Source: an uncultured Altererythrobacter sp. (lineage in GTDB: Bacteria; Pseudomonadota; Alphaproteobacteria; Sphingomonadales; Sphingomonadaceae). From it: DNA of 64,000 nucleotides. This document shows positions 1-64,000 of this stretch, piece after piece (the first letter of the stretch is position 1; the number at the start of each line of letters is the position of its first letter). A model generated the notes under the pieces. That model had not been told where the DNA came from, did not search any database, and worked only from the letters and a program-made list of their open reading frames with translations. The position numbers were made by a program, and so were the translations under genes. The DNA lies in the NCBI GenBank assembly GCA_913056125.1, contig CAJXNC010000013.1, forward strand, positions 1 through 64,000. Direction: 5' to 3'.

Positions 1-1
1 C

Positions 2-376
2 ACGCTGGAGGTTCCCGCCTTCAACACCGTGCCGATGAGCACCGAGGCGATGACGGTGGAACGCCTGACCATGACCGACCAGGACACCATCGTGCACGAG
101 CTGACCTATTCGGATCCCGAGGTCTATGTCGAGCCGTGGACGACGCGGATCGAGTGGCGCCGCGACGACGATTACGAGTTCTACGAATATGCCTGCCACG
201 AGGGCAATTACATGCCGCGCGACTATATCAGCGCCAGCCGTGCGCAACAGGAACGCATTGCGCGGGGCGAGGAAGAAGCGGTGACGGCGGAGAATGACGA
301 CCGCGCGCGCTTTGCCCAGCCCTTCGACCGCGATCCGGGCGTCGCCCCGCCCCCGGGTGGACCGTTCGGCGGCTGA
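2..376 (+). CDS. C-terminal part of a hypothetical protein (5' end outside window)
   Basis: The reading frame is open from the left edge, so the gene starts before the window. The visible 124 residues contain a W-T-x-R-x-E-W segment followed by an E-Y-A-C-H-E-G-N-Y stretch (encoded near 187-210) and end in a Pro/Gly-rich tail. Tails of this kind occur in uncharacterised exported bacterial proteins, but I cannot name a family from the fragment. An internal GTG at 29 is unlikely to be the true start because the frame continues upstream without a stop. A hairpin terminator follows the stop codon. Function unknown. Confidence 0.6.
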   Translation, partial: TLEVPAFNTVPMSTEAMTVERLTMTDQDTIVHELTYSDPEVYVEPWTTRIEWRRDDDYEFYEYACHEGNYMPRDYISASRAQQERIARGEEEAVTAENDDRARFAQPFDRDPGVAPPPGGPFGG

Positions 377-398
377 TCCCCGGCTTTGCCTGACACAG

Positions 399-435
399 AA
401 AAGGCCCCGATCCGCGCAGGACCGGGGCCTTTTTC
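399..435. terminator. bidirectional rho-independent terminator
   Basis: The stem AAGGCCCCG / CGGGGCCTT closes a loop of about 13 nt. A T run follows on the plus strand and an A run precedes it, so it can end the truncated plus-strand gene and the convergent minus-strand gene whose stop lies at 457. Confidence 0.85.
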
Positions 436-456
436 ATGCGCCCGTAAAGGAGTGGC

Positions 457-1740
457 CTATTCCTCGCCCGAGTCCCCGTCGGCATCGGGAACGGCGCGGA
501 TCGGGGGAGCAGGCTCGATCTCCTCGAACTCTTCCAACTCCGAATAGGGCTGTTCGACGGGTTGCATGCCTTCGACCAGCTCGATCTCGTACTGGCCGCC
601 GCCGCCGATCGTGCTCGCCTTGACGCGCAGGTTCTCGAGCCAGCCCGGCTCATCGGCAACGGGCGACAGGTCGATGGCAATGCGCGAGTTGAGCCCTTCG
701 CCGCCATCATCGTCGGTCATCAGGCTGGCAAAGCCGAGCGGCGTCTCGAAACCGAGTTCGAGGAAGGCGTCGATGGCACTGGGGAAATCCTCGTCCTCGA
801 ACAGCGGCGTGGTCATGTTGAAAGTGACCTCGCCATCGCCGCTACGGATTGCCTCGATCGCCTCGGGCGTCAGCTCATAGGAAATCTCGACCGGGTCGAG
901 CGAGCCGCTTTCATAGCCTTCACCCAGCCGTCCGCCGAGCCTCTCACCGAGACCGATCATCTGCACCGGCGATTGCAGAACGGGGTAGGACTCCTCGGCC
1001 ACGCGCAGCGTGTAATCGCCATAGCTGTCGCCATAGGGCATGGCGCGGATGGTATAGACGCCCGTTTCCGGCAGGACGTAGCGGATCAGCGAGTTGAGCC
1101 CGCCGCCGCCATCGTCATTGCTGGCCACCGGTTCGCCTGCCATGCCCTCTCCCGCATAGAGTTCGAGCATCGGATCGAGCCAGTCATCCTCCGCCACCAG
1201 CGCAACTTCGAGCAACTGCCCTTCCTCGCCGGCAATGGTGAAGAGATGGCTGCCCGCCGCATCGAGCGTGCCACTGGTGTCGGATCCGAACCAGACTTCG
1301 CGCGACTTGACCGGTTCGCGCACGCTTTCGCGCAGGCGCAGTTCGAAGGGGCCGTAACTTTCGTCTTCGGACAGGAAACCATAGGCGCTGACGGTAATTT
1401 CGATCCGCTGGCCGAATTCCGAATAGATTTCCGCGCGCGAGGCAAGGCCGTCACCGCCATCATCGTCTTCCGCAATAATCTCTCCGGTTTCGAGGTCGAC
1501 CACGGTCATCACCGGATCGAGTTCGGATTCACCGGTCGGGACGGCATCGATGGTCAGCGTCATGCCTGCGGGGATGGTGTAGGTGAAGACCACGGGGGTA
1601 GAGCCGACCGTATCCGAAAAGACGCGCACCACGCTTGCTTCATTGTCGAGATCGCGGATCTCCTGCGCACTTGCCGCGCCCGGAAGCGCGAGCGCTGCCG
1701 CACCCGCCAGCATGAGAGCCCTGGTCAATTTGCGTGTCAT
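457..1740 (-). CDS. exported protein with three PPC-like (pre-peptidase C-terminal type) repeats
   Basis: 427 residues with a clear Sec signal peptide (cleavage after A25, ASA|QE). The mature part holds three beta-rich modules, each ending in the same acidic turn: DDDGGDGLASR (92-102), DDGGGGLNSLI (209-219) and DDDGGEGLNSRI (343-354). The first two modules also carry the phrase L-D-P-x-(L/M)-x-(L/V), which fits PPC-type domains fused to secreted peptidases; no peptidase domain is present here. The Asp/Gly turns could bind Ca2+, but that is inference. The last ~40 residues are Glu/Pro-rich. Probably periplasmic or surface exposed. Monocistronic, convergent with the upstream gene. Function unknown. 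Confidence 0.75.
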   Translation of the reverse strand: MTRKLTRALMLAGAAALALPGAASAQEIRDLDNEASVVRVFSDTVGSTPVVFTYTIPAGMTLTIDAVPTGESELDPVMTVVDLETGEIIAEDDDGGDGLASRAEIYSEFGQRIEITVSAYGFLSEDESYGPFELRLRESVREPVKSREVWFGSDTSGTLDAAGSHLFTIAGEEGQLLEVALVAEDDWLDPMLELYAGEGMAGEPVASNDDGGGGLNSLIRYVLPETGVYTIRAMPYGDSYGDYTLRVAEESYPVLQSPVQMIGLGERLGGRLGEGYESGSLDPVEISYELTPEAIEAIRSGDGEVTFNMTTPLFEDEDFPSAIDAFLELGFETPLGFASLMTDDDGGEGLNSRIAIDLSPVADEPGWLENLRVKASTIGGGGQYEIELVEGMQPVEQPYSELEEFEEIEPAPPIRAVPDADGDSGEE

Positions 1741-1820
1741 CTGTTGCCCCTTCTAGCCAGCCCGAAAGCCTGTTCTCGCAGGCACCACATCCACTCTACG
1801 AGGTCAAAGCTTAATCCCCT

Positions 1821-2360
1821 CTATGTCCCCCGTTCATTTCCGCGCCATTCGTCCTCGAGAATCGCCCAGATCCAGCTGTCGCACCAGCCGATATGCGTTT
1901 TCATGGCATCGCGGAAATGCCCCTCCAGCGTGAAACCGAGCCGCTGCACCAGCCGGTTCGAAGCAGTATTGCGCGGATCGATATCGGCGAAGACGCGGTG
2001 CACCCCCTCGACGCGGAACAGCTGGGTCAGCAAGGCGGAAAGACATTCGGTGGCGATCCCGCGCCGCTCGTGCCCCGGCACGATCATGTAGCCGATCTCG
2101 CATACCTGTTCGCCTTCGGCCGAAGCGACCATGCGCAGCACAGGATCGCCGCCTTCGTGCGGCACCGCCACCCAGGTGCGCCCTCCCCATTCGCGGTCGA
2201 ACAGCCAGGCGCGCAAGGCCTCGACATCGTCGAACGGCCCGCGGCTCCAATAGCGCATCAGTTCCGGGTCCGAATAGGCGCGGAAGAAGGTGTGCTCATC
2301 CCCTTCCTGCAAGGGACGCAGGGTGAAGCGCGCTGTAGCGAGGGTCGGGATCTCGATCAT
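1821..2360 (-). CDS. GNAT family N-acetyltransferase (RimJ/RimL-like)
   Basis: 179 residues. The start (I-E-I-P-T-L-A-T-A-R-F-T-L-R-P-L) is typical of the Acetyltransf_3 family. The acetyl-CoA loop is seen in V-P-G-H-E-R-R-G-I-A-T-E (about residues 90-101), followed by R-V-F-A-D-I-D-P-R-N-T-A-S-N-R-L-V-Q-R-L-G-F, the hallmark of RimJ/RimL-type enzymes. Members acetylate N-terminal or small-molecule amines; the substrate here cannot be told. Cytosolic, probably a single-gene unit. Confidence 0.85.
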   Translation of the reverse strand: MIEIPTLATARFTLRPLQEGDEHTFFRAYSDPELMRYWSRGPFDDVEALRAWLFDREWGGRTWVAVPHEGGDPVLRMVASAEGEQVCEIGYMIVPGHERRGIATECLSALLTQLFRVEGVHRVFADIDPRNTASNRLVQRLGFTLEGHFRDAMKTHIGWCDSWIWAILEDEWRGNERGT

Positions 2361-2499
2361 GGGATGAGCAGTAGAGGCTCATGCGGCCGGGGCAAGTGGT
2401 GGCACCGCTTCGACGCGCTGCACCGCGACGCCCCGCGCGATTCTCCTCGACTCGCCTCCCTGTGATAATAATTTCCAGAAACCGGGGGAGGTCACTGGC

Positions 2500-3399
2500 A
2501 TGCTCGACACAATCAAACGCCATAGAAGGGCGCTGGTCCTGCTGGGTATCCCGCTTCTGGCCATTCCGGCCTCGGCGCAGCTGGCGCCCAATTTCAGCTG
2601 GGTTCCGCCGGACGACCGCGCGATCACGCAGCTGACCGACGAGCTTTCCGTCGTTACCCTGTCCATGCCAGGCAATGTTGCTGTGCTGCACGGTCCCGAC
2701 GGCGTGCTGCTGGTCGACAACCAGATGCCGCAGAACGATGCGCAACTGGTGGCCGACATCCACACCATTACCGGCGCGGAGGAGGTGCGCTTCATCGTCA
2801 ACAGCCATGGCCATCCCGACCACCTGGGCGGCAATGCGCTGTGGAAGGCGCGCGGGGCGACCAATATCGCGCACGCCAATGTGCGCGTGACCCTGACCGA
2901 TCCCGATCCCGACATGCAGCCGGTGGTGACCTATGAGGGCGAACTGCGTTTCCATGTAAACGGGCAGACCGTGAATATCGTCCATGCCGAGCCCGCCCAC
3001 ACCAATGGCGATAGCGTGGTCTGGTTCGAGGAGGCCAATGTCGTCCACACGGGCGATATCTATCTCAACAAGGCCTTCCCGGTGATCGACCAGACGGGAA
3101 GCCTTGACGGGTTGATCGTGGCGCTGGAAGCGATTGCCGCGCGGGCCGATGCGGATACGCGGATCATTCCCGGACACGGCCCGGTTTCGAACAAGGCCGA
3201 GCTGGAGGGATATATTGCCGGCATGCACGAAATGCGCGCCATCATCACCGGCATGGTGGATGAGGGGATGAGCATGGAAGAGGCGATCGCGGCCAAGCCC
3301 TTCGCGCAATTCGAAGAGGAATACGATCTGCTGACCGGCTTTTTCAGCCCCGACAGCATTGTCGGCATGTTCTACCAGGTGATCAGCGAGGGGCGCTAG
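2500..3399 (+). CDS. exported metallo-beta-lactamase-fold hydrolase
   Basis: 299 residues with a signal peptide ending at ASA|Q (about residue 27). The zinc site is complete: H103-x-H105-x-D107-H108 in SHGHPDHLGG, H167 in AEPAHTNGD, D186 in HTGD and H226 in IPGHGP. The layout resembles periplasmic MBL hydrolases related to subclass B3 and to the quinoprotein-relay proteins, but family membership alone does not make it a beta-lactamase. The start is preceded by GGGGGAGG. The C-terminal 70 residues form a helical tail. The substrate is unknown. Confidence 0.85.
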   Translation: MLDTIKRHRRALVLLGIPLLAIPASAQLAPNFSWVPPDDRAITQLTDELSVVTLSMPGNVAVLHGPDGVLLVDNQMPQNDAQLVADIHTITGAEEVRFIVNSHGHPDHLGGNALWKARGATNIAHANVRVTLTDPDPDMQPVVTYEGELRFHVNGQTVNIVHAEPAHTNGDSVVWFEEANVVHTGDIYLNKAFPVIDQTGSLDGLIVALEAIAARADADTRIIPGHGPVSNKAELEGYIAGMHEMRAIITGMVDEGMSMEEAIAAKPFAQFEEEYDLLTGFFSPDSIVGMFYQVISEGR

Positions 3400-3405
3400 G
3401 CGCTT

Positions 3406-4197
3406 CTAGTCGCCGGTCAGGTGCTCGACCAGAGCCCTGACCTTCTTCTGCCGCCATTGCGGACGCGGAGCGACCAGCCAATAGGCGCGGCGGCAATCGC
3501 TTTCCTTGTCGAGCGCGACAAGGCGACCATCCTCAAGCGCCTCGGCCACCAGCGGAAAAGGCATGGTTGCCCTGCCCAATCCAGCCAGCGCGGATGACAG
3601 CGCCTGCCCGGCATTGCCGACCTGCAGCAGCACGTCCTCGCCTTGGGGTGCGGGATAGGCCGGCCAGCCGATCCATCCATCGGCGGCATCGGGCGTGGCG
3701 ACGGTGACCTTGCAACCGGGCGCCAATTGCACGCCCTCGAGTTCGCCCGGCCCTTCGATCAGGCGGATGGCGACATCGAGATTGGCCTCCGTGAAGTCGG
3801 CGTCCTCGTCTGCGATCAGCTGGTAGCGCACATCGGGATTGGCCGAGCGGAATGCCGCCAGGCGCGGCGCCAGCCACTGGGCATAGAATTCGCGCGGCAC
3901 GGCGATCGCATAATGCGAGCTTGTCTGCCCGGACTGCATCGCCTGCACGCTTTCCTCGAAGCGCAAGAAGCCTTCGCGCAGGGAATCGAGACCGCTTTCC
4001 GCCTCGTCGGTAAGTTCCAGCCCCTTGGAGGTGCGGCGGAACAGCACCACGCCGAGTACATCCTCCAGCGCGCGAATTTGCTGCCCCACCGCGGCTGGCG
4101 TCACCGCCAGCTCGTCCGCAGCGCGGGTAAAGCTGAGGTGCCGCGCGGCGGCATCGAATACGCGCAAGGCGTTCAGGGGCAGGTGCGTACGCTTCAT
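3406..4197 (-). CDS. LysR family transcriptional regulator (GcvA-like)
   Basis: 264 residues from the ATG at 4195-4197. The frame extends upstream to 4278, but that extension is not LysR-like. The N-terminal winged helix reads LPLNALRVFDAAARHLSFTRAADELAVTPAAVGQQI, the GcvA/AmpR type of LysR domain. The effector-binding half is shorter than usual, with the last strands reduced. It lies head to head with the M14 peptidase gene across 128 bp, the usual LysR layout, so that peptidase is the natural candidate target. The spacer holds an AT-rich GCAATTG patch near 4274. Confidence 0.85.
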   Translation of the reverse strand: MKRTHLPLNALRVFDAAARHLSFTRAADELAVTPAAVGQQIRALEDVLGVVLFRRTSKGLELTDEAESGLDSLREGFLRFEESVQAMQSGQTSSHYAIAVPREFYAQWLAPRLAAFRSANPDVRYQLIADEDADFTEANLDVAIRLIEGPGELEGVQLAPGCKVTVATPDAADGWIGWPAYPAPQGEDVLLQVGNAGQALSSALAGLGRATMPFPLVAEALEDGRLVALDKESDCRRAYWLVAPRPQWRQKKVRALVEHLTGD

Positions 4198-4325
4198 GGA
4201 AGGCGCGATGTAGGCTGACGGTACGATCTGGGCAAGCCGCTGCGGGCAAGAAGCGCGAAGCCACTTGACCCATTGCAATTGAAACTACAGGAGCAGCGCA
4301 TCCCTCCCTCCTCCCGGAGTCTTGC

Positions 4326-6926
4326 ATGCGCCGCCTGTTCGCCGCCCTTTCCCTGATCATTGCCACCATCGCCACGCCTGCCGCAGCCCAGAGCATGGCC
4401 GAAGGCACCTTTGCCGAGGACATCCCGACGCTCGAACAAGTGGTCGGACATGCCACAGGCACAAGGATCACCACGCCCGAACAGGCCCTAACCTACCTAG
4501 AAGCTCTGGCCGAGGCCGCGCCCGATCGCATGCTGTTGATCGAGTATGCGCAAAGCTGGGAAGAGCGCCCGCTGGTTTATGCGGTGATCACCTCGACAGC
4601 AAACATGGCGCGGATCGACGCCGTTCGCGCGGACCTGCAGCAGCTCGGCAATGGCACCGCGCCCGCCCAGCTCGCCAATGTGCTGCCCGTCACCTGGCTA
4701 TCCTACGGCGTGCATGGGGACGAGATTTCCAGCACCGATGCCGGACTTGCCCTCGCCTATCACCTGCTCGCCAGTGAGGGCGATGCTTCGGTCGACAATA
4801 TCCTCGCCAGTTCGGTGGTGATTATCGACCCGAGCCAGAACCCGGACGGGCGCGCGCGCTTCGTCAACAAGTATCGCGAACAGCTGGGCATCACGCCCTT
4901 TGCCGATCGCTACACGGCAGGCCACGACCAGCCCTGGCCCGGAGGTCGCTTCAACCATTATTTGTTCGACATGAACCGCGACTGGTTCGCCCTGACCCAG
5001 CCCGAAACGCGCGGCAAGGTCACCGCCCTGCGCCAATGGCAGCCGGTCGTCTATGTCGATGCGCATGAGCAGAGCGGCGACGACACCTATTTCTTCCCGC
5101 CCAATGCCGAGCCGCTCAACCCGCATGTCACGGCCAAGCAGCTGGACAAGATCGCGCTGATCGGCCGCGCCAATGGCGCTGCACTCGATGCGCTGGGCGA
5201 GCCCTATTTCACGCGCGAAGCCTTCGACCTGTTCTATCCCGGATACGGCGACACCTGGCCGACGCTCAACGGTTCGATCGGAATGACCTATGAGCAAGGT
5301 TCGGCGCGCGGCCTCGTTTTCGAGCGTCGCGACGGCACACTGCTGACCTATGCCGACACGGTTCGCAACCACTTCGCCACCAGCCTCGCGACAGCGCGCG
5401 TGGTGGCCGAGAACGCCGACAGCTTCCTCGCCGATTATGCCGAATATCGCCGCAGCACGGCCAATGGCGCGGTGGGCACCGGCACCTATGTCATCGACCT
5501 GGCCCAGCGCCCGTGGAATGCCGAGCAGCTGGCCCGCCGGCTTGTCTTCCAGGGCATTGCCGTTTCCCGCGTTGCCGGGCCAGCCAGCGCCTGCGGCAAG
5601 ACCTATGCCGATGGCTATCTCGCCGTCTCGCTGCGCCAGCCCAATGCACGGCTGATCCGCAGCCTGCTCGATACCGATACGCAATTGGCGGCCGACTACA
5701 TGGAAAGCCAGGAAGACCGCCGCCGCCGCGAACTGGGTCACGAAATCTACGACACCACTGCATGGTCGGTCGGGCTGATGTCGGGCCTCGACGTGCAGCT
5801 TTGCGCCAATGCCGCATCAGGCACGCCGATCGCAGCCGAAGACCCGCTGCCTGCGCGCGCCGAGCAATCGGGCGCATTCGGCTTGGCCATTCCCTGGACC
5901 GATAGCGGCCAGGTTCGCCTGGTGACCATGGCGCTCGAGAATGGCCTGACCGGCAGGGCGAGCGATGAAGCCTTTACCGCCAATGGTCGCACCTTCCCGC
6001 GCGGTACTGTGATCTTCACCCTGCGCGATAACGATAACGACCTCTCCGCCCTGGTTGCCATGGCCGAACGGATCGGCGCCGAGACGGTGGCTCTGCAGAG
6101 CGGCTGGGTCGAGGACGGCCCGAATCTGGGCAGCGATTCCTTCGTGCGCCTCGATACGCCCAGCGTGGCCATGCTGTGGGACGATGGCGTGGACCCGACC
6201 TCCGCCGGTTCGATCCGCTACACGCTGGAACGCCGCCTCGGCCTGCCCGTGGCGCCGATCCGCACCGGCACTGTCGGCTATGCCGAGCTTGGCCGGTACG
6301 ATGTGCTGATCGTGCCCGAAGGCTCCTATGACGACATCAACGGACCCATCGCCGCCTATGCGCGCAATGGCGGCGTGGTGGTGGTAATGGGCGAAGCCCT
6401 GGTGGACTTCTCCATTGGCGATGGTGCGTTGTTCTCGCTGTCACGCGAAACCGTACTGGGCGGCGAACCGGCCAAGGACGAGGACGAAGAACAGGTCGTC
6501 GCCGGCAGCGAACTCGACAGCGAGGAGGAATACCTCAAGGCGATTGCCGATCGCTCGCGCCGCCCGGACACCCTGCCAGGCGCACTGCTCCATACGCAGG
6601 TGGACGAGGACAGTTTCCTCGCCTCCGGCTATGACGAGGCCGCACCGGTCGTGTTTACTTCGGGCAATCTCGTCTTCGCTCCGCTGACCCGCGGCGAAGG
6701 GATCAACGTGGTGCGCTATGCCGCAGCCGACGAGCTGGTCGCCTCGGGCTATGTGTGGGACGAGAACCGCCGCCAGATGGCCTACAAGCCCTACATGGTG
6801 GCGCAGCCTGCGGGCGAAGGTCTCGCTATCGGCTTCGCGCAGGACCCGACCGTGCGCGCCTATCTCGACGGGCTCGACCTGCTGCTCGCCAATGCCGTGC
6901 TGATGGCCCCCGCACGGGTGCGGTAG
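4326..6926 (+). CDS. exported M14 family zinc metallocarboxypeptidase
   Basis: 866 residues with a Sec signal (AAA|QS near residue 22). Zinc ligands are H130 and E133 in YGVHGDE and H247 in VDAHEQ. NPDGR (172-176) matches the substrate-carboxylate-binding segment, and E323 in MTYEQG is the likely general base. After the catalytic domain come about 480 residues of beta-rich and GATase-like sequence (for example R-Y-D-V-L-I-V-P-E-G), as in the long M14 proteins of marine proteobacteria. It probably trims peptides in the periplasm. Divergent from the LysR gene at 3406-4197. Confidence 0.87.
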   Translation: MRRLFAALSLIIATIATPAAAQSMAEGTFAEDIPTLEQVVGHATGTRITTPEQALTYLEALAEAAPDRMLLIEYAQSWEERPLVYAVITSTANMARIDAVRADLQQLGNGTAPAQLANVLPVTWLSYGVHGDEISSTDAGLALAYHLLASEGDASVDNILASSVVIIDPSQNPDGRARFVNKYREQLGITPFADRYTAGHDQPWPGGRFNHYLFDMNRDWFALTQPETRGKVTALRQWQPVVYVDAHEQSGDDTYFFPPNAEPLNPHVTAKQLDKIALIGRANGAALDALGEPYFTREAFDLFYPGYGDTWPTLNGSIGMTYEQGSARGLVFERRDGTLLTYADTVRNHFATSLATARVVAENADSFLADYAEYRRSTANGAVGTGTYVIDLAQRPWNAEQLARRLVFQGIAVSRVAGPASACGKTYADGYLAVSLRQPNARLIRSLLDTDTQLAADYMESQEDRRRRELGHEIYDTTAWSVGLMSGLDVQLCANAASGTPIAAEDPLPARAEQSGAFGLAIPWTDSGQVRLVTMALENGLTGRASDEAFTANGRTFPRGTVIFTLRDNDNDLSALVAMAERIGAETVALQSGWVEDGPNLGSDSFVRLDTPSVAMLWDDGVDPTSAGSIRYTLERRLGLPVAPIRTGTVGYAELGRYDVLIVPEGSYDDINGPIAAYARNGGVVVVMGEALVDFSIGDGALFSLSRETVLGGEPAKDEDEEQVVAGSELDSEEEYLKAIADRSRRPDTLPGALLHTQVDEDSFLASGYDEAAPVVFTSGNLVFAPLTRGEGINVVRYAAADELVASGYVWDENRRQMAYKPYMVAQPAGEGLAIGFAQDPTVRAYLDGLDLLLANAVLMAPARVR

Positions 6927-7007
6927 GAAGGGCGGCCCCTCTCGTTTGGAGCGACTCAGCACCGAGTGATACAAGGCGTGAACTGTAGGGTCGTCCGGGG
7001 AGAGAGG

Positions 7008-7208
7008 ATGATGCACAGGGCAATGGTCCCGCTATCCATGAACTCGGCGCGCGAGGAGGTCATCCTTGCGCTCACTTCCCCCACGCGCAAGTCCGCCAAG
7101 GTCCACAAGCTCCGTGCAGCAAGGCTGCTGAAGGGCGCAGTGTGCTGCATCAAGGCTAACCCGGACGCTGCCTATGACTGGACCCTGCTTGGATCGGACA
7201 AGCATTAG
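7008..7208 (+). CDS. small hypothetical ORF in a lower-GC patch
   Basis: Up to 66 codons, starting at one of two adjacent ATGs (7008 or 7011) about 5-8 nt behind GGGGAG. The product is basic, with a run A-R-E-E-V-I-L-A-L-T-S-P-T-R-K-S-A-K-V-H-K-L-R-A-A-R, and has no signal peptide or membrane segment. I recognise no family. It is the only candidate in the 375 bp between the M14 peptidase and the interrupted membrane gene. Base composition is clearly poorer in GC than in the neighbours. It may be a remnant or not expressed. Confidence 0.3.
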   Translation: MMHRAMVPLSMNSAREEVILALTSPTRKSAKVHKLRAARLLKGAVCCIKANPDAAYDWTLLGSDKH

Positions 7209-7301
7209 GACGCATTTATCGGCCGTTTTTGGGGTGGAAAGCTGACGCTGGGCGGCTAGTCCAATATTGCGGACCTTCGATGATACAGATACGCGGTAAT
7301 T

Positions 7302-7871
7302 ATGGACAATCTTGAGAAGTTTGAGCCGGTCCTCGGTCCGCGTTTCAACACTGACTTCGTCGATGGAAGGGAATGGATTGTCGCTCGTGCCAGCAAGAGT
7401 TGGTTTGTCATTCCCTTCATCAGTATCTGGCTTTTTGGTTGGACGGCCGGAGGCATTGCTGCACTTACGCAATTCCTAGGTGGCGAAGCACAGCTTTTCT
7501 TGGGGGTCTGACTAATCGGTTGGGCTGTTGGCTGGGTCTTCGCAGCCAGTTGGTTAGGTTGGCAATTGGCAGGCCAACTTCAAATCACGACAGAGGGTCC
7601 TGCGCTAATTTACCGCTGGAAAATGCCTCTATTATCGAAAACGAAGCGCTATGACGTCCGGCAGGTTCGTAATGTCCGAGCCGGATCAGCCAGTTTTCCC
7701 TGGGGAGTCAACTTCCTGAATGTAAGCTACCCTCCCTTCTTTCCAGGCATGCCTGGCAGCGTGCAATTTGACTATGGGGGGAGGACCGTGAACGTGATGC
7801 CTGGCCTCGACCAAACAGAAGGTCGGGCAATAGCTGCTTGGCTCGCAAAAAGACTGCCAAAACAGACATAG
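7302..7871 (+). pseudogene. membrane protein gene interrupted by one in-frame TGA
   Basis: One frame runs from ATG 7302 to the stop at 7871 and is broken only by TGA at 7509-7511. Codons 1-69 give a soluble start and a first hydrophobic helix (F-V-I-P-F-I-S-I-W-L-F-G-W-T-A-G-G-I). After the TGA comes L-I-G-W-A-V-G-W-V-F-A-A-S-W-L-G-W, a second helix, then about 100 residues of beta-rich, PH-like sequence. The context G-V-(stop)-L-I-G-W suggests a TGG Trp codon changed to TGA. There are no other lesions, so the change is recent or a sequencing error. If intact, it is a 189-residue protein of unknown function. Lower GC than its neighbours. Confidence 0.7.
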
Positions 7872-7936
7872 CCGGCAGAACACAGACGTCCGTAAATGGG
7901 TCGAAAGCCGACCTTGGCGTCACCCGAAGGTAGAAC

Positions 7937-8332
7937 TCAGTCCGCCGGTGGTGCCTCGAGCGGGAAGCGTGGGATCGCCACTTCGAACAGCGTACCGTCC
8001 TGCCGCGCGAAAGAGTAATGTCCCTCCATCGCGCCCTGGCTGGTGGTCAGTTCGCAGCCCGAGACATAATCATGCGTGGCACCGGGAGCGAGGATCGGGG
8101 TTTCCCCCACCACGCCCTCTCCATCGACGACATTGACCATGCCGCGCGCATCGCTGATGCGCCAATGGCGGGTCCGCAGCTGCACCGTATCATCTCGGCC
8201 ATTCTCGAGGCGGATATGATAGACCCAGAACCAGCGGCCTGCCTCCACCCGAGACTGTTCGGGCATGAAGTTGACGGACACGCGAACGGTCACGCCCGCA
8301 GTAATGGCGACATGCTGGAACAGCGAGTGCAT
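7937..8332 (-). CDS. apaG: ApaG family protein
   Basis: 131 residues from the ATG at 8330-8332; the longer frame to 8383 adds non-family sequence. The core reads Y-H-I-R-L-E-N-G-R-D-D-T-V-Q-L-R-T-R-H-W-R-I-S-D-A, then G-E-G-V-V-G-E-T-P-I-L-A-P-G and S-G-C-E-L-T-T-S-Q-G-A-M-E-G-H-Y, all diagnostic of ApaG (DUF525, fibronectin-III-like fold). ApaG is linked genetically to Co2+/Mg2+ efflux and Ap4A metabolism in enterobacteria, but its biochemical role is not settled. Cytosolic. A 6-bp hairpin (GCCACA/TGTGGC, 8377-8395) separates it from the kinase gene upstream on the same strand. Confidence 0.93.
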   Translation of the reverse strand: MHSLFQHVAITAGVTVRVSVNFMPEQSRVEAGRWFWVYHIRLENGRDDTVQLRTRHWRISDARGMVNVVDGEGVVGETPILAPGATHDYVSGCELTTSQGAMEGHYSFARQDGTLFEVAIPRFPLEAPPAD

Positions 8333-8417
8333 GGCGGTCTTGGTCACGAGTCGCGAGCGTAACGGGATTCCCCACGGCCACAAGGGGCATGTGGCTCAAT
8401 TCACCGATGCAAATCGG

Positions 8418-9752
8418 TCAAAGCCCTGCCTTGATAGCCTTGACCGGAGCCGAGAGCGACCAGCTGATCCCCGTCTCCGCATATTCGATCGCTGCGCTTC
8501 CCCCGAAAAAGCGGTGCGGCACGTCGCAGATCAGCTGACTGCCGAACCCCTTGCGGCTCGGTTCGACCACGCTGGGACCGCCGCTTTCGCGCCACGACAT
8601 CTCGAACTCTTCGCGTTCGACATCCCAGGTGATCGCCACCCGGCCCTCCGCTGCAGACAGTGCGCCGTATTTAAGCGAGTTGGTCGCCAGTTCGTGCAGG
8701 GCCATGCCAATGATTTCCGCCGCCCGCGGATTGACCGGCAGGTCCGGCCCCTCGGTGATGATGGTACCCGGCGCGTCGCTGACGAAATCCAGCTGCATTT
8801 CGACCAGTTCCTTCAATGGCACCTCGCGCCATTCGCGCCGCACCAGGATATCCTGGTTCACCGCAAGGCTGCGGACACGGTCCTGGAAACGCTTCAGCAC
8901 GGTCTCGTCGCCATCTATCGAGCGCCCGATCAGAGCCTGCACGGTGGCGAGCATGTTCTTGGAACGATGGTTCACTTCCATCAGCAGCAGGCGGATCTGC
9001 TCGGCCTGTTCGCGCTGCTCCGTGATGTCGGAATTGGTGCCGAACCAGCGGACGATCTCGCCGTCCTCATTGCGGATGGCCTTGGCCCGGCTGAGGAACC
9101 AGCGATATTCGCCGTCCTTCGAGCGCAGCGGGAAAGTGTCCTCCCAGTCCTGGCCCGTATCCCAGCTGTGCTGGATCTTCTGTTTAACCCGCTCGACATG
9201 GTCGGGGTGGTGCACCTTGGTCCAGCCCCAGCCTTCCATCTCTTCCAGCGTGGTGCCGGTGAAGTCATACCAACGCTTGTTGTACCAGAAGATGTGGCCG
9301 TCGGGCCGCGCCATCCACGCAAAAGGCGCGATATTGTCCGCCAGCGTCTGGAACATGTCCTTGGCCTCTCGCAGGACCTCTTCCCGCTCGAGGAACGGCC
9401 TTGCGTCGCGGGCGATCTTGCTCGCCCCGACCACTGTGCCCATCTCGTCGCGCACGGGAGAAACGGTGACCGAGACATCGAGCAACCTGCCCGACTTGTG
9501 CAGCCGCTTGGTCAGGAACTGGCTGACCTTGTCGCCTGCACGAATGCGGGCGAGGATTTCGTCTTCCTCATGCTGGCGATCATCGGGCAGCAGGCGGCGG
9601 ATCGACTGGCCGATCATCTCCTCGGCAGACCAGCCGAACAGTTGCTCTGCAGCCGGGTTCCATGCGATCACCACGCCATTGGCATCTTTGGCGACGATGG
9701 CATCGTCAGAGAATTCCACCAGCGCTTCGTAGAAGTCATAGATCCCGATCAA
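8418..9752 (-). CDS. PAS-PAS sensor histidine kinase of the HWE family
   Basis: 444 residues, no membrane segment. PAS1 spans about 8-118 and PAS2 with its PAC tail about 130-250 (Y-R-W-F-L-S-R-A-K-A-I). The dimerisation/phosphoacceptor segment holds H262 in EVNHRSKNMLATVQ. The ATP-binding domain has H353-E354-L-A-T-N358-S-L-K-Y-G-A-L-S, and the W-x-E of the HWE name is W387-R-E389. Neither PAS domain shows the NCRFLQ cysteine of LOV photoreceptors. HWE kinases in this order often feed the PhyR/NepR general stress response. The start appears to be TTG at 9752, about 9 nt behind AGGGA. No partner regulator is adjacent. Confidence 0.88.
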   Translation of the reverse strand: MIGIYDFYEALVEFSDDAIVAKDANGVVIAWNPAAEQLFGWSAEEMIGQSIRRLLPDDRQHEEDEILARIRAGDKVSQFLTKRLHKSGRLLDVSVTVSPVRDEMGTVVGASKIARDARPFLEREEVLREAKDMFQTLADNIAPFAWMARPDGHIFWYNKRWYDFTGTTLEEMEGWGWTKVHHPDHVERVKQKIQHSWDTGQDWEDTFPLRSKDGEYRWFLSRAKAIRNEDGEIVRWFGTNSDITEQREQAEQIRLLLMEVNHRSKNMLATVQALIGRSIDGDETVLKRFQDRVRSLAVNQDILVRREWREVPLKELVEMQLDFVSDAPGTIITEGPDLPVNPRAAEIIGMALHELATNSLKYGALSAAEGRVAITWDVEREEFEMSWRESGGPSVVEPSRKGFGSQLICDVPHRFFGGSAAIEYAETGISWSLSAPVKAIKAGL

Positions 9753-9802
9753 ACGCTATAAATCCCTGATTTTATTAGATTTTTTAGATATTTAGCGTTT
9801 GA
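9749..9802. repeat. spaced inverted repeat over the kinase start
   Basis: Two 10-bp arms, TCAAACGCTA (9749-9758) and TAGCGTTTGA (9793-9802), form a perfect inverted repeat around a very AT-rich 34-bp centre. The left arm overlaps the start codon of the HWE kinase gene. It could be a two-half-site operator or a long hairpin in the leader. Confidence 0.5.
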
Positions 9803-9822
9803 TACAGCAAAGCCACCGCCAA

Positions 9823-9838
9823 GGCGAATCAATTCGCC
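9823..9838. promoter_or_regulatory. short palindrome, possible operator
   Basis: GGCGAAT-CA-ATTCGCC is a perfect 7-bp dyad lying between the metZ stop (9863) and the kinase start. There is no T run, so it looks more like a protein site than a terminator; this is inference. Confidence 0.35.
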
Positions 9839-9862
9839 AAATCTGTAAGTGTCAGCTGCGCT

Positions 9863-11071
9863 CTACAGCCCGGCCCGGGTCAGCGCCTGGTCGAGGTCCT
9901 CGATCACGTCGAGCGGATCTTCCAGCCCCACATTGATGCGGATCATGCCCTCTTCCACGCCCATCTCGGCGCGGCCCTCGGGACCCATATTGTTGTGCGT
10001 GGTGCTGGCCGGGTGACAGGCAAGCGACTTTGCATCGCCGATATTGTTCGAGATATCGACCAGTTCGAGCGCGTCGAGCACGGCAAAGGCCTTGTCGCGC
10101 CCGCCCTCGACCACGAAGCTGAAGATCGGCCCGCAGGCATCCATCTGGCTCATGGCGAGGTTGTGCTGTTCGAAGCTCGGCAGGCCCGGATGGAGGATCT
10201 TCGCCACCCGCCCCTCGACGAATTTGCCGACCTCGAGCGCATTCTCGCTCTGCTTGTGGGCGCGCAGGTCAAGTGTCTCCAGGCCCTTCATCACCACCCA
10301 GGCGTTGAACGGCGAAAGCACCGGCCCGGTATTGCGCTGGAAGGGCGACAGCGTGCCGTTGATCCATTCGTCGCTGCCGCATATCGCACCGGCAAGCACG
10401 CGGCCCTGCCCGTCCATCAGCTTGGTGGCCGAATAGGCGACCACATCGGCCCCGAACTCCAGCGGGCGCTGCAGCGCGGCGGTGGCAAAGGCGTTGTCGA
10501 CAATCGTGGTGATGCCCTTCGACTTCGCCAGTCCGCAGACGAATTCGAGATCGACCACGTCGAGCGTCGGATTGGCCGGCGTCTCGAAGAAGAAGACCTT
10601 GGTGTTGGGCTGTACCGCGGCTTCCCATGCGGCATTGTCGCGGCCATCGACCACTGTGTGGGTAATGCCGAAGCGGTTGAGCACATTGTTGAGGATCCAG
10701 CGGCACGAGCCGAAGGCCGCGCGGCCCGCCACGACATGGTCGCCGGAAGACAGCATGCACAGCAACGCGCTGGTCATCGCCGCCATGCCCGATGCCTGCG
10801 CCTTGCACGCCTCGGCTCCTTCGAGCATCGCGATCCGCTCTTCCAGCATGGCGACGGTCGGATTCTGGAAGCGCGAATACTGCATGCCCACGGCCTCGCC
10901 CGCGAAGCGGTCCGCCACGGTCTGCGCATCGTCATAGGTATAACCGCTGGTGAGATAGAGCGCCTCGGATGTCTCGCCATGTTCGCTGCGCATGGTGCCC
11001 GCCCGCACGGCGCGGGTTGCGGGACGCCATTTGGCGCTGATCGAACGGTCTGTTCCGGTGTGCTTCTTCAT
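9863..11071 (-). CDS. metZ: O-succinylhomoserine sulfhydrylase
   Basis: 402 residues from the ATG at 11069-11071; the open frame upstream to 11347 is non-homologous. A Cys/Met-metabolism PLP enzyme: M-Q-Y-S-R-F-Q-N-P-T (63-72), ETPANPTL (163-170), V-D-N-A-F-A-T (191-197) and the Schiff-base lysine K217 in YSATKLMDGQGR. The start K-W-R-P-A-T-R-A-V-R-A-G and the D-G-Q-G-R after the lysine favour MetZ, which makes homocysteine from O-succinylhomoserine and sulfide, over MetB or MetC. Cytosolic, methionine pathway. It is head to head with the mannosyltransferase gene 75 bp away. Confidence 0.9.
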   Translation of the reverse strand: MKKHTGTDRSISAKWRPATRAVRAGTMRSEHGETSEALYLTSGYTYDDAQTVADRFAGEAVGMQYSRFQNPTVAMLEERIAMLEGAEACKAQASGMAAMTSALLCMLSSGDHVVAGRAAFGSCRWILNNVLNRFGITHTVVDGRDNAAWEAAVQPNTKVFFFETPANPTLDVVDLEFVCGLAKSKGITTIVDNAFATAALQRPLEFGADVVAYSATKLMDGQGRVLAGAICGSDEWINGTLSPFQRNTGPVLSPFNAWVVMKGLETLDLRAHKQSENALEVGKFVEGRVAKILHPGLPSFEQHNLAMSQMDACGPIFSFVVEGGRDKAFAVLDALELVDISNNIGDAKSLACHPASTTHNNMGPEGRAEMGVEEGMIRINVGLEDPLDVIEDLDQALTRAGL

Positions 11072-11146
11072 GAAGCGAGGCTTTAAGGGCGACGGAGCCT
11101 TTTGCCAATTGCCCTCGCGTGATGCGGCAATTATCGCCTGCCCTGC

Positions 11147-12421
11147 ATGAGCGACGTTCCGCACCATCCCGCCGATCCGGTCCGCTGGCATGCGGCGATG
11201 ACTCTGCTCTTTGCCGTGCTGGCGGCGATCCGCATCACCGTGCCGGACGACACCGTGTTCGACGAGGTGCATTATTTGCCCGCCGCCCGCGAGCTGCTCG
11301 GCTTCACCGTGGCGCTCAACCTCGAGCATCCGCCGCTCGGCAAGCAATTGATTGCGCTGGGCATGATGCTGTTCGGAGACGGGCCGCTGGGCTGGCGGAT
11401 CATGTCGTTACTGTTCGGCGTGCTGGCTTATTTCAGCGCCATGCGGGCCATGTGGTTTGCCTCGCAAAGCCGCGCGGCAAGCGTGCTGGCGGGTGTCTTC
11501 CTGCTGACCGGCTTCCCGCTGCTGGTGCAGAGCCGCATCGCCATCCTCGATATCTTCATGATCGGCTTCACCATGCTCGGCCTGTGGCAATGCGCCGCCG
11601 CCCTACGCGAGAACGAGACCGCGCGCTGGCGCCTCGCCATTGGCGGGGCGGCCCTGGGTGCGGCTATGGCAGCCAAGTGGAACGCGGTTCCGGTAGCCAT
11701 GCTGCCAGGCCTCGCCTTCCTGGTCGCAAGGACATGGCAGGCGAAGTGGCATTTCCTAACCACCAATCGCGGCTGGCCGATCGGCGGGATGAGTTTGTGG
11801 GAGGCAGGCATCTGGCTCGGCATGCTGCCGCTTGCCACCTATGCCCTTAGCTTCTGGCCCTTCCCCTTCTTCGACCTCGTGCCGGGCGGACCATATGACG
11901 CGATGTCGATCCACGCGCACATGCTCGACCTGTTGCAGCGCCCCGTGGGGCCGCATCCCTATGGCAGCCAATGGTGGGAATGGGTGCTGAACCTCAAGGG
12001 GATCTGGTATCTCTACGAGGAGGTCGAGGGCAGCTGGCGCGGCATCTTTCTGCTTGGCAATCCGCTGTCATCGCTTGCCGCCCTGCCCGCTTTGGCCTGG
12101 TGCGGATGGGCCGCGCTGAAACAGGGCCGCCGCGATGCCGGGGCGATGCTCCTGCTCTACCTCGCAAGCCTGCTGCTATGGGTGATCGCGCCCAAGCCCG
12201 TGCAGTTCTACTACCACTATATCCTGCCGCATTGCTTTGCGATGGGCGCGCTGGCGCTGACCGTCGAGCGACTGTGGCAAAGGGGAGAGCGGCTGGTCAG
12301 CTATGCCGTGACTGGCGGTTCGATCGCGCTGTTCGTCTATTTCTATCCCGTTCTCACCGCGGCTGCGCTGGACGGCCAGATGGCCTTCCTTCGCTGGACC
12401 TGGCTGGAAAGCTGGCGCTAG
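11147..12421 (+). CDS. PMT-type (GT39) phospholipid-linked mannosyltransferase
   Basis: 424 residues with about nine to ten hydrophobic segments. Two motifs identify the PMT/GT39 group: F38-D39-E40-V-H-Y in the first periplasmic loop and L59-E-H-P-P-L-G-K66 just after it. Eukaryotic and actinobacterial PMTs move mannose from dolichyl/polyprenyl-phosphate mannose to Ser/Thr of exported proteins; the acceptor in this organism is unknown. A GT2-GtrA gene that could make the lipid-linked donor lies 2 kb away (14254-15426). Inner membrane. Confidence 0.82.
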   Translation: MSDVPHHPADPVRWHAAMTLLFAVLAAIRITVPDDTVFDEVHYLPAARELLGFTVALNLEHPPLGKQLIALGMMLFGDGPLGWRIMSLLFGVLAYFSAMRAMWFASQSRAASVLAGVFLLTGFPLLVQSRIAILDIFMIGFTMLGLWQCAAALRENETARWRLAIGGAALGAAMAAKWNAVPVAMLPGLAFLVARTWQAKWHFLTTNRGWPIGGMSLWEAGIWLGMLPLATYALSFWPFPFFDLVPGGPYDAMSIHAHMLDLLQRPVGPHPYGSQWWEWVLNLKGIWYLYEEVEGSWRGIFLLGNPLSSLAALPALAWCGWAALKQGRRDAGAMLLLYLASLLLWVIAPKPVQFYYHYILPHCFAMGALALTVERLWQRGERLVSYAVTGGSIALFVYFYPVLTAAALDGQMAFLRWTWLESWR

Positions 12422-12466
12422 GCCGGATCAGCGCCACCGGAAGCACGGGCAATTGCCTCGATCTCG

Positions 12467-13705
12467 CTAGTCACCAAATTCAATCCGCCAGATGCGACCG
12501 GTCTTTGAATCGACCACATGGAGCGCACCGTCGGGCGATATGGCAAGACCCGAGGGGCGATGCGCGGAGCCTGCGGGCGAGCGATCCGCTCCGGCAAATC
12601 CGTCTGCAAACACTATCGGCTCGCCAAATGCGCCATCGGCGGTTTGCGGCACGAACCACACGCCATATCCGTTCTGTGGGGTCGGCCCGTTGAAACCGCC
12701 CTGCAAGGCAACGAAGGCTCCTCCCCGGAATTCCCCGGGGAACTGGCCCTTGGTGTCGAACACGATATCGAGCGGGGAGCTGTGCGGCGGCAGCACCGCA
12801 ACGGGCATGGCATAGGAACCACCGGTGACCGGTGCATCAGGCATGCCGCCATATTCCGGCGCGGCGAAGCGCTGCATCGTGCGTCCGTCGAAATGGGTAT
12901 AGGGCCAGCCCATATCCGCACCCAGGCTCAGGCGGTGCATTTCCTCGGCAATGCCGAGCTGGTTGTCTGCTTCCGAATACTGCCCGTCGCCTGCACGGTT
13001 GAGGCCATTGCGGCCCTGCACGACTGTGTAGGCAAATCCATCCGCCGGGTTCCATGCCAGGGCCTGTGCATCGCGCAAACCGATCGTGATGTGATCGCCA
13101 TCTGCAGGGTGTTGCTGTCCGGTGGCTGCGGCATCGTAGCGCCAGAACCCGGCGCGATCCGCCAGTTGCGGACAGGGATTGAGCGGCGTGCCTTCCGGTC
13201 CGGGCCGGTCAACGCAGGTGTTACCGCCGGAACCGACACCCACGATCACGTGTCCCTTATCGTCGAAGGCGATGGGTCGGGCAGAATAGCCGCCGGTCGG
13301 CATGCCGCTGACGATGATTTCAGGCTCACCCTCGGGCACGAGTTCGTCACCCTCGAAGCTGTAGCGATAAAGGGTCGTGGCGGACGATGCGTAGAGATAG
13401 CCGTCATGGAAGCGCAGGCCGGTGCCTGAAACGCTGCCGAAATGTTCGGCGCGATCGAACGTACCGTCCCCATCCTCGTCTCGCAGGGCCAGGATACCAA
13501 CCGGAACGGCATCCTCCCCGCCACCGCGCGCCATGCGGCTGGAAACGTAGAGATCGCCATTTGCATTGAATGCGATATGCCGCGCCGTGCCTTCGCCTTC
13601 ATAGGCGACGCTGACGCGAAATCCCTCGGGAACGGTAATGTCCTGCGCAGCCGCCGGCATCGCCGCCGCCAGCATGCTCACTGAAACAGCGCACCAGGTC
13701 TTCAT
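12467..13705 (-). CDS. exported sorbosone-dehydrogenase-like beta-propeller protein
   Basis: 412 residues. The ATG at 13705 sits 7 nt behind GGGAGAGGAG and is preferred over the TTG at 13711. Signal peptide to AAA|QD (about residue 20). The rest reads as a six-bladed propeller of the PQQ glucose/sorbosone dehydrogenase (GSDH) type: T-A-R-H-I-A-F-N-A-N-G-D-L-Y-V, G-S-G-G-N-T-C, R-D-A-Q-A-L-A-W-N-P, D-M-G-W-P-Y-T-H and P-S-G-L-A-I-S-P-D-G near the end. Members oxidise sugars or related alcohols with PQQ in the periplasm; cofactor and substrate are inferred. It converges on the mannosyltransferase gene. Confidence 0.83.
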   Translation of the reverse strand: MKTWCAVSVSMLAAAMPAAAQDITVPEGFRVSVAYEGEGTARHIAFNANGDLYVSSRMARGGGEDAVPVGILALRDEDGDGTFDRAEHFGSVSGTGLRFHDGYLYASSATTLYRYSFEGDELVPEGEPEIIVSGMPTGGYSARPIAFDDKGHVIVGVGSGGNTCVDRPGPEGTPLNPCPQLADRAGFWRYDAAATGQQHPADGDHITIGLRDAQALAWNPADGFAYTVVQGRNGLNRAGDGQYSEADNQLGIAEEMHRLSLGADMGWPYTHFDGRTMQRFAAPEYGGMPDAPVTGGSYAMPVAVLPPHSSPLDIVFDTKGQFPGEFRGGAFVALQGGFNGPTPQNGYGVWFVPQTADGAFGEPIVFADGFAGADRSPAGSAHRPSGLAISPDGALHVVDSKTGRIWRIEFGD

Positions 13706-13882
13706 TTGCAAACTCCTCTCCCAAGGGCGGTAAACCCAACCACTTGCATGGCCTTGTCACGCCTTTTGGCCGTTCGCAATGACGCAGCCGCAAATATCCT
13801 TGGCGGCGGAAGATATCGCCAAGCGGGAGCGGGGCCCGAGCCGGGATCGTGGCAGTTTCGGGCAGTTTGGCGAGCGACGCAG

Positions 13883-13914
13883 AACGGCCAGCCCCGCGAA
13901 GGACCGGCCGTTCC
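13883..13914. other. hairpin downstream of the PLDc_N gene
   Basis: GAACGGCC (13883-13890) pairs with GGCCGTTC (13907-13914). No T run follows on either strand. It lies between the start of the propeller-protein gene and the end of the small membrane-protein gene and may be a weak terminator for the latter. Confidence 0.4.
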
Positions 13915-13942
13915 GCTCTCCAACTGTGTCAGGCGTCGGCGG

Positions 13943-14128
13943 TTAGACGCGCGCCACTGCCGTGCCGCCTCGCGGACCGGCGAGCAGCCAGACCACGAAA
14001 CCGATTACCGGCAGGATGATGATGCCCAGCGTCCACAATGCCTTGGCGCCGAGCGAAGAGCCGCTGACGAGCACGTTGTAGATCGCGTAAATGTCCAGAA
14101 GGAGGACGAGAATTCCAAGGATTTCCAT
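13943..14128 (-). CDS. small PLDc_N-domain membrane protein
   Basis: 61 residues: helix one (I-L-G-I-L-V-L-L-L-D-I-Y-A-I), a short polar loop with G-A-K-A-L-W-T-L-G, helix two (I-I-I-L-P-V-I-G-F-V-V-W-L-L) and a G-P-R-G-G tail. The W-x-L-x-I-I-x-L-P-x-x-G-x-x-x-W-L pattern is that of PLDc_N, found alone in many short bacterial membrane proteins. AGGAG lies 7 nt before the ATG. The longer frame upstream is a shadow of the GT2-GtrA gene. Function unknown. Confidence 0.8.
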   Translation of the reverse strand: MEILGILVLLLDIYAIYNVLVSGSSLGAKALWTLGIIILPVIGFVVWLLAGPRGGTAVARV

Positions 14129-14253
14129 TACTTGCTCCTGTCTGTTCCGGCGGCGCGATTGCAGCCGCTCATGCCGAACCAACGGGACCAACGCGTGAAT
14201 GGTTCCGAGATTGATTGCCGGAGCCGCCCGGGCAGGACGGAAACGCGCATGGA

Positions 14254-15426
14254 TCAGCGGCGGAAGCGGCCCCAGACGAACTTGCTCGAAAGGGCGTAGT
14301 TCCACACCGATGCCAGCAGCACGCCGACCATAGCGGAGGCGGCCCAGTGAAAGCCATTGGCCTCGAGCATGGTCGCGACGGCGACATTGGCGAAGGCGCC
14401 GACGGAACAGGTCGCGCAGAAGCCTAACCAGCCCCAAAACAGCTCCTTCGGACCGCTCAGCTTCTTGTCGCGATAGGTCAGCAGGTTGTTGAGCCAGAAA
14501 TTGAAGGTCATGGCGACGATTGTCGCTACGGCCTGTCCCAGAGCGAAGCTTGAGCCCAGGATGGCGTAGAGCGTCGCAAGCACCCCCATATGCACCACCA
14601 CACCGAGCCCGCCGACCGTGCCGAACAGGGCGAAGCGCGTGGGCACGAAGCGACCCAGATAGCGTTCGTACAGACCGGCGATGAAATCGAGCGCGACGCC
14701 GTGGTCGAGCTTGCTCTCGCCCGCGAGACGTTCGGCGAATTTCAGGGGGAATTCCTTCACGGTGAGTTGCGGACGCGCAGTGGAAAGAATGTCGAGCATG
14801 ATCTTGAAGCCGATGCCCGACAGGTCGCCCGCCTGCTTGCGTAGTTGGTCGGTGCGGAGCAGGAAATAGCCGCTCATCGCATCGGTCAGTTCGGTCCCGG
14901 TAAGCTTGCGGGCCAGCGCATTGGCGATGCGGCTGCCCTGTTCGCGGCCCTTGCTGGAAAGCCCTTCCGCAGTTCCGCCGACGGCAAAACGGCTGGCATA
15001 GGCAAGCTCCGCCTCGCCCGATTTCACGCATTCGAGCATGTCCTTGAGCAGCGCCGGATCGTGCTGGTGATCGGCGTCCATGACCGCCACGAAAGGTGCC
15101 GCGGTGGCGCACATGCCCTCGATCGCGGCGCTGGCAAGGCCCCGGCGACCGATGCGCTGGATCACGCGGATGCGCGGATCGCTGCGGGCGATGCGGCGCG
15201 CTTCCTCTGCCGTCCCGTCATGCGAATTGTCATCGACGAAGACAGCCTCCCAGCCCGTGGGGCCAAGCGCATCCTCGAGCCGCTGGACCATGGGCGCAAT
15301 ATTGGCCTTTTCGTTCAGCGTCGGCAGAACGATGGCCAGCTCCAGCGGGGCCACGCCCTGATGCGTGGCCAGATAGGCGCCGCTTTCAACAGCCTGCTGC
15401 AGATCACCGTGTTGCGTCATGTCCAT
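14254..15426 (-). CDS. GT2 polyprenyl-phosphate sugar transferase fused to a GtrA domain
   Basis: About 390 residues. The N-terminal GT2 part has A-I-V-L-P-T-L-N-E-K-A-N-I, V-D-D-N-S-H-D-G-T and the metal-binding V-M-D-A-D-H-Q-H-D-P, in the order seen in dolichol-phosphate mannose synthases (DPM1-like). The C-terminal ~120 residues carry four hydrophobic helices with R-F-A-L-F-G-T-V-G-G-L-G and F-N-F-W-L-N-N-L-L-T-Y-R, a GtrA-type domain thought to flip or anchor the lipid-sugar. ATGs at 15450, 15426 and 15420 are possible; 15426 is taken because a CtrA-like half-site overlaps the first. It could supply the donor for the PMT enzyme. Confidence 0.87.
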   Translation of the reverse strand: MDMTQHGDLQQAVESGAYLATHQGVAPLELAIVLPTLNEKANIAPMVQRLEDALGPTGWEAVFVDDNSHDGTAEEARRIARSDPRIRVIQRIGRRGLASAAIEGMCATAAPFVAVMDADHQHDPALLKDMLECVKSGEAELAYASRFAVGGTAEGLSSKGREQGSRIANALARKLTGTELTDAMSGYFLLRTDQLRKQAGDLSGIGFKIMLDILSTARPQLTVKEFPLKFAERLAGESKLDHGVALDFIAGLYERYLGRFVPTRFALFGTVGGLGVVVHMGVLATLYAILGSSFALGQAVATIVAMTFNFWLNNLLTYRDKKLSGPKELFWGWLGFCATCSVGAFANVAVATMLEANGFHWAASAMVGVLLASVWNYALSSKFVWGRFRR

Positions 15427-15449
15427 GCCCCGGGCGATAGGGGGAAACA

Positions 15450-15457
15450 TTAACCAT
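15450..15457 (+). promoter_or_regulatory. CtrA-like half-site TTAACCAT
   Basis: TTAACCAT matches the short CtrA recognition sequence used in several alphaproteobacteria. It is followed by AAGGTTTAC, a partial second half. It lies just upstream of the GT2-GtrA gene (minus strand) and outside any confident CDS. An 8-bp match can arise by chance. Confidence 0.3.
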
Positions 15458-15496
15458 AAGGTTTACGGGTCGAAAATCCCTACGCCCGTCGGAAGC

Positions 15497-16555
15497 TTAC
15501 AGCCGTGCGAGGACCGCGTCACCCACTTCGGCCGTGCCGGAATTTCCGCCAAGATCCGCGCCCTTGACGCCATCCTCCAGCGCCTTCGCTACCGCCGCTT
15601 CGACTCGCGCGGCTTGCTCTTCGAGGCCGAGCGAGTGGCGCAGCAACATGGCAAGGCTGAGGATCATGGCCATCGGATTGGCCTTGCCCGTTCCGGCGAT
15701 ATCGGGAGCGGAGCCGTGGATCGGCTCATACAGGCCTTTCGTGCCATATTCGGTCTGGTCCTCTCCCAAGGAGGCGCTGGCAAGCAAGCCGATCGAGCCG
15801 ACGCACATGCTCGCCTGGTCGGACAGGATGTCACCGAAGAGATTGCCCGTCACCACAACATCGAACTGGCCGGGATTGCGCACCAGCTGCATGGCGGCAT
15901 TATCGACATACATGTGGCTGAGTTCGACCTCGGGATATTCCTTCGCGGTCTCCACCACCACGTCGCGCCAGAGCTGGCTGGTTTCGAGCACGTTTGCCTT
16001 GTCGACGCTGCACAATTTCTTGCCGCGGCCCATGGCGGCGCGGAAGGCGACATGGGCGATGCGGCGCACCTCGTCCTCGGCATAGGACATGAAATCGAAG
16101 CCCTGTCGGCGGCCATCGTCGAGCGTACGGATCGCCTTCTCGCCGAAATAGACGTCGCCATTCAATTCGCGCACGATCAGCAGGTCGATTTCGCGCGCCA
16201 CTTCGGGGCGCAGCGCGGACATGTCCTCGAGGCCGGGGAACATGGTTGCGGGCCTGAGGTTCGCGAACAGTGTCAGCGCCTGGCGCAGGCGGAGAATCGC
16301 CTGTTCGGGCCGCAGGTGACGTTCAAGACTGTCGCAGGAAGGATCGCCCACCGCGCCGAACAGCACGCCATCGGCCCACTTCGCCACTTCGAGCGTTTCG
16401 GGCGGCAGCGGCTGGCCGTGCTTCTTGTAGGCCGTGCCGCCGACATCGGCATGGGCCAGCTCGATCCCGGCAATGTCCAGCGCGTCTAGTACCTTGAGCG
16501 CCTCGGCCATGATTTCCGGGCCGATACCGTCACCGGCGAGGCATGCGATCTTCAT
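15497..16555 (-). CDS. leuB: 3-isopropylmalate dehydrogenase
   Basis: 352 residues, normal length. Family marks: [10 protein letters not shown] at the start, [25 protein letters not shown] (substrate lysine and asparagine), [12 protein letters not shown] (metal-binding aspartates) and [15 protein letters not shown] (NAD-binding). It oxidatively decarboxylates 3-isopropylmalate in leucine synthesis. Its ATG overlaps the recO stop codon (ATGA), so it is probably translated by coupling from the recO message. Confidence 0.96.
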
Positions 16556-17151
16556 GTCATTCTTCCAAGCAATTCACGTAATCTGGAGCGCGCCGCCATA
16601 ACGTCTCCGCGCCGGTCGGCAAGCAGGTAGTGGTCCAATGGTGCGGCAAGCGCGTCCATCGCGGCCAGCACTTCCTCGTGCTCGCCAGTGGGCCGCAGCA
16701 CCTCTCCGCCGTAGCCTAGATCGCGCAGCAGCAGCGCCTCGTGCACCACCACCGCGCTGGCCCAGCCGCGCGCCGAAGGCGCCACGCATATCGCGGTGAG
16801 GCAGGCATCGAGCGAGGAATAGAGCGCCGGAAAAGGCTGCCGCTCGGGAAGGGCCGTGGCAGTGAGCGCGCAGGTCCAGGCAATCGCGGCGGCGGGAAGC
16901 GGCTCGGTCAGCACGGGGCCGCGACTTGTCACCAGCTCGGGTTTGGCGAAAGGCAGCTGGCTTTCCGAGCGCGCCGATATCTGGACATCGACAAGGTTGC
17001 CGGGGATCATCACTGGGCGCAGCTGGCGACCTCGCCCACCAGCGACATAGGCGGCGATGACACCATATTCCTCGGTCAGGAAACGCGCGACCACCGCCGT
17101 CTCGCCATGCTGGCGGGCGGCAACAAGGATGGCGGGCGCGCGGATTTGCAT
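16552..17151 (-). CDS. recO: DNA repair protein RecO
   Basis: 199 residues from the ATG at 17149-17151; the frame upstream to 17355 is not family-like. The start [30 protein letters not shown] is the OB-fold of alphaproteobacterial RecO, followed by A-G-G-R-G-R and a helical C-terminal half. RecO anneals ssDNA and loads RecA with RecR in gap repair. First gene of a two-gene unit with leuB, overlapping it by 4 nt. Confidence 0.88.
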
Positions 17152-17199
17152 GCGAGGTTCTCTGGAGGTTCGTGCGCCAGGCCGCAAGCAAGTCCCTGT

Positions 17200-17227
17200 T
17201 TGTGATGGGCACATGCTGGTGTATGAT
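17200..17227 (+). promoter_or_regulatory. candidate sigma70-type promoter
   Basis: TTGTGA (17200-17205), a 16-nt spacer, then TATGAT (17222-17227). It is well placed to drive the exported-protein gene starting at 17261. Confidence 0.5.
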
Positions 17228-17260
17228 GGACAGTGTATCGTTGATTTGGGAGAGGTCGCG

Positions 17261-17674
17261 ATGAAGTCTTTGGGTTGGATGGCGGCACTGGCCGCGATGT
17301 CTGTGGCAGCACCGGCCGTCGCGCAAAGTGGCGCAATGTCGGATGGGCAGATCAATTTCTTCGCCGAAATGCTTGCCCTGGAGCAGGCCTGCGACGATTT
17401 GATCGACTACAACGTCGCCCGAGACGATCTGCAGACCTGGCTCGCCGATCGGCTTTCGCGTGAAAGCGATGCTGATATCGATGCCGTCGTCGCGCTGAGG
17501 GACGAGAAGCTGGATACGCTGATCGAACGCGCCGAGCGGGTCCGCTCAATGTCGCGCAGCAATCGCCGCGACGAAGCCGCCAATGAACACATTGCCGATG
17601 TCGGGACACGTTGCCAGAGGCTGAGCAGCCACAATATTGCGGGCCGCTACTTCAACGTCGTCCATTACCGCTAG
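17261..17674 (+). CDS. small exported hypothetical protein
   Basis: 137 residues from the ATG at 17261, which follows GGGAGAGG; the frame upstream overlaps recO and is not used. Signal peptide to V-A-Q|S (about residue 22). The mature part is mainly helical and charged, with two cysteines (A-C-D-D-L and T-R-C-Q-R-L) that could form a disulfide, and ends in G-R-Y-F-N-V-V-H-Y-R. I recognise no family. Divergent from recO, with its own candidate promoter. Probably periplasmic. Confidence 0.65.
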   Translation: MKSLGWMAALAAMSVAAPAVAQSGAMSDGQINFFAEMLALEQACDDLIDYNVARDDLQTWLADRLSRESDADIDAVVALRDEKLDTLIERAERVRSMSRSNRRDEAANEHIADVGTRCQRLSSHNIAGRYFNVVHYR

Positions 17675-17683
17675 GAGCGAGGC

Positions 17684-19633
17684 TTACTCGCCGAGCTTGT
17701 CTTCGATGAACTCGGCCTCCAGCCGGTGGTAGAAGAGCTGATTGGACAGCTTGCGCCAGCCATGCCCCTCATCGGGAATGCGCACGAATTCGGCCTCGAT
17801 CCCGTTATCGCGCAGCGCTTGGACCATTATCTCGGTCTCGGAAATGTCGATGCGCGGATCCTGCGCGCCGTGCGAATAGAGGACCGGCACGCGAATGCGG
17901 TCGGCGCGGAAGACAGGTGACATCTCGCCATAGAAATCGCGCCAGCGCTGCTCGCTGATATCGCCATATTCGATCCGGTCGGAGGCCTTCAACGCAGGGC
18001 TGGCGATCTCCAGCGCGGTAATCCAGTTACCCACGCCGAACAGCGAAACGCCCGCAGCGAACGCCTCGGGATATTCGCTGAGCACGGCATTGACCATATA
18101 GCCGCCATAGGAGCCGCCCATCACGGCTGCGCGGTCGGCATCGACCAGCCCCTCCGCTCCCAGCGCATCGAGCAAATCGACGAGATCGCGCACCGAATCG
18201 AGCCGCTTCTCGCGGTCGTCGAGCGTAGAATAGGTCCGTCCGAGCCCGGTCGATCCGCGCACATTGGGAGCGAACACGGCCACGCCGCGATTGACGTGAT
18301 ATTGCGCCACCGCATTGTAGATCGGCCTCGCCTGGCCCGACGGCCCGCCATGCACGTTGAAGATCACCGGCGGCGCATACTCGCCCGTCCCCGCACCTTC
18401 GGGAAGGTAAAGCAGGCCCTGCAGTTCCACCCCGTCGCGCGCGGGATAGCGCACCACGCGGGGGAAGACGAAACTGTCCGGATCCAGCCCGGCAAGGTTG
18501 CTGGCGAAGACGCGGGTTACCTCGTCGCTGGTGACGTCGACCGTGAAGACATCGCCCGGCGTGTTCCAGCCATTGACCCGCACCAGCAAGTCGCTGCCCG
18601 CGCAATCGATCGCAAAGGAACCCTCGGGCAATCCGGCAAGCGCCCTCATGCCTCCCTCGCCCGTCAGCATGATATGGTCGAAACCGTCATGACTGACGGC
18701 AAAGGCGGTCACCGCGCCGGATGCACAAATCTCTATGTCGGAAATTTCCGATTGCGGGGCATGCATCGTCTGCATTTCACCAGTGGCAAGATCATAGCTG
18801 GTGAGCGCACCGAATTCACGCCCGCTATTGGTCGAGAAGAGGAAACTGGAGGAATCGGGTCGCCAGGCAAATCCGCCCAGATCATGCGCCGCGCGATCTT
18901 CCACCGGCGGGGCGTCGATCGTCGTCAGCTCGCGCGTTTCGAGATCGAGAAGGTAAAGATTGTCGGCATCTTCGCCCACCGCCTCTGTCACCACCACGTA
19001 GCGGCCATCGGGCGAGACGCTGCGGGCTGAGAAATTATAGTGCCCTTCGTAGATCAGCTCGCTCTCACCCTCGAGATTGGCGCGGTAGATGTCGAAATCG
19101 AGGCCGTTGCGCAGGGTCGAGGCGTAGACGAAGCCGTCGTCGCCTACGAAATCGCCGAATTGGCGGAAGTCGCCATCGGCCGGAGGCAGGAGGACCTTTT
19201 CAGAGAGGCCGTCGGCAGCAATCCAGTAGTAGCCCTGCTGCTCGTTTCCGTCACGATCCGCGCCATAGAGCAGACCGGAGGAATCCGGCATCCAGCGAAA
19301 CATGTCGACACCGGTGAGGAAAGTAAGCTGCTGCGGCTGGCCGCCTGCGACCGGCAGGATCCACAATTCGGGCTGGCCCGTAACATCCCAGCTAAAGGCG
19401 ATGCTCTGCCCGTCGGGGGAAAGCAGCGCCGTACCCGCCCCGCTGGCCAGCAAATAGCGCGCGATATCCGCCGGATCATCCCCCGCCATGCCGATATCGA
19501 TCGGAACGTCGCTGGGCTCGATTGCCTCGATCGCCATATTGGCGCCTGCCTGTCCGCCGAAGGCATTGTCCTGCGCCGCGGCGGGGGTGGCGACGAGAGT
19601 TGCCGCAGCCAGGAAGAGGGCTTTTTGCGTCAT
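17684..19633 (-). CDS. exported prolyl oligopeptidase family (S9) peptidase
   Basis: 649 residues from the ATG at 19633; the GTG at 19666 is less likely. Signal peptide to AAA|Q (about 20). Residues about 40-390 are WD40/TolB-like propeller repeats (S-P-D-G-Q-S-I-A-F-S-W-D, S-P-D-G-R-Y-V-V-V-T-E). The alpha/beta-hydrolase half has the oxyanion N-V-H-G-G-P-S-G and the triad S508 in MGGSYGGYM, D592 in GAQDPRID and H624 in DEGHGW. Similar to dipeptidyl/acylaminoacyl peptidases that cleave short peptides in the periplasm. Convergent with the small exported-protein gene, 9 bp away. Confidence 0.9.
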   Translation of the reverse strand: MTQKALFLAAATLVATPAAAQDNAFGGQAGANMAIEAIEPSDVPIDIGMAGDDPADIARYLLASGAGTALLSPDGQSIAFSWDVTGQPELWILPVAGGQPQQLTFLTGVDMFRWMPDSSGLLYGADRDGNEQQGYYWIAADGLSEKVLLPPADGDFRQFGDFVGDDGFVYASTLRNGLDFDIYRANLEGESELIYEGHYNFSARSVSPDGRYVVVTEAVGEDADNLYLLDLETRELTTIDAPPVEDRAAHDLGGFAWRPDSSSFLFSTNSGREFGALTSYDLATGEMQTMHAPQSEISDIEICASGAVTAFAVSHDGFDHIMLTGEGGMRALAGLPEGSFAIDCAGSDLLVRVNGWNTPGDVFTVDVTSDEVTRVFASNLAGLDPDSFVFPRVVRYPARDGVELQGLLYLPEGAGTGEYAPPVIFNVHGGPSGQARPIYNAVAQYHVNRGVAVFAPNVRGSTGLGRTYSTLDDREKRLDSVRDLVDLLDALGAEGLVDADRAAVMGGSYGGYMVNAVLSEYPEAFAAGVSLFGVGNWITALEIASPALKASDRIEYGDISEQRWRDFYGEMSPVFRADRIRVPVLYSHGAQDPRIDISETEIMVQALRDNGIEAEFVRIPDEGHGWRKLSNQLFYHRLEAEFIEDKLGE

Positions 19634-19730
19634 TGGGGCCGGTCTCTTGTTTGGGCAGCAGGACACTGCCGGACATGCCCGGAATGAAGCACAGTTACTG
19701 GGGAAACGAAACCGCCAAAGCGGTCAGGTC

Positions 19731-19979
19731 CTACTTTCCGAGCTTGCTTTCGAGCTCGGCCAGCTTTGCTTCCAGCGCGTCGCACTTTTCGCGCGCGGCG
19801 GCGGCCATGTCCTTGACCGCGTCGAATTCCTCGCGGCTGACGAAGTCCATGCCGCCCATCGCTTCCTTCATCCGCTCACGCGCATTGTCGCGCGCTTCGC
19901 GCGTCATGCCCGCCAGCGTACCGGCGGCGGAATTGGCGATCTTGACGAAGTCGGCGATGATCGGGTTTTCGCTTTGCAT
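19731..19979 (-). CDS. ubiK: accessory factor UbiK family protein (BMFP)
   Basis: 82 residues from the ATG at 19979. A helical start (I-I-A-D-F-V-K-I-A-N-S-A-A-G-T), then V-S-R-E-E-F-D-A-V-K-D-M-A-A-A-A-R-E-K and a heptad-rich C-terminal coiled coil (L-E-A-K-L-A-E-L-E-S-K-L): the BMFP/YqiC architecture. UbiK assists ubiquinone synthesis and trimerises through the coiled coil. The gene stands alone between the S9 peptidase and tspO genes on the same strand. Confidence 0.88.
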   Translation of the reverse strand: MQSENPIIADFVKIANSAAGTLAGMTREARDNARERMKEAMGGMDFVSREEFDAVKDMAAAAREKCDALEAKLAELESKLGK

Positions 19980-20021
19980 GGAGGCTATGTGATGCCTGCA
20001 GCATATTTTCTCAAGCAATAT

Positions 20022-20119
20022 CGAGCCGAAGGCTCGCAAGGGCGACCGCCCGCCCGCAGCTGCCCCGCAGCAAAGCGGAGGGAATAGCAGCGAGGAAAGC
20101 CAAGGGGCCGGATGGCCCC
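20022..20119. terminator. hairpin-rich spacer between tspO and ubiK
   Basis: Two strong stems: CGAGCC-GAA-GGCTCG (20022-20036) and GGGGCC-GGAT-GGCCCC (20104-20119). The second lies 19 nt after the tspO stop on the minus strand, with a short T-rich stretch, so it probably ends the tspO message. The first sits near the ubiK start and may be regulatory or a dispersed palindrome. Confidence 0.45.
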
Positions 20120-20137
20120 GCCGGCGCTTGAGGCAAA

Positions 20138-20692
20138 TTAGAGCACAAACTCCTGCACCGGATTATCCGCCGGGAGGTTCTCCGCATAGGGATTGGCCTG
20201 CAGGAACTGCCAGTTGAGCACGGAGGCGAAGAGTACCCAGGCCAGGTAGGGCAGCAGCAGCACGGCAGCCGCCACGCGCACTTTCCAGAACAGGAATACC
20301 GTGCCCAGCAAAGTAATGTCGAGCGCGAGGATCACCGCCAGGGCCAGGCCGATATCGTGCTGCGCAAAGAAGATCGGCGACCATGCAAGGTTCAGGACAA
20401 ACTGGATCAGGAAGGCGATGATCGCCAGCACGCGCCAGCGCGCTCCCCAGGCGGCGCAGACCATGGCGAAGGCCAGCCCCATCATGAAATAGAGCGCGGT
20501 CCAGACGATCGGAAAGACGATCGGCGGCGGGTAGATGTCGGGCTTGGCCAATTGCGTGAACCAGGGATTGTCCGCCGCGCTGCCCGCGACCTGTCCCGAA
20601 AGATAGCCGAGCAGCATGGTCAGCGGGACAAGGAACAGCGACCAGCGCAACAGGCTGGCGCGCAATTGCGCGGGGGAAGCGAGCCGGTTCAT
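20138..20692 (-). CDS. tspO: TspO/MBR family membrane protein
   Basis: 184 residues from the ATG at 20692. Five hydrophobic helices. Diagnostic phrases: W-F-T-Q-L-A-K-P-D-I-Y-P-P-P-I-V-F-P-I-V-W-T-A-L-Y-F-M-M-G, L-N-L-A-W-S-P-I-F-F-A-Q-H and a terminal V-L-N-W-Q-F-L-Q-A-N-P. TspO proteins bind tetrapyrroles and sterols; in phototrophic alphaproteobacteria one controls pigment genes. The function here is inferred from family only. The last ~15 residues (Y-A-E-N-L-P-A-D-N) extend a little beyond typical TspO. Confidence 0.9.
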   Translation of the reverse strand: MNRLASPAQLRASLLRWSLFLVPLTMLLGYLSGQVAGSAADNPWFTQLAKPDIYPPPIVFPIVWTALYFMMGLAFAMVCAAWGARWRVLAIIAFLIQFVLNLAWSPIFFAQHDIGLALAVILALDITLLGTVFLFWKVRVAAAVLLLPYLAWVLFASVLNWQFLQANPYAENLPADNPVQEFVL

Positions 20693-20806
20693 CGTAACTC
20701 CTGCCTGGCGATCGCAGCAAAGCCTGCGAGAATCATGGCAGCGATACTGACGGGCGCTTTCCCGCTGCGCAAGCACTCGAAATGCCGCAATCCCAAGGTG
20801 ATACGG

Positions 20807-21562
20807 TTAGTCAGCGCCCCTGTGCGCGGAGATGAGGAATTCGACGTTCCCCTCCGTCCCCTTGATCGGGCTTTCGGTGATGCCCTGTATGGTCCAGCCA
20901 TCGCCTTCGAGCCAGGCGCGCACCTCGTCGCAGACGCGCTGGTGCAAGGCCGGGTCGCGTACGATTCCGCCCTTGCCCACTTCGTGCCGTTCGACCTCGA
21001 ATTGCGGCTTGATCAGCGCCACCAGCCGGCAGGTGGGCGCCGCAAGATTCAGCGGTACTTCCAGCACTTTGCGCAGAGAAATGAAGCTCGCATCGCACAC
21101 CACCCAATTGCAGGGTCGGTCGATCTGCGCCGCGGTCAGTTCGCGCGCATTGGTCTGTTCGAGCACGGTGATGCGCGGATCGTTGCGTAGCTTCCAGTCG
21201 AGCTGGTTGGTGCCGACATCGACCGCGAAGACGTGTTCCGCGCCATGATGCAGCAGCACTTGCGTGAAGCCGCCGGTCGAGCTGCCGATATCCATCGCCA
21301 CCACGCCGGTCGGATCGAGGCCGAAATGGCCGATCGCGCCATCGAGTTTGACCCCGCCGCGCCCGACCCAGGGATGGTCGCGCCCCTTGAGCACGAGTTG
21401 CGCATCCTTGGCTACTTGCTGGCCCGGCTTGTCGATCCGCTTCTCCGCGATGAAGACGAGGCCCGCCATGATCAGCGCCTGCGCGCGGGCGCGGCTTTCC
21501 GCCTCGCCACGTTCGACCAGCAATTGGTCGATCCTGATCTTGCCCGCCTTGCCCTCTGCCAT
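20807..21562 (-). CDS. tlyA: TlyA family RNA methyltransferase
   Basis: 251 residues from the ATG at 21562. The S4 RNA-binding domain (R-I-D-Q-L-L-V-E-R-G-E-A-E-S-R-A-R-A-Q-A-L-I-M-A-G) is followed by V-G-R-G-G-V-K-L and a Rossmann FtsJ-like domain with A-M-D-I-G-S-S-T-G-G-F-T, the SAM loop. D-A-S-F-I-S-L and A-L-I-K-P-Q-F-E complete the set. Known TlyA enzymes 2'-O-methylate cytidines of 16S and 23S rRNA. Often named hemolysin A in older annotations, without good reason. Confidence 0.92.
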   Translation of the reverse strand: MAEGKAGKIRIDQLLVERGEAESRARAQALIMAGLVFIAEKRIDKPGQQVAKDAQLVLKGRDHPWVGRGGVKLDGAIGHFGLDPTGVVAMDIGSSTGGFTQVLLHHGAEHVFAVDVGTNQLDWKLRNDPRITVLEQTNARELTAAQIDRPCNWVVCDASFISLRKVLEVPLNLAAPTCRLVALIKPQFEVERHEVGKGGIVRDPALHQRVCDEVRAWLEGDGWTIQGITESPIKGTEGNVEFLISAHRGAD

Positions 21563-21625
21563 CGGGGAAGCGATAGGGGGCGAACGGCGCGCAGGCCAGC
21601 CCCTGCAGCCAACCGAAGTCATCCT

Positions 21626-22180
21626 ATGCACTCAAGGTCCGCAATGCCGCCAAGCACCTGCCTCGCCGCTTTCCTCTCCGCTGCCCTGCTGGTCGCCTGT
21701 TCGCAAGGGGCGCATCAGGCCGAAGAGATGCCAGAGCCGACGCCAACGCCCCAATGGACAATCACGCCCTCGCCTCTACCGAGCGAGACGGGGCCGGTCG
21801 AGCTGCCGCCCATGGCCGAGGGCGAGTGGATGCTGAACAACTCCCCGACCCATGTCAGCGCCACCTATGGGCCCGACTACGACCAGTCGCGCCTGACCTT
21901 TTCCTGCGAGAAGGATATCAGGGTGCTCACCCTCACGCTCGCCGGGACAGCCAATGGCGTGGCCAGCTACATCGTCGAATCCGGCGGCACCGCGGCGCGG
22001 CTCGACATGCGCCAGGTCGAAGGACGCCAGAGCATGCGCGCCGAGATCGATATTGCCGCGCCGGTCTTCGGCGGATTCGCGGTGGAAGGCGGCGAAGGCC
22101 GCATCACCGATCCGGGCGGCGCCATGATGCGCGTTCCCGGCTCCCCCCTGATCGTGGACGTGTTCCGCGCCTGCGCCTGA
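21626..22180 (+). CDS. hypothetical lipoprotein
   Basis: 184 residues from ATG 21626 (or 178 from 21644). A short hydrophobic signal ends in the lipobox L-V-A-C|S, so the mature protein should be lipidated. A Pro/Thr/Glu linker (E-P-T-P-T-P-Q-W-T-I-T-P-S-P-L-P) leads to a beta-rich domain starting G-E-W-M-L-N-N-S-P-T-H-V-S-A-T-Y-G-P, with two further cysteines. I recognise no family. It lies 63 bp from tlyA, divergent from it. Probably outer-membrane attached, facing the periplasm. Confidence 0.7.
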   Translation: MHSRSAMPPSTCLAAFLSAALLVACSQGAHQAEEMPEPTPTPQWTITPSPLPSETGPVELPPMAEGEWMLNNSPTHVSATYGPDYDQSRLTFSCEKDIRVLTLTLAGTANGVASYIVESGGTAARLDMRQVEGRQSMRAEIDIAAPVFGGFAVEGGEGRITDPGGAMMRVPGSPLIVDVFRACA

Positions 22181-22203
22181 GCGCCCGCACAGCAAGGCAT
22201 ATC

Positions 22204-22236
22204 CCTGTGGGCTGCCTGTGGACTGCTTGTGGATAA
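22204..22236. promoter_or_regulatory. three phased DnaA-box-like repeats
   Basis: CCTGTGGGCTG, CCTGTGGACTG and CTTGTGGATAA follow each other with exactly 11-bp spacing. The last holds TGTGGATAA (22228-22236), the exact complement of the DnaA box TTATCCACA; the other two share only TGTGG. This is non-coding sequence after the lipoprotein gene. Confidence 0.45.
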
Positions 22237-22411
22237 ATTCGCAAAACCGTCACGAAACCGGGCTTTTGCACGAGTTGCCCATTCTGACTGTGAAAAAGAT
22301 TTTTTCAAGTCTTGTGTTGCGGCGCACAGCGATTCAAAACAGCACGCAAGGCCAGCGGTGAACGCGGTCTTCGCCCCCGGTGATACGGTGAGGGTGTTGG
22401 CTTCAAAGCGC

Positions 22412-22426
22412 GAAAGGAGGTGATCC
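22412..22426 (+). promoter_or_regulatory. 15-nt Shine-Dalgarno complementary to the 16S rRNA 3' end
   Basis: GAAAGGAGGTGATCC is fully complementary to the usual 3' end of bacterial 16S rRNA (GGATCACCTCCTTTC), far more than the 4-6 nt used by other genes here. It ends one nucleotide before ATG 22428, which leaves GGAGG 7 nt from the start. Confidence 0.8.
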
Positions 22427-22427
22427 G

Positions 22428-22484
22428 ATGTCTCATGGTTCAGCAGGGAGGTCGGTAAGTTTCCGCGCGAGGTACTATCGGTAA
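22428..22484 (+). CDS. 18-codon ORF behind an extended Shine-Dalgarno
   Basis: ATG 22428 to TAA 22484 encodes MSHGSAGRSVSFRARYYR, a basic, aromatic-ended peptide with no known family that I can name. The position right behind a near-ideal ribosome site, the clean stop and the following hairpins and terminator make it a credible translated leader or small protein. The stop codon lies in the left arm/loop of an 8-bp hairpin (CTATCGGT 22475-22482 with ACCGATAG 22493-22500), so translating ribosomes would melt that stem. Confidence 0.5.
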   Translation: MSHGSAGRSVSFRARYYR

Positions 22485-22536
22485 AGCTAGCGACCGATAG
22501 AGACTTCGTGGGCGGCACTTCTGGCCGCTGACCATG

Positions 22537-22577
22537 AAAAGGGCGGTTCCTCGTTATGCGAGGGCCGCCCTTCTCAT
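22537..22577 (+). terminator. strong rho-independent terminator
   Basis: Arms AAGGGCGG (22539-22546) and CCGCCCTT (22565-22572), with an inner CCTCG/CGAGG stem and a TTATG loop, followed by a T-rich CTCATTT. It ends the 18-codon ORF unit. Confidence 0.8.
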
Positions 22578-22616
22578 TTGGGGAAACTGCGCTAGCTTCC
22601 GCCTGTGGGTTCTTCG

Positions 22617-22847
22617 ATGCAATTCTTGCGCTTTGCGCCGGTAGCTACTTTGGCCGCCCTTGCGACTGCACTCTGGGCTGCAGACCCCTGGCCGACTTTC
22701 GCCATGCTCAGCCTGTTGGTTTTGGTTCCGCTATCGGTGGTGGTTTCCAACACGCAACGCAGCTGCGGACATGGCAGTCTCCTACCCCTCTTCGGCTGGC
22801 CATGGGCCGTCTCCGCATGCCCGAAATGCGGCGCGAAGGAATGGTGA
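22617..22847 (+). CDS. small membrane protein with C-terminal CPxCG
   Basis: 76 residues from ATG 22617 (a GTG at 22605 is possible). Two hydrophobic helices (A-P-V-A-T-L-A-A-L-A-T-A-L-W-A and F-A-M-L-S-L-L-V-L-V-P-L-S-V-V-V), then S-N-T-Q-R-S-C-G-H-G and a final A-C-P-K-C-G-A-K-E-W. The two cysteine pairs could hold zinc. No strong ribosome site. I recognise no family; it could be a real small gene or chance. Confidence 0.45.
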   Translation: MQFLRFAPVATLAALATALWAADPWPTFAMLSLLVLVPLSVVVSNTQRSCGHGSLLPLFGWPWAVSACPKCGAKEW

Positions 22848-22915
22848 GGCGCAAAGGAAAGTACACGCGTACAAAGCCCACTTTCCCTCGGCGGAATTGC
22901 CCGCTAGCACACTGG

Positions 22916-22979
22916 TTGCGAGATTTACTTCTTTTGCGATAATTTCAAATTTACATTTAGGTTTGAAATTATATATCGC
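22916..22979 (+). promoter_or_regulatory. ilvE promoter region with a long AT-rich dyad
   Basis: TTGCGA (22916-22921), a 16-nt spacer and GATAAT (22938-22943) form a fair promoter. It is overlapped by a dyad: AATTTCAAA (22941-22949) with TTTGAAATT (22962-22970), flanked by GCGAT (22936-22940) and ATCGC (22975-22979). The arms cover the -10 region, so a repressor or Lrp-like protein bound here could control the aminotransferase. The region is strikingly AT-rich for this genome. Confidence 0.5.
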
Positions 22980-23011
22980 GCTTGAACTCAGATTTGTAAG
23001 GATTCGTGACA

Positions 23012-24115
23012 ATGGCGACTCTCGCCGACGCACAAGCTTTGGAATTTGCCACAATGGCCCATCCCTCGCCCGTTCCCGCGGATGAGCGCGAGGCGCTGAT
23101 TGCCAGCCCCGGCTTCGGCACGGTGTTTACCGATCACATGGTTTCGATCGACTGGGATGAGGGGATTGGCTGGCACAATGCCACGCTCGGCCCGCGCGAA
23201 CCGATCGCGCTCGATCCGGCTTCAAGTGTGCTGCATTATGCGCAGGAGATCTTCGAGGGGCTCAAGGCCTACCGGCTCGATGACGGCTCGATGGCTCTGT
23301 TCCGCCCGGACGAGAACGCCAAACGCTTCAACGCCTCCGCCCGGCGCCTTGCAATGCCCGAACTGCGCGAGGCCGATTTCATCGAGGCGGTTCGCCTGGC
23401 CGTGATGGCCGACAAGGACTGGTTTCCCAAGGTCGAGGGCGGCTCGCTCTATATCCGGCCTTTCATGTTCGCCAACGAGCATTTCCTCGGCGTGCGTCCG
23501 GCCAAGAAATACAAGTTCCTGGTGATCCTTTCGCCGGCCGGAAACTACTTCAAATCCGGCGCGCCGGCGGTTTCGATCTGGGTGTCCGACTATACGCGCG
23601 CAGCGCCGGGCGGCACGGGCGCGGCCAAATGCGGCGGCAATTATGCCGCAAGCCTCGTCCCGACCAAGGAAGCGTTCGAGCGGGGCCACGACCAGGTGCT
23701 GTTCCTCGATGCGGCCGAGCACAAATGGATCGAGGAACTGGGCGGCATGAACCTGTTCTTCGTCTTCGACGACGGCACCCTGCTAACCCCGCCGCTGACC
23801 GGCACGATCCTGCCCGGCATTACCCGCGACAGCCTGATGACGCTGGCGCGCGAGGAAGGGTTGACCGTGCGCGAGGAGAAGTACAGCCTCGACCAATGGC
23901 GCGAGGACGCAGCCAGCGGCAAGCTCGTGGAGACTTTCGCCTGCGGCACCGCTGCTGTTGTCACCCCGGTGGGCAAGGTTGCCGGCCATGATGGCGAGTT
24001 CACCATCGGCTCTGGCGGCCCCGGACAGCTCACCACCAGCCTCAAGCAGAAGCTGGTCGATATCCAGCGTGGCAAAATGGCAGACAGCCACGACTGGGTC
24101 GTGAGGCTCGACTGA
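23012..24115 (+). CDS. ilvE: branched-chain amino acid aminotransferase
   Basis: 367 residues; the ATG at 23012 lies 9 nt after AAGGA and is preferred over the GTG at 23006. A class IV PLP aminotransferase of the long (group II) type: H-Y-A-Q-E-I-F-E-G-L-K-A-Y, S-L-Y-I-R-P-F-M-F-A, the PLP lysine K206 in AAKCGGNYAASL, the G-G-M-N-L-F-F-V region and G-T-I-L-P-G-I-T-R. It performs the last step of Leu/Ile/Val synthesis or the first step of their breakdown. Followed by a DUF3817 gene that overlaps its stop by 1 nt. Confidence 0.95.
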   Translation: MATLADAQALEFATMAHPSPVPADEREALIASPGFGTVFTDHMVSIDWDEGIGWHNATLGPREPIALDPASSVLHYAQEIFEGLKAYRLDDGSMALFRPDENAKRFNASARRLAMPELREADFIEAVRLAVMADKDWFPKVEGGSLYIRPFMFANEHFLGVRPAKKYKFLVILSPAGNYFKSGAPAVSIWVSDYTRAAPGGTGAAKCGGNYAASLVPTKEAFERGHDQVLFLDAAEHKWIEELGGMNLFFVFDDGTLLTPPLTGTILPGITRDSLMTLAREEGLTVREEKYSLDQWREDAASGKLVETFACGTAAVVTPVGKVAGHDGEFTIGSGGPGQLTTSLKQKLVDIQRGKMADSHDWVVRLD

Positions 24116-24417
24116 TGCTCAAGACCTTCCGCATGATTGCCCTTGTCGAAGGCGTGACCACGATTGCGCTGTTCCTCATCGCCATGCCGATGAAGTACTG
24201 GCTCGGCAATGACGTGCTGATCCGCCCTGTCGGGATGACGCATGGCATTGCCTGGCTCGCTTATGTCGTGGCGATGATGGTGTGCCTGCCGGGCAAGGGG
24301 TTCAGCGTGCTCGAATGGCTGCGCACCTTCGTGGTGGCGCTGTTCCCCTTCGGCACTTTCCTCAACGATCCGCTGATCCGCCGCAAGCAGGCCGCAAGGG
24401 AAGCGCTGGCGGCCTGA
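24115..24417 (+). CDS. DUF3817 family membrane protein
   Basis: 100 residues with three hydrophobic segments. The DUF3817 pattern is clear: F-R-M-I-A-L-V-E-G-V-T-T, A-M-P-M-K-Y-W-L-G-N, P-V-G-M-T-H-G-I-A-W-L-A-Y, then L-R-T-F-V-V-A-L-F-P-F-G-T-F and a basic tail. Its ATG shares one base with the ilvE stop (TGATG), so translation is probably coupled. Function unknown. Confidence 0.85.
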   Translation: MLKTFRMIALVEGVTTIALFLIAMPMKYWLGNDVLIRPVGMTHGIAWLAYVVAMMVCLPGKGFSVLEWLRTFVVALFPFGTFLNDPLIRRKQAAREALAA

Positions 24418-24492
24418 GCGCCGACCACGCATGGCATGGCCTTGGCGCGCCCTGCACTATAGGTTCCGCCGAGGAACTGACCGGGGGGCACA

Positions 24493-25398
24493 TTGGCATT
24501 TCGCCTTACAGCAAGCGATCGAACCATTGGCGTCGCAATACGGCGCATCGCCGTCGAGCAGGTCGACAAGGCGCTTACCGCGCTGGATAGCGCCGAGCAG
24601 GCTGAGGCGATCCATGAAGTGCGCGTGCGTTGCAAGAAGATCCGCGGTCTCATCCGCCTTGTGCGCCCGGCCTTCCCCGCTTTTCCCGATACCAATGCGT
24701 TCTTCCGCGACATTGCCGCAAGCTTGAGCGACCTGCGCGACGCGAAGGTCATGCAGGACACGCTGGATACGCTGGCCGCGCATTACGCGAACCGGGTCGA
24801 ACGCGAGGAGTTCGTTCTCGTCCGGCAGGCTTTCACCAGCTCGCATGAGGAGCTGTCAGCGGGCAGCGCGCTTGCCGACCGGCTCACCCATTGCCGCACA
24901 CATTTGCTGGCCGGCCGCGAACAGGTGCTAGGCTGGGAATTGGAAGCCGACGGCTTCGAGGCGATTTCGGGCGGATTTGCCAAGACCTATCGGCGGGCCC
25001 GCAAGGCTGCCGACAAGGCCTTTGCCGGCGGCGCCCCCGAAGACCACCACGAATTGCGCAAGCGCGTGAAATATCACTGGATGCATGCGCGCCTCCTGCA
25101 CCCGCTTGCCCCGAAAGAGATGAGGGAACGCGCGCACCTCGCCAAGAAGCTGGGCACTTTGCTGGGCGAACATCACGACCTCGCGGTGTTGGCGGAACGG
25201 CTTGCTACGCTGGGCGTGCACGAGGCCGATCCGCAGCGTGTCGCGCTTATGTCGAAACTTACCTCCGAAAGGTCGAAAGGCCTCTCGCAAGAGGCAGAGA
25301 AAATGGCTTCACGCCTCCTCGCGGAGAAGACCGGCAGGCTGGTCGACCGCGTGGAGGCGCTATGGAAGCCTTGGGCGAAGAAGGCTGGCTATCCCTAG
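24493..25398 (+). CDS. CHAD domain-containing protein
   Basis: 301 residues, TTG start behind GGGGGG. CHAD is a helical domain with conserved histidines and basic residues: E-A-I-H-E-V-R-V-R-C-K-K-I-R-G-L-I-R-L and H-E-L-R-K-R-V-K-Y-H-W-M-H (second repeat), with L-G-E-H-H-D-L-A-V-L in between. CHAD proteins bind polyphosphate and are often paired with CYTH triphosphatases; no CYTH domain or ppk gene is visible here. The 3' end overlaps the convergent DUF1772 gene by 4 nt. Confidence 0.9.
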   Translation: MAFRLTASDRTIGVAIRRIAVEQVDKALTALDSAEQAEAIHEVRVRCKKIRGLIRLVRPAFPAFPDTNAFFRDIAASLSDLRDAKVMQDTLDTLAAHYANRVEREEFVLVRQAFTSSHEELSAGSALADRLTHCRTHLLAGREQVLGWELEADGFEAISGGFAKTYRRARKAADKAFAGGAPEDHHELRKRVKYHWMHARLLHPLAPKEMRERAHLAKKLGTLLGEHHDLAVLAERLATLGVHEADPQRVALMSKLTSERSKGLSQEAEKMASRLLAEKTGRLVDRVEALWKPWAKKAGYP

Positions 25399-25898
25399 GC
25401 TGCGCCCTGCCCCGCCAGCACAACGGCAGCATAGAAATAGCAGGCGGCAGCAACAGCCGATGCCCAGGTCCTGAGCGTGTTGAACTGCGTCCACCGGCGA
25501 TAATAATGTGTCCAATACTCGCTTGCCTGCGCAGTACCCGAAGGCAGGTCGGCCAGCGCATTGTTCATCGGCACATTGCCGAATAGCGTCACCACGAAGC
25601 TGAACGGCACGTAGATCGCAGCCGCCAGTACCACCGCTACCAAAGCGCGGCCTTCCATCCCCCACACGGCATAGAGCGCGAACACGACCGAGAGCGGGGC
25701 CAGCGCGATGAAGAAGCGCAGGAACCAGCTGTTTATCACCGTGACGTTGATCGCCTGCATCGAGGCCATGCCGCCACTGCCCTGCACACTGGCGAGGCCA
25801 CGCATGATGAAGTCCGAAAAGGACTGGAACACGCCAGCGACCAGCGCGGCAGAAAGGCCGAAAGCGAGACAGGCGGCAATCAGGATTTGTTGTGACAT
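25395..25898 (-). CDS. DUF1772 family membrane protein
   Basis: 167 residues with four hydrophobic helices. The N-terminal F-S-D-F-I-M-R-G-L-A, the middle S-M-Q-A-I-N-V-T-V-I-N-S-W-F and F-G-N-V-P-M-N-N-A-L-A fit DUF1772 (anthrone-oxygenase-like). The family includes anthrone oxygenases in polyketide clusters, but most bacterial members are uncharacterised. It lies 29 bp after the flavodoxin-fold gene on the same strand and may share its TetR-controlled message. Confidence 0.8.
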   Translation of the reverse strand: MSQQILIAACLAFGLSAALVAGVFQSFSDFIMRGLASVQGSGGMASMQAINVTVINSWFLRFFIALAPLSVVFALYAVWGMEGRALVAVVLAAAIYVPFSFVVTLFGNVPMNNALADLPSGTAQASEYWTHYYRRWTQFNTLRTWASAVAAACYFYAAVVLAGQGAA

Positions 25899-25927
25899 GA
25901 TGAATTCCTTCCAATCGAATGTGGGAT

Positions 25928-26503
25928 CTATGCCGCTGCAGCGCGGCGCCCCATGGCCTCGGCCTTGCCCAGCCAGCGGCGGATCTTTCCTTCATCGGCC
26001 AGTTTGACCGAACCGAACTGCACGATCTTTCCCGCGGCGAAGCCGCAAAATCCGAGCACGCCATCCCTGAGAACGCGGCGGCCGGGCTTGCGGTAAAGCA
26101 GCGTATCGAGCCATGGCGGCGTGTCCGATGTAATGATGCCATCGGCACTGCGGCCTTCCAGGAGCTTGTCCCATTTCACGCCGCGCGCGCGGTACTTGTA
26201 GGCAAAGCCCGACGTCAGGCAGCGATCGAGCACGGCCTTGGCGCGCGAAGGCATGGCGGCCCACCAATAGGGGTGCACGACGAGCATGTGGTCGCACCAT
26301 GCGACCGCTTCCTGCCAGGCGAGCAGGTCCGGCTCGAGCGCGGCATCTTCGGGCGCACCGGCATCGAAATGCATCGCACTCAGCTCCATGCGGCGCACTT
26401 CGGCTCCCGCCTCGCGGCTGCCATTTGCATAGGAATCGGCGAGCGCTGCGCAGAGCGAGCTTTTACGCGGATGGGCGACCCAGATGAAAATCTTCTTCGA
26501 CAT
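25928..26503 (-). CDS. NAD(P)H-dependent oxidoreductase, flavodoxin-fold quinone reductase type
   Basis: 191 residues from the ATG at 26503, 6 nt after GAGGAG. Flavodoxin_2 layout: K-I-F-I-W-V-A-H-P-R-K-S-S-L-C (FMN phosphate loop), D-H-M-L-V-V-H-P-Y-W-W-A-A-M-P-S-R-A-K-A-V-L-D-R and a G-R-S-A-D-G-I-I-T-S-D-T-P-P-W segment. Related enzymes reduce quinones by two electrons. Divergent from the TetR gene with paired operators between them, so probably the regulated gene, together with the DUF1772 gene. Confidence 0.85.
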   Translation of the reverse strand: MSKKIFIWVAHPRKSSLCAALADSYANGSREAGAEVRRMELSAMHFDAGAPEDAALEPDLLAWQEAVAWCDHMLVVHPYWWAAMPSRAKAVLDRCLTSGFAYKYRARGVKWDKLLEGRSADGIITSDTPPWLDTLLYRKPGRRVLRDGVLGFCGFAAGKIVQFGSVKLADEGKIRRWLGKAEAMGRRAAAA

Positions 26504-26535
26504 GATCCAACTCCTCATCTCTTCTCAACTCATCA

Positions 26536-26552
26536 CTTTACACGATGTAAAG
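26536..26552. promoter_or_regulatory. TetR-type operator O1
   Basis: CTTTACA-CGA-TGTAAAG is a perfect 17-bp palindrome (19 bp with flanking A/T) in the spacer between the divergent reductase and TetR genes. Its centre is 42 bp, about four helical turns, from the second site. Confidence 0.75.
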
Positions 26553-26577
26553 TTGACCTGGCGACAAATGCTGCTAA

Positions 26578-26594
26578 CTTTACATCATGTCAAG
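26578..26594. promoter_or_regulatory. TetR-type operator O2 over the regulator start codon
   Basis: CTTTACA-TCA-TGTCAAG is the same palindrome with one mismatch. The TetR ATG (26587-26589) lies inside it, which predicts direct autorepression. Confidence 0.7.
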
Positions 26595-27174
26595 TGAGAA
26601 TAATCCAACTCGCCGCAAGCTGCTGAAATCCGCATGGGATTTGTTGGAATCAGGAGAACCAAGCCGCGTCCGGCTGGGCGATATTGCCAAAAAGGCAGGT
26701 GTGAGTCGCCAGGCGCTCTACCTGCATTTCGGCAGCCGGGCGGAGCTGCTCAGGGCCACGGCCCGCTTCATCGACGAGGAGCAAAAAGTCGATGCGCGGC
26801 TTGAACCCAGCCGTACCGCCGCAAGTGGTCGCGAACGCCTGCGCATCTACTGCATGTTCTGGGCCGAATATTTGCCCGAGATACAGGGCGTCGCCCGCGC
26901 CTTTATGGCGATGGAACATGATGACGAGGACGCCAAGGCCGCATGGGCGGACCGCATGGCTGCGCTGCGCCATGGCTGCGAAGCGGCGGTCAAGGCACTG
27001 AAGACAGATGGCGATCTGCGCGCCGGCCTGACCATCGCCAAGGCAACCGACATGCTCTGGACGCTGATGGGCGTGCCCAATTGGCAGAATTTGACACAGA
27101 GTTGCGGCTGGTCGCAGCAGGATTACGCGAACTGGCTGGTAGACAGTGCCGAACGGCTATTGCTCGCCGATTGA
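26587..27174 (+). CDS. TetR/AcrR family transcriptional regulator
   Basis: 195 residues. The N-terminal helix-turn-helix reads R-R-K-L-L-K-S-A-W-D-L-L and R-L-G-D-I-A-K-K-A-G-V-S-R-Q-A-L-Y-L-H-F-G-S-R-A-E-L-L, typical of the family. The C-terminal ligand-binding domain is helical and unassigned. It probably represses the divergent quinone-reductase/DUF1772 pair and itself through the two operators at 26536-26594. The inducer is unknown; a quinone or electrophile would fit the target. Confidence 0.92.
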   Translation: MSSENNPTRRKLLKSAWDLLESGEPSRVRLGDIAKKAGVSRQALYLHFGSRAELLRATARFIDEEQKVDARLEPSRTAASGRERLRIYCMFWAEYLPEIQGVARAFMAMEHDDEDAKAAWADRMAALRHGCEAAVKALKTDGDLRAGLTIAKATDMLWTLMGVPNWQNLTQSCGWSQQDYANWLVDSAERLLLAD

Positions 27175-27223
27175 CCCTCACCCCGATTGGTTCCATTCCT
27201 CGTTCTCAAGGGGGACATGCCGC

Positions 27224-28015
27224 ATGATCGCAATCTGGCGCAGGACCAAGAAAGCCGTCGGCTCGATCAGCGATGGCGAATGGGCGCTGCTGGCGCTGGA
27301 ATCGCTCGGCGTCGTGGTCGGAATCCTGATCGCCTTCCAGCTCGATTCCTGGAACGAGAACCGCAAGGAAGCGCGCGCGCAGGCCGAGCTGGTCGAGCGC
27401 CTGTTCGACGAATCCGAACAGATCGTCGCCAGCATACGGACTCAGAGCGAGTTCTTTGCCGATATGAATCGCGGACATCAGCAGGTCGCGCAAATCTGGT
27501 TCACCGGCAGCCGCTGCCCCACCTCATCCGAGCTCGCCAGCCTGGGCACGACCAATTTCTACCCCGCGCTGGAATTCGATACCGCCGCCTATGACGAGAT
27601 GATCGGCTCGGGGGGATTGTCGCGCCTGCCAAGCGCGGACTTGCGGCGCGCAGTCAGCAGCTTTCACAGCGAGGCCGAGGCCTATACGAGCCAGCTCGAA
27701 TATTTTCGCGACGTCAACAGCCGCCGCGAGCAGTCGCAAGAGGACGAATTCGGCGCCTATCCGCTGATGGACCCCGAAACGGGCGCAGTGCAGATCGTGG
27801 GACAGGATGTCTCGCGCGCCTGCGGGGATACGGATTACAAGCTCTACATGTATGGCAGGATCCGCAATTTCGGCGTCATGCAGACACAGCGCGAAGCCAT
27901 GCTCGATAGCGCGATTGCGATGTGCCGGGCATTGGGCGAAGAAGTGGGCCGCGCCTGCGGGCCCGCGGAAGGATTTGATCTGGGAGAGGAAGACCCGGAA
28001 ACCGGGGCCGCCTGA
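27224..28015 (+). CDS. DUF6090-like membrane-anchored protein
   Basis: 263 residues from ATG 27224 (about 13 nt after GGGGGA). One N-terminal membrane helix (L-L-A-L-E-S-L-G-V-V-V-G-I-L-I-A-F-Q-L) followed by D-S-W-N-E-N-R-K-E-A, the G-I-L-I-A-x-Q-x-x-x-W-N-E signature of DUF6090-type proteins. The rest is a long, mostly helical soluble part with L-V-E-R-L-F-D-E and paired cysteines. Function unknown. Its stop abuts the stop of the convergent gene at 28016 with no gap. Confidence 0.7.
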   Translation: MIAIWRRTKKAVGSISDGEWALLALESLGVVVGILIAFQLDSWNENRKEARAQAELVERLFDESEQIVASIRTQSEFFADMNRGHQQVAQIWFTGSRCPTSSELASLGTTNFYPALEFDTAAYDEMIGSGGLSRLPSADLRRAVSSFHSEAEAYTSQLEYFRDVNSRREQSQEDEFGAYPLMDPETGAVQIVGQDVSRACGDTDYKLYMYGRIRNFGVMQTQREAMLDSAIAMCRALGEEVGRACGPAEGFDLGEEDPETGAA

Positions 28016-28495
28016 TCAGCCTTCGAGGTCGTTCCAGCGCCAGGTCATTTCACCGCGCGCTTCGCTGTCATCGGCCAAGCGCTCGCCCAAAGCGAGGGTC
28101 GCGGAAAGGCTGAGGCCATTGGAGGCCGGTGCCGTACGGCCCATCGCCGCATTCACCGCAGCCTGCGAGAAGAGCACGATATTGCGCTGCGTCGCATCCT
28201 CGCCAACGGTAACGATCATGTACTGCACACCGCCATCTGCACGAAACACGGTGATTTCGTGCTCGCCTGCAGGCAGGCCAGCAAAGGCATAGGAACCGTC
28301 ATCGGCGGAAAAAGTCTCGAGGCCGAGCGCGCCAATTTCCAGGGCGAGGCCGCCCGCTGCTTCACCATGGGGCTGCAGCACGCGGCCCGACAGGTCGCCG
28401 GCATAAGCCAGCGAAGGAGCGGTGACGGCAATGGCGGCAGCAAGGATGGTGGCAATGCGCAAAATCTGTAACCCGAATGTCATGCGCGAATCCAT
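28016..28495 (-). CDS. exported protein with carboxypeptidase-regulatory-like beta domain
   Basis: About 159 residues from the ATG at 28495 (28516 and 28483 also possible). Signal peptide to A-Y-A|G-D-L. The mature start G-D-L-S-G-R-V-L-Q-P-H-G-E-A-A-G-G, then T-F-S-A-D-D-G-S-Y-A-F-A-G-L-P-A-G-E-H-E-I-T-V is the CarboxypepD_reg (transthyretin-like) fold often seen before TonB plugs; no receptor follows. The C-terminal part (L-S-L-S-A-T-L-A-L-G-E-R-L) has no assignment. Periplasmic; function unknown. Confidence 0.68.
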   Translation of the reverse strand: MDSRMTFGLQILRIATILAAAIAVTAPSLAYAGDLSGRVLQPHGEAAGGLALEIGALGLETFSADDGSYAFAGLPAGEHEITVFRADGGVQYMIVTVGEDATQRNIVLFSQAAVNAAMGRTAPASNGLSLSATLALGERLADDSEARGEMTWRWNDLEG

Positions 28496-28587
28496 TTTCG
28501 CGCTTTCGGGCATCAAGAGACGCCTAAAATGACACCTGGATTACACGGCTGACATATTTCGGACGCGTCTTTGCCTGAATCGGGTCA

Positions 28588-30189
28588 TCAACCCCGCAGG
28601 CTCTCGAGCACGAGGTCGCTCGCGCGCTCGCCGATCATAATGCTGGTGGCATTGGTATTGCCCTGCGGAATGGTCGGCATGATCGATGCATCGGCGACCC
28701 ACAACCCGTCCACGCCCATCACCTGGCAATCGGGGGTGAGCACGGCCATCGGATCATCGGCCGCGCCCATTTTTGCGGTGCCCACCGGATGGTACATGGG
28801 GATGGTCGCCGCGCCCACATAGGGCATGAGTTTCTCGACGCTGTCAGCTTCAGTGCCAGGGCGGATTTCGGCCGTCACCTGATCCTTGAGCGCAAGCTGG
28901 CCCATGACCTTGCGCGCGATGAGCAACCCCTCTGCCAGTTGCAGCCTGTCCTCATCGCTGCCGAGCAGCTCGTGCTCGATCTTCGGCGCGGCATCGGGAT
29001 CGTTCGCCCGCAGCGTGATCTGCCCACACGATGATGGCCGCATCAGCCCCACCAGCGTGGTGACCGAACTTTCCGGACGCAGCGCCAGATTGCCTTGCGG
29101 CGTGATGTCGAAGGCGAAGGCGGAGAAGGCCAGTTGGAGATTGGGCACCTCCATCTCCTCGCGACTTTTCACGAAGGCCTGCGCATGGCCGATGCCGGTG
29201 GTGAGTGCCCCCGAGCGTCCGGCAAGGAATTTGAGCATGGATTTTACGCCCGAAAATCCCTTGCTGTCGAGATTGAGCGTATGGGCAGACACGGCATTGA
29301 CCATGTGAACCGCCGGATGCTCCTGCAAATTCTGGCCAACGCCGGGGCTGTCCACCACCACGTCGATACCGTGCTCGGCCAGGTGTGCGGCAGGGCCGAT
29401 ACCCGAGAGCATGAGCAGGCGCGGCGTGTTGAGCGCACCCGCAGAGAGCACCACGCCCTCGTTTGCGTTGAGCGTTTCGGAACGCTCGTCCCTTTGAACG
29501 GTCACGCCCACCGCGCGGCCATTGACGAACTCGACACGCAGCACCTTGGCTTCGAGCATGATCTCGAGATTGCGCGGCTTCTTCTTGAGGTATCCCGCAG
29601 CGGTGGAACTGCGCAGCCCCTTGCGCTGCGATAGCTGGATATAGTCGACCCCTTCGTTCTGCTCGCCATTGAGGTCGGGCGAGCGGGGAAAGCCCGCCTG
29701 CTGCACGGCGGCGATCCAGTCTGCGGTGACCTGGTATGTGCTGCGCACTTCGGAGACGGCGATCGGCCCGCCCTCCCCGCGATACTCGTCGCATCCGCGT
29801 TCATTATCCTCCAGCCGACGGAAATAGGGCAGCACGGACCGGTAATCCCAGCCGGTGGCGCCGAGGCGCGCCCAATGGTCGTAATCCCAGTGATGGCCGC
29901 GAATGAACATCATGCCGTTGATCGAGGAACCGCCGCCAAGGCGCTTGCCTGCGGGCCAGACATCGGGCCGCCCACCCACACTGGCATCGGGCTCGGCCTT
30001 GTACATCCAGTCGAAATCGGGCGTGTGGACGATCCCGCTCATCAGTGCGGGCACTGCAGAGCGCACATCCTTGTGGCTCTTGCCCGCCTCCACCAGCAGC
30101 ACCTTCTTGCCCGCCTCGGCCAGCCGCACCGCCATGGGGATGCCCGCCGATCCGCCGCCGACCACGATAATGTCCGGATTGCCCGACAA
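28588..30189 (-). CDS. GMC family FAD-dependent oxidoreductase (choline-dehydrogenase-like)
   Basis: 533 residues. The TTG at 30189 follows AGGAGAGG by 4 nt and starts M-S-G-N-P-D-I-I-V-V-G-G-G-S-A-G, the FAD-binding fold, so it is preferred to the long frame to 30291. Other family marks: R-L-G-G-G-S-S-I-N-G-M-M-F-I-R-G, the second GMC signature S-A-G-A-L-N-T-P-R-L-L-M-L-S-G-I-G-P, and H-P-V-G-T-A-K-M-G with the conserved histidine. It oxidises an alcohol; the substrate is unknown. It is head to head with the MEKHLA gene. Confidence 0.92.
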   Translation of the reverse strand: MSGNPDIIVVGGGSAGIPMAVRLAEAGKKVLLVEAGKSHKDVRSAVPALMSGIVHTPDFDWMYKAEPDASVGGRPDVWPAGKRLGGGSSINGMMFIRGHHWDYDHWARLGATGWDYRSVLPYFRRLEDNERGCDEYRGEGGPIAVSEVRSTYQVTADWIAAVQQAGFPRSPDLNGEQNEGVDYIQLSQRKGLRSSTAAGYLKKKPRNLEIMLEAKVLRVEFVNGRAVGVTVQRDERSETLNANEGVVLSAGALNTPRLLMLSGIGPAAHLAEHGIDVVVDSPGVGQNLQEHPAVHMVNAVSAHTLNLDSKGFSGVKSMLKFLAGRSGALTTGIGHAQAFVKSREEMEVPNLQLAFSAFAFDITPQGNLALRPESSVTTLVGLMRPSSCGQITLRANDPDAAPKIEHELLGSDEDRLQLAEGLLIARKVMGQLALKDQVTAEIRPGTEADSVEKLMPYVGAATIPMYHPVGTAKMGAADDPMAVLTPDCQVMGVDGLWVADASIMPTIPQGNTNATSIMIGERASDLVLESLRG

Positions 30190-30268
30190 TTGTCCTCTCC
30201 TGCGTTTCGCGCGTGATGGGCAAAAGCGAGGTTTCCCGCAAGGGGCCTGCGGGCTAAGGCCACAGGCG

Positions 30269-30724
30269 ATGAGCATGATCGACCGCGCCATGATGCAGGC
30301 CAGCGCCGGAAGGCGGCTGGCGCTGATCGCCGAAAGCTATGCAAGACTGGCAGGCGAGCCGCTGATCGTCGAGGGGCAGGAGCTGTGGGACGCGCCTTTC
30401 GTGGTGGTCGCGCATGACACCGAAACCCCGCCGCTTTTCTTCTACGGCAACAAGGCGGCGCTCGACCTGTTCAAGCTACCCGCGCGCAAATTCATCGGCA
30501 TGGAATCGTCGAAAAGTGCCGAGCCCGCCCTGCGCGAGGAACGCGCCGCCATGCTCGCCCGGCTCGATAGCGAGAACATCATTCGCGACTATCGTGGCAT
30601 CCGCATCGCTTCGGACGGAACACGCTTCATGATCGCCAATGCCACGGTGTGGAACCTGATCGCCGAGGACGGCAGGCGCCACGGACAGGCAGCGACTTTT
30701 GCGGAGTGGTCGGCGGTACACTGA
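30269..30724 (+). CDS. stand-alone MEKHLA-domain protein
   Basis: 151 residues from ATG 30269. The sequence L-I-A-E-S-Y-A-R-L-A-G-E-P-L, then P-F-V-V-V-A-H-D-T-E-T-P-P-L-F-F-Y-G-N-K-A-A-L-D-L-F and the closing V-W-N-L-I-A-E-D-G-x-x-x-G-Q-A-A-T-F is the MEKHLA domain, a PAS-like module known from plant HD-ZIP III regulators and found alone in bacteria. Ligand and partner are unknown. Divergent from the GMC oxidoreductase, 79 bp apart. Confidence 0.85.
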   Translation: MSMIDRAMMQASAGRRLALIAESYARLAGEPLIVEGQELWDAPFVVVAHDTETPPLFFYGNKAALDLFKLPARKFIGMESSKSAEPALREERAAMLARLDSENIIRDYRGIRIASDGTRFMIANATVWNLIAEDGRRHGQAATFAEWSAVH

Positions 30725-30770
30725 CCCGCCGCGTCTTTGCTTTCGGCCCTGCCGGATATACCACCGCGAC

Positions 30771-31451
30771 ATGGGATACCGGATGGGCGAGAATCTTCAG
30801 CGGGAGTGGGACGAGGATCCGCTGGGCGATCAGCTCTGGAATGCGCTTTGTGAATTGACGTCAGCGCCAAGTGTAGGACTGGAAAGTCTCACAGCCCTGG
30901 CTGAGTGTGGATCTCCTGTTGCCATGTTGTATTTGGGGGATGTGCACGAGTACGGCCAAAATGGGTTACCCATAGACAGGGATGCCGCAGAATACTGGTT
31001 CAGGAAATCTGCGGAAGCCGGATCGATCGAGGGCCGCTTCCAACTGGCAAATCTGCTCGGCAGCGAGAAACGTAGTGAGCTGGCCCTAGCTGAGTGGGAA
31101 GCACTCTCAAATTTGGGTTTCTCGCCTGCAATCTTCTATCTTGGTTATTGCCACTACAAGGGCCTTCTTGGGTTGGAAGTCGACTATGTAGCGGCCCATA
31201 AATATTGGCGACGTGCCATGCGCAAAGGGCACCTCCACGCAGGCATCTGGCTAGCTTCTTCCTACGAAAACGATGGATACGGCATCGTCGGAAAACTGAG
31301 AGGTTTTGGGATCAGGTTGAAATCCACCCTCCCGATGGCCTGGCACTATATGAGGTATCCAACGTCCGACCGATTGCGTCTGCCTTGGGTCCCGGACGAG
31401 ATGGCAGAGCGATTGAAGGAATATTCCGACAAGCACGGAGTCGTGGGCTGA
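30771..31451 (+). CDS. Sel1-repeat protein
   Basis: 226 residues from ATG 30771. At least three Sel1-type TPR units: V-A-M-L-Y-L-G-D-V-H-E-Y-G-Q-N-G-L-P-I-D-R-D-A-A-E-Y-W-F-R-K-S-A-E-A-G, a middle unit around A-L-A-E-W-E-A-L-S-N-L-G-F-S-P-A, and Y-L-G-Y-C-H-Y-K-G-L-L-G-L-E-V-D-Y-V-A-A-H-K-Y-W-R-R-A-M-R-K-G. No signal peptide. Such repeats mediate protein contacts. GC content is visibly lower than in the flanking genes, which suggests transfer. No partner can be named. Confidence 0.78.
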   Translation: MGYRMGENLQREWDEDPLGDQLWNALCELTSAPSVGLESLTALAECGSPVAMLYLGDVHEYGQNGLPIDRDAAEYWFRKSAEAGSIEGRFQLANLLGSEKRSELALAEWEALSNLGFSPAIFYLGYCHYKGLLGLEVDYVAAHKYWRRAMRKGHLHAGIWLASSYENDGYGIVGKLRGFGIRLKSTLPMAWHYMRYPTSDRLRLPWVPDEMAERLKEYSDKHGVVG

Positions 31452-31456
31452 GTACC

Positions 31457-31888
31457 TCACCCCGCAGCCTTGCGCCCCGCGACAAACCCGCCAACTGCCC
31501 CGGCCGCCACTTTCAGCGCATGGTCGGCCAGGTTGGCCAGGCTAAGTGCTTCGATAAAGGTCACCGGGCGCGTGCCCGTGGCGTTCATCGCGCCGGTCGA
31601 GACCAGATAGGTCACATAAGCGAAATAGACGGCGATCCCGGCGAGCCCGACCACGCCCCCCAGCAGGATATGCGATTTTTGCGCAGGCCTTGCCGCCAGA
31701 AAACCCGCTCCGAGATAGAGGAGCAGGCTGGACACCACCACGACGCCAAACAGCACGCCTTCCGAAAGGCCCGCTGCGGCGAGGCTCATATATCCCGCGA
31801 ACAGCACCACCTGCGCCAGCACGCCGAGTGTGATTGCGCGCAGCCAGGGCGCACGCGGCCCGACCAATGCCTCAATATTCTCATCCAT
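31457..31888 (-). CDS. hypothetical four-helix membrane protein
   Basis: 143 residues with four hydrophobic segments (L-G-V-L-A-Q-V-V-L-F-A-G-Y-M, V-L-F-G-V-V-V-V-S-S-L-L-L-Y, I-L-L-G-G-V-V-G-L-A-G-I-A-V-Y and A-L-K-V-A-A-G-A-V-G-G-F-V-A-G) and a polar loop before the last. No enzyme motif, no family recognised. Single gene, converging on the Sel1 gene 5 bp away. Inner membrane. Confidence 0.7.
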   Translation of the reverse strand: MDENIEALVGPRAPWLRAITLGVLAQVVLFAGYMSLAAAGLSEGVLFGVVVVSSLLLYLGAGFLAARPAQKSHILLGGVVGLAGIAVYFAYVTYLVSTGAMNATGTRPVTFIEALSLANLADHALKVAAGAVGGFVAGRKAAG

Positions 31889-32021
31889 CCCAATTCTCCC
31901 CTGCCCCCGCGGATATCAGGAGATTGCGGATGTTCACAACTAATACCAACCAGGCACCGGCTTGCTTGTGCCTGCCTGCCTCGCTGCGCTACAGCGCCCC
32001 AATGTGAAAGGGGGCCAAATC

Positions 32022-32360
32022 GTGCTCAAGCGTCTGCTCTTACTTGCAACTCCGTTTCTCGTCGCAGCGTGCGTAACCGATCGCCAGGCGATCGCGCTTT
32101 CCGATAGTGCAACCGAGGGCCGGGCTTTCGCGCAGGAGAACTGCGCCAGCTGTCACGCGCTTGATGACGGTGTCTCGCCCCATCCGGATGCCCCGAGCCT
32201 TCGCCGGGCGGCCCACCGCCTGCCGGACTGGGCGGTGGAGGCATCGTTCGAACGGGGTGTTCAGGTCGGCCATACGATGGAAATGCCGGTCTTTGTGTTC
32301 GAGGAGAACGATATCGCCAACCTGCTCGCCTATCTCGAGGCGCTCAGAGAACTGGATTGA
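32022..32360 (+). CDS. small c-type cytochrome, probable lipoprotein
   Basis: 112 residues from GTG 32022, behind AAGGGGG. The signal ends in the lipobox V-A-A-C17, so it is probably lipid-anchored. The haem site is C41-A-S-C44-H45 with the usual E-G-R-A-F-A-Q-E-N before it; V-G-H-T-M-E-M-P-V-F supplies a methionine ligand, and N-L-L-A-Y-L-E-A-L is the final helix. A periplasmic electron carrier. No oxidase or dehydrogenase partner adjoins; the nearest redox genes are the GMC enzyme and the glutathionyl-hydroquinone reductase. Confidence 0.88.
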   Translation: MLKRLLLLATPFLVAACVTDRQAIALSDSATEGRAFAQENCASCHALDDGVSPHPDAPSLRRAAHRLPDWAVEASFERGVQVGHTMEMPVFVFEENDIANLLAYLEALRELD

Positions 32361-32400
32361 TGGCAGGCTTCCACCCGGCTCCTCCCCCTGCCGGCATGTC

Positions 32401-33378
32401 CTAAACCGCGCGCTCCATTACCCCCTTGCCCGGCAGTTTCGCGCGATCATGCGGCGTGGTCAGGTCCACTTCCGGACCAATCGGATAGAGGTGGTTCCTG
32501 TCGGTCAGCGCATAATAATTGCGCTTGTTCTCTTCCATTTTCACCGTCTGCGCCACGCCCGGCCACTGGTAGAGCTCGCGCAGATAGTTGGAGAGCGCGG
32601 GATAGTCCTCGATGCGGCGGAGATTGCACTTGAAGGCACCGTGATAGCCGACATCGAAGCGCACCAAGGTTGTAAAGGCACGCCAGTCGGCCTCGGTCAA
32701 ATATTCGCCCGCAAGATAGCGGCTCTGCGACAGGTGATCCTCCATCGCATCGAGCGTTTCGAACACGCCGCGCGCGGCCTTTTCGTAGGCTTCCTGCGAG
32801 GCGGCGAAGCCCGCGCGATAGACGCCATTGTTGAGACCCGGATAGATGAATTCGTTCCAGCGGGTGATCTCCGCCCGAAGTTCCTCCGGATAGAAGTCGA
32901 GCCGGTTGCCGGTGATCCGATCGAAGGCGCTATTCATCATGCGGATGATGTCGGCGCTTTCATTGCTGACGATACGGCCGGTCTTTTTGTCCCACAGCGT
33001 CGGTACGGTAGCCTTGCCGGTATAGGAGGCATCATGCTCCTGGTAGACGCGGTAGAGCGGATGCGGGACCTCGAAGGGCTCGATCGTGTCGTCCTGGAAC
33101 AGCCAGCCCTGATTGCCGATCACGCCATGTGAGGCCGATAGCGAGATGACATCGTCCAGCCCCTTGAGCACGCGGAAGGCGGTGCAGCGGCTGGCCCATG
33201 GGCAGACCCAGGCGACGAACAGGTGATAGCGCCCCGCTTCGGCCGGGAACTCGGCATCGGGGCTGTCCTCGATCCAGCCGCGCAGCGGGCTTTCGATGCG
33301 GCGAAACTCGCCATCCTTGCCGATTTCCTCGGCTGCGGGCGGGCTGTCGCGCCACACGCCGTCATAAAGCTGGGACAA
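32401..33378 (-). CDS. glutathionyl-hydroquinone reductase (Xi-class GST)
   Basis: 325 residues. The N-terminal thioredoxin fold has the catalytic C59-P-W-A in FVAWVCPWASRC, the Xi-class signature, followed by V-P-T-L-W-D-K-K-T-G-R-I-V-S-N-E-S-A-D-I-I-R. The helical half keeps W-N-E-F-I-Y-P-G-L-N-N-G-V-Y-R-A-G-F-A and L-S-Q-S-R-Y-L-A-G-E-Y-L-T-E-A-D. These enzymes reduce glutathionyl-hydroquinones to free hydroquinones (YqjG, PcpF), recycling quinone adducts. Lies near an O-methyltransferase and a Nu-class-like GST. Confidence 0.92.
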   Translation of the reverse strand: MSQLYDGVWRDSPPAAEEIGKDGEFRRIESPLRGWIEDSPDAEFPAEAGRYHLFVAWVCPWASRCTAFRVLKGLDDVISLSASHGVIGNQGWLFQDDTIEPFEVPHPLYRVYQEHDASYTGKATVPTLWDKKTGRIVSNESADIIRMMNSAFDRITGNRLDFYPEELRAEITRWNEFIYPGLNNGVYRAGFAASQEAYEKAARGVFETLDAMEDHLSQSRYLAGEYLTEADWRAFTTLVRFDVGYHGAFKCNLRRIEDYPALSNYLRELYQWPGVAQTVKMEENKRNYYALTDRNHLYPIGPEVDLTTPHDRAKLPGKGVMERAV

Positions 33379-33440
33379 TTGATCCTCCTTGTCGCGCTCC
33401 GCCCCGCGCTAGCGGCCGCAAGCGCGGGCAGCAAGGCGCG

Positions 33441-34445
33441 TTACACGGGCACCGCTTCGATCACGCTGTGGCCATTGGGATTTGGCGTCACCCGTTCCAG
33501 CCGGAAGCCTGTTTCAGCGAACAGGCGCTCGAAATCGACCAGCCTGCGCTCATGCCCAGTCGCCCATATCATCATGCCGATATCGGTTGATTGCGCTTCG
33601 TTCGGCGAGGGTGTCTCGGACAGCAAATGGTCGATAACCGCAATGCGTCCATGCGAGGGAATGGTGCGCCTGATGACGCCAAGAATTCGGCTGGATTCCT
33701 CGTCGCTCCAGTCATGCAGGATCTGCTTCATCGTGTAGAGATCGGCGCGCGGCACCTCCTCGAAAAAGCTCCCGCCGATGATCTCCACCCTTCCCGCCAT
33801 GGGTGAGGCCGCAATGCCGGGCCTTGCCTGCTCCACCACGCCGGGCAGATCGAACAAGATGCCCTTGCTCCCGGGATAGGCGTCGAGCAAGGCCATTAGC
33901 AGCGTGCCCATGCTGCCCCCGATATCGGCGACCGTCTCGAAGGGCTCGAAACGGTGGCTGGCGGTCACGAAATCAACCGTGCGACGGGTCATGAAGGACA
34001 TGAACTGCGCGAATTGGGCGCCCATTTCGGGCTGGTCGGCGAACAATTCGAAAGCCGGTTTGCCGAACTTCTCCTCCGCCCCCGTCTTTCCCCCGCGAAG
34101 GGCCGGATAGAGAGCGGACCCGGCCGCCATGGAATTCATCATCTGCTGCCACAGACCGTCGAGCTGGCCCGCCTGTGCAAGCCGGGCGTTGCCGGCAATG
34201 CGACCGTCGCTGTCGCGCCCGAGCAATTGATGCGCCTGGCAATAATCGACGACGCGTGAAAGCTTGGCCGGCTCCAGCCCGGTGTGAAGGGCGAGCTCTT
34301 CAAGCGTTGCGGGACCTGCCGAAAGCCTCTCCGCAAGGCCGGACTCGCAAACCAGGTGCAGCACGGGAACGCCGATCACCACATTGTGCAGCCAGTTGAA
34401 CAGCTCGTCCGGGTCTTCGAGAATTTCGCCCAAAGCTCGCTGCAC
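33441..34445 (-). CDS. SAM-dependent O-methyltransferase, plant-OMT/ASMT type
   Basis: 334 residues. GTG at 34445 follows GGGAGGAA. The N-terminal dimerisation winged helix (L-A-E-R-L-S-A-G-P-A-T-L-E-E-L-A) precedes a Rossmann domain with V-A-D-I-G-G-S-M-G-T-L-L, F-D-L-P-G-V-V, Y-T-M-K-Q-I-L-H-D-W-S-D-E-E and the catalytic-type histidine in L-H-D-W. Relatives methylate phenolic or hydroxyindole oxygens. The substrate is unknown; a (hydro)quinone or phenol would suit the neighbours. Confidence 0.88.
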   Translation of the reverse strand: MQRALGEILEDPDELFNWLHNVVIGVPVLHLVCESGLAERLSAGPATLEELALHTGLEPAKLSRVVDYCQAHQLLGRDSDGRIAGNARLAQAGQLDGLWQQMMNSMAAGSALYPALRGGKTGAEEKFGKPAFELFADQPEMGAQFAQFMSFMTRRTVDFVTASHRFEPFETVADIGGSMGTLLMALLDAYPGSKGILFDLPGVVEQARPGIAASPMAGRVEIIGGSFFEEVPRADLYTMKQILHDWSDEESSRILGVIRRTIPSHGRIAVIDHLLSETPSPNEAQSTDIGMMIWATGHERRLVDFERLFAETGFRLERVTPNPNGHSVIEAVPV

Positions 34446-34573
34446 GTCCGTTCCTCCCTCTCTTCTGCTGGGGCTAGAGCCTCTGCCGGAAAACGGCAAT
34501 CGCGCGAAATGTGACCGGTTTCATTCGGTGCCGGAGGGAAGAAGGCCAGGGGGGATTCGATCCTGGGCAATCG

Positions 34574-35032
34574 TCAGCGCTTGCGACCCGGCAACCGCCC
34601 AAGCACGGCGAAGCGATAGGCCCAGTAAATCAGCAATGCCTGCAGTGGCGCACGAACCAGCAAATATTCCGGACCCCATTGATGGCCGCCCATCCCTGTA
34701 TGGTTGATCGCAGCATAGATATTGGCGGGGAAGAACCCGACCAGCACGACGATGGCGGCCCAGCCGGCGTGCTTGCGCCAGCGTGGCAGGGCCAACCCCA
34801 GTGCTACGACGAGTTCCAGCAGGCCTGTCGTCCAGACCAGCAGTTCCCGCTGCGGCACGAATGGCGGCAACATTTCCGTCATCGGCCCGGTGCGGACGAA
34901 ATGCCCGAGCGCAAAAAAGGAGAAGGCCGCAACGAGCCCGACCACTCCGCCCGTTTGCCAATCCGCGCGCCACAGGCCGAGCAGGAGCAGGGGCGCGAAC
35001 AACAGGAATAGGACGATCAGGGGCGTGGTCAT
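34574..35032 (-). CDS. DoxX family membrane protein
   Basis: 152 residues from the ATG at 35032, with about four helices. The DoxX-like phrases are A-L-G-H-F-V-R-T-G-P-M-T-E-M-L-P-P-F-V-P, T-G-L-L-E-L-V-V-A-L-G-L and F-P-A-N-I-Y-A-A-I-N-H-T-G-M-G. DoxX proteins take part in thiosulfate:quinone or thiol redox at the membrane, but most members are untested. Divergent from the YghU-like gene, 157 bp apart. Confidence 0.8.
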   Translation of the reverse strand: MTTPLIVLFLLFAPLLLLGLWRADWQTGGVVGLVAAFSFFALGHFVRTGPMTEMLPPFVPQRELLVWTTGLLELVVALGLALPRWRKHAGWAAIVVLVGFFPANIYAAINHTGMGGHQWGPEYLLVRAPLQALLIYWAYRFAVLGRLPGRKR

Positions 35033-35189
35033 GGCTACACTTTCAAGCGGCAATCCAACCTAGCCCAAGCGGTTACATTTCGGTAGCAAAGAAAAACTGG
35101 AAGTGCGCAATAGTATCGCTTGCTTGTTGCCTTCGCTAAGCCCTCCCATCTACGCCGCCATCGACCAACAAGGTTCAGGAGACCCCTCA

Positions 35190-36053
35190 ATGTCCGATGT
35201 CTATGTCCCGCCCAAGGTCTGGGCCCCCACGGAAAGCGGCGGCCAGTTTTCCGGCGTCAATCGCCCGACTGCCGGTGCGCGTGAAGAGAAGACGCTCCCC
35301 GAAGGCGAACATCCCTTCCAGCTCTATTCGCTCGGCACGCCCAATGGCGTGAAGGTCACCATCATGTTCGAGGAACTGCTCGAAGCCGGTTTCTCCGAGG
35401 CCGAATACGATGCCTGGCTGATCAAGATCTTCGAAGGCGACCAGTTCTGGTCCGGCTTCGTGGACCTGAACCCGAACAGCAAGATCCCTGCCCTGCTCGA
35501 CAAGAGCGGCGACACACCGTTCCGCGTGTTCGAAAGCGGCGCGATCCTGATGCATCTGGCAGAGAAGTTCGATTACCTCCTGCCGAAGGAGAACCCGGCC
35601 CGCGCGGAAACGCTGTCCTGGCTGATGTGGCAGATGGGCAGCGCGCCCTTTATTGGCGGCGGCTTCGGCCATTTCTATGTCTATGCGCCCGAGCGCTACC
35701 AGTACCCGATCGATCGCTATGCGATGGAGACCAAGCGCCTGTTCGACGTGGCCGACCAGCAACTGGCCAAGACCGAATACCTGGCGGGCGATTACTCGAT
35801 TGCCGACATCGCCGCCTATGCCTGGCTGGGGAACCTCTACCACGGCGCCTATAATCGCTGCGATATCTTCCTCTCGCTCGACGAGTACGAGAATGTCGGG
35901 CGCTGGGTGCGCGCCATCGATGCGCGCCCCGGTGCAATTCGCGGGCGGCTGGTCAATTCGCAGGCCATGGCCGAGCGCCACTCGGCAAAGGATTTCGACG
36001 CAATCGAGGACCGCAGCCTGTTCGATCCCGTGCGCAAGAAGGCCGACGTCTGA
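35190..36053 (+). CDS. yghU: glutathione S-transferase, YghU/Nu class
   Basis: 287 residues from ATG 35190, 9 nt after CAGGAG. The long N-terminal arm (Y-V-P-P-K-V-W-A-P-T-E-S-G-G-Q-F), then F-Q-L-Y-S-L-G-T-P-N-G-V-K-V-T-I-M, N-P-N-S-K-I-P-A-L-L-D and F-E-S-G-A-I-L-M-H-L-A-E-K identify the YghU/Nu group, which binds two glutathiones and has disulfide-bond reductase activity. In sphingomonads working on lignin aryl ethers, Nu-class enzymes also release glutathione from aromatic thioethers. Which role applies here is open. A terminator follows the stop. Confidence 0.92.
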   Translation: MSDVYVPPKVWAPTESGGQFSGVNRPTAGAREEKTLPEGEHPFQLYSLGTPNGVKVTIMFEELLEAGFSEAEYDAWLIKIFEGDQFWSGFVDLNPNSKIPALLDKSGDTPFRVFESGAILMHLAEKFDYLLPKENPARAETLSWLMWQMGSAPFIGGGFGHFYVYAPERYQYPIDRYAMETKRLFDVADQQLAKTEYLAGDYSIADIAAYAWLGNLYHGAYNRCDIFLSLDEYENVGRWVRAIDARPGAIRGRLVNSQAMAERHSAKDFDAIEDRSLFDPVRKKADV

Positions 36054-36061
36054 TCGAATGC

Positions 36062-36090
36062 AAGGGGGCGCCGCAGCGCCCCCTTTTTAT
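36062..36090. terminator. bidirectional rho-independent terminator
   Basis: AAGGGGGCGC / GCGCCCCCTT with a CGCA loop and five T's on the plus strand. It separates the convergent yghU-like gene and TonB receptor gene (stop at 36093). Confidence 0.88.
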
Positions 36091-36092
36091 TC

Positions 36093-38327
36093 CTAGAACC
36101 GCGCGGTGGCTTCCACGCCATAGACACGCGGGCGTGCCTTGAAGACGAAGCCGCCGGGCGAGAACTCGGCATTGTATTCCTCGTCGAACAGGTTCGTCGC
36201 GAAGGCATAGAGTCCCCACTCGTCGTTCTCGACGCCGATGCGGCCATTCACCAGGTGCACCGGATCTCGCACGGTCGAATTGTAGACATCCCACCAGGTC
36301 CGGCCCGTGCGGCGGTAGTCGACGCGGACCAGCGCATTCATACCGCCACCGATATCCGGCGTGAATTGCGCGCCCAGGTTGAATGTGGTGCGCGAAATCA
36401 GCGGAGCCTCGTTCCCGATGACCGTGGGATCGGGGAAATCCTTGATCTCGCTGTCGGTCAGACCCCACGCAGCATTCAGTGTCACATCCGGATGCGGCCG
36501 CAAGGTCGCCTCCAGCTCCAGCCCGTTGATCCGTGTCTTCGGCACATTGCCGAGGTTCTGCGTCGAGTTGGCATAGAGGAATACGAAGAAATAGGAGTTC
36601 TTCGACTGCGTGGTGTAGGCCGCGCCGTTGAGCGTCAGCATGTTGTCGAACAGCTGCGACTTGAAGCCGATCTCGAACGTGTCGGCCGTTTCCGCCTCGA
36701 ACACGTCGTCCACCCCGACAATGCCGTTGGCCGCGGCAACAACGCCGACGCCGGTCTGGTTGAAACCGCCGGAGCGGAAGCCGCGCGAATAGCTGCCGTA
36801 AAGCGTGAAGTCCCCGCTTGGCGTGTAGGTCAGCGTGAATTTCGGCTGCCAATCGCTGAAGCTGCGCGTGCGCACATCGCCCTGTGCGCTTTGCGCGGCA
36901 TCGAACTGGTCGGCGATGAAATTGATGTAGCCAAGCCAGGCATTCGGCGTCTCGGTAATGTTCTTGCGCTTGTCGTGATCGTAGCGAAGTGATGCATCCG
37001 CCCGGAATTCCGGCGTAAACTGGTAGCCGAGATTGGCGAAGACCGACCACGCGAAATTGTCCTGCGTGTCCGACAGGAAGGAATATTGCGGATTGTCCGG
37101 ATTGGTCGTCGGCTCGCGGTAGACGGGGAAGACACCCTTATCGAGATCGAGCATATTGCCGGTCGAGATGAAACGATCGGTCGAGATCAAATACCCGCCG
37201 AACATCCAGAACAAATCGTCATTGGCCGGACTCTCGAAACGCAATTCCTGGCTGAAGGCCTCGACATCGAGGTACTGGCTCTGGTTGAGGTCGATACTGC
37301 CGCTGAAACAGGGATCGGACGCCAGGGCGCAGAAGGCCTCGTTCGTCGGCAGGAAGTCAAAAGCGTCGCCGGTGATAATCTCGCTCACCGTATCGTAGGA
37401 AGTGATCGAGGTAACGGTGAAGCCATTGCCCTCGACGGTGATCTTGGCCGCGACATTGTAGATATCGCGATCGTCGATCCCGGCATTGTTGACGCGCACC
37501 GGCAGGCTGGTGTCGTTCACATCGTTCACGATGTTGAAGTAGAAGCCCTGCGTACGCAGCTGGTCCATCGAGGCGCGCAGGTCCAGCTCGACATTGTCGG
37601 ACAGGTCGAACATCAGCCGGCCGCGCAAGGACAGGTTCTCGACCGGGTCGGCATCCTCACCAAGGAAGGGGTTGGGAATATAGCCGTCCGTGTCCTGCCA
37701 GGAACCGGACAGGCGGAAGCCGCCATTCTCGCCGATCGGGCCGCTGACGCCCCCGCGCACGTAATAGCCGAAGCCATTATCGATCCCGGCCGTGATGCTG
37801 CCTTCCAGCGTATCGCCCGGTTCGCGCGTGGTGACGATGATCGCGCCGCCAATGGCATTGCGGCCATAAAGCGCGCCCTGCGGACCTTTGAGCACTTCGA
37901 TCTGCTCGATATCGAACAGCTGCTGGTTGAACTGGGCGGGGTTCACCTGCAGCACGCCGTCGACCACGGTGGCGACCGAAGGCTCCGAGTTGCGGGCCTG
38001 GGTAATGCCGCGAATGACGACGAAGGCGTTGCCTGCATTCTGCGTCTCGACAAGGTTCACGTTCGGCGTCAGGTTGACGAAATCGGCAGGGCGCGTGATC
38101 CGCGCATCCTCGATCGTCTGGGCGTTGAAGGCGGTGACTGCGACGGGAGCATCCTGCAGCGCATCTGCACGTCGCAGGCCCGTGACCACGATGGTGTTGC
38201 CACCGGATTCGTCGGCCTGTTCCTGCCCGTCATCGCTGGCCTGCTGGGCCTGTGCGGGTGACGAAAGGCAAAGTGCCAGGGCAAGCCCGGAAACCGCCGA
38301 CAACTTGCAGCTGCGCGAAATGTGCAT
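36093..38327 (-). CDS. TonB-dependent outer-membrane receptor
   Basis: 744 residues. Signal peptide to A-Q-A|Q. A TonB-box-like N-T-I-V-V-T-G-L-R-R-A-D precedes the plug (D-A-P-V-A-V-T-A-F-N-A-Q-T-I-E, G-P-Q-G-A-L-Y-G-R-N-A-I-G-G-A-I) and the barrel, which ends in the usual aromatic residue (A-T-A-R-F). The plug and the ending G-V-E-A-T-A-R-F fit the broad sphingomonad FecA/CirA-like set that takes up siderophores or aromatic and plant-derived compounds. No substrate evidence. GGGAGGATCACC lies before the ATG, and TAATAC further up could be its -10. Confidence 0.92.
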   Translation of the reverse strand: MHISRSCKLSAVSGLALALCLSSPAQAQQASDDGQEQADESGGNTIVVTGLRRADALQDAPVAVTAFNAQTIEDARITRPADFVNLTPNVNLVETQNAGNAFVVIRGITQARNSEPSVATVVDGVLQVNPAQFNQQLFDIEQIEVLKGPQGALYGRNAIGGAIIVTTREPGDTLEGSITAGIDNGFGYYVRGGVSGPIGENGGFRLSGSWQDTDGYIPNPFLGEDADPVENLSLRGRLMFDLSDNVELDLRASMDQLRTQGFYFNIVNDVNDTSLPVRVNNAGIDDRDIYNVAAKITVEGNGFTVTSITSYDTVSEIITGDAFDFLPTNEAFCALASDPCFSGSIDLNQSQYLDVEAFSQELRFESPANDDLFWMFGGYLISTDRFISTGNMLDLDKGVFPVYREPTTNPDNPQYSFLSDTQDNFAWSVFANLGYQFTPEFRADASLRYDHDKRKNITETPNAWLGYINFIADQFDAAQSAQGDVRTRSFSDWQPKFTLTYTPSGDFTLYGSYSRGFRSGGFNQTGVGVVAAANGIVGVDDVFEAETADTFEIGFKSQLFDNMLTLNGAAYTTQSKNSYFFVFLYANSTQNLGNVPKTRINGLELEATLRPHPDVTLNAAWGLTDSEIKDFPDPTVIGNEAPLISRTTFNLGAQFTPDIGGGMNALVRVDYRRTGRTWWDVYNSTVRDPVHLVNGRIGVENDEWGLYAFATNLFDEEYNAEFSPGGFVFKARPRVYGVEATARF

Positions 38328-38421
38328 GGTGATCCTCCCAAATTGTTATTTTTTGTGAGGGTATTATGCGCTCTTTGAGTGCGATTGGCCAGATCGCCTC
38401 AAATCGCCCGCAGCTCACGCC

Positions 38422-38449
38422 TTGCACGACCGCCAGTGCCCGCTATATG
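38422..38449 (+). promoter_or_regulatory. sigma70-type promoter of the tRNA-Gln gene
   Basis: TTGCAC (38422-38427), 16 nt, TATATG (38444-38449). It would start transcription about 25 nt before the mature tRNA 5' end at 38481. Confidence 0.65.
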
Positions 38450-38480
38450 GGCGCTCTCTCCGCTCATTCCGGATGAATGC

Positions 38481-38555
38481 TGGGGCGTCGCCAAGTGGTA
38501 AGGCAGCGGCTTTTGGTGCCGCCATTCGCAGGTTCGAATCCTGCCGCCCCAGCCA
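38481..38555 (+). tRNA. tRNA-Gln (anticodon UUG)
   Basis: Full cloverleaf: acceptor TGGGGCG pairs with CGCCCCA; D arm GCC-AAGTGGTAA-GGC; anticodon stem GCGGC/GCCGC with loop TTTTGGT, so the anticodon is TTG; T arm GCAGG-TTCGAAT-CCTGC; discriminator G and an encoded CCA at 38553-38555. A single gene between the TonB receptor and flippase genes. Confidence 0.96.
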
Positions 38556-38652
38556 GTTTTCCGAAAATCCTCGGTGCTGCTCCCTCCGCTCCACTTCGGG
38601 CCACCTGCGGGCGCACGGTCGTGCTTGCAAGCCTGGTAGGCTCGTTGCCTTG

Positions 38653-39888
38653 CTAGGCCTCGTCCCTGCTACGCCAATTGGCGATCGCGAGGCCCGTCAC
38701 AGTCACAACACTCGCCAGCAGGACGGAGAGCCCCGCGCCTGCCGCGCCCATCCGGGCGATCAACCAGCCCAGCGCCAGAAGCGCCACAAGGGTCGGCACG
38801 GCGCGCAGGAGGAAATTGGTCAGCGCCTTGCCACGTGCCACCAGCAGCGCCTCGAGGCTCGCCCCGACCAGTTCCACAGCGGCGGCGGCTGAAAGCAGGA
38901 TCATCGGTGTGTAGGCCGCCTGGAAATCGTCACCCGCGATTACCCCGATCAGCCAGCGCCCGGCCAGCAGGGCAAACATGATCGCGCCCAGCCCGGTGAT
39001 GATCGCGATACGGGTTATGCGCCTGGCAATCTGCCGCGCCGCCTCGGGCGAGCGGACAAGCTCGGGATAGGTCGCGCGCAGCAGCGCCTGCGCCAGCTTG
39101 AGCAGCCCTTCGCCCAACTGCGCGGCCACGCGGTAGATGCCGGCCAGCGCCGCGCCGCCCAATATGCCGACGAGCAACACCAGCAATTGGCGCGAGGCGA
39201 AGACCAGCATCCCAGAAAGAGAAGTGCCGGCCACGAAACTCCACGCCTTTTCCTCGCGACGCGGGATACGCGTCAGGCTGATATGCTTGAAGAAGAGCGG
39301 CTGCGTCTTGCAGGCAAAGGCCCAGTAGGTACCCGCGGTGACCAGTTCGGCCAGGGCCCAGACGAGAAGGAAAGCCTCGATTGTCGGCATCACCGCGGCC
39401 ACGATGACTGCGCCGGTCACGCGCACGATGGAGGTGGTGGAATCCGCAGTCGCCGCCTTGGCATAGCGATCGTGCAGGCGCAGGATTCCCGTCGGCGTCG
39501 AACGGATCGCCAGGAGGGAGACAACCGTCAGCCCGAGGGTCGCCTGCCTCAGCTCGGACGTCAGCGGCAGCCAGTCCCCCGCATTGGCGAGCACGAGCAG
39601 CGCCAGCAACGTGCCGGCATTGATGGTGACGAGATCGAGCGCCAGCGCAAAGCCGGTGGCGTCTGGCAGGTCTTGCTTGGCCTGTCCCCAGCGGACGATG
39701 CTCTGCCAAGTCTGGAATGAGGTGAAGCCGACAATCGCCTGCGCGAAAGTTACCGCCAGCACGAATTGCCCAAACCCTTCGAGGCCGAGCGCGCGCGTGG
39801 CGAGCGCGAGATAGACGAGGCTCAGCACCGCGTTCACGCCGCGCGCACCCATCAGCCATCCCGTATTCTGCAAAGCGCGACGGATCAT
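38653..39888 (-). CDS. polysaccharide/lipid flippase (MOP superfamily, Wzx-like)
   Basis: 411 residues from the ATG at 39888, behind AAGGG. About 11-12 hydrophobic helices. The start N-T-G-W-L-M-G-A-R-G-V-N-A-V-L-S-L-V-Y-L-A-L-A-T-R-A-L-G-L-E-G-F-G-Q-F is the polysaccharide-biosynthesis-protein pattern. Such proteins flip lipid-linked oligosaccharides. No glycosyltransferase cluster adjoins it, which is unusual for Wzx; the nearest lipid-sugar genes are 23-27 kb away. Inner membrane. Confidence 0.85.
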   Translation of the reverse strand: MIRRALQNTGWLMGARGVNAVLSLVYLALATRALGLEGFGQFVLAVTFAQAIVGFTSFQTWQSIVRWGQAKQDLPDATGFALALDLVTINAGTLLALLVLANAGDWLPLTSELRQATLGLTVVSLLAIRSTPTGILRLHDRYAKAATADSTTSIVRVTGAVIVAAVMPTIEAFLLVWALAELVTAGTYWAFACKTQPLFFKHISLTRIPRREEKAWSFVAGTSLSGMLVFASRQLLVLLVGILGGAALAGIYRVAAQLGEGLLKLAQALLRATYPELVRSPEAARQIARRITRIAIITGLGAIMFALLAGRWLIGVIAGDDFQAAYTPMILLSAAAAVELVGASLEALLVARGKALTNFLLRAVPTLVALLALGWLIARMGAAGAGLSVLLASVVTVTGLAIANWRSRDEA

Positions 39889-39964
39889 CGCTGCCCTTTT
39901 GCAGAAATCCGCCAATTGCAAAAGCGGCGTCGCAAGCTAGGTCTGGAAAGGAGAGGGAGAAACC

Positions 39965-40357
39965 ATGCCTGACATCACCATCCGCCTGAGCTTCATCAAG
40001 CTGAGCGTCGCCGATCTGGAAGAGGCTTTCGCCTTCTGGCGCGACGCCTTCGGCTTCGTGAAGACCAACTCCTATGACGAGCCGGACTTCCTCGAATACA
40101 TCCTCGGCATTCCCGGGCAGGAGGGCGGCCTTTCCCTGATGCTACTGCAGTACAAGGACGGGCGCGACACCACGGTGGGCGGCGGACACGGACCGATCGG
40201 CTTCTCGACCAATGACATCGTCACCACGCTGGAGAACGCGCTGGCCGCAGGCGGGACCAAGACGATGGACATCACCGAAGTGGTGCCCGGCGTACGCGTC
40301 TGCCTGCTGGAATCCCCGCAGGGGCACGAGATCGAGCTGGTGCAGGCAGGCGGCTGA
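39965..40357 (+). CDS. VOC family (glyoxalase/dioxygenase fold) protein
   Basis: 130 residues behind GGAGAGGGAG. Two beta-alpha-beta-beta-beta units: F-I-K-L-S-V-A-D-L-E-E-A-F-A-F-W-R-D-A-F-G-F and G-P-I-G-F-S-T-N-D-I-V ... L-E-S-P-Q-G-H-E-I-E-L-V, with the final Glu as a likely metal ligand. The class includes lyases, dioxygenases and binding proteins. It lies 5 bp upstream of the cytoplasmic sulfatase gene, so the two are probably one operon and may act on the same compound. Confidence 0.85.
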   Translation: MPDITIRLSFIKLSVADLEEAFAFWRDAFGFVKTNSYDEPDFLEYILGIPGQEGGLSLMLLQYKDGRDTTVGGGHGPIGFSTNDIVTTLENALAAGGTKTMDITEVVPGVRVCLLESPQGHEIELVQAGG

Positions 40358-40362
40358 ATCCC

Positions 40363-41691
40363 GTGACGCGTCCCAATTTCCTGTTCATCATGGCTGACGA
40401 TCTCGGCTGGGCGGACCTGTCCTGCTACGGTCGCGAGGATTACGAAACGCCGCGCCTCGATGCGCTTGCGGCCAGCGGCATGAAGTTGACCCATGCCTAT
40501 GCCAATTCGGCGGTGTGCACCGCGACGCGCGTGGCCTTCATGACCGGGCGCTACCAATATCGCATTCCCATCGGGCTGGAAGAGCCGCTGCAGCTCCGCG
40601 ATATCGGCCTCGAACCCGATCACCCGACCATCGCCTCGCTACTGCGTGACGCCGGCTATCGCACCACGCTCGTCGGCAAGTGGCATCTGGGCGGACTACC
40701 GAAATACTGCCCGCTCAAATCGGGCTTCGAGACTTTCTGGGGCATTCGCGGCGGCGGGGTCGATTACTTCACGCATGAGCTCAATGGCGAGCTCGACCTG
40801 TGGGATGGCGAAGTCACGGTGGATCGCGTCGGCTATCTGACCGACCTGCTGGCCGAGCAGGCTGTCGAAGTGCTGGAGGATTACGCCGGGCAGGACGCAC
40901 CCTTCTTCCTCAACCTCAATTTCACTGCGCCGCACTGGCCGTGGACCGGGCCGGAGGACGAGGACGAAAGCGCAAGGCTGGCCGCGAAGTGGGACGACCC
41001 CCAGGACGAGGACACGATGCCGATCCAGCATTGGGATGGCGGCACCAATGCCACCTATGGCGCGATGATGCGCAATCTCGACGAGAATGTAGGCCGCGTG
41101 CTCGATGCGCTCGAGAGCCTCGGCCTCGCCGACAATACCGTTGTGGTCTTTACCTCGGACAATGGCGGGGAGCGCTTCTCCAAGCCCTGGCCCTTCGTCG
41201 GCAAGAAGACCGAGCTTCTCGAAGGGGGCCTGCGCGTTCCCTGCCTGGTACGCTGGCCGGGTGTCACGCCTGCGGGCAGCGAGAGCGAGGCGCAAGTCAT
41301 GACGATGGACTGGCTGCCGACCTTCCTTGCCGCGGCAGGCGGCGCGCAGTCGCCCGATCATCCCAGCGATGGCATGGATATCCGCCCTGCCCTCGGCGGC
41401 GACGCGATCCCCGAACGCACGCTGTTCTGGCGCTTTGCCAACCATGACCAGAAGGCAGCGCGGCGCGGGAACCGCAAATACTATTCCTCCGGCGCAAACG
41501 CCTTCCTCTTCGATGTGGTCGCAGACCCGATGGAGCGTGCAAACCTGAAGCTCCGCGAGCCCGAGACCTTCGCCAGCCTTGAAGCGGCCTGGCAGGAGTG
41601 GAATGCGACCATGCTGCCACCCGATCCCGAGGCCGGACGGCACGGATTTACCGCAGACAAGCTGGCCGAATATTACGGCGTCGACAGCTAG
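40363..41691 (+). CDS. type I sulfatase without an export signal
   Basis: 442 residues, GTG start. N-F-L-F-I-M-A-D12-D13 gives the first metal ligands. The formylglycine site is C52-T-A-T-R56, followed by T-G-R-Y. K106-W-H108 and H191 line the sulfate pocket, and S-D266-N-G-G-E closes the metal site. There is no signal peptide, so the enzyme should be cytoplasmic, unlike its close relative at 45992-47473. It hydrolyses sulfate esters; the substrate is unknown. Activity needs Cys-to-formylglycine conversion, and no maturase is in the window. Alanine replaces the usual proline in C-x-P-x-R. Confidence 0.92.
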   Translation: MTRPNFLFIMADDLGWADLSCYGREDYETPRLDALAASGMKLTHAYANSAVCTATRVAFMTGRYQYRIPIGLEEPLQLRDIGLEPDHPTIASLLRDAGYRTTLVGKWHLGGLPKYCPLKSGFETFWGIRGGGVDYFTHELNGELDLWDGEVTVDRVGYLTDLLAEQAVEVLEDYAGQDAPFFLNLNFTAPHWPWTGPEDEDESARLAAKWDDPQDEDTMPIQHWDGGTNATYGAMMRNLDENVGRVLDALESLGLADNTVVVFTSDNGGERFSKPWPFVGKKTELLEGGLRVPCLVRWPGVTPAGSESEAQVMTMDWLPTFLAAAGGAQSPDHPSDGMDIRPALGGDAIPERTLFWRFANHDQKAARRGNRKYYSSGANAFLFDVVADPMERANLKLREPETFASLEAAWQEWNATMLPPDPEAGRHGFTADKLAEYYGVDS

Positions 41692-41697
41692 GCCCGA

Positions 41698-42666
41698 CTA
41701 CTGGCCAGGCAGCCCGGTTCCAAGCTTGCGATCCCCGCGCGAGATGGCCGGGAAATCGGGATCGTCGAGCACGGAGGACAGCAGGAAATTCTCGACGATA
41801 TCGTTGCGCGCATCGCCGCCTGAAACCTTGCGGTAGAATATCAGCCGCCAGTCCTCCAGCTTGTAGAGTTGCACCACGTCCTTGCGCATGGCCGGTGGCA
41901 GGATTGCATCGGACAGGCTGGCGACCCCGATCCCGCGATCGAGCATGGCGGCCAAGACATCGTAATATTGCGTATGACCGACAATGTGGCGGGGACGAAT
42001 CCCGTGTGTCTCGTAATTGCGCATGACCTCGCGTTCCTGCCTGCTGGTTGCCTTGGGCAGGATGAAGGGCAGTGAATTCAGCACGTCGGGAGACAAGGGC
42101 AGGTCGTGTCCTTCGGCAAACTTTCGGTGGCCGAATACTCCACCACGAACAATTGCCAGCTGGCGAAAGGCCGAATGCGTCGGACGATCGGCGCGCTGGT
42201 TGATTAGGGCAAAGTCGAACTGCCCGCTTTCGACCGCCTGGATCAGTTGCCCGAAAGGCAGTTGCGCTTCGAACTCAAGCTCGATGTGCGGATGGCGGAA
42301 ATGGAATTCGTCGAGCTTGCGCCGGACATAGGCATCGAACATGCCCTGCCCCACCAGGACGTTGAAGCGTATAGACCGCTCTCCTTCATCCGGACGGGCA
42401 CGACGATGGTCGGCAAGCCGCTCTGCCGCCGCGTTGAAGCCGCGCAGGTCGTCCAGGAATGCCAGCCCTTCGGATCGCAGGGTCGGTCGCTTGCCGGGCT
42501 TGCGGTCGAACAGTTCGACGCCAAGCTGATCTTCCAGCGTCTTGATCTGGTTGCTGACCGAAGCCTGCGAAATCCCGAGCATCTCGGCCGTACGACGAAA
42601 GCTGCGCGTGGAGGACAGGCTCTCGAACACTTCGAGCTGGCGCAGGGTGAATGGCAGGTTGGGCAT
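41698..42666 (-). CDS. LysR family transcriptional regulator of the sulfatase locus
   Basis: 322 residues. The winged helix reads F-T-L-R-Q-L-E-V-F-E-S-L-S-S-T-R-S-F-R-R-T-A-E-M-L-G-I-S-Q-A-S-V-S-N-Q-I-K, followed by a full effector domain of CysB/CbbR type length. It lies between the two sulfatase genes, convergent with one and divergent from the large TonB receptor gene. The 121-bp divergent spacer has two dyads, the usual LysR arrangement for autocontrol and activation. The inducer may be the sulfated substrate or its product. Confidence 0.92.
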   Translation of the reverse strand: MPNLPFTLRQLEVFESLSSTRSFRRTAEMLGISQASVSNQIKTLEDQLGVELFDRKPGKRPTLRSEGLAFLDDLRGFNAAAERLADHRRARPDEGERSIRFNVLVGQGMFDAYVRRKLDEFHFRHPHIELEFEAQLPFGQLIQAVESGQFDFALINQRADRPTHSAFRQLAIVRGGVFGHRKFAEGHDLPLSPDVLNSLPFILPKATSRQEREVMRNYETHGIRPRHIVGHTQYYDVLAAMLDRGIGVASLSDAILPPAMRKDVVQLYKLEDWRLIFYRKVSGGDARNDIVENFLLSSVLDDPDFPAISRGDRKLGTGLPGQ

Positions 42667-42707
42667 TATCGGTTCCTCGAGAACCTATAACCCCGGATCA
42701 ATGGGTT
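42667..42707. promoter_or_regulatory. paired dyads in the LysR / TonB-receptor divergent promoter
   Basis: Dyad 1: TATCGGTTC (42667-42675) and GAACCTATA (42681-42689), 8 of 9 positions symmetric around CTCGA, directly next to the LysR start. Dyad 2: AACCC (42689-42693) and GGGTT (42703-42707) with a 9-nt centre. Together they span about four helical turns. Confidence 0.55.
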
Positions 42708-42787
42708 GTCATCACTTTGCCATGCGTTGCTTTGAATTGTCTGCACACGCCATGCCGCCTTCCATAAATTGGGAGGGAAACCAGAGA

Positions 42788-45700
42788 ATGTCTCTTTTGA
42801 ACAAGACGGCGCGCCACTCGGCGCGCATTTCGCGCGACAGCCTCGTGCTTGGCGCGAGTGCACTGGCCATGGTCATGGGGTCGACCGCGGTCATGGCGCA
42901 GGATGATGATGACGACGACGACGATCGTATCGTCGTGACGGGTTCGCGCCTGTCCGTTCCGTCGGGCATGGAAACCGCCGTGCCGGTGACCGCGATCGAC
43001 GAAGAGGAAATCGACAATCTCGATCCCGGCACGCTGATCCAGGCGATGAACACGCTGCCGATCTTCATCAATAACGACACGCCCAACAGCAATGCCGGCT
43101 TCTTCGCCCGTTCGGGTACCGGCAACCTCAACCTGCGTGGCCTCGGCACCAACCGTACGTTGACCCTGCTCAACGGCCGCCGCCTGGCCCCGACCACTGC
43201 TTTCGGCGGCGCTGACATCAACCTTATTCCGTCCGCCATGCTGCGCGGCGTCGAAAACGTCACCGGCGGCGCTTCGGCTGCCTACGGTACGGACGCGGTC
43301 GCGGGCGTGACCAACTTCCTGCTCGACACCGACTTCACCGGGCTCGAGATCAATCTCCAGGGCGGCATCACCGAGCGTGGCGACGGCGAGAACTATGAAG
43401 CCAGCCTTGCCTTCGGCACCGATATCGGCAGCCGCGGCCACCTGCTGCTGGCCGGCGAAGTCTACGGCATGGAGCCGATCTGGAACTACAAGGATCGCGA
43501 CTGGTACGACAGCTGGGGCCTGCTCGATTCCGATGGCGATGGCATTGACGAGGAATGGCGCCAGGTTCACTCCTCCCGCGTCAGCTTCGACGGCCTGATC
43601 AACGCGCCGGGCTTCTCCTACAACAACTACCAGTTCGGCCAGTCCGGCGGCCTCGCGCCGTTCCAGCTTGGCCCGGTATCGGACGGCCCGATCGGCGGCT
43701 TCGACGCGCGCACGGTCGGCGGTAGCGGCGACGACATCAATTGCGGCGAAGTCTGCAATGTCTGGCCCGACACGGATCGCTACTCGCTCTTCGCCTATGG
43801 CGATTACGAGCTGACCGACAATCTGATGGTCTTTGCCCAGTATACGCGCGGCTACAGCCATCTCTTCGAGAACGCTTCCCCGCGCGGCTCGGGCGTCGGT
43901 TTCCCGACGACCTTCACCATCTTCCAGGACAACTTCTACCTCAACCGGGACTATCCTGAGGTGGCCCAGGCCATGGCGGATGAAGAAATCGCTTCCTTCT
44001 CGCTGCGCCGCATGTGCTCGGTCGAGGATTGCGGCAATCTCTACTACGAAGAATGGACCACGCAGAATATCGGCACGGTCGGCTTCGAACTCGATATCGA
44101 CAATAATGGCGGTTTCTTCGACGGCTGGAGCGTGGACGGCTACTACCAGTATGGCCATTCGAAGAAGAAGTGGGACCAGTTCGGCCTGCGCGTCGATCGC
44201 ATCTTCGCCGCACTTGACGCGGTGGACGATGGCAACGGCAACCCCGTCTGCCGCGTGACCGCCTTCGGCAGCACCGACTTCCCGGGCTGCGAACCGATCA
44301 ACCTGTTCGGCCGCGGCAATGCCAGTGAGGCATCCGTCGACTATGTCACCGGCATGGATCCTGGCCAGCAGATCACCACGCCGCTGTTCTTCGCCGATAC
44401 CGGCTACGACCTCGGCATTACCGACAGCTACACTTCCACGCCCGGCAAGCGTGCGATCACCACCTTCGAACAGCACTTTGCAGAGCTGAGCTTCTCGGGT
44501 GAAGTGTTCGAACTGCCGGCCGGCACGGTCTCGCTGGCCTTCGGCGGTTCCTACCGTGCGGACTCGATCTACCAGGTCAATCGCGACCCGGCGAACCCGG
44601 CTTCGGACCACGAGAACGGCCATCCGGTGCTGTGTTCGGGTGAATCGCCCGGCCTGCGCGGTGTCAGCGGCGACTGCAACAATACCGTTGCCACGCAGTA
44701 TTCGAAGGTCTCGAACATCCAGGGTAGCGCGGACGTGAAGGAACTCTTCGCCGAAACGTTGATCCCGGTCTTTGACACCGGCCAGGGCCAGAGAGCGGGC
44801 ATCAACATCGCCGCTCGCTGGGCCGATTACGAGGGTTCGGGCTCGATCTGGTCCTACAAGGGCGGCCTCGAGCTTTCGGTGATCGACGGGCTGCGTTTCC
44901 GCGGCACCTATTCGCGTGACGTGCGCGCCGCCAACCTAAATGAACGCTTCAACAAGACTGGCGGCCTCGGAACGGTCACCGATCCGCGCATCTCGCAGGC
45001 CGATCTCGACGCCTGTACCGCGCTGAACGACCCGGACCTCGCCTGTAGCACCAGCTACAACGTGACGACCTTCTCCGGCGGCAACCCGAATGTGAACCCG
45101 GAAGAAGCCGACACTTACACCTTCGGTGTGGTCGTGCAGCCTTTGGCGCTGCCCGGCTTCTCCGCCTCGGTCGACTGGTTCAGCGTCGACATCAACGGTG
45201 CGATAGGCCAGGTCGGCCTCTCCGAGGTGGCACGCCGCTGCTACGAGGACGAAGACCCGCTCTTCTGCAACCTGATCACCGAAAGCGCGACCGACACCAC
45301 CGATGCCGGCGGCTATCCGATCATGCAGCTGGTGGGTGACCAGTACGTCAATGTCGAGAAGTCCAAGGTCGAGGGGATCGACGTCGAGCTTGGCTATCGC
45401 AGCGACGTCAACGTGCTTGGCGGCGGACAGGAAGGCATCTCGCTTCGCGGCTTCGCAACCTGGCTGCTCGAACGGTCGAATACCGGTGCCGCGACCCCGG
45501 CGAACAATTTCGATCCGCAGCCGACCAGGTTCGACGGTTTCGGTTCCTTCCCCAAGTTCCGGGGTACCGCTTTCGTCGGCTACAATAACGGTCCGTTCAA
45601 CATCAACTTCACCGGTCGTGTGATCGGCAGCAGCCGGATCCAGAATCCGGCGACTGCGGGTGCTGCGGGCGTAACCCTCGAGGACAATGAAATCCCGGCA

Positions 45701-45910
45701 GTATTCTATCTCGATACGCGCCTGAATTACGATTTCGAACTCGCGGGGAACGAAGCGCAGGTCTACTTCTCGGTGAACAATCTGCTCGACAAGGATCCGC
45801 CGGTAGTGGCGACCTACAGCTTCTTCACGGCAGCTGCGACGCAGACCTTCAATGCGCTGCATGACGTGCTCGGACGCCGTTACACGCTCGGCCTCCGCTT
45901 GCGGATGTAG
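42788..45910 (+). CDS. large TonB-dependent receptor of the sulfatase locus
   Basis: 1040 residues from ATG 42788. Signal peptide to V-M-A|Q, then eight aspartates in a row before R-I-V-V-T-G-S-R-L, a TonB-box-like element. The plug has L-N-L-R-G-L-G-T-N-R-T-L-T-L-L-N-G-R-R and G-G-A-S-A-A-Y-G-T-D-A-V-A-G-V-T-N, typical of the long sphingomonad receptors of the N-R-T-L-x-L-x-N-G-R-R group. The barrel has several Cys pairs in its loops (for example M-C-S-V-E-D-C-G) and ends in L-G-L-R-L-R-M. Likely importer of the sulfated compound; a terminator follows. Confidence 0.93.
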   Translation: MSLLNKTARHSARISRDSLVLGASALAMVMGSTAVMAQDDDDDDDDRIVVTGSRLSVPSGMETAVPVTAIDEEEIDNLDPGTLIQAMNTLPIFINNDTPNSNAGFFARSGTGNLNLRGLGTNRTLTLLNGRRLAPTTAFGGADINLIPSAMLRGVENVTGGASAAYGTDAVAGVTNFLLDTDFTGLEINLQGGITERGDGENYEASLAFGTDIGSRGHLLLAGEVYGMEPIWNYKDRDWYDSWGLLDSDGDGIDEEWRQVHSSRVSFDGLINAPGFSYNNYQFGQSGGLAPFQLGPVSDGPIGGFDARTVGGSGDDINCGEVCNVWPDTDRYSLFAYGDYELTDNLMVFAQYTRGYSHLFENASPRGSGVGFPTTFTIFQDNFYLNRDYPEVAQAMADEEIASFSLRRMCSVEDCGNLYYEEWTTQNIGTVGFELDIDNNGGFFDGWSVDGYYQYGHSKKKWDQFGLRVDRIFAALDAVDDGNGNPVCRVTAFGSTDFPGCEPINLFGRGNASEASVDYVTGMDPGQQITTPLFFADTGYDLGITDSYTSTPGKRAITTFEQHFAELSFSGEVFELPAGTVSLAFGGSYRADSIYQVNRDPANPASDHENGHPVLCSGESPGLRGVSGDCNNTVATQYSKVSNIQGSADVKELFAETLIPVFDTGQGQRAGINIAARWADYEGSGSIWSYKGGLELSVIDGLRFRGTYSRDVRAANLNERFNKTGGLGTVTDPRISQADLDACTALNDPDLACSTSYNVTTFSGGNPNVNPEEADTYTFGVVVQPLALPGFSASVDWFSVDINGAIGQVGLSEVARRCYEDEDPLFCNLITESATDTTDAGGYPIMQLVGDQYVNVEKSKVEGIDVELGYRSDVNVLGGGQEGISLRGFATWLLERSNTGAATPANNFDPQPTRFDGFGSFPKFRGTAFVGYNNGPFNINFTGRVIGSSRIQNPATAGAAGVTLEDNEIPAVFYLDTRLNYDFELAGNEAQVYFSVNNLLDKDPPVVATYSFFTAAATQTFNALHDVLGRRYTLGLRLRM

Positions 45911-45942
45911 TTTGCTCGCGCCATTAAGGCGCGACAATCAGG

Positions 45943-45975
45943 CGGGACCGGCCATGCTCCTTAAGGTCGGTCCCG
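45943..45975 (+). terminator. terminator hairpin after the TonB receptor gene
   Basis: CGGGACCGGCC (45943-45953) with GGTCGGTCCCG (45965-45975), 11 bp with one G-U pair. No long T run follows, so termination may be partial and allow read-through into the sulfatase gene at 45992. Confidence 0.6.
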
Positions 45976-45991
45976 TCCTCTGACGAGTGAC

Positions 45992-47473
45992 ATGAAGGGA
46001 TCAATCTTGAATAGCGGGAACAAGAAGCACGTCGGTCACATGACGCGGCGCACAGCCATTGGCGGCGCACTGGGCACGGCGGCACTGGCGGTAACATTGC
46101 CTGGTTGCGCGAGCCAGGAAGGCGCGCAGCGGGACCCCAATCGCAAGCCCAACTTCCTGTTCATCATGGCCGACGATCTGGGTTATGCCGACCTGTCCTG
46201 CTACGGGCGGCGCGATTACGAAACGCCGGTGCTCGATGCGCTTGCGGCCAGCGGCATGATGTTCACCAATGGCTATGCCAATTCGGCTGTCTGTTCATCG
46301 ACCCGCGTGGGCCTGATCACCGGACGTTACCAATATCGCATCCCGGCCGGGCTCGAGGAACCGATTTCCAATCCCGACCTGGGGCTCGAACCAAGCCACC
46401 CGACTCTGCCCTCGCTGCTGCAGGAACAGGGCTATCACACCGCTCTGGTGGGCAAGTGGCACCTCGGCATCCTGCCCATGTATGGCCCGCTCAAGAGCGG
46501 CTATGACGAGTTCTGGGGCAACCGCTATGGCGGCGTCGATTACTATACCCACAAGGTCTATGGCGAACGCGATGTGTGGGACGGCGAAGTCCCGATCGAG
46601 GTCAATGGCTATTACACCGACCTGCTCGCCGACCGTTCTATCGAATATCTCGAAGCGCGTGCAAAGGAGGCCGACAAGCCCTGGCTTTTGAGCCTGCACT
46701 TCACTGCGCCGCACTGGCCATGGGAAGCGGAGGACGAACTCGGCATTTCCGAGAGTGCGCGCCTCGATGAAGAATTCGATCCGGACGCCGAAGGCAGCGG
46801 CATCGGAATCGACCATTACGATGGCGGCACACTCAAGACCTATGCCGGCATGGTCAAGAGTATGGACGAGAATATCGGCCGTATCCTCACTCGCCTGGCC
46901 GATCTGGGCATGGACCAGGACACGGTCGTCGTCTTCACCAGCGACAATGGCGGGGAACGCTTCTCCGACACCTGGCCCTTCTCGGGCATGAAGACCGAAC
47001 TGCTCGAGGGCGGCATTCGCGTGCCCTTCATCGTCAAGTGGCCGGGACTCACCGAAGCAGGCACGACCAGCGACGTACCGCTGATGTCGATGGACTTCCT
47101 GCCGACATTCGTCGGTGCAGCAGGAGGTAGTCCGCATCCCGATTATCCGACCGACGGCGTGGATTTCCGCCCAGCCCTGGTCGGGGAAACCATGCCCGAG
47201 CGCGATATGTTCTGGCGCTATTGGAGCAAGGACCAGAAGGCCCTGCGGCGTGGTCGCCACAAATATCTCAAGATGAACGACAACGAATTCCTGTTCGACG
47301 TGATCGAAGATCCGCTGGAGCGAGGCAATTTGAAGGATCGCATGCCTGAGCTCTTCGCGGAACTGAAAGCCGCGCATGAGACATGGAATTCGCAGATGTT
47401 GTTCGATCCCAATGCCCGTAGTTTCGGCATGACGTCCGACCACGTGGCGGAGCGCTACGACAACGACTCATAG
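45992..47473 (+). CDS. type I sulfatase with Tat signal, probable lipoprotein
   Basis: 493 residues. The twin arginines in M-T-R19-R20-T-A-I-G-G-A-L-G, then a hydrophobic stretch and L-P-G-C39|A, indicate Tat export and possible lipidation; the M17 start would also keep the signal. Core motifs follow as in the cytoplasmic relative: M-A-D-D-L-G-Y, C101-S-S-T-R105 as formylglycine site, V-G-K-W-H-L-G, F-T-A-P-H-W-P-W and S-D-N-G-G-E. Over these blocks the two sulfatases are close paralogues. The third motif position is Ser rather than Pro or Ala. It probably desulfates the substrate in the periplasm. Confidence 0.92.
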   Translation: MKGSILNSGNKKHVGHMTRRTAIGGALGTAALAVTLPGCASQEGAQRDPNRKPNFLFIMADDLGYADLSCYGRRDYETPVLDALAASGMMFTNGYANSAVCSSTRVGLITGRYQYRIPAGLEEPISNPDLGLEPSHPTLPSLLQEQGYHTALVGKWHLGILPMYGPLKSGYDEFWGNRYGGVDYYTHKVYGERDVWDGEVPIEVNGYYTDLLADRSIEYLEARAKEADKPWLLSLHFTAPHWPWEAEDELGISESARLDEEFDPDAEGSGIGIDHYDGGTLKTYAGMVKSMDENIGRILTRLADLGMDQDTVVVFTSDNGGERFSDTWPFSGMKTELLEGGIRVPFIVKWPGLTEAGTTSDVPLMSMDFLPTFVGAAGGSPHPDYPTDGVDFRPALVGETMPERDMFWRYWSKDQKALRRGRHKYLKMNDNEFLFDVIEDPLERGNLKDRMPELFAELKAAHETWNSQMLFDPNARSFGMTSDHVAERYDNDS

Positions 47474-47499
47474 AAAATCACGAGCTTGGGAGGGGGAAG

Positions 47500-47535
47500 C
47501 AGGCGGATCGGCCAACAGCCGGTCCGCCTGTTTTC
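47500..47535. terminator. bidirectional rho-independent terminator
   Basis: CAGGCGGATCGGC (47500-47512) pairs with GCCGGTCCGCCTG (47518-47530), 13 bp with one G-U, loop CAACA, then TTTTC. It lies between the convergent sulfatase and MFS genes. Confidence 0.88.
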
Positions 47536-47538
47536 GCA

Positions 47539-48927
47539 TCAGGCAGGCGCCGCCACTTTGTCGGGTGCCTGCATGGCTAGGCCGCCGATCTTGCCGTGAT
47601 TATACACGCCCAGGATGGTGATCAGGATCGCAATGACCACGGCAGGCATTGCGGCAGCAAACATGATCGTCTCGAGATCGAGCGACGCCGCCAGCGCCAT
47701 GCCGCCAAGCGCGGGGAAGACCACGCCGCCGAAGCGGCCCATGGCCCCGGCCCAACCCATCCCGCTCGAGCGCATTTCCGGCGGATAGCCGAGCGTCGCC
47801 AAGTTGTTGATACCGGTCTGCCCGCCGACCTGGCAGAAATTCCATACGATCAGCGCTGTGACGAGTATCGTTGCCACCGAAGCATCGAGCTGGCCGATCG
47901 AGGCGATGGCGATGGCATCGACCACGAAATAGACCGCCAGCACCTTGTAGGGATTCACCCGGTCCATCAGCCAGCCCATGCACAGAGTGCCCGTGGCACC
48001 GCCGAAATAGCCGATGATCATGTAGAAGGCGAAATCGGTCAGCGGGACACCGCGCATTTCCAGCATGTATGTCGCCAGCCAGTTTGCCAGCAGGGCGATA
48101 TTGCCGAGCGAGAAGAAGCAGATTGCAAACAGCAGTACGGTCTGCACGCGGAAGCGCGGTCCGAACATGGCCAGCGGGCCGAGCTTCTCCACCTCGCCCT
48201 GATCGCCCATGTGGAACTCTTCATTGCCCTTCAGCACGATACCGGGCTCGATCCGGCGCAGCGTGCGCGGGATCATCGGGTCCTTGGGATCGCGATTGAC
48301 CCTGAAGGCGAGACTCTCCGGGATCGCGAGCAGCAGCAGCATGGCGACCAGCGGCACAACCCCGCCAATGATGAAGAATATTTCCCAGCCATAAGGCTCA
48401 AGCAGCAGCGTAACCATGAAGCCGCTGCCAAGATTGCCGCCAGAGAAGCAGACGAGCGCAATCGACATGAACAATGCGCGGCGGCGCTTGGGCGTGGCTT
48501 CGGAAATGATGGCGAGGCCCACTGGCAGCATGGCGGAAAAGAACACGCCGGCAATGCCGCGCAACCATGCCAGCATGGTAAATCCGCCGGCCCATGCCGC
48601 CCATAATGTCAGGCCGCCAAAGCCAAGCAGGCACAGCGCCAGCACCGGTTTTCGCCCCATCTTGTCCGCGAGTGGTGGAATGGCGATCGCGCCAATCAAC
48701 ATGCCGATCTGCTGGTATGTAACCACGGGCTGCATATCGACGGGCGTTCCGCCCAACCCCTCCGCGATCGCCGGAAGGATCTTGCCGAGGAAATACATGT
48801 CGAAGCCGTCCATGAAGAGGACCATGGAGCACACGACGAGCGTAAATATCTCGCGTGTCCCGATCGGACGGTCATCGATGAATTCGGCTACATCGAAGCG
48901 CCTTGCAGCGCCGGCGCCTTCGGCCAT
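47539..48927 (-). CDS. MFS transporter, aromatic acid:H+ symporter (AAHS) type
   Basis: 462 residues with 12 predicted helices. L-F-M-D-G-F-D-M-Y-F-L-G-K-I-L-P-A-I in helix 1 and L-A-D-K-M-G-R-K-P-V-L in the 2-3 loop are the AAHS marks (D-G-F-D and D-x-x-G-R-K/R). There is a long loop between helices 6 and 7. AAHS carriers import 4-hydroxybenzoate-like acids and similar organic anions. GGGAGGGG precedes the ATG. It lies 77 bp after egtD on the same strand and faces the Tat sulfatase, so it could serve either locus. Confidence 0.88.
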   Translation of the reverse strand: MAEGAGAARRFDVAEFIDDRPIGTREIFTLVVCSMVLFMDGFDMYFLGKILPAIAEGLGGTPVDMQPVVTYQQIGMLIGAIAIPPLADKMGRKPVLALCLLGFGGLTLWAAWAGGFTMLAWLRGIAGVFFSAMLPVGLAIISEATPKRRRALFMSIALVCFSGGNLGSGFMVTLLLEPYGWEIFFIIGGVVPLVAMLLLLAIPESLAFRVNRDPKDPMIPRTLRRIEPGIVLKGNEEFHMGDQGEVEKLGPLAMFGPRFRVQTVLLFAICFFSLGNIALLANWLATYMLEMRGVPLTDFAFYMIIGYFGGATGTLCMGWLMDRVNPYKVLAVYFVVDAIAIASIGQLDASVATILVTALIVWNFCQVGGQTGINNLATLGYPPEMRSSGMGWAGAMGRFGGVVFPALGGMALAASLDLETIMFAAAMPAVVIAILITILGVYNHGKIGGLAMQAPDKVAAPA

Positions 48928-49004
48928 GCGTCCCCTCCCAAGGACATTGATCCCAAGCCGCCACCCTGTGCGTCGGCGCGGAGAAGGTCAATCCGGCGCG
49001 TGCA

Positions 49005-49991
49005 TCAGGGTGCGGAACGCGGGACGGTCGCCTCGGCCAGAATAAGAGAAAAACGTTTCTTGCCGTCCAGCCAGCGCCGGACCGGGGTCCAGCCGCCCGC
49101 GAGCAGCAGCATGTTGGCGCTGCGGCGGCGGAACTTGTGGCTGTTTTCGGTGTGGATCGTCTCGCCCTTGCGCATGGCGAAATCCACACCCGAAACTGTG
49201 AAGCCAATGTCCTCAAGCGCCTCGAGATGCATTTCCACGCGCGAGAAGGTGTCGTTCCACACTGCCTTGTGGCGCAGCTTTTCCGCTGGGATGGTGCCGT
49301 CGAGCTCGCGATTGATACGATGGACGAGATTGAGGTTGAAGCGCGCGGTCACGCCTGCCGCATCGTCATAGGCGGCGGTCAGTATCTTGCGGTCCTTCAC
49401 GAGGTCCATGCCGATCAGCAATTGCGAGCCTTCGCCAAGCGTTGCGCGCATGGAGCGCAGCAGGTCGACTGCCGTGGGCGGAACCATGTTGCCGATGGTC
49501 GAACCGGGGAAGAAGCCGAGTTTGGGAATGTCCCGCACGGCATCGGGCAGCGTCACCTTCTTGGTGAAATCGGCCTCCACCGGATAGACCGGAAGGCCAG
49601 GGAACTTGGCCGACAGGTCTGCGGCGGCAGCGCGCAGGAAGTCCCCGGCAATATCGAGCGGGACATAGGCGCCCGGATCGATGGCGCGCAGCAGGAGCGG
49701 CGTCTTGACCGAGGAGCCGGAGCCGAACTCCACCACTGCCCGGCCCGGCCCGATCAGCTCGGCGAATTCATTGCCCCGGCTTTCGAGGATCTCGCGCTCG
49801 GCGCGTGTGGGGTAATATTCGGGGAGCCGGGTGATCTCCTCGAACAGCTCCGATCCTTCATCGTCATAGAACCAGCGTGCGGGCACGGCCTTGTCCGCCT
49901 GACGGAGGCCCGCCAGCACGTCGGCGCGAAAGGCGCGGTCGACGCCATCCTCGTCGAGGTCGACGAGGCGAATATCCTGTGTTTCGGCCAT
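49005..49991 (-). CDS. egtD: L-histidine N-alpha-methyltransferase
   Basis: 328 residues from the ATG at 49991. Family marks: R-W-F-Y-D-D-E-G-S-E-L-F-E-E-I-T-R-L-P-E-Y-Y-P-T-R-A-E (histidine pocket), V-V-E-F-G-S-G-S-S-V-K-T (SAM loop), Y-V-P-L-D-I-A-G-D-F-L, F-F-P-G-S-T-I-G-N-M and I-H-T-E-N-S-H-K-F. EgtD trimethylates histidine to hercynine, the first step of ergothioneine synthesis. Its ATG overlaps the egtB stop (TGATG). Confidence 0.93.
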   Translation of the reverse strand: MAETQDIRLVDLDEDGVDRAFRADVLAGLRQADKAVPARWFYDDEGSELFEEITRLPEYYPTRAEREILESRGNEFAELIGPGRAVVEFGSGSSVKTPLLLRAIDPGAYVPLDIAGDFLRAAAADLSAKFPGLPVYPVEADFTKKVTLPDAVRDIPKLGFFPGSTIGNMVPPTAVDLLRSMRATLGEGSQLLIGMDLVKDRKILTAAYDDAAGVTARFNLNLVHRINRELDGTIPAEKLRHKAVWNDTFSRVEMHLEALEDIGFTVSGVDFAMRKGETIHTENSHKFRRRSANMLLLAGGWTPVRRWLDGKKRFSLILAEATVPRSAP

Positions 49992-51247
49992 CAAATGTCC
50001 TTCGCCAGCCGGATTCCGGTGAATTGCCAGCGTTGCTGCGGGTAGAAGAAATTGCGGTAGGAGGCGCGCGAATGGCCGCGCACCGTGGCGCAACTGGCAC
50101 CTTTGAGGACCCACTGCCCGGCCATGAACTTGCCATTATACTCGCCCACCGCACCTTCGGCCGGCTTGAAGCGCGGATAAGGCAGATAGGCGGAGCGGGT
50201 AAACTGCCAGCAATCGCCAAACAGGTCGGGGCCGCCGCGCGGCTGGACGGGTCCGGCTGCGTCCAGCTGGTTGCCTGCGCTGGCATCGTGGCTTTGCGCG
50301 ATGGCTTCCCACTCGAACTCGGTCGGCAAGCGGGCATCGGCCCATGTGGCGAAGGCATCGGCCTCGTAATAGGAGATATGGGTTACCGGCGCGTCGGGAT
50401 CGCGCCGTTGCCAGCCCTGATGGGTGAAGTGCTCGCCGTCCCGCCAATAGAGCGGCGCGGTGATGCCCATGCGATTGACCCATGCCCAGCCATCCGAAAG
50501 CCAGAGCGAAGCAGTCCGATAACCGCCATCGGCGATGAAGGCGTCCCACTCGCCATTGGTGACCAGCCTGTGCGACAGGGCGAAAGGCTCGAGCAATACG
50601 CGGTGCACCGGTCCCTCATTGTCAAAGGCGAAGCCGTCGCCCTCATGGCCGATGCGGGCGATTCCGCCAGGATGCTCGAACCAGCCTTCCTCCTGCTCGC
50701 CGGCCTTGTCCGGAGTGCCTTCCCACATGGCGAGCCCAAGCGGATTCTTCGACAGGGCATGCTTGATATCGGTCAGCAGCAATTCCTGGTGCTGCTGTTC
50801 ATGCGCGATGCCGAGTTCGACCAGCGGGGCGAGTTCGGGCCGGTCGAGCAGCGGTGTCATCGCCTCGTCGACATGGGCACGCCAGCCAAGCACCTGTTCA
50901 AGCGTAGGCCGGGTCAGCAGCCCGCGTTGCTTGCGCAAAATGCGATCACCCTCGGCCTCGTAATAGGAATTGAAGAGGAAGGGCCATTGCTCGTCATACA
51001 ACCGATAGCCCGGCAGGTGATCGCGCAGGAGGAAGGTTTCCCAGAACCAGGTGACATGCGCCAGGTGCCATTTGGCGGGACTGGCATCTTCCATCGACTG
51101 GATCGTGGCATCGGCTTCGGACAGGGGCGCGCACAGTTCCTCGCTCAGCCGCCGCGTGGGGCCAAAGCGCTGCGCCAGGCTTGCACCCTGCGTCGGTACG
51201 AGATGACTGGCTTCGGGCAATCCGCTCTCCTGCTGCAACCGATGCAT
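49991..51247 (-). CDS. egtB: ergothioneine synthesis protein EgtB (hercynine oxygenase)
   Basis: 418 residues from the ATG at 51247 (a TTG at 51256 is possible). The N-terminal DinB-like domain supplies a three-histidine iron site: H64 in LAHVTWFWETF, and H149 and H153 in GIAHEQQHQEL. The C-terminal FGE/C-lectin-type (SUMF1) domain has L-P-T-E-F-E-W-E-A and the closing S-Y-R-N-F-F-Y-P-Q-Q-R-W-Q-F-T-G-I-R-L. It joins hercynine to a thiol donor as a sulfoxide. Upstream of and overlapping egtD. No egtA, egtC or egtE is in the window. Despite the SUMF1 domain, it is not a sulfatase maturase. Confidence 0.92.
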   Translation of the reverse strand: MHRLQQESGLPEASHLVPTQGASLAQRFGPTRRLSEELCAPLSEADATIQSMEDASPAKWHLAHVTWFWETFLLRDHLPGYRLYDEQWPFLFNSYYEAEGDRILRKQRGLLTRPTLEQVLGWRAHVDEAMTPLLDRPELAPLVELGIAHEQQHQELLLTDIKHALSKNPLGLAMWEGTPDKAGEQEEGWFEHPGGIARIGHEGDGFAFDNEGPVHRVLLEPFALSHRLVTNGEWDAFIADGGYRTASLWLSDGWAWVNRMGITAPLYWRDGEHFTHQGWQRRDPDAPVTHISYYEADAFATWADARLPTEFEWEAIAQSHDASAGNQLDAAGPVQPRGGPDLFGDCWQFTRSAYLPYPRFKPAEGAVGEYNGKFMAGQWVLKGASCATVRGHSRASYRNFFYPQQRWQFTGIRLAKDI

Positions 51248-51315
51248 TCGCGACAATGACGCATCGGGTTACTGAATGAAACCCGGTCGATGGGCCGGGT
51301 TCCGAAAGAGCGGTA

Positions 51316-53097
51316 TCAGGCGGCGAGCTTGACCCGGTTGCGCCCACCTTCCTTGGCCTCGTAAAGCGCCGTATCGGCACGCGCGAGCACGCGTTCGACA
51401 TCGTCGCCCGGGCGCAGTGAAGCGATGCCGATCGAGGCTGTGACCTGCGGCAGGCCGTCCTTGCCGCTGCTTTCCTCGATCGCGTGGCGCAACCTCTCGG
51501 CCAGCTGGTGTGCCTTGGGCGCGACCACGCCCGGCAGCAGCCAGACGAATTCCTCGCCGCCGATGCGTCCAAGGAGATCGCCTGCACGCACCTGGCTGGT
51601 GGCGAGCTGGGCCACGCGGATCAGGACCTCGTCGCCCATCTGGTGGCCGAAGCCATCGTTCACGCGCTTGAAGTGGTCGATATCGAACATGACGACAGAT
51701 AGCGGGCTGACCGCCTTCTCTGCCTGCTGGATCAGCAGCTTCAATCGCGACAGGGCGCAACGGCGGTTGGCAAGCCCGGTCAAGGGATCGGTATTGGCGA
51801 GCAATTGCGCCTCGGCGGCAAGCTGCACGGCACGACCGCGCGCCATTTCCAGCGCTTCTTCGCGCCGCACCTGCTCTGTCACATCCATGGCGACGGCAAA
51901 GAGCGCTATTCGCCGTCCCTTCTGATCGAATTCATTCAGGATAGAAATACGCAGGATCCGCTCGACCTGGCCCGTCGGCTTCACGCGGTAGTTGAAGCTG
52001 TAGGCCTCGCGCGCGTCGCGATTGGCGGCAATCATGCCGAACAGAGCCTCTCCCTTATCCGGCAGCAGGGCACGAACATCGCCCGGATCGGGCGCAAGGT
52101 CGGGCGACAAGCCGTTTAGCTCGAGCATTTTTGGCGACCAGTCCTGTAACCCGCTGACAAGGTCGTAGCGCCAGCGCCCGATACCGGCGAGCCCCTCTGC
52201 CAGGTCGAAGATGGTCAGGTTCTGCTGCAAGGAGAGATTGCGGCCCTGCAATTGCTCCGCCAACGCGTCCTGCTTCGTCAGCAACGCCGCCAACGGTACC
52301 GTAGTGGCGAGCATAACCAGCAGCCACGCCTGCAGTGTCAGGGCAGCATCCTGCGGATCGGAAGTAAATTCGGGCGCAGGACTGGCCCCGCCAAGGCTCA
52401 GCAGCGTCGCAATGGCGGCATAGACCAGCACGATGCAGGCGGGCGAAGGTTCGCCATAGCGCACGGTCACGAAGACCATGGCGGCGACCAAGACCGGGAT
52501 CAGCTCGGGAATTCCGAAGGAGAGGCACAGCCAGGCAAGGCCGCCCACCAATGTCATGGCCGGGAGGAACCAGCGATCCCAGGTGAGGTGTTGGACCTTT
52601 GCTCCGATCCCCACGGCCTGGCGCAAGGCGAGCAAGAGCGGCGCACCGGCCAGCACGCCAAGGACATTGGCCAGGAACCACCAGGACAGTTCACCCAAAG
52701 TCTGCTCGGGGCGGAAGGGAAAGGCGAGCGATGCCCCGGCGAGGCAGCCCAGGACGGCAGCGGCGAACAGGCCGATAACGTGGGAGAAGCCGCGCGGAAT
52801 CCGCGCCCGCCCGCCGAGCGCACGCCTGCCCAGATCGGTACAGATCAACGCCTGGACCGTAGTCGAGACGGCAAGTCCCAGTGCGTTCAGGAAACCCGTG
52901 CCATTATAAAGGATTACGGCAATCTGGACCAGGAAGAGCAGCGCCAGGAAGCCCGGCCACTGCTTTCTGTCGATGGCATGCATGGTGGCAACGGCAACAC
53001 CGCTGGGAAGCCAGACCAGCAGCACGCCATGCAGGCTGTCGCGCACGGCGAGACTGGCCAGCGCAAGGGCTGCCCACAGCGCCGTGGCAAACACCAC
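51316..53097 (-). CDS. MASE1-PAS-GGDEF diguanylate cyclase
   Basis: 593 residues, apparent GTG start at 53097; the true start is uncertain. Residues about 1-270 form eight or more membrane helices of MASE1 type (V-L-L-V-W-L-P-S-G-V-A-V-A-T). A PAS domain (about 295-415) is followed by a GGDEF domain with D-P-L-T-G-L-A-N-R-R, F-D-I-D-H-F-K-R-V-N-D and the intact active loop G513-G-E-E-F517. R504-A-G-D507 five residues before it is a complete inhibitory I-site. It should make c-di-GMP, with product feedback, in response to a membrane or PAS signal. No EAL domain. Confidence 0.92.
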   Translation of the reverse strand: MVFATALWAALALASLAVRDSLHGVLLVWLPSGVAVATMHAIDRKQWPGFLALLFLVQIAVILYNGTGFLNALGLAVSTTVQALICTDLGRRALGGRARIPRGFSHVIGLFAAAVLGCLAGASLAFPFRPEQTLGELSWWFLANVLGVLAGAPLLLALRQAVGIGAKVQHLTWDRWFLPAMTLVGGLAWLCLSFGIPELIPVLVAAMVFVTVRYGEPSPACIVLVYAAIATLLSLGGASPAPEFTSDPQDAALTLQAWLLVMLATTVPLAALLTKQDALAEQLQGRNLSLQQNLTIFDLAEGLAGIGRWRYDLVSGLQDWSPKMLELNGLSPDLAPDPGDVRALLPDKGEALFGMIAANRDAREAYSFNYRVKPTGQVERILRISILNEFDQKGRRIALFAVAMDVTEQVRREEALEMARGRAVQLAAEAQLLANTDPLTGLANRRCALSRLKLLIQQAEKAVSPLSVVMFDIDHFKRVNDGFGHQMGDEVLIRVAQLATSQVRAGDLLGRIGGEEFVWLLPGVVAPKAHQLAERLRHAIEESSGKDGLPQVTASIGIASLRPGDDVERVLARADTALYEAKEGGRNRVKLAA

Positions 53098-53188
53098 TTC
53101 CCGCCATTTGTGCCAGATGATCAGCGGCCATCCCCAAATCGCAAGACCGGGATTCTATCGTCATCTGCTTAACAGGCTGCTCAGCGCA

Positions 53189-53209
53189 ATTAGGTAATAC
53201 TAGCCTAAT
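53189..53209. promoter_or_regulatory. small inverted repeat between the cyclase and DAHP synthase genes
   Basis: ATTAGG (53189-53194) and CCTAAT (53204-53209) around TAATACTAG, 12 bp after the DAHP synthase stop. It is AT-rich and may be an operator for the cyclase gene or an RNA hairpin; the evidence is weak. Confidence 0.3.
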
Positions 53210-53220
53210 GCAGCCCCGCC

Positions 53221-54600
53221 TCAGGCGGCGTTGGCCTGACGCTCTTCCATTTCCTGGTTGAGCATTTCCGCCAAGGTGAATGCCAGTTCGAGCGACTGGG
53301 CGGCGTTGAGGCGCGGATCGCAATGCGTGTGATAGCGATCGGCAAGGCCGGCATCGGTGATGGCCACCGCACCGCCCGTGCATTCGGTCACGTCCTGCCC
53401 GGTCATCTCGACATGGATGCCGCCGGCATGGGTGCCTTCCGCGCGGTGGACGGCGAAGAAGCCCTTCACCTCGCTCAGGATGCGATCGAACGGACGCGTC
53501 TTGTAGCCGCTGTCCGACTTGATGACATTGCCGTGCATCGGGTCGCAGCTCCATACCACCGGATGGCCCTCGCGCTTGGCTGCGCGGACCAGGGGCGGAA
53601 GGCCGGCTTCGACCTTCTCGTGGCCGAAACGGGCAATCAGCGTGATGCGTCCTGCTTCGCGCGCCGGGTTGAGCACGTCGAGCATGCGCAGCATGGCATC
53701 GGGCTCGAGGCTCGGTCCGCACTTCATGCCGATCGGGTTGTTGATGCCGCGCATGAATTCGACATGGGCCGAATCTTCGAAGCGCGTGCGGTCGCCGATC
53801 CAAAGGAAGTGGGCGGAGGTGTCATACCATTCGCCGGTCAGCGAATCCTGCCTTGTCAGCGCCTGCTCGTAAGGGAGCAGCAGCGCCTCATGGCTGGTGT
53901 AAAGGCTGGCCGTCTTGAGCTGCGGCTGGTCCTCGATATCGATGCCGCAGGCTTCCATGAAGTCGAGCGACTCACCGATCCGGTCGGCGATCGACTTGTA
54001 CTGTTCGGCCCAGGCGCTGCGATTCATGAAATCGAGAGTCCAGCGGTGCACCTGGCGCAAATTCGCATAGCCGCCCGTGGTAAAGGCGCGCAGCAGGTTG
54101 AGCGTGGCCGAAGCCTGGCTGTAGGCGCGCAGCATCCGCTGCGGATCGTTCTGGCGGCCGGCTTCCTCGAACTCGATACCGTTGATGATATCGCCAAGGT
54201 AGCTCGGCAGGGTGGTGTCGCCCTGCGTTTCGGTCGGTGCGCTGCGCGGCTTGGCGAACTGCCCGGCCATGCGCGCGACCTTCACCACCGGCATCTTGCT
54301 GGCGAAGGTGAGCGTTGCCGCCATCTGCAGGATCACGCGCAGCGTGTCACGGATATTGGTGGCGCTGAATTCGGCAAAGCTCTCGGCACAGTCGCCGCCC
54401 TGCAGCAGGAAGGCATTGCCCTGCGAAACGGCTGCCAGCTTGTCCTTCAGCGCGCGTGCTTCACCCGCAAAAACCAGCGGCGGGAATCCGGCGAGTACCT
54501 TCTCCGCATCTTCCAGTGCTGCTGCGTCTTCATAAACCGGCAGGTGCTTTGCGACGAATTGATCCTGCTTCCAGCTCTCGGGTGTCCAGTTCTTTGCCAC
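53221..54600 (-). CDS. aroG: class II 3-deoxy-7-phosphoheptulonate synthase (DAHP synthase)
   Basis: 459 residues. Plant-like class II enzyme: W-T-P-E-S-W-K at the start, [51 protein letters not shown] and H-T-H-C-D-P-R-L-N. It joins phosphoenolpyruvate and erythrose 4-phosphate, the entry step of the shikimate pathway. Single gene; its upstream region has a direct repeat that may be a regulator site. Confidence 0.94.
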
Positions 54601-54699
54601 GTCTTCTATTCCAATGGGGCGAGTATCCCGGATAAGTCCGAGTCCCGCATTTACGATTTAGGGGAACGGGCCATCTACTCCCGCTCTGCGCGAGACGCA

Positions 54700-54723
54700 A
54701 AGGTTACATGCGGTAAGGTTACA
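54700..54723. repeat. direct repeat upstream of the DAHP synthase gene
   Basis: AAGGTTACA occurs at 54700-54708 and 54715-54723 (TGTAACCTT when read towards the gene), period 15 bp. On the minus strand a TTGCGT / TAGATG pair with 17-nt spacing lies just after it, so the repeat would sit at and above the -35 of a possible promoter. Confidence 0.45.
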
Positions 54724-54727
54724 CGCG

Positions 54728-57670
54728 TTATTGTTGACCCTGTGACCAGTCTGCTGCCTGGCCTTCGGGCAGCACCAATATCCGATACCCGCCATGAGAG
54801 CCGAGATAGCGCTCCGCCAGTTGGCGGATCTCTTCCGGATCGACCACCACATAGTCCTGCAGCAGGGTCGGGAAGTGGCGCACGCGATTGCGGTCCAGTG
54901 TCGCTCCTTCGAGCTGGTTGAGCCAGAAGGTATGCCCGGTCCGGGCGCGTTCGATATTCTGGTAGACCGGCTCCACGACGCGGGCCAGTTCGTCGGGCTG
55001 CGGCCCGTTAGTGGCAAGATCCTGCGCAATTTCCTCCGCCAGGGCATAGAAAATCGGAATATCGGCCGGTTCGAGCTGGACCAGCGCCATGATGTGCCCG
55101 CCAGTGTCGACATCGAGCGGCCAGTTAGAGGCGGCAAAAGGCGCATAGGCCGTGCCCGAGCTCTCACGCAGGGCATCGAGCAGGCGATTGGCGAAGAGTT
55201 GCGAGAGGAGGTCGAGCTTGCGCGCTTGCGGCAGGTCGTCCGAACCGCCGCCTGTGGGCCAGGCAATGATCGCCGCCGCCTGGTTGGTATCGCCGGCATG
55301 GGTCAGGACCAGCGGTTCGTCATTGGCAGCCGGGAAATTCAGCGGGCGCGAGGCTACGTCCTCGGGCAGGGGCTCGCGCGGCGGCAATGCACCGAAAGTC
55401 CGGCTGAGCGCGGCAATCGTCGCCTGCGGATCGATATCGCCGAACACCGAAACCTCGATCGGTCCCTGCTCCAGCAAGGGCGCCCAGACGCGTCGGAATT
55501 CGCTCGCCGTGGCGCCACGCAATTGCTCCGGCGTGGGCGTGGCAAAGCGCGCATCGCCATCGCGCAGCAGGTAGTCGAGGTCGCGATTGATCACGCCATT
55601 GGGATCGCCAGTGTAGGAATCATAGCTCAGCAGGGCAGAGGCCTTGGCCCGTTCGACCGGCGCCACGTCCCAACGGGGGAAGGCCAGCTTGGCGGCGAAG
55701 AGATAGAGCTGGTCGGCCAAATCCTCGGCCCGCGTAATCCCTTCGAACTCGAAGGCGCCGTCACCGATACGGAAAAGGAACGACAATTTGCGGCCAGCCG
55801 CGATGCGATCGAGCTCGTTCTGACCCAGCGGGCCAATACCCGAATTGACCAGCGCCCTGCGGCCAAGCTCGGCATAGACCGCCTCGTCTTCCTCGAAGCC
55901 GCGCCAGCCCGCGCCGAAGCGCACGCGCACGGTTACGCGGCCCGGCTCGTTATTGCTGTCGCGGATCATCGCATGCACGCCATTGGGGAAGGTCATGCTC
56001 TCGATATTTGCGAGGACGCCGGGTCCAAGCGGTTCGCGCAGGCTGGGCAGGGTCGGCGTGCCGATCTCGGGAAGCTCGGCAAAGCTGATCGCCTCGCCCT
56101 CCTCGCGATTGCCGCCATTGGCCTCGACCGGGGCCATCAGGGCACGGCGCAGTTCGGCCTCGCCCGCCTCGCCGATCGCGGGCGTGAGGTACAGGCCGCG
56201 AATGACATTGCCGGTGAACATGGCGCGGGTGTGCTCGAGGATCGTCTCGGGCGTGAAACGGTCTCGCATGCCGCGGAACACGCTGAGAAAGGTCTCGGGC
56301 GCAGCCACCGCCTCGCGGATATCGACCGCGTTGACGAGATTGTCCGCCAGCTGCGAACCGGCCTGGATGCGCTCCTGCCCGACCATGTCCACAAAGGCGA
56401 TGTCGTATTGGGCGACGGCCCGTTCGATCTCGTCCTCGGTGGGCGGCTCGACCAGCGCATGGGCGATGACCGCGCGGACATCGGCCAGCGCGGCCTCCCA
56501 GTCCTCGCTCAGCGGCGTCACGGCCACGAAGGTCCCGTCGGCCGAGCGGCTGACCTTGTCGCGCTGGATTCCGGCGAAGAGGTAGTTCGATCCGGCGCGG
56601 GCATTCTCCTCCAGCCGCCGGTTGATGATCGCCTCGGCCACGGAATCGATCAGCAGGCCCCGATTATATTCGAGGTTGTCGACCACCTGCACCCAGGGGC
56701 GCATGATGGCGTAAGTCAGGCCGCGCGGCTGGCCCGGCTCGACCAGCACCGCAGTCTTGCCCACGGGATTGGCGGGATCGGCCCCTTCGGGCATTTGCGG
56801 GTCGCCGAAATCGGGTTCCGGCGTCAGCGCACCGGGCACTTCCCAATCGCCGAAATTGCGCTCGACCAGCGAGGCGAGAACCTCCGGCGCGGCATCGCCG
56901 ACCAGCACCACCACGGTGTTTTCCGGGCGGTACCAGCGGCGGTGGAAGGCGCGCACGCTTTCGGGCGTTGCCGCCTGCAGCGTCTCGACCTGCCCGATGG
57001 GCGGGCGTTCGGCCAGTCGCTGGCCACCGAAGAACAGCTCGCGCGTGGCGATGGCGATGCGCTGGTCGGGGCCGCTGCGCTCGCGCCGTTCGGCCAGCAC
57101 GATGGGCACGTCCGCAGCGAGGTTCGCCGCCGACAGTGCCGGTTCGCGGATCATGCCAGCCAGCTGGTGGACGCTGGTCTCCAACGTATCGCGCCGCGCA
57201 TTGGGCAGGTCGAGCTGGTATACTGTATGCGTGGCGCTTGTGATGGCATTCGTGTCATTGCCGAAGCCCGCACCCAGCCGCTGGAAATAGGGGATCGCCT
57301 CACCCGGTCCGAAATCGCGCGATTCCCGGAAAGTGAGGTGTTCGATCAGGTGCGCGAATCCCTGCTCGTGGTCTTCCTCGTGCATCGAGCCGGCATCGAT
57401 TCGCACACGCATGGAGACCTGGCAGGGCGGAACGCCGTTCTGCCGGACAGCATAGCGCAGGCCATTGGGCAATTCACCGAACAGCCACTGCTCGTCCACC
57501 GGGATATCGGTGCCGCGATAGATCCACGGATCGTCCGGCCGGTCATATTCCGGCAGGTCCCACGCTTCGCTGATCGGGATGGTGCAGGCCGATTGCGCCA
57601 GCAGCGGGGCCGGCAGCAGGACGAGCAATAGCGACAGAAGAGCACCCGACAGGCGCGAAAACAGGGTCAT
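54728..57670 (-). CDS. exported M16 family zinc metallopeptidase (two-unit, pitrilysin-like)
   Basis: 980 residues from the ATG at 57670. Signal peptide to L-A-Q|S (about 26). The inverted zinc motif is H107-L-I-E110-H111 in GFAHLIEHLTF. The first half contains the catalytic pair of domains (Q-L-A-G-M-I-R-E-P-A-L; L-A-E-R-R-E-R-S). The second half repeats the fold without the HxxEH, as in the ~900-1000-residue periplasmic M16 peptidases. It degrades peptides. Single gene, with a short direct repeat before its start. Confidence 0.92.
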   Translation of the reverse strand: MTLFSRLSGALLSLLLVLLPAPLLAQSACTIPISEAWDLPEYDRPDDPWIYRGTDIPVDEQWLFGELPNGLRYAVRQNGVPPCQVSMRVRIDAGSMHEEDHEQGFAHLIEHLTFRESRDFGPGEAIPYFQRLGAGFGNDTNAITSATHTVYQLDLPNARRDTLETSVHQLAGMIREPALSAANLAADVPIVLAERRERSGPDQRIAIATRELFFGGQRLAERPPIGQVETLQAATPESVRAFHRRWYRPENTVVVLVGDAAPEVLASLVERNFGDWEVPGALTPEPDFGDPQMPEGADPANPVGKTAVLVEPGQPRGLTYAIMRPWVQVVDNLEYNRGLLIDSVAEAIINRRLEENARAGSNYLFAGIQRDKVSRSADGTFVAVTPLSEDWEAALADVRAVIAHALVEPPTEDEIERAVAQYDIAFVDMVGQERIQAGSQLADNLVNAVDIREAVAAPETFLSVFRGMRDRFTPETILEHTRAMFTGNVIRGLYLTPAIGEAGEAELRRALMAPVEANGGNREEGEAISFAELPEIGTPTLPSLREPLGPGVLANIESMTFPNGVHAMIRDSNNEPGRVTVRVRFGAGWRGFEEDEAVYAELGRRALVNSGIGPLGQNELDRIAAGRKLSFLFRIGDGAFEFEGITRAEDLADQLYLFAAKLAFPRWDVAPVERAKASALLSYDSYTGDPNGVINRDLDYLLRDGDARFATPTPEQLRGATASEFRRVWAPLLEQGPIEVSVFGDIDPQATIAALSRTFGALPPREPLPEDVASRPLNFPAANDEPLVLTHAGDTNQAAAIIAWPTGGGSDDLPQARKLDLLSQLFANRLLDALRESSGTAYAPFAASNWPLDVDTGGHIMALVQLEPADIPIFYALAEEIAQDLATNGPQPDELARVVEPVYQNIERARTGHTFWLNQLEGATLDRNRVRHFPTLLQDYVVVDPEEIRQLAERYLGSHGGYRILVLPEGQAADWSQGQQ

Positions 57671-57676
57671 GGCATT

Positions 57677-57707
57677 CCCAATAGGACAGAGTGGCCCAAT
57701 AGGACAG
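57677..57707. repeat. short tandem repeat upstream of the M16 peptidase gene
   Basis: CCCAATAGGACAG occurs at 57677-57689 and 57695-57707, an 18-bp period, just upstream of the peptidase ATG. Probably a slippage duplication in the leader. Confidence 0.5.
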
Positions 57708-57807
57708 CGAGGGATGAAGGCTTGGTGAATAGCGGGCGATAGCGGCTTTGCACGCGACAAATTTTGTTCACTTGTGGGATGCGGCGGCGGGTCCTACATC
57801 GCGGACC

Positions 57808-58386
57808 ATGTTCATCGAGACCGAAACCACCCCCAACCCGGCCACGCTGAAATTCCTTCCCGGACAGCAGGTCATGACATCAGGCACGCGCGACTTTGCA
57901 TCGCCGGAAGAGGCCGAAGCCTCGCCTCTGGCACAGGCCCTGTTCGATACGGGCGAAGTCACCGGCGTCTTCTTCGGCAGCAATTTCATCTCCGTCACCG
58001 CTGCGCCCGGCGTCGACTGGAGCGCCCTGAAGCCGCAGGTCGTGGCCGTGCTGCTCGATCACTTCGTCAGCCAGGCCCCGCTCTTTGCCGGCGGCGATGC
58101 CAGCGGCATCAGCGTGCCCGCCGAAGCGGACGAGGATGTGGGAGACGATCCCGCCGATGCCGAAGTGGTCGCGCAGATCCTCGAACTAATCGAAACCCGC
58201 GTGCGCCCGGCCGTCGCCGGCGATGGCGGCGATATCCGCTATCGCGGATTCCGCGAAGGCGTGGTCTATTTGCAGATGCAGGGTGCCTGCTCGGGCTGCC
58301 CCAGTTCGACCGCCACGCTCAAGCACGGCATTGAGAGCCTGCTCAAGCACTACGTGCCCGAGGTTACCGAGGTCCGCGCCGCCTGA
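57808..58386 (+). CDS. nfuA: NfuA/NifU-type Fe-S scaffold protein
   Basis: 192 residues from ATG 57808. The N-terminal NFU_N domain starts M-F-I-E-T-E-T-T-P-N-P-A-T-L-K-F. The C-terminal NifU domain has R-P-A-V-A-G-D-G-G-D-I and the cluster-binding C161-S-G-C164-P-S-S-T-A-T-L-K. It carries [4Fe-4S] clusters to targets such as MiaB and aconitase; miaB lies 3.6 kb downstream on the same strand. First gene of the conserved plus-strand block. Confidence 0.95.
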   Translation: MFIETETTPNPATLKFLPGQQVMTSGTRDFASPEEAEASPLAQALFDTGEVTGVFFGSNFISVTAAPGVDWSALKPQVVAVLLDHFVSQAPLFAGGDASGISVPAEADEDVGDDPADAEVVAQILELIETRVRPAVAGDGGDIRYRGFREGVVYLQMQGACSGCPSSTATLKHGIESLLKHYVPEVTEVRAA

Positions 58387-58406
58387 GCGCGCGCAAGGAG
58401 GCACCC

Positions 58407-59009
58407 ATGACCGCACCCCTTTCCGACGCCGCGCTGGACCAGCTGTTCCGCGAGGCGCGCACGAACCAGTATTTCCTCGACCGCGAGGTTACCGATACAC
58501 AGCTGCGCGCGGTCTGGGACCTGGCGAAAATGGGCCCCACATCGATGAACCAGCTGCCCTTGCGCGTGGTCTGGTGCAAGTCGGCGGAAGCCAAGGAGCG
58601 TCTCGCCGGACATGCGGCTTCCGGCAATGTCGAGAAGATCCGCAACGCGCCGGTCTGCGCGATCCTGGCGATGGACGAGGACTTTCACGAACACCTGCCG
58701 ACATTCGCGCCCCACATGGATGACCCCAAGTCGATCTTCGCCGGGGAGGGAAAGCTCGAGACGCGGCGCGTCTCCGCCTTCCGCAATGGCACTTTGCAGG
58801 GAGGCTATTTCATCCTTGCCGCGCGTGCACTCGGCCTCGATTGCGGACCGATGTCGGGCTTTTCCAACGACAAGGTCGATGCCGATTTCTTTGCCGATAC
58901 GCCCAGCTGGAAGAGCAATTTCATCTGCTCGCTCGGCCATGGCGATCCCGCGCGCCTGCACAAGCGCGCGCCGCGGCCCGATTTCGACCTCTTCAACCGC
59001 GTGCTCTGA
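58407..59009 (+). CDS. nitroreductase family protein, RutE/HadB-like
   Basis: 200 residues, behind AAGGAGG. The flavin-binding start D-L-A-K-M-G-P-T-S-M-N-Q-L-P-L-R and the C-terminal S-A-F-R-N-G-T-L-Q-G-G-Y-F-I-L-A-A-R-A-L-G-L-D-C-G-P-M-S-G-F match RutE (malonic semialdehyde reductase of uracil breakdown). No other rut gene is nearby, so a general NAD(P)H:flavin-dependent reductase role is as likely. Lies between nfuA and tsaB. Confidence 0.88.
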   Translation: MTAPLSDAALDQLFREARTNQYFLDREVTDTQLRAVWDLAKMGPTSMNQLPLRVVWCKSAEAKERLAGHAASGNVEKIRNAPVCAILAMDEDFHEHLPTFAPHMDDPKSIFAGEGKLETRRVSAFRNGTLQGGYFILAARALGLDCGPMSGFSNDKVDADFFADTPSWKSNFICSLGHGDPARLHKRAPRPDFDLFNRVL

Positions 59010-59021
59010 CAAGGCTGCGCC

Positions 59022-59642
59022 ATGCGAGTGCTTGCCATCGAATGCGCGACCGAGGCCTGTTCGGTCGCCCTGTTTGAAGGCGACGAACTGCTGGCAGGGA
59101 CTTTCGAAGTACTCGGGCGCGGTCATGCCGAGAGGCTGGTGCCGATGATTTCCGAATTGCCGGATAAAGGCCTGCCTGACCGCATCCTCGTCTCGCTCGG
59201 ACCGGGCAGCTTTACCGGCGTGCGTATCGGCCTGGCAGCGGCGCGCGCACTCGGCCTGGCCTGGGGCGCCGAAGTGCTCGGCTATCCCACGCTGGCGCTG
59301 GTTGCGGCGATGGCGCTTGAAACCGAACGGTCGCCAGTGACCGTTTGCATGAATGGCGGCCATGGCGAATGGTTCGTGCAGGATTTCAACGACGAGGGAC
59401 TGTCGGACGACGTTGCGGCATCGCGCCCGCCGCAAGAAGCAGCAAGGCTCGGCGCCTGCCCGCTGGTCGCCGGCAATCGCGCGCAGGACATGGTCGCCTT
59501 GCTAGATGACGAGGCATATCGCGCGCTCGACATGCTGCCCGATGCGCGCAAGGCGCTGCTCGTGCCCGACATCCTCCTCGGCGCCCGCCTCACGCCAATC
59601 TACGGCCGTGCGCCCGATGCGCGATTGCCTGGGATCGCCTGA
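59022..59642 (+). CDS. tsaB: tRNA threonylcarbamoyladenosine synthesis protein TsaB
   Basis: 206 residues. M-R-V-L-A-I-E-C-A-T-E-A-C-S-V-A-L and S-L-G-P-G-S-F-T-G-V-R-I-G-L-A-A-A-R-A-L-G-L are the ASKHA-fold marks of TsaB. It acts with TsaD and TsaE to put t6A at position 37 of ANN-decoding tRNAs. The stop overlaps the rimI ATG by one base (TGATG). Confidence 0.94.
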   Translation: MRVLAIECATEACSVALFEGDELLAGTFEVLGRGHAERLVPMISELPDKGLPDRILVSLGPGSFTGVRIGLAAARALGLAWGAEVLGYPTLALVAAMALETERSPVTVCMNGGHGEWFVQDFNDEGLSDDVAASRPPQEAARLGACPLVAGNRAQDMVALLDDEAYRALDMLPDARKALLVPDILLGARLTPIYGRAPDARLPGIA

Positions 59643-60100
59643 TGGAAGACGCACTCGATGCCATCATGCGCATCATGGAGCGCGCCTTCGACCCGGCCTA
59701 TGGCGAGGCGTGGAACCGCCGCCAGGTGGGCGATTCCCTGAGCCTGCGAAACACGCATTTCCTGCTGGCGGACAGGACCGGGCGCGAGCCGGCCAAGCCC
59801 GAAGAGGCGGTCGGCTTCATCATGTCGCGTGGCGTTGTGGACGAAGAGGAATTGCTGTTGATCGCCGTCCTGCCCGAAGCGCGCGGACACGGCGTTGCAA
59901 CGGCCTTGCTCCAGCGTTTTACGAAGAAAGCCCGCGCGCGCGGCATGTGTCGCATCTTCCTGGAAATGCGTGACGGCAATCCGGCCGAAAAATTATACTT
60001 ACAACAGGGCTTTTCGACTATTGGACGACGCAGGAATTACTATAAATCCGGAAGTGACGGACCATTTGATGCCATCACTTTTGCGCGCATGATCGCCTAA
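59642..60100 (+). CDS. rimI: ribosomal-protein-alanine N-acetyltransferase RimI
   Basis: 152 residues. GNAT fold with L-L-I-A-V-L-P-E-A-R-G-H-G-V-A-T-A-L-L-Q-R-F (acetyl-CoA loop), I-F-L-E-M-R-D-G-N-P-A-E-K-L-Y-L-Q-Q-G-F and the Y-Y tail typical of RimI. It acetylates the N-terminus of ribosomal protein S18 and others. Translationally coupled to tsaB, a very common pairing. Confidence 0.92.
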   Translation: MEDALDAIMRIMERAFDPAYGEAWNRRQVGDSLSLRNTHFLLADRTGREPAKPEEAVGFIMSRGVVDEEELLLIAVLPEARGHGVATALLQRFTKKARARGMCRIFLEMRDGNPAEKLYLQQGFSTIGRRRNYYKSGSDGPFDAITFARMIA

Positions 60101-60242
60101 AATCGCCATTTCGACCCATTTTTCTAGCAAGAATTGTGTCTGGCACTTGTCTTTCACAGACCGTTGCTGCAGGGCCAAACCGGACAGCCGATTCAACGAT
60201 GCTGTCTCCCTTGTGGTCGCCCTATAAATACAAGAGGAAAAA

Positions 60243-60680
60243 ATGGACCCTATCGAGAACGACATGAACGAGATGCTCATTACGCTCACCTCGGACATCG
60301 TCACAGCCCACGTCGCAAACAATAGTGTCGAAGTTGCCGATCTTCCTTCGCTGATCCAGAACGTCTACGGTGCACTTTCCGGTCTCGGCTCGCAAGCCGA
60401 AGAAGCGGCAGCACCCGAACCGGCGGTATCGGTACGCTCATCGGTCAAGGCAGACCACATCGTCTGCCTCGAATGCGGCAAGAAGATGAAGATGCTCAAG
60501 CGGCACCTGATGACCGATCATGGCCTGACCATCGACGAGTATCGTGCCCGCTTCGGCCTGGCCGCGGATTATCCGATGGTTGCGCCCAATTATGCCGAAA
60601 AGCGTCGCGAACTGGCCAAGAAGATTGGCCTTGGTCGCAAGCCCGGCCAGCGCCGCGGTCGTCGCAAGAAAGCGGCATAA
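60243..60680 (+). CDS. mucR: MucR/Ros family zinc-finger transcriptional regulator
   Basis: 145 residues. The N-terminal oligomerisation half is L-T-S-D-I-V-T-A-H-V-A-N-N-S-V with L-P-S-L-I-Q-N-V-Y. The prokaryotic zinc finger has C75-x2-C78-x9-H88-x4-H93, followed by G-L-T-I-D-E-Y-R-A-R-F-G-L and a basic tail (R-K-P-G-Q-R-R-G-R-R-K-K). MucR proteins are H-NS-like binders of AT-rich DNA that regulate envelope, motility and cell-cycle genes. The 142-bp upstream region is AT-rich, in line with autoregulation. Confidence 0.94.
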   Translation: MDPIENDMNEMLITLTSDIVTAHVANNSVEVADLPSLIQNVYGALSGLGSQAEEAAAPEPAVSVRSSVKADHIVCLECGKKMKMLKRHLMTDHGLTIDEYRARFGLAADYPMVAPNYAEKRRELAKKIGLGRKPGQRRGRRKKAA

Positions 60681-60759
60681 GCAGCCAATCCGGTTGAAAT
60701 GACGCCTCGCCGCTTTCATAGTGGTGGGGCGTCGTTGCATTGGGGAGCTGGATTTACCC

Positions 60760-61182
60760 TTGGAAAACAGGATCGATCTCGAGGCGCTTTGTGCCGAACG
60801 TGGACTGCGCATTACCGAACAGCGGCGGGTCATCGCGCGCGTGCTGTCGGAAAGCGACGACCATCCCGATGTCGAGGCGCTGCATGAACGCGCTTCCGCC
60901 ATCGATCCCAAGATCTCGATTGCGACGGTGTACCGCACCGTGCGCCTGTTCGAGGAAGCGGGAATTCTCGACCGTCACGATTTCGGCGATGGCCGCGCCC
61001 GCTACGAGGCTGCGCCAGAGGCGCATCACGACCACCTGATCGATGTCGAGACCGGCAAGGTGGTCGAATTCGTCGATCCCGAACTCGAAGCGCTGCAGAA
61101 GGTGATTGCCGAGAAGCTGGGCTATCGCCTGGTCGACCATCGCATGGAGCTGTACGGCGTCCGTATCGACCGCGAGGACTAG
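60760..61182 (+). CDS. fur: Fur family transcriptional regulator
   Basis: 140 residues from the TTG at 60760, 11 nt after GGGGAG (a GTG at 60721 is possible). The winged helix R-I-T-E-Q-R-R-V-I-A-R-V-L and I-S-I-A-T-V-Y-R-T-V-R-L-F-E-E-A-G-I-L, then metal-site H-H-D-H-L-I-D and the dimer domain; the C-x-x-C zinc pairs of classical Fur are missing. In this class the protein may respond to iron through Irr/RirA-type networks or to manganese (Mur). Followed 12 bp later by plsC. Confidence 0.92.
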   Translation: MENRIDLEALCAERGLRITEQRRVIARVLSESDDHPDVEALHERASAIDPKISIATVYRTVRLFEEAGILDRHDFGDGRARYEAAPEAHHDHLIDVETGKVVEFVDPELEALQKVIAEKLGYRLVDHRMELYGVRIDRED

Positions 61183-61194
61183 GGGGCGGTCGCT

Positions 61195-61950
61195 ATGACT
61201 GCCGCAACCGTGGATTCACAATCGGAGCCGCTCGGCTGGCGCTGGCTGCTCGTAATCGCACGAGTGACCCTGTGGGTCGTGGTCTTCGCCACCATCATCA
61301 TCCCGCATCTGCTGCTCAGCCTTGTCGGCAAGCGGCACGTCGTGCCCCCGCCCTTCCTCGCCACGCTCGGCGCGATTGCCGGACTCGAGATCGAAGTTCG
61401 CGGACGCCCCCAACCGGGCGCCCTACTCCTCGGCAACCATGTCAGCTGGCTCGATATCTTCGCACTGGCCGGCATCGCCCGCACCGCTTTCGTGGCGCAT
61501 AGCGGGCTGGCCGAGAACAAGGCACTGGCCTGGCTGTGCCACCAGAACGATACCCTGTTCATCACCCGCGATCGCCGCAATACCGTCAACGAACAGGTCG
61601 ACAGCGTGGTCGAGAGACTCGGCAAGAGGCCGCTCACGATCTTTCCCGAAGCGACCACCAATGACGGGACCGCGCTGCTGCCCTTCCGCTCCTCCCTGCT
61701 CTCCGCCGTGGAACGGTTGCCGGAGGATATTCCCGTCCAGCCAGTGGCGCTGGACTATGTGGAAGCGCCTCAAATCTCCTGGTTCGGAGACGAGCCCGGC
61801 ATGGCGAATTTCGTCGAAATCATGGCGCGCACCCGACCGGTGAAACTGGTGATCCATTTCCTACCGCCGCTGCAGGGCGAGGAACTCACCAACCGCAAGA
61901 CCATGGCCGCCGCCGCGCAGGCGCATATCGAGTCCGCGCTCGCGCTTTGA
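61195..61950 (+). CDS. plsC: 1-acyl-sn-glycerol-3-phosphate acyltransferase
   Basis: 251 residues with one N-terminal membrane helix. The catalytic H82-x4-D87 in GNHVSWLD, the R-D-R-R-N block, and F-P-E-A-T-T-N-D-G-T (motif III) define PlsC. It acylates lysophosphatidic acid to phosphatidic acid at the inner membrane. Between fur and miaB on the same strand. Confidence 0.93.
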   Translation: MTAATVDSQSEPLGWRWLLVIARVTLWVVVFATIIIPHLLLSLVGKRHVVPPPFLATLGAIAGLEIEVRGRPQPGALLLGNHVSWLDIFALAGIARTAFVAHSGLAENKALAWLCHQNDTLFITRDRRNTVNEQVDSVVERLGKRPLTIFPEATTNDGTALLPFRSSLLSAVERLPEDIPVQPVALDYVEAPQISWFGDEPGMANFVEIMARTRPVKLVIHFLPPLQGEELTNRKTMAAAAQAHIESALAL

Positions 61951-61984
61951 TTTCGCCCGCGTGATCGCGTAGAGGCGCGCGCTT

Positions 61985-63328
61985 ATGCGACAGAGCAATC
62001 CCCCCAAGACCTACAGGGTCAAGAGCTTCGGCTGCCAGATGAACGTCTATGATGGCGAGCGCATGGCAGAGATGCTTGGCGCAAAGGGCATCACGCCCGC
62101 GCCCGAAGGCGAGGATGCGGACCTTGTCGTGCTCAATACCTGCCACATTCGCGAGAAGGCGGCGGAGAAGGTCTATTCGGATATCGGCCGCTTGGTGAAG
62201 GCGGGCGAGGAAGCGGGCCGCAAGCCGCTGATCGCGGTTGCCGGATGCGTCGCCCAGGCTGAGGGCGAGGAGATCATGGCGCGCGCGCCGGCGGTCTCCA
62301 TGGTGGTCGGCCCGCAGGCCTATCACCGCCTGCCGGGGATGATCGACAAGGCCGTTGCGGGCGAGCGTGCGACCGACACGGACATGCCCGAGGACGCCAA
62401 ATTTGCTGCGCTACCCAAGCGCCGCAAGGTCGGTCCAAGTGCCTTCCTGACGATCCAGGAAGGCTGCGACAAGTTCTGCACCTATTGCGTGGTGCCCTAT
62501 ACGCGCGGCGCAGAAATATCGCGTCCGTTCAGTGAGTTGCTGCGCGAAGCGGAGACTCTTGCTGCAGCAGGCGCGCGCGAGATCACGCTGCTCGGCCAGA
62601 ACGTCAATGCCTGGACGGGCGAGGACGAGGCAGGCACAAACATCGGCTTCGACGGACTGGTTAGGGCGATTGCCAAGCTGCCGGAATTGCAGCGAATTCG
62701 CTATACGACCAGCCACCCGATGGACGTGACCGAGGGCATGATCGCCATGCATGGCGAAGTCGAGAAACTGATGCCATACCTGCACCTGCCGGTGCAGAGC
62801 GGATCCGACCGGGTACTCAAGGCGATGAACCGCAGCCACGATGCTGCAAGCTATCTCAAGCTGCTCGAACGATTCCGCGCGGTGCGGCCCGACATCGCGC
62901 TGTCGGGCGATTTCATCGTCGGCTTCCCGGGCGAAACCGAGGCCGAATTCGCGGAGACCCTCTCGCTGGTCGACGAGGTCAAATATGCCGCCGCCTTCAG
63001 CTTCAAATATTCGCCGCGCCCCGGCACGCCCGCTGCCAGCATGGAAGGCCAGATTTCGCGCGAGGTGATGGACGAGCGACTCCAGCGCCTGCAGGCCGCG
63101 CTCAATCGCGACCAGCTTGCCTTCAACGAGGCATCGGTCGGACGCACCTGCGAGGTGCTGGTCGAGCGCAAGGGCAAGCTGCCCGGCCAATGGCTCGGCA
63201 AGTCGCCCTGGCTGCAATCGGTCTTCTTCGAAGGCGACGCGCAGATCGGCGACATGGTGACGGTGGAACTCGCCGAGGCCGGCCCCAATTCGCTCAAGGG
63301 CCGCGTGCTGGAAACCGCCGCTGTCTGA
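61985..63328 (+). CDS. miaB: tRNA-2-methylthio-N6-isopentenyladenosine synthase MiaB
   Basis: 447 residues. The UPF0004 domain binds the auxiliary cluster through C17, C53 and C88. The radical-SAM motif is C161-x3-C165-x2-C168 in EGCDKFCTYC, and a TRAM domain ends the protein (C-E-V-L-V-E-R-K-G-K-L-P-G-Q-W-L-G-K). It adds the 2-methylthio group at A37 of tRNAs reading UNN codons. Both Fe-S clusters could come from NfuA, encoded upstream. The stop abuts the stop of the convergent lipoprotein gene. Confidence 0.96.
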   Translation: MRQSNPPKTYRVKSFGCQMNVYDGERMAEMLGAKGITPAPEGEDADLVVLNTCHIREKAAEKVYSDIGRLVKAGEEAGRKPLIAVAGCVAQAEGEEIMARAPAVSMVVGPQAYHRLPGMIDKAVAGERATDTDMPEDAKFAALPKRRKVGPSAFLTIQEGCDKFCTYCVVPYTRGAEISRPFSELLREAETLAAAGAREITLLGQNVNAWTGEDEAGTNIGFDGLVRAIAKLPELQRIRYTTSHPMDVTEGMIAMHGEVEKLMPYLHLPVQSGSDRVLKAMNRSHDAASYLKLLERFRAVRPDIALSGDFIVGFPGETEAEFAETLSLVDEVKYAAAFSFKYSPRPGTPAASMEGQISREVMDERLQRLQAALNRDQLAFNEASVGRTCEVLVERKGKLPGQWLGKSPWLQSVFFEGDAQIGDMVTVELAEAGPNSLKGRVLETAAV

Positions 63329-63955
63329 TCAATAGACCACGGGGCGAAGGTCTCCCTCGGTGATCACCACGGTCCCGATATCGTCAGTCGGCTCGGCCGG
63401 CTCCACCGTCGGATTGACCGGATAGGCGCGCCCGTCGAAGCGCAGTACGCGCAGGCCGGGATTGTCCAGTCCGCCACCGCCGACCGTCACCACCACATCG
63501 CGCAGTCCGTGGCTTGTCGAATCGAGCACACCTGCGGGTAGGCGCGTTACGGTCGTGTGCCCCATGGCCTCCATCCCCTGCCTCCCGACCAGCAATATGT
63601 AGAGGCTGCACCCGCCGCTGCCGCAGTAGTCCGGCCCGCCGAGGTAAATCAGCGCATCCATGAAATTGTCGCCGTTCAGATCGACCTGGCCCGAACGATA
63701 GAGCGCATCCTCGCCTGCTTTGGCGACGATCCAGTCGATCAGCATGCCGTCGCGTATGGGAATAGGACCGCCGTCGGCGGGAGGTGCATCCTCGTGGAAA
63801 CCGGAAGCCTGCGCCGCCAGAGCCAGATTGGGCACGGCCAGTGGCAAAGGCTCGCCATCGCCAACAGACTTCTCGACCTCTTCACCCTCGCCTTCCGCAC
63901 CGCATGCGGACAGCAGGAATGGCGATGTACAGAGCATGACCTTGCGAAAATCCAT
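63329..63955 (-). CDS. hypothetical lipoprotein with an EF-hand-like loop
   Basis: 208 residues. The signal ends in L-S-A-C18|G, a good lipobox, followed by an acidic linker (G-E-G-E-E-V-E-K). The middle has D-L-N-G-D-N-F-M-D-A-L-I-Y-L, a dockerin/FG-GAP-like calcium loop, then Y-C-G-S-G-G-C-S-L-Y with a Cys pair. No family that I recognise. Its stop is directly next to the miaB stop. The ATG sits near the right edge, with 45 bp of non-coding sequence beyond. Confidence 0.72.
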   Translation of the reverse strand: MDFRKVMLCTSPFLLSACGAEGEGEEVEKSVGDGEPLPLAVPNLALAAQASGFHEDAPPADGGPIPIRDGMLIDWIVAKAGEDALYRSGQVDLNGDNFMDALIYLGGPDYCGSGGCSLYILLVGRQGMEAMGHTTVTRLPAGVLDSTSHGLRDVVVTVGGGGLDNPGLRVLRFDGRAYPVNPTVEPAEPTDDIGTVVITEGDLRPVVY

Positions 63956-64000
63956 CGTGCCCTCCCCGTTACAGCAACATGACTTTCCACCGCTTGCTGC

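Follow-up and report, generated by a model that had tools for sequence, protein, structure and literature searches.

Extended Shine-Dalgarno RNAs described in other bacteria

The rreB and rreR small mRNAs, ascribed to Hahn et al. 2017 (RNA Biol 14:1353), are said to carry a 17-nt Shine-Dalgarno sequence. rreB reportedly encodes 14 aa behind this 17-nt site and a GTG start, co-sediments with 30S subunits and is stabilised when its start codon is changed to a stop codon; rreR reportedly encodes 18 aa and belongs to the Rhodobacter lineage. The orders named in that work are said to be the Caulobacterales, Rhizobiales, Rhodobacterales and Rhodospirillales, and not the Sphingomonadales. For the Caulobacter sRNA CC2171 (RF01867), Rfam 15 added one covarying pair (PMC11701678), and a table in a study of Mesorhizobium huakuii tags the predicted intergenic sRNA MH_s33 with the same family (PMC5596092). 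In the Bacteroidota, rpsU (bS21) is autoregulated through an extended Shine-Dalgarno sequence, which lets the mRNA sense 30S subunit status (PMC9976891). RNAs of the CC2171/rreB/rreR kind are already known in other alphaproteobacteria and little studied; our literature search returned no paper on such an RNA in sphingomonads and no assigned role for an RNA of this kind.

A unit of this kind was found in the window, the 64,000-nt stretch of an uncultured Altererythrobacter sp. contig that was analysed here. Sequence comparison gives good support for assigning it to the extended Shine-Dalgarno small mRNAs or regulatory RNAs, as a relative of the CC2171/rreB kind, with a score below the Rfam cut-off and a complementarity that is borderline against the 16 nt or more said to mark rreB and rreR. 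The earlier note on this DNA, which had named no described system with such a layout, was mistaken on this point, as RF01867 and the work ascribed to Hahn et al. 2017 indicate. In our preferred reading, to which we give a probability of roughly 60%, the locus encodes a free-standing, ribosome-engaging small mRNA or regulatory RNA, the Sphingomonadales-family form of the CC2171/rreB/rreR kind, with the peptide as a by-product. Counted from its ribosome site as far as the terminator hairpin, the RNA would measure ~160 nt, and perhaps ~230 nt with a leader. The features of the locus are collected in Table 1.

Table 1. Features of the locus, with positions in the window.
Feature	Position	Strand	Evidence
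Conserved block GTGAAAAA-N8-CAAGTCTTG (A-tract and CAAGnCTTG), probable upstream/-35 region	22290..22314	+	
GATTCA, GANTC site 16 nt past CTTG, probable -10 region	22331..22336	+	CTTG...GANTC count
P0, leader hairpin AAGGCC-A-GCG...CGC-GGTCTT, perhaps transcribed	22348..22371	+	96.7% of cells paired; 2/8 pairs double-changed
15-nt Shine-Dalgarno, GAAAGGAGGTGATCC	22412..22426	+	16S complement, duplex energy, invariance in genus
18-codon ORF, MSHGSAGRSVSFRARYYR, stop TAA (22482-22484)	22428..22484	+	Frame 0 spans 15-21 codons (67 type A loci)
P1, 5' arm CATGGT(T)CAGC(AGGGA)GGTCGG, codons 3-10	22434..22455	+	Genus pairing 100% and 98.0% of cells, nearly invariant
P2, hairpin spanning the final codons and the stop	22469..22507	+	7/16 pairs double-changed; 97.1% of cells paired
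P4, local hairpin, mutually exclusive with P1 3' arm	22512..22528	+	97.5% of cells paired; one pair UA16/CG13
P1, 3' arm CTGGCCGCTGACCATG, just 5' of terminator hairpin	22521..22536	+	Pairing tests
P3, terminator-like hairpin, then interrupted U tract	22538..22572	+	9/14 pairs double-changed

A 15-nt complement of the 16S rRNA 3' end

The 15-mer is an exact extended Shine-Dalgarno sequence, complementary throughout its length to the 3' end of 16S rRNA in genomes of the same genus (...GGATCACCTCCTTTCTAAGGAT, read from four of them, loci L002, L009, L021 and L026). A pattern search for the 16S end of the window's own genome gave no match, and the complement was therefore taken from these same-genus genomes. 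The pairing comprises 15 Watson-Crick pairs and one possible G-U, and the predicted duplex with the 16S tail has an energy of -28.0 kcal/mol, compared with -8.7 kcal/mol for GGAGG. One base separates the 15-mer from the ATG (22428-22430), GGAGG lies 7 nt from the ATG, and the 15-mer was without variation in 34 sequences of the genus. The anti-16S Shine-Dalgarno described in the earlier note, one base before an ATG, is therefore present and exact when checked on the four 16S ends.

By arithmetic, the exact 15-mer is expected ~0.006 times per 3.0 Mb on two strands; since the unit was also found in 37/37 same-genus genomes searched (own included, one match each), it represents more than chance. 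Elsewhere in the window, a single match to the 15-mer was obtained at up to three mismatches, and it had three. In the window's own genome AGGAGGTGATCC had three exact matches, of which the two besides this locus appear, by eye, to be internal to coding regions and not at starts. The earlier note's remark that the unit is shared by nothing else is right for the own genome and wrong for the relatives. An origin by chance or as an artefact, for example an antisense 16S fragment, can practically be dismissed: a 14-mer of the site does match antisense 16S ends, as did the five second 14-mer matches that were inspected (four in the genus and one in another family), none of which was an extra copy of the unit, but the sequence after GATCC is GATG here and AGCCGC in 16S, by which the antisense fragment was rejected, and the conservation among relatives refutes chance.

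A separate case was observed in another family of the order, where AAGGAGGTGATCC, a 13-nt 16S complement at a gene start, lies seven bases before an ATG (MRQTPKQRR..., locus L095, G049:C1:904760).

Distribution of the unit and its types

A DNA search in 24 genomes from other families of the order gave one match, weak and covering the terminator part only. The sequence AAAGGAGGTGATCNNRTGTC, allowing one mismatch, was present in 180 of the 296 genomes of the order, and its reversed control in one genome; by hand-counted totals, these were 180 of the 213 genomes of the window's family and 0 of the 83 from other families. An extended site ahead of a start codon, GAAAGGAGGTGATCNNRTG with at most one mismatch, was detected in 103/385 genomes of the class, mostly as one match each and with some matches corresponding to ordinary genes with strong sites; no control match was among those listed for the 385 genomes. 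From the order matches, 30 were examined as loci, together with 20 further ones chosen by hand. The window's putative RNA is, by these counts, a family-specific subtype (type A) of the alphaproteobacterial extended Shine-Dalgarno RNAs.

In ten or more genomes of the family, type A is accompanied by another copy that is Caulobacter-like (type B, MSHC...). In loci L154-L162 and L116, this Caulobacter-like copy showed the MSHC... start, a GACAATG-like stem and a Shine-Dalgarno often reading AAAGGAGGTGGTC.

The short ORF: a conserved frame

Frame 0 measured 15-26 codons in 106/106 sequences from three sets: type A (67 loci) spanned 15-21 codons (sd 0.7), type B (13 loci) 17-24 (sd 2.4) and the remaining class loci (26) 20-26 (sd 1.7). 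When frames +1 and +2 were read from these starts, the lengths scattered, with sd from 11 to 83 (one such set reads 255, inflated by a stop-less run entered as the placeholder 999). All 106 sequences had ATG or GTG at the expected position, a presence that is not independent for types A and B, the searches for which partly used a pattern with the start codon. The 106 sequences exclude seven duplicate genus loci (L128 and L130-L135), the duplicates L086, L075 and L084, L061 (site not located) and three identical sequences; the type A loci are not independent of one another, because about half (34 of the 67, plus L129) belong to the window's own genus. In 19 further pattern matches, counted without ten loci included before and L191 (site not located), the ORF lengths were 3, 21-26 (11 matches), 34-39 (four matches), 56, 58 and 99 codons, and the outliers were, by eye, an rplX-like gene, a probable chance match and a secreted-looking pair. 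L179 and L182, both from one other family, carry secreted-looking MSHGA... ORFs of 56-58 aa behind the same kind of extended Shine-Dalgarno, and these may represent a real protein gene that uses this site.

The locus could be a small-protein gene, with the 18-aa Arg-rich peptide as its product and the strong site securing its synthesis. Such a reading accounts for the frame and stop kept in all 106 sequences, for the N-terminus MSHGS/MSHC common to many of them, and for the peptides of Bradyrhizobium and Rhodobacteraceae, which look conserved among the matches listed; in the genus, omega under the F3X4 model was 0.91 for the 18 codons and 0.45 for codons 8-18. Under F1X4, however, the values were 1.11 and 0.78, and column permutations were as low or lower in 54/100 and 28/100 cases, respectively. 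The second codon position was the most variable one in codons 8-18 of the genus, the YY/HI swaps at codons 16-17 coincided with double-changed P2 pairs, and the first codons sit in an RNA stem. We consider the small-protein reading unlikely; it had been one of the proposals of the earlier note and found no support in the genus, where omega was 1.1 over the 18 codons. Weak selection on the peptide in codons 8-18 may nevertheless exist, given the omega of 0.45 under one frequency model. Between L137 and L138, of one genus, a 1-nt deletion shifts the frame and the neighbouring nucleotides are kept.

Within the genus, the window's type appears to keep the frame and its length, and does not demonstrably keep the peptide sequence, a statement that applies to this type and not to Bradyrhizobium or Rhodobacteraceae. 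In the window's family the peptide is probably a by-product. The earlier note had proposed to count equally frequent synonymous and non-synonymous changes, together with stems that are not maintained, against the unit; the two kinds of change were indistinguishable in the genus, but the stems were maintained and the ORF was kept.

RNA structure and a possible mechanism

The fold of 22400-22580 had a z-score of -5.6, and 0/200 shuffles were as good. In a 34-sequence alignment of the genus, 97.6% of the stem cells paired, and sliding the partners lowered pairing to 31-45%; 18 pairs were changed on both sides, with 127 double-changed cells compared with 33.9 in shuffles (0/500). Three elements of the earlier note were recovered: the 8-bp hairpin (22475-22482 / 22493-22500), with the first base of the TAA stop in its stem and the rest in its loop; the second small stem (22512-22516 / 22524-22528); and the strong terminator, of which the hairpin (~22538-22572) is present but the U tract is interrupted (CTTCTCATTT), so that it is better called terminator-like. 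The long-range stem P1, which joins codons 3-10 to 22521-22536 and recurs class-wide, had been overlooked.

P1 is nearly invariant in type A and, therefore, no covariation is possible there. Own and swapped pairing did not differ in type A (-14.3 both) and gave a weak contrast in type B (-12.5 vs -11.7), L117 being too short for this comparison. In 26 sequences of other families the own pairing totalled -393.3, compared with -284.9 (sd 15.6) when permuted, and 0/20000 permutations were as good; the result was likewise 0/20000 for 19 less similar sequences. For P4, 13 double-changed cells were counted in the genus vs 3.8 in shuffles, all of them in one pair, and this count of one pair was not above the shuffles (250/500 had as many or more); its specificity was weak, with 78% pairing when the partners were slid by +3.

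For the core from 22412, the fold with P1 was the minimum (-81.0 kcal/mol), and the forced-P4 fold reached -77.9 kcal/mol, a gap of 3.1; in the free fold of 22400-22580 the minimum and the centroid lacked P1, a P4-like hairpin was present and the Shine-Dalgarno was partly paired. The prevailing state thus depends on the flanks, and both folds are compatible with a predicted two-state RNA. Holding a 30S-sized stretch open would cost 15-16 kcal/mol, less than the predicted 16S duplex yields.

That the P4 loop contains an internal anti-Shine-Dalgarno (CACUUCC vs GGAGGUG) was considered and is not claimed: the window has CACUUCU, and 30/200 shuffles were as good. CACUUCC was exact in 28/67 type A loci, yet in 8/34 genus sequences among them; 22/67 type A loci fell at or below 5% of shuffles, and in a wider test of the genus a median of 0.73 of dinucleotide shuffles was as good.

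The sequence CGCTGACCATG of the P1 3' arm was invariant in 47 aligned type A sequences. This, and the filing of CC2171 as an sRNA by Rfam, would suit a trans-acting base-pairing sRNA with a conserved single strand directed at other mRNAs, the Shine-Dalgarno-like stretch being incidental or pairing elsewhere. Such an sRNA would leave the conserved frame length unexplained, and the 15-mer is an exact 16S complement; we regard it as quite improbable.

Under the preferred reading of a ribosome-engaging RNA, the extended site would capture 30S subunits. Codons 3-6 would be covered, and P1 thereby opened, either by a 30S subunit at the start codon or by a ribosome translating the initial codons; the freed 3' arm would form the local hairpin P4, and the ribosome would then halt inside P2, before the terminator. 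The structure, stability and/or availability of the RNA could in this way report or buffer free 30S subunits, and it is probably the act of translation that matters and not its product. We infer this mechanism (30S capture, P1 opening driven by translation, by-product peptide) from the kept frame, the stems and the reported rreB experiments. The ribosome-engaging RNA with a translation-opened hairpin that the earlier note had suggested would agree with the preservation of both ORF length and stems.

Upstream region

Upstream of the unit, a promoter-like block also overlooked in the earlier note was strongly conserved in a 37-genome alignment of the genus. As a genome-wide motif it was rejected, its exact copy in the own genome being found at this locus only; at up to three mismatches there were six matches, compared with seven for the reversed control. 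The upstream regions of six 16S genes from the same genus look, by eye, different from this block. Upstream of the site, 62/67 type A loci carried CTTG-N8..26-GANTC, compared with a mean of 2.1 and a maximum of 6 in mononucleotide shuffles; the N of GANTC was T in 35, C in 18, A in 8 and G in 1. The same arrangement occurred in 0/13 type B loci, the Caulobacter-like paralogs, and in 1/26 class loci. The stretch scanned was 150 nt for type A and 125 nt for types B and C. A transcription start near 22343 would perhaps place P0 in the RNA.

GANTC is the CcrM methylation motif, and the site may act in the promoter of this locus. A further proposal, which we hold tentatively and as rather unlikely, is that a two-state RNA (P1 closed or P4 formed) meters free 30S subunits through its over-long Shine-Dalgarno, needs merely to be translated into a peptide whose sequence is not fixed, and in this family is timed by methylation at the conserved GANTC of its promoter. 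If true, such an RNA would tie ribosome supply to the cell cycle.

Genomic context

The locus is flanked on one side by a tlyA-like gene (S4 and FtsJ domains) and on the other by an ilvE-like gene (aminotransferase class IV), names that we assigned from Pfam domains in a run on six neighbours, for context only. Among the 55 type A loci with at least 1 kb of downstream sequence, 44 have the ilvE-like gene there in the same orientation, which might suggest that the unit is a translation-sensing leader, or attenuator, of ilvE. The distance to the ilvE match, however, varied from 211 to 1399 nt, 11/55 type A loci and all 25 class relatives with enough flank lacked the gene, the window's peptide lacks Leu and Ile and has a single Val codon, out of keeping with an amino-acid attenuator, as is a linkage that is not fixed, and the RNA has its own terminator-like hairpin. 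The earlier note's ribosome-sensing leader, taken as the leader of a downstream gene, is accordingly very unlikely. A tlyA-like gene was near in 46/54 type A loci and in 0/26 class loci; the linkage to both genes looks like an inherited position, and not like a leader relation. Between the RNA and the ilvE-like gene, an 80-codon ORF (22605-22847) had weak matches in four other loci of 67 and gave no Pfam family.

Comparison with known RNAs

In a cmscan search, 22404-22571 aligned with RF01867 over the whole model (1-159 of 159), scoring 45.8 bits (E 7.2e-9), short of the 75-bit gathering cut-off. Across 289 class genomes, 61 matched at E<=1e-3 and nine reached the cut-off, in a search with stricter filters by which weak matches were lost; 30 of the 68 class matches listed were taken as loci. 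The unit resembles CC2171 in its full-length alignment, the 5' element GAAAGGAGGUGAUCC..UGUCUCAU, the long-range stem and the terminator hairpin. It differs in having AUG where the consensus has GUG, in P1 sequence and in the upstream region, and the shown text of the Rfam entry, which files the family as an sRNA, is without a coding role.

A scan for the 17-nt site followed by GTG gave at least 119 stretches; among the 80 matches listed, the ORF had 14-26 codons in 76, and 11, 12, 33 and 57 codons in the others. Behind this site, among the matches listed, the product was 14 aa in 8/8 Bradyrhizobium/Bradyrhizobiaceae loci and 18 aa in 13/13 Rhodobacteraceae, in agreement with the sizes reported for rreB and rreR. 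When 15 of the 17-nt loci were scanned with RF01867, the cut-off was reached in four (Methylobacterium, Bosea, Brevundimonas and Microvirga) and not in five from Bradyrhizobium, four from Rhodobacteraceae, one from Phenylobacterium and one from Sphingomonadales; the curated cut-off therefore takes in only part of an apparently broader kind.

Two possible pairings were observed in these sets. In L230, L251 and similar Rhizobiales loci, the mid-ORF TWI(V/L)AS codons CTGGATC..CGCCTC resemble the 16S 3' end CTGGATCACCTCC and could pair with the extended Shine-Dalgarno of the same RNA, with weak support from shuffles (6/38 at <=5%). In the 18-aa set (in L204-L283, mostly Rhodobacteraceae), a CNCCTCCT-like stretch ~100 nt past the start could sequester the Shine-Dalgarno (9/28 at <=5% of shuffles).

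With rreB (Bradyrhizobium) and rreR (Rhodobacter lineage) the unit shares an extended Shine-Dalgarno at a very short ORF, here of 18 codons and followed by a terminator-like hairpin; its site has 15 nt vs the reported 17, borderline against the complementarity of at least 16 nt said to mark these RNAs, and its peptide is unlike theirs. The frame and stems are kept and the peptide is apparently free in the genus, which makes it testable whether ribosome supply is sensed by an RNA that has to be translated although its product is irrelevant. The rpsU (bS21) mRNA differs in encoding a ribosomal protein, in a group where most mRNAs besides it are described as lacking a Shine-Dalgarno (PMC9976891), whereas the unit has an ORF for an 18-aa peptide with no detected conservation. 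The likeness to rpsU lies in the exceptionally strong 16S pairing of one mRNA, typically one per genome in the Flavobacteriales (PMC9976891).
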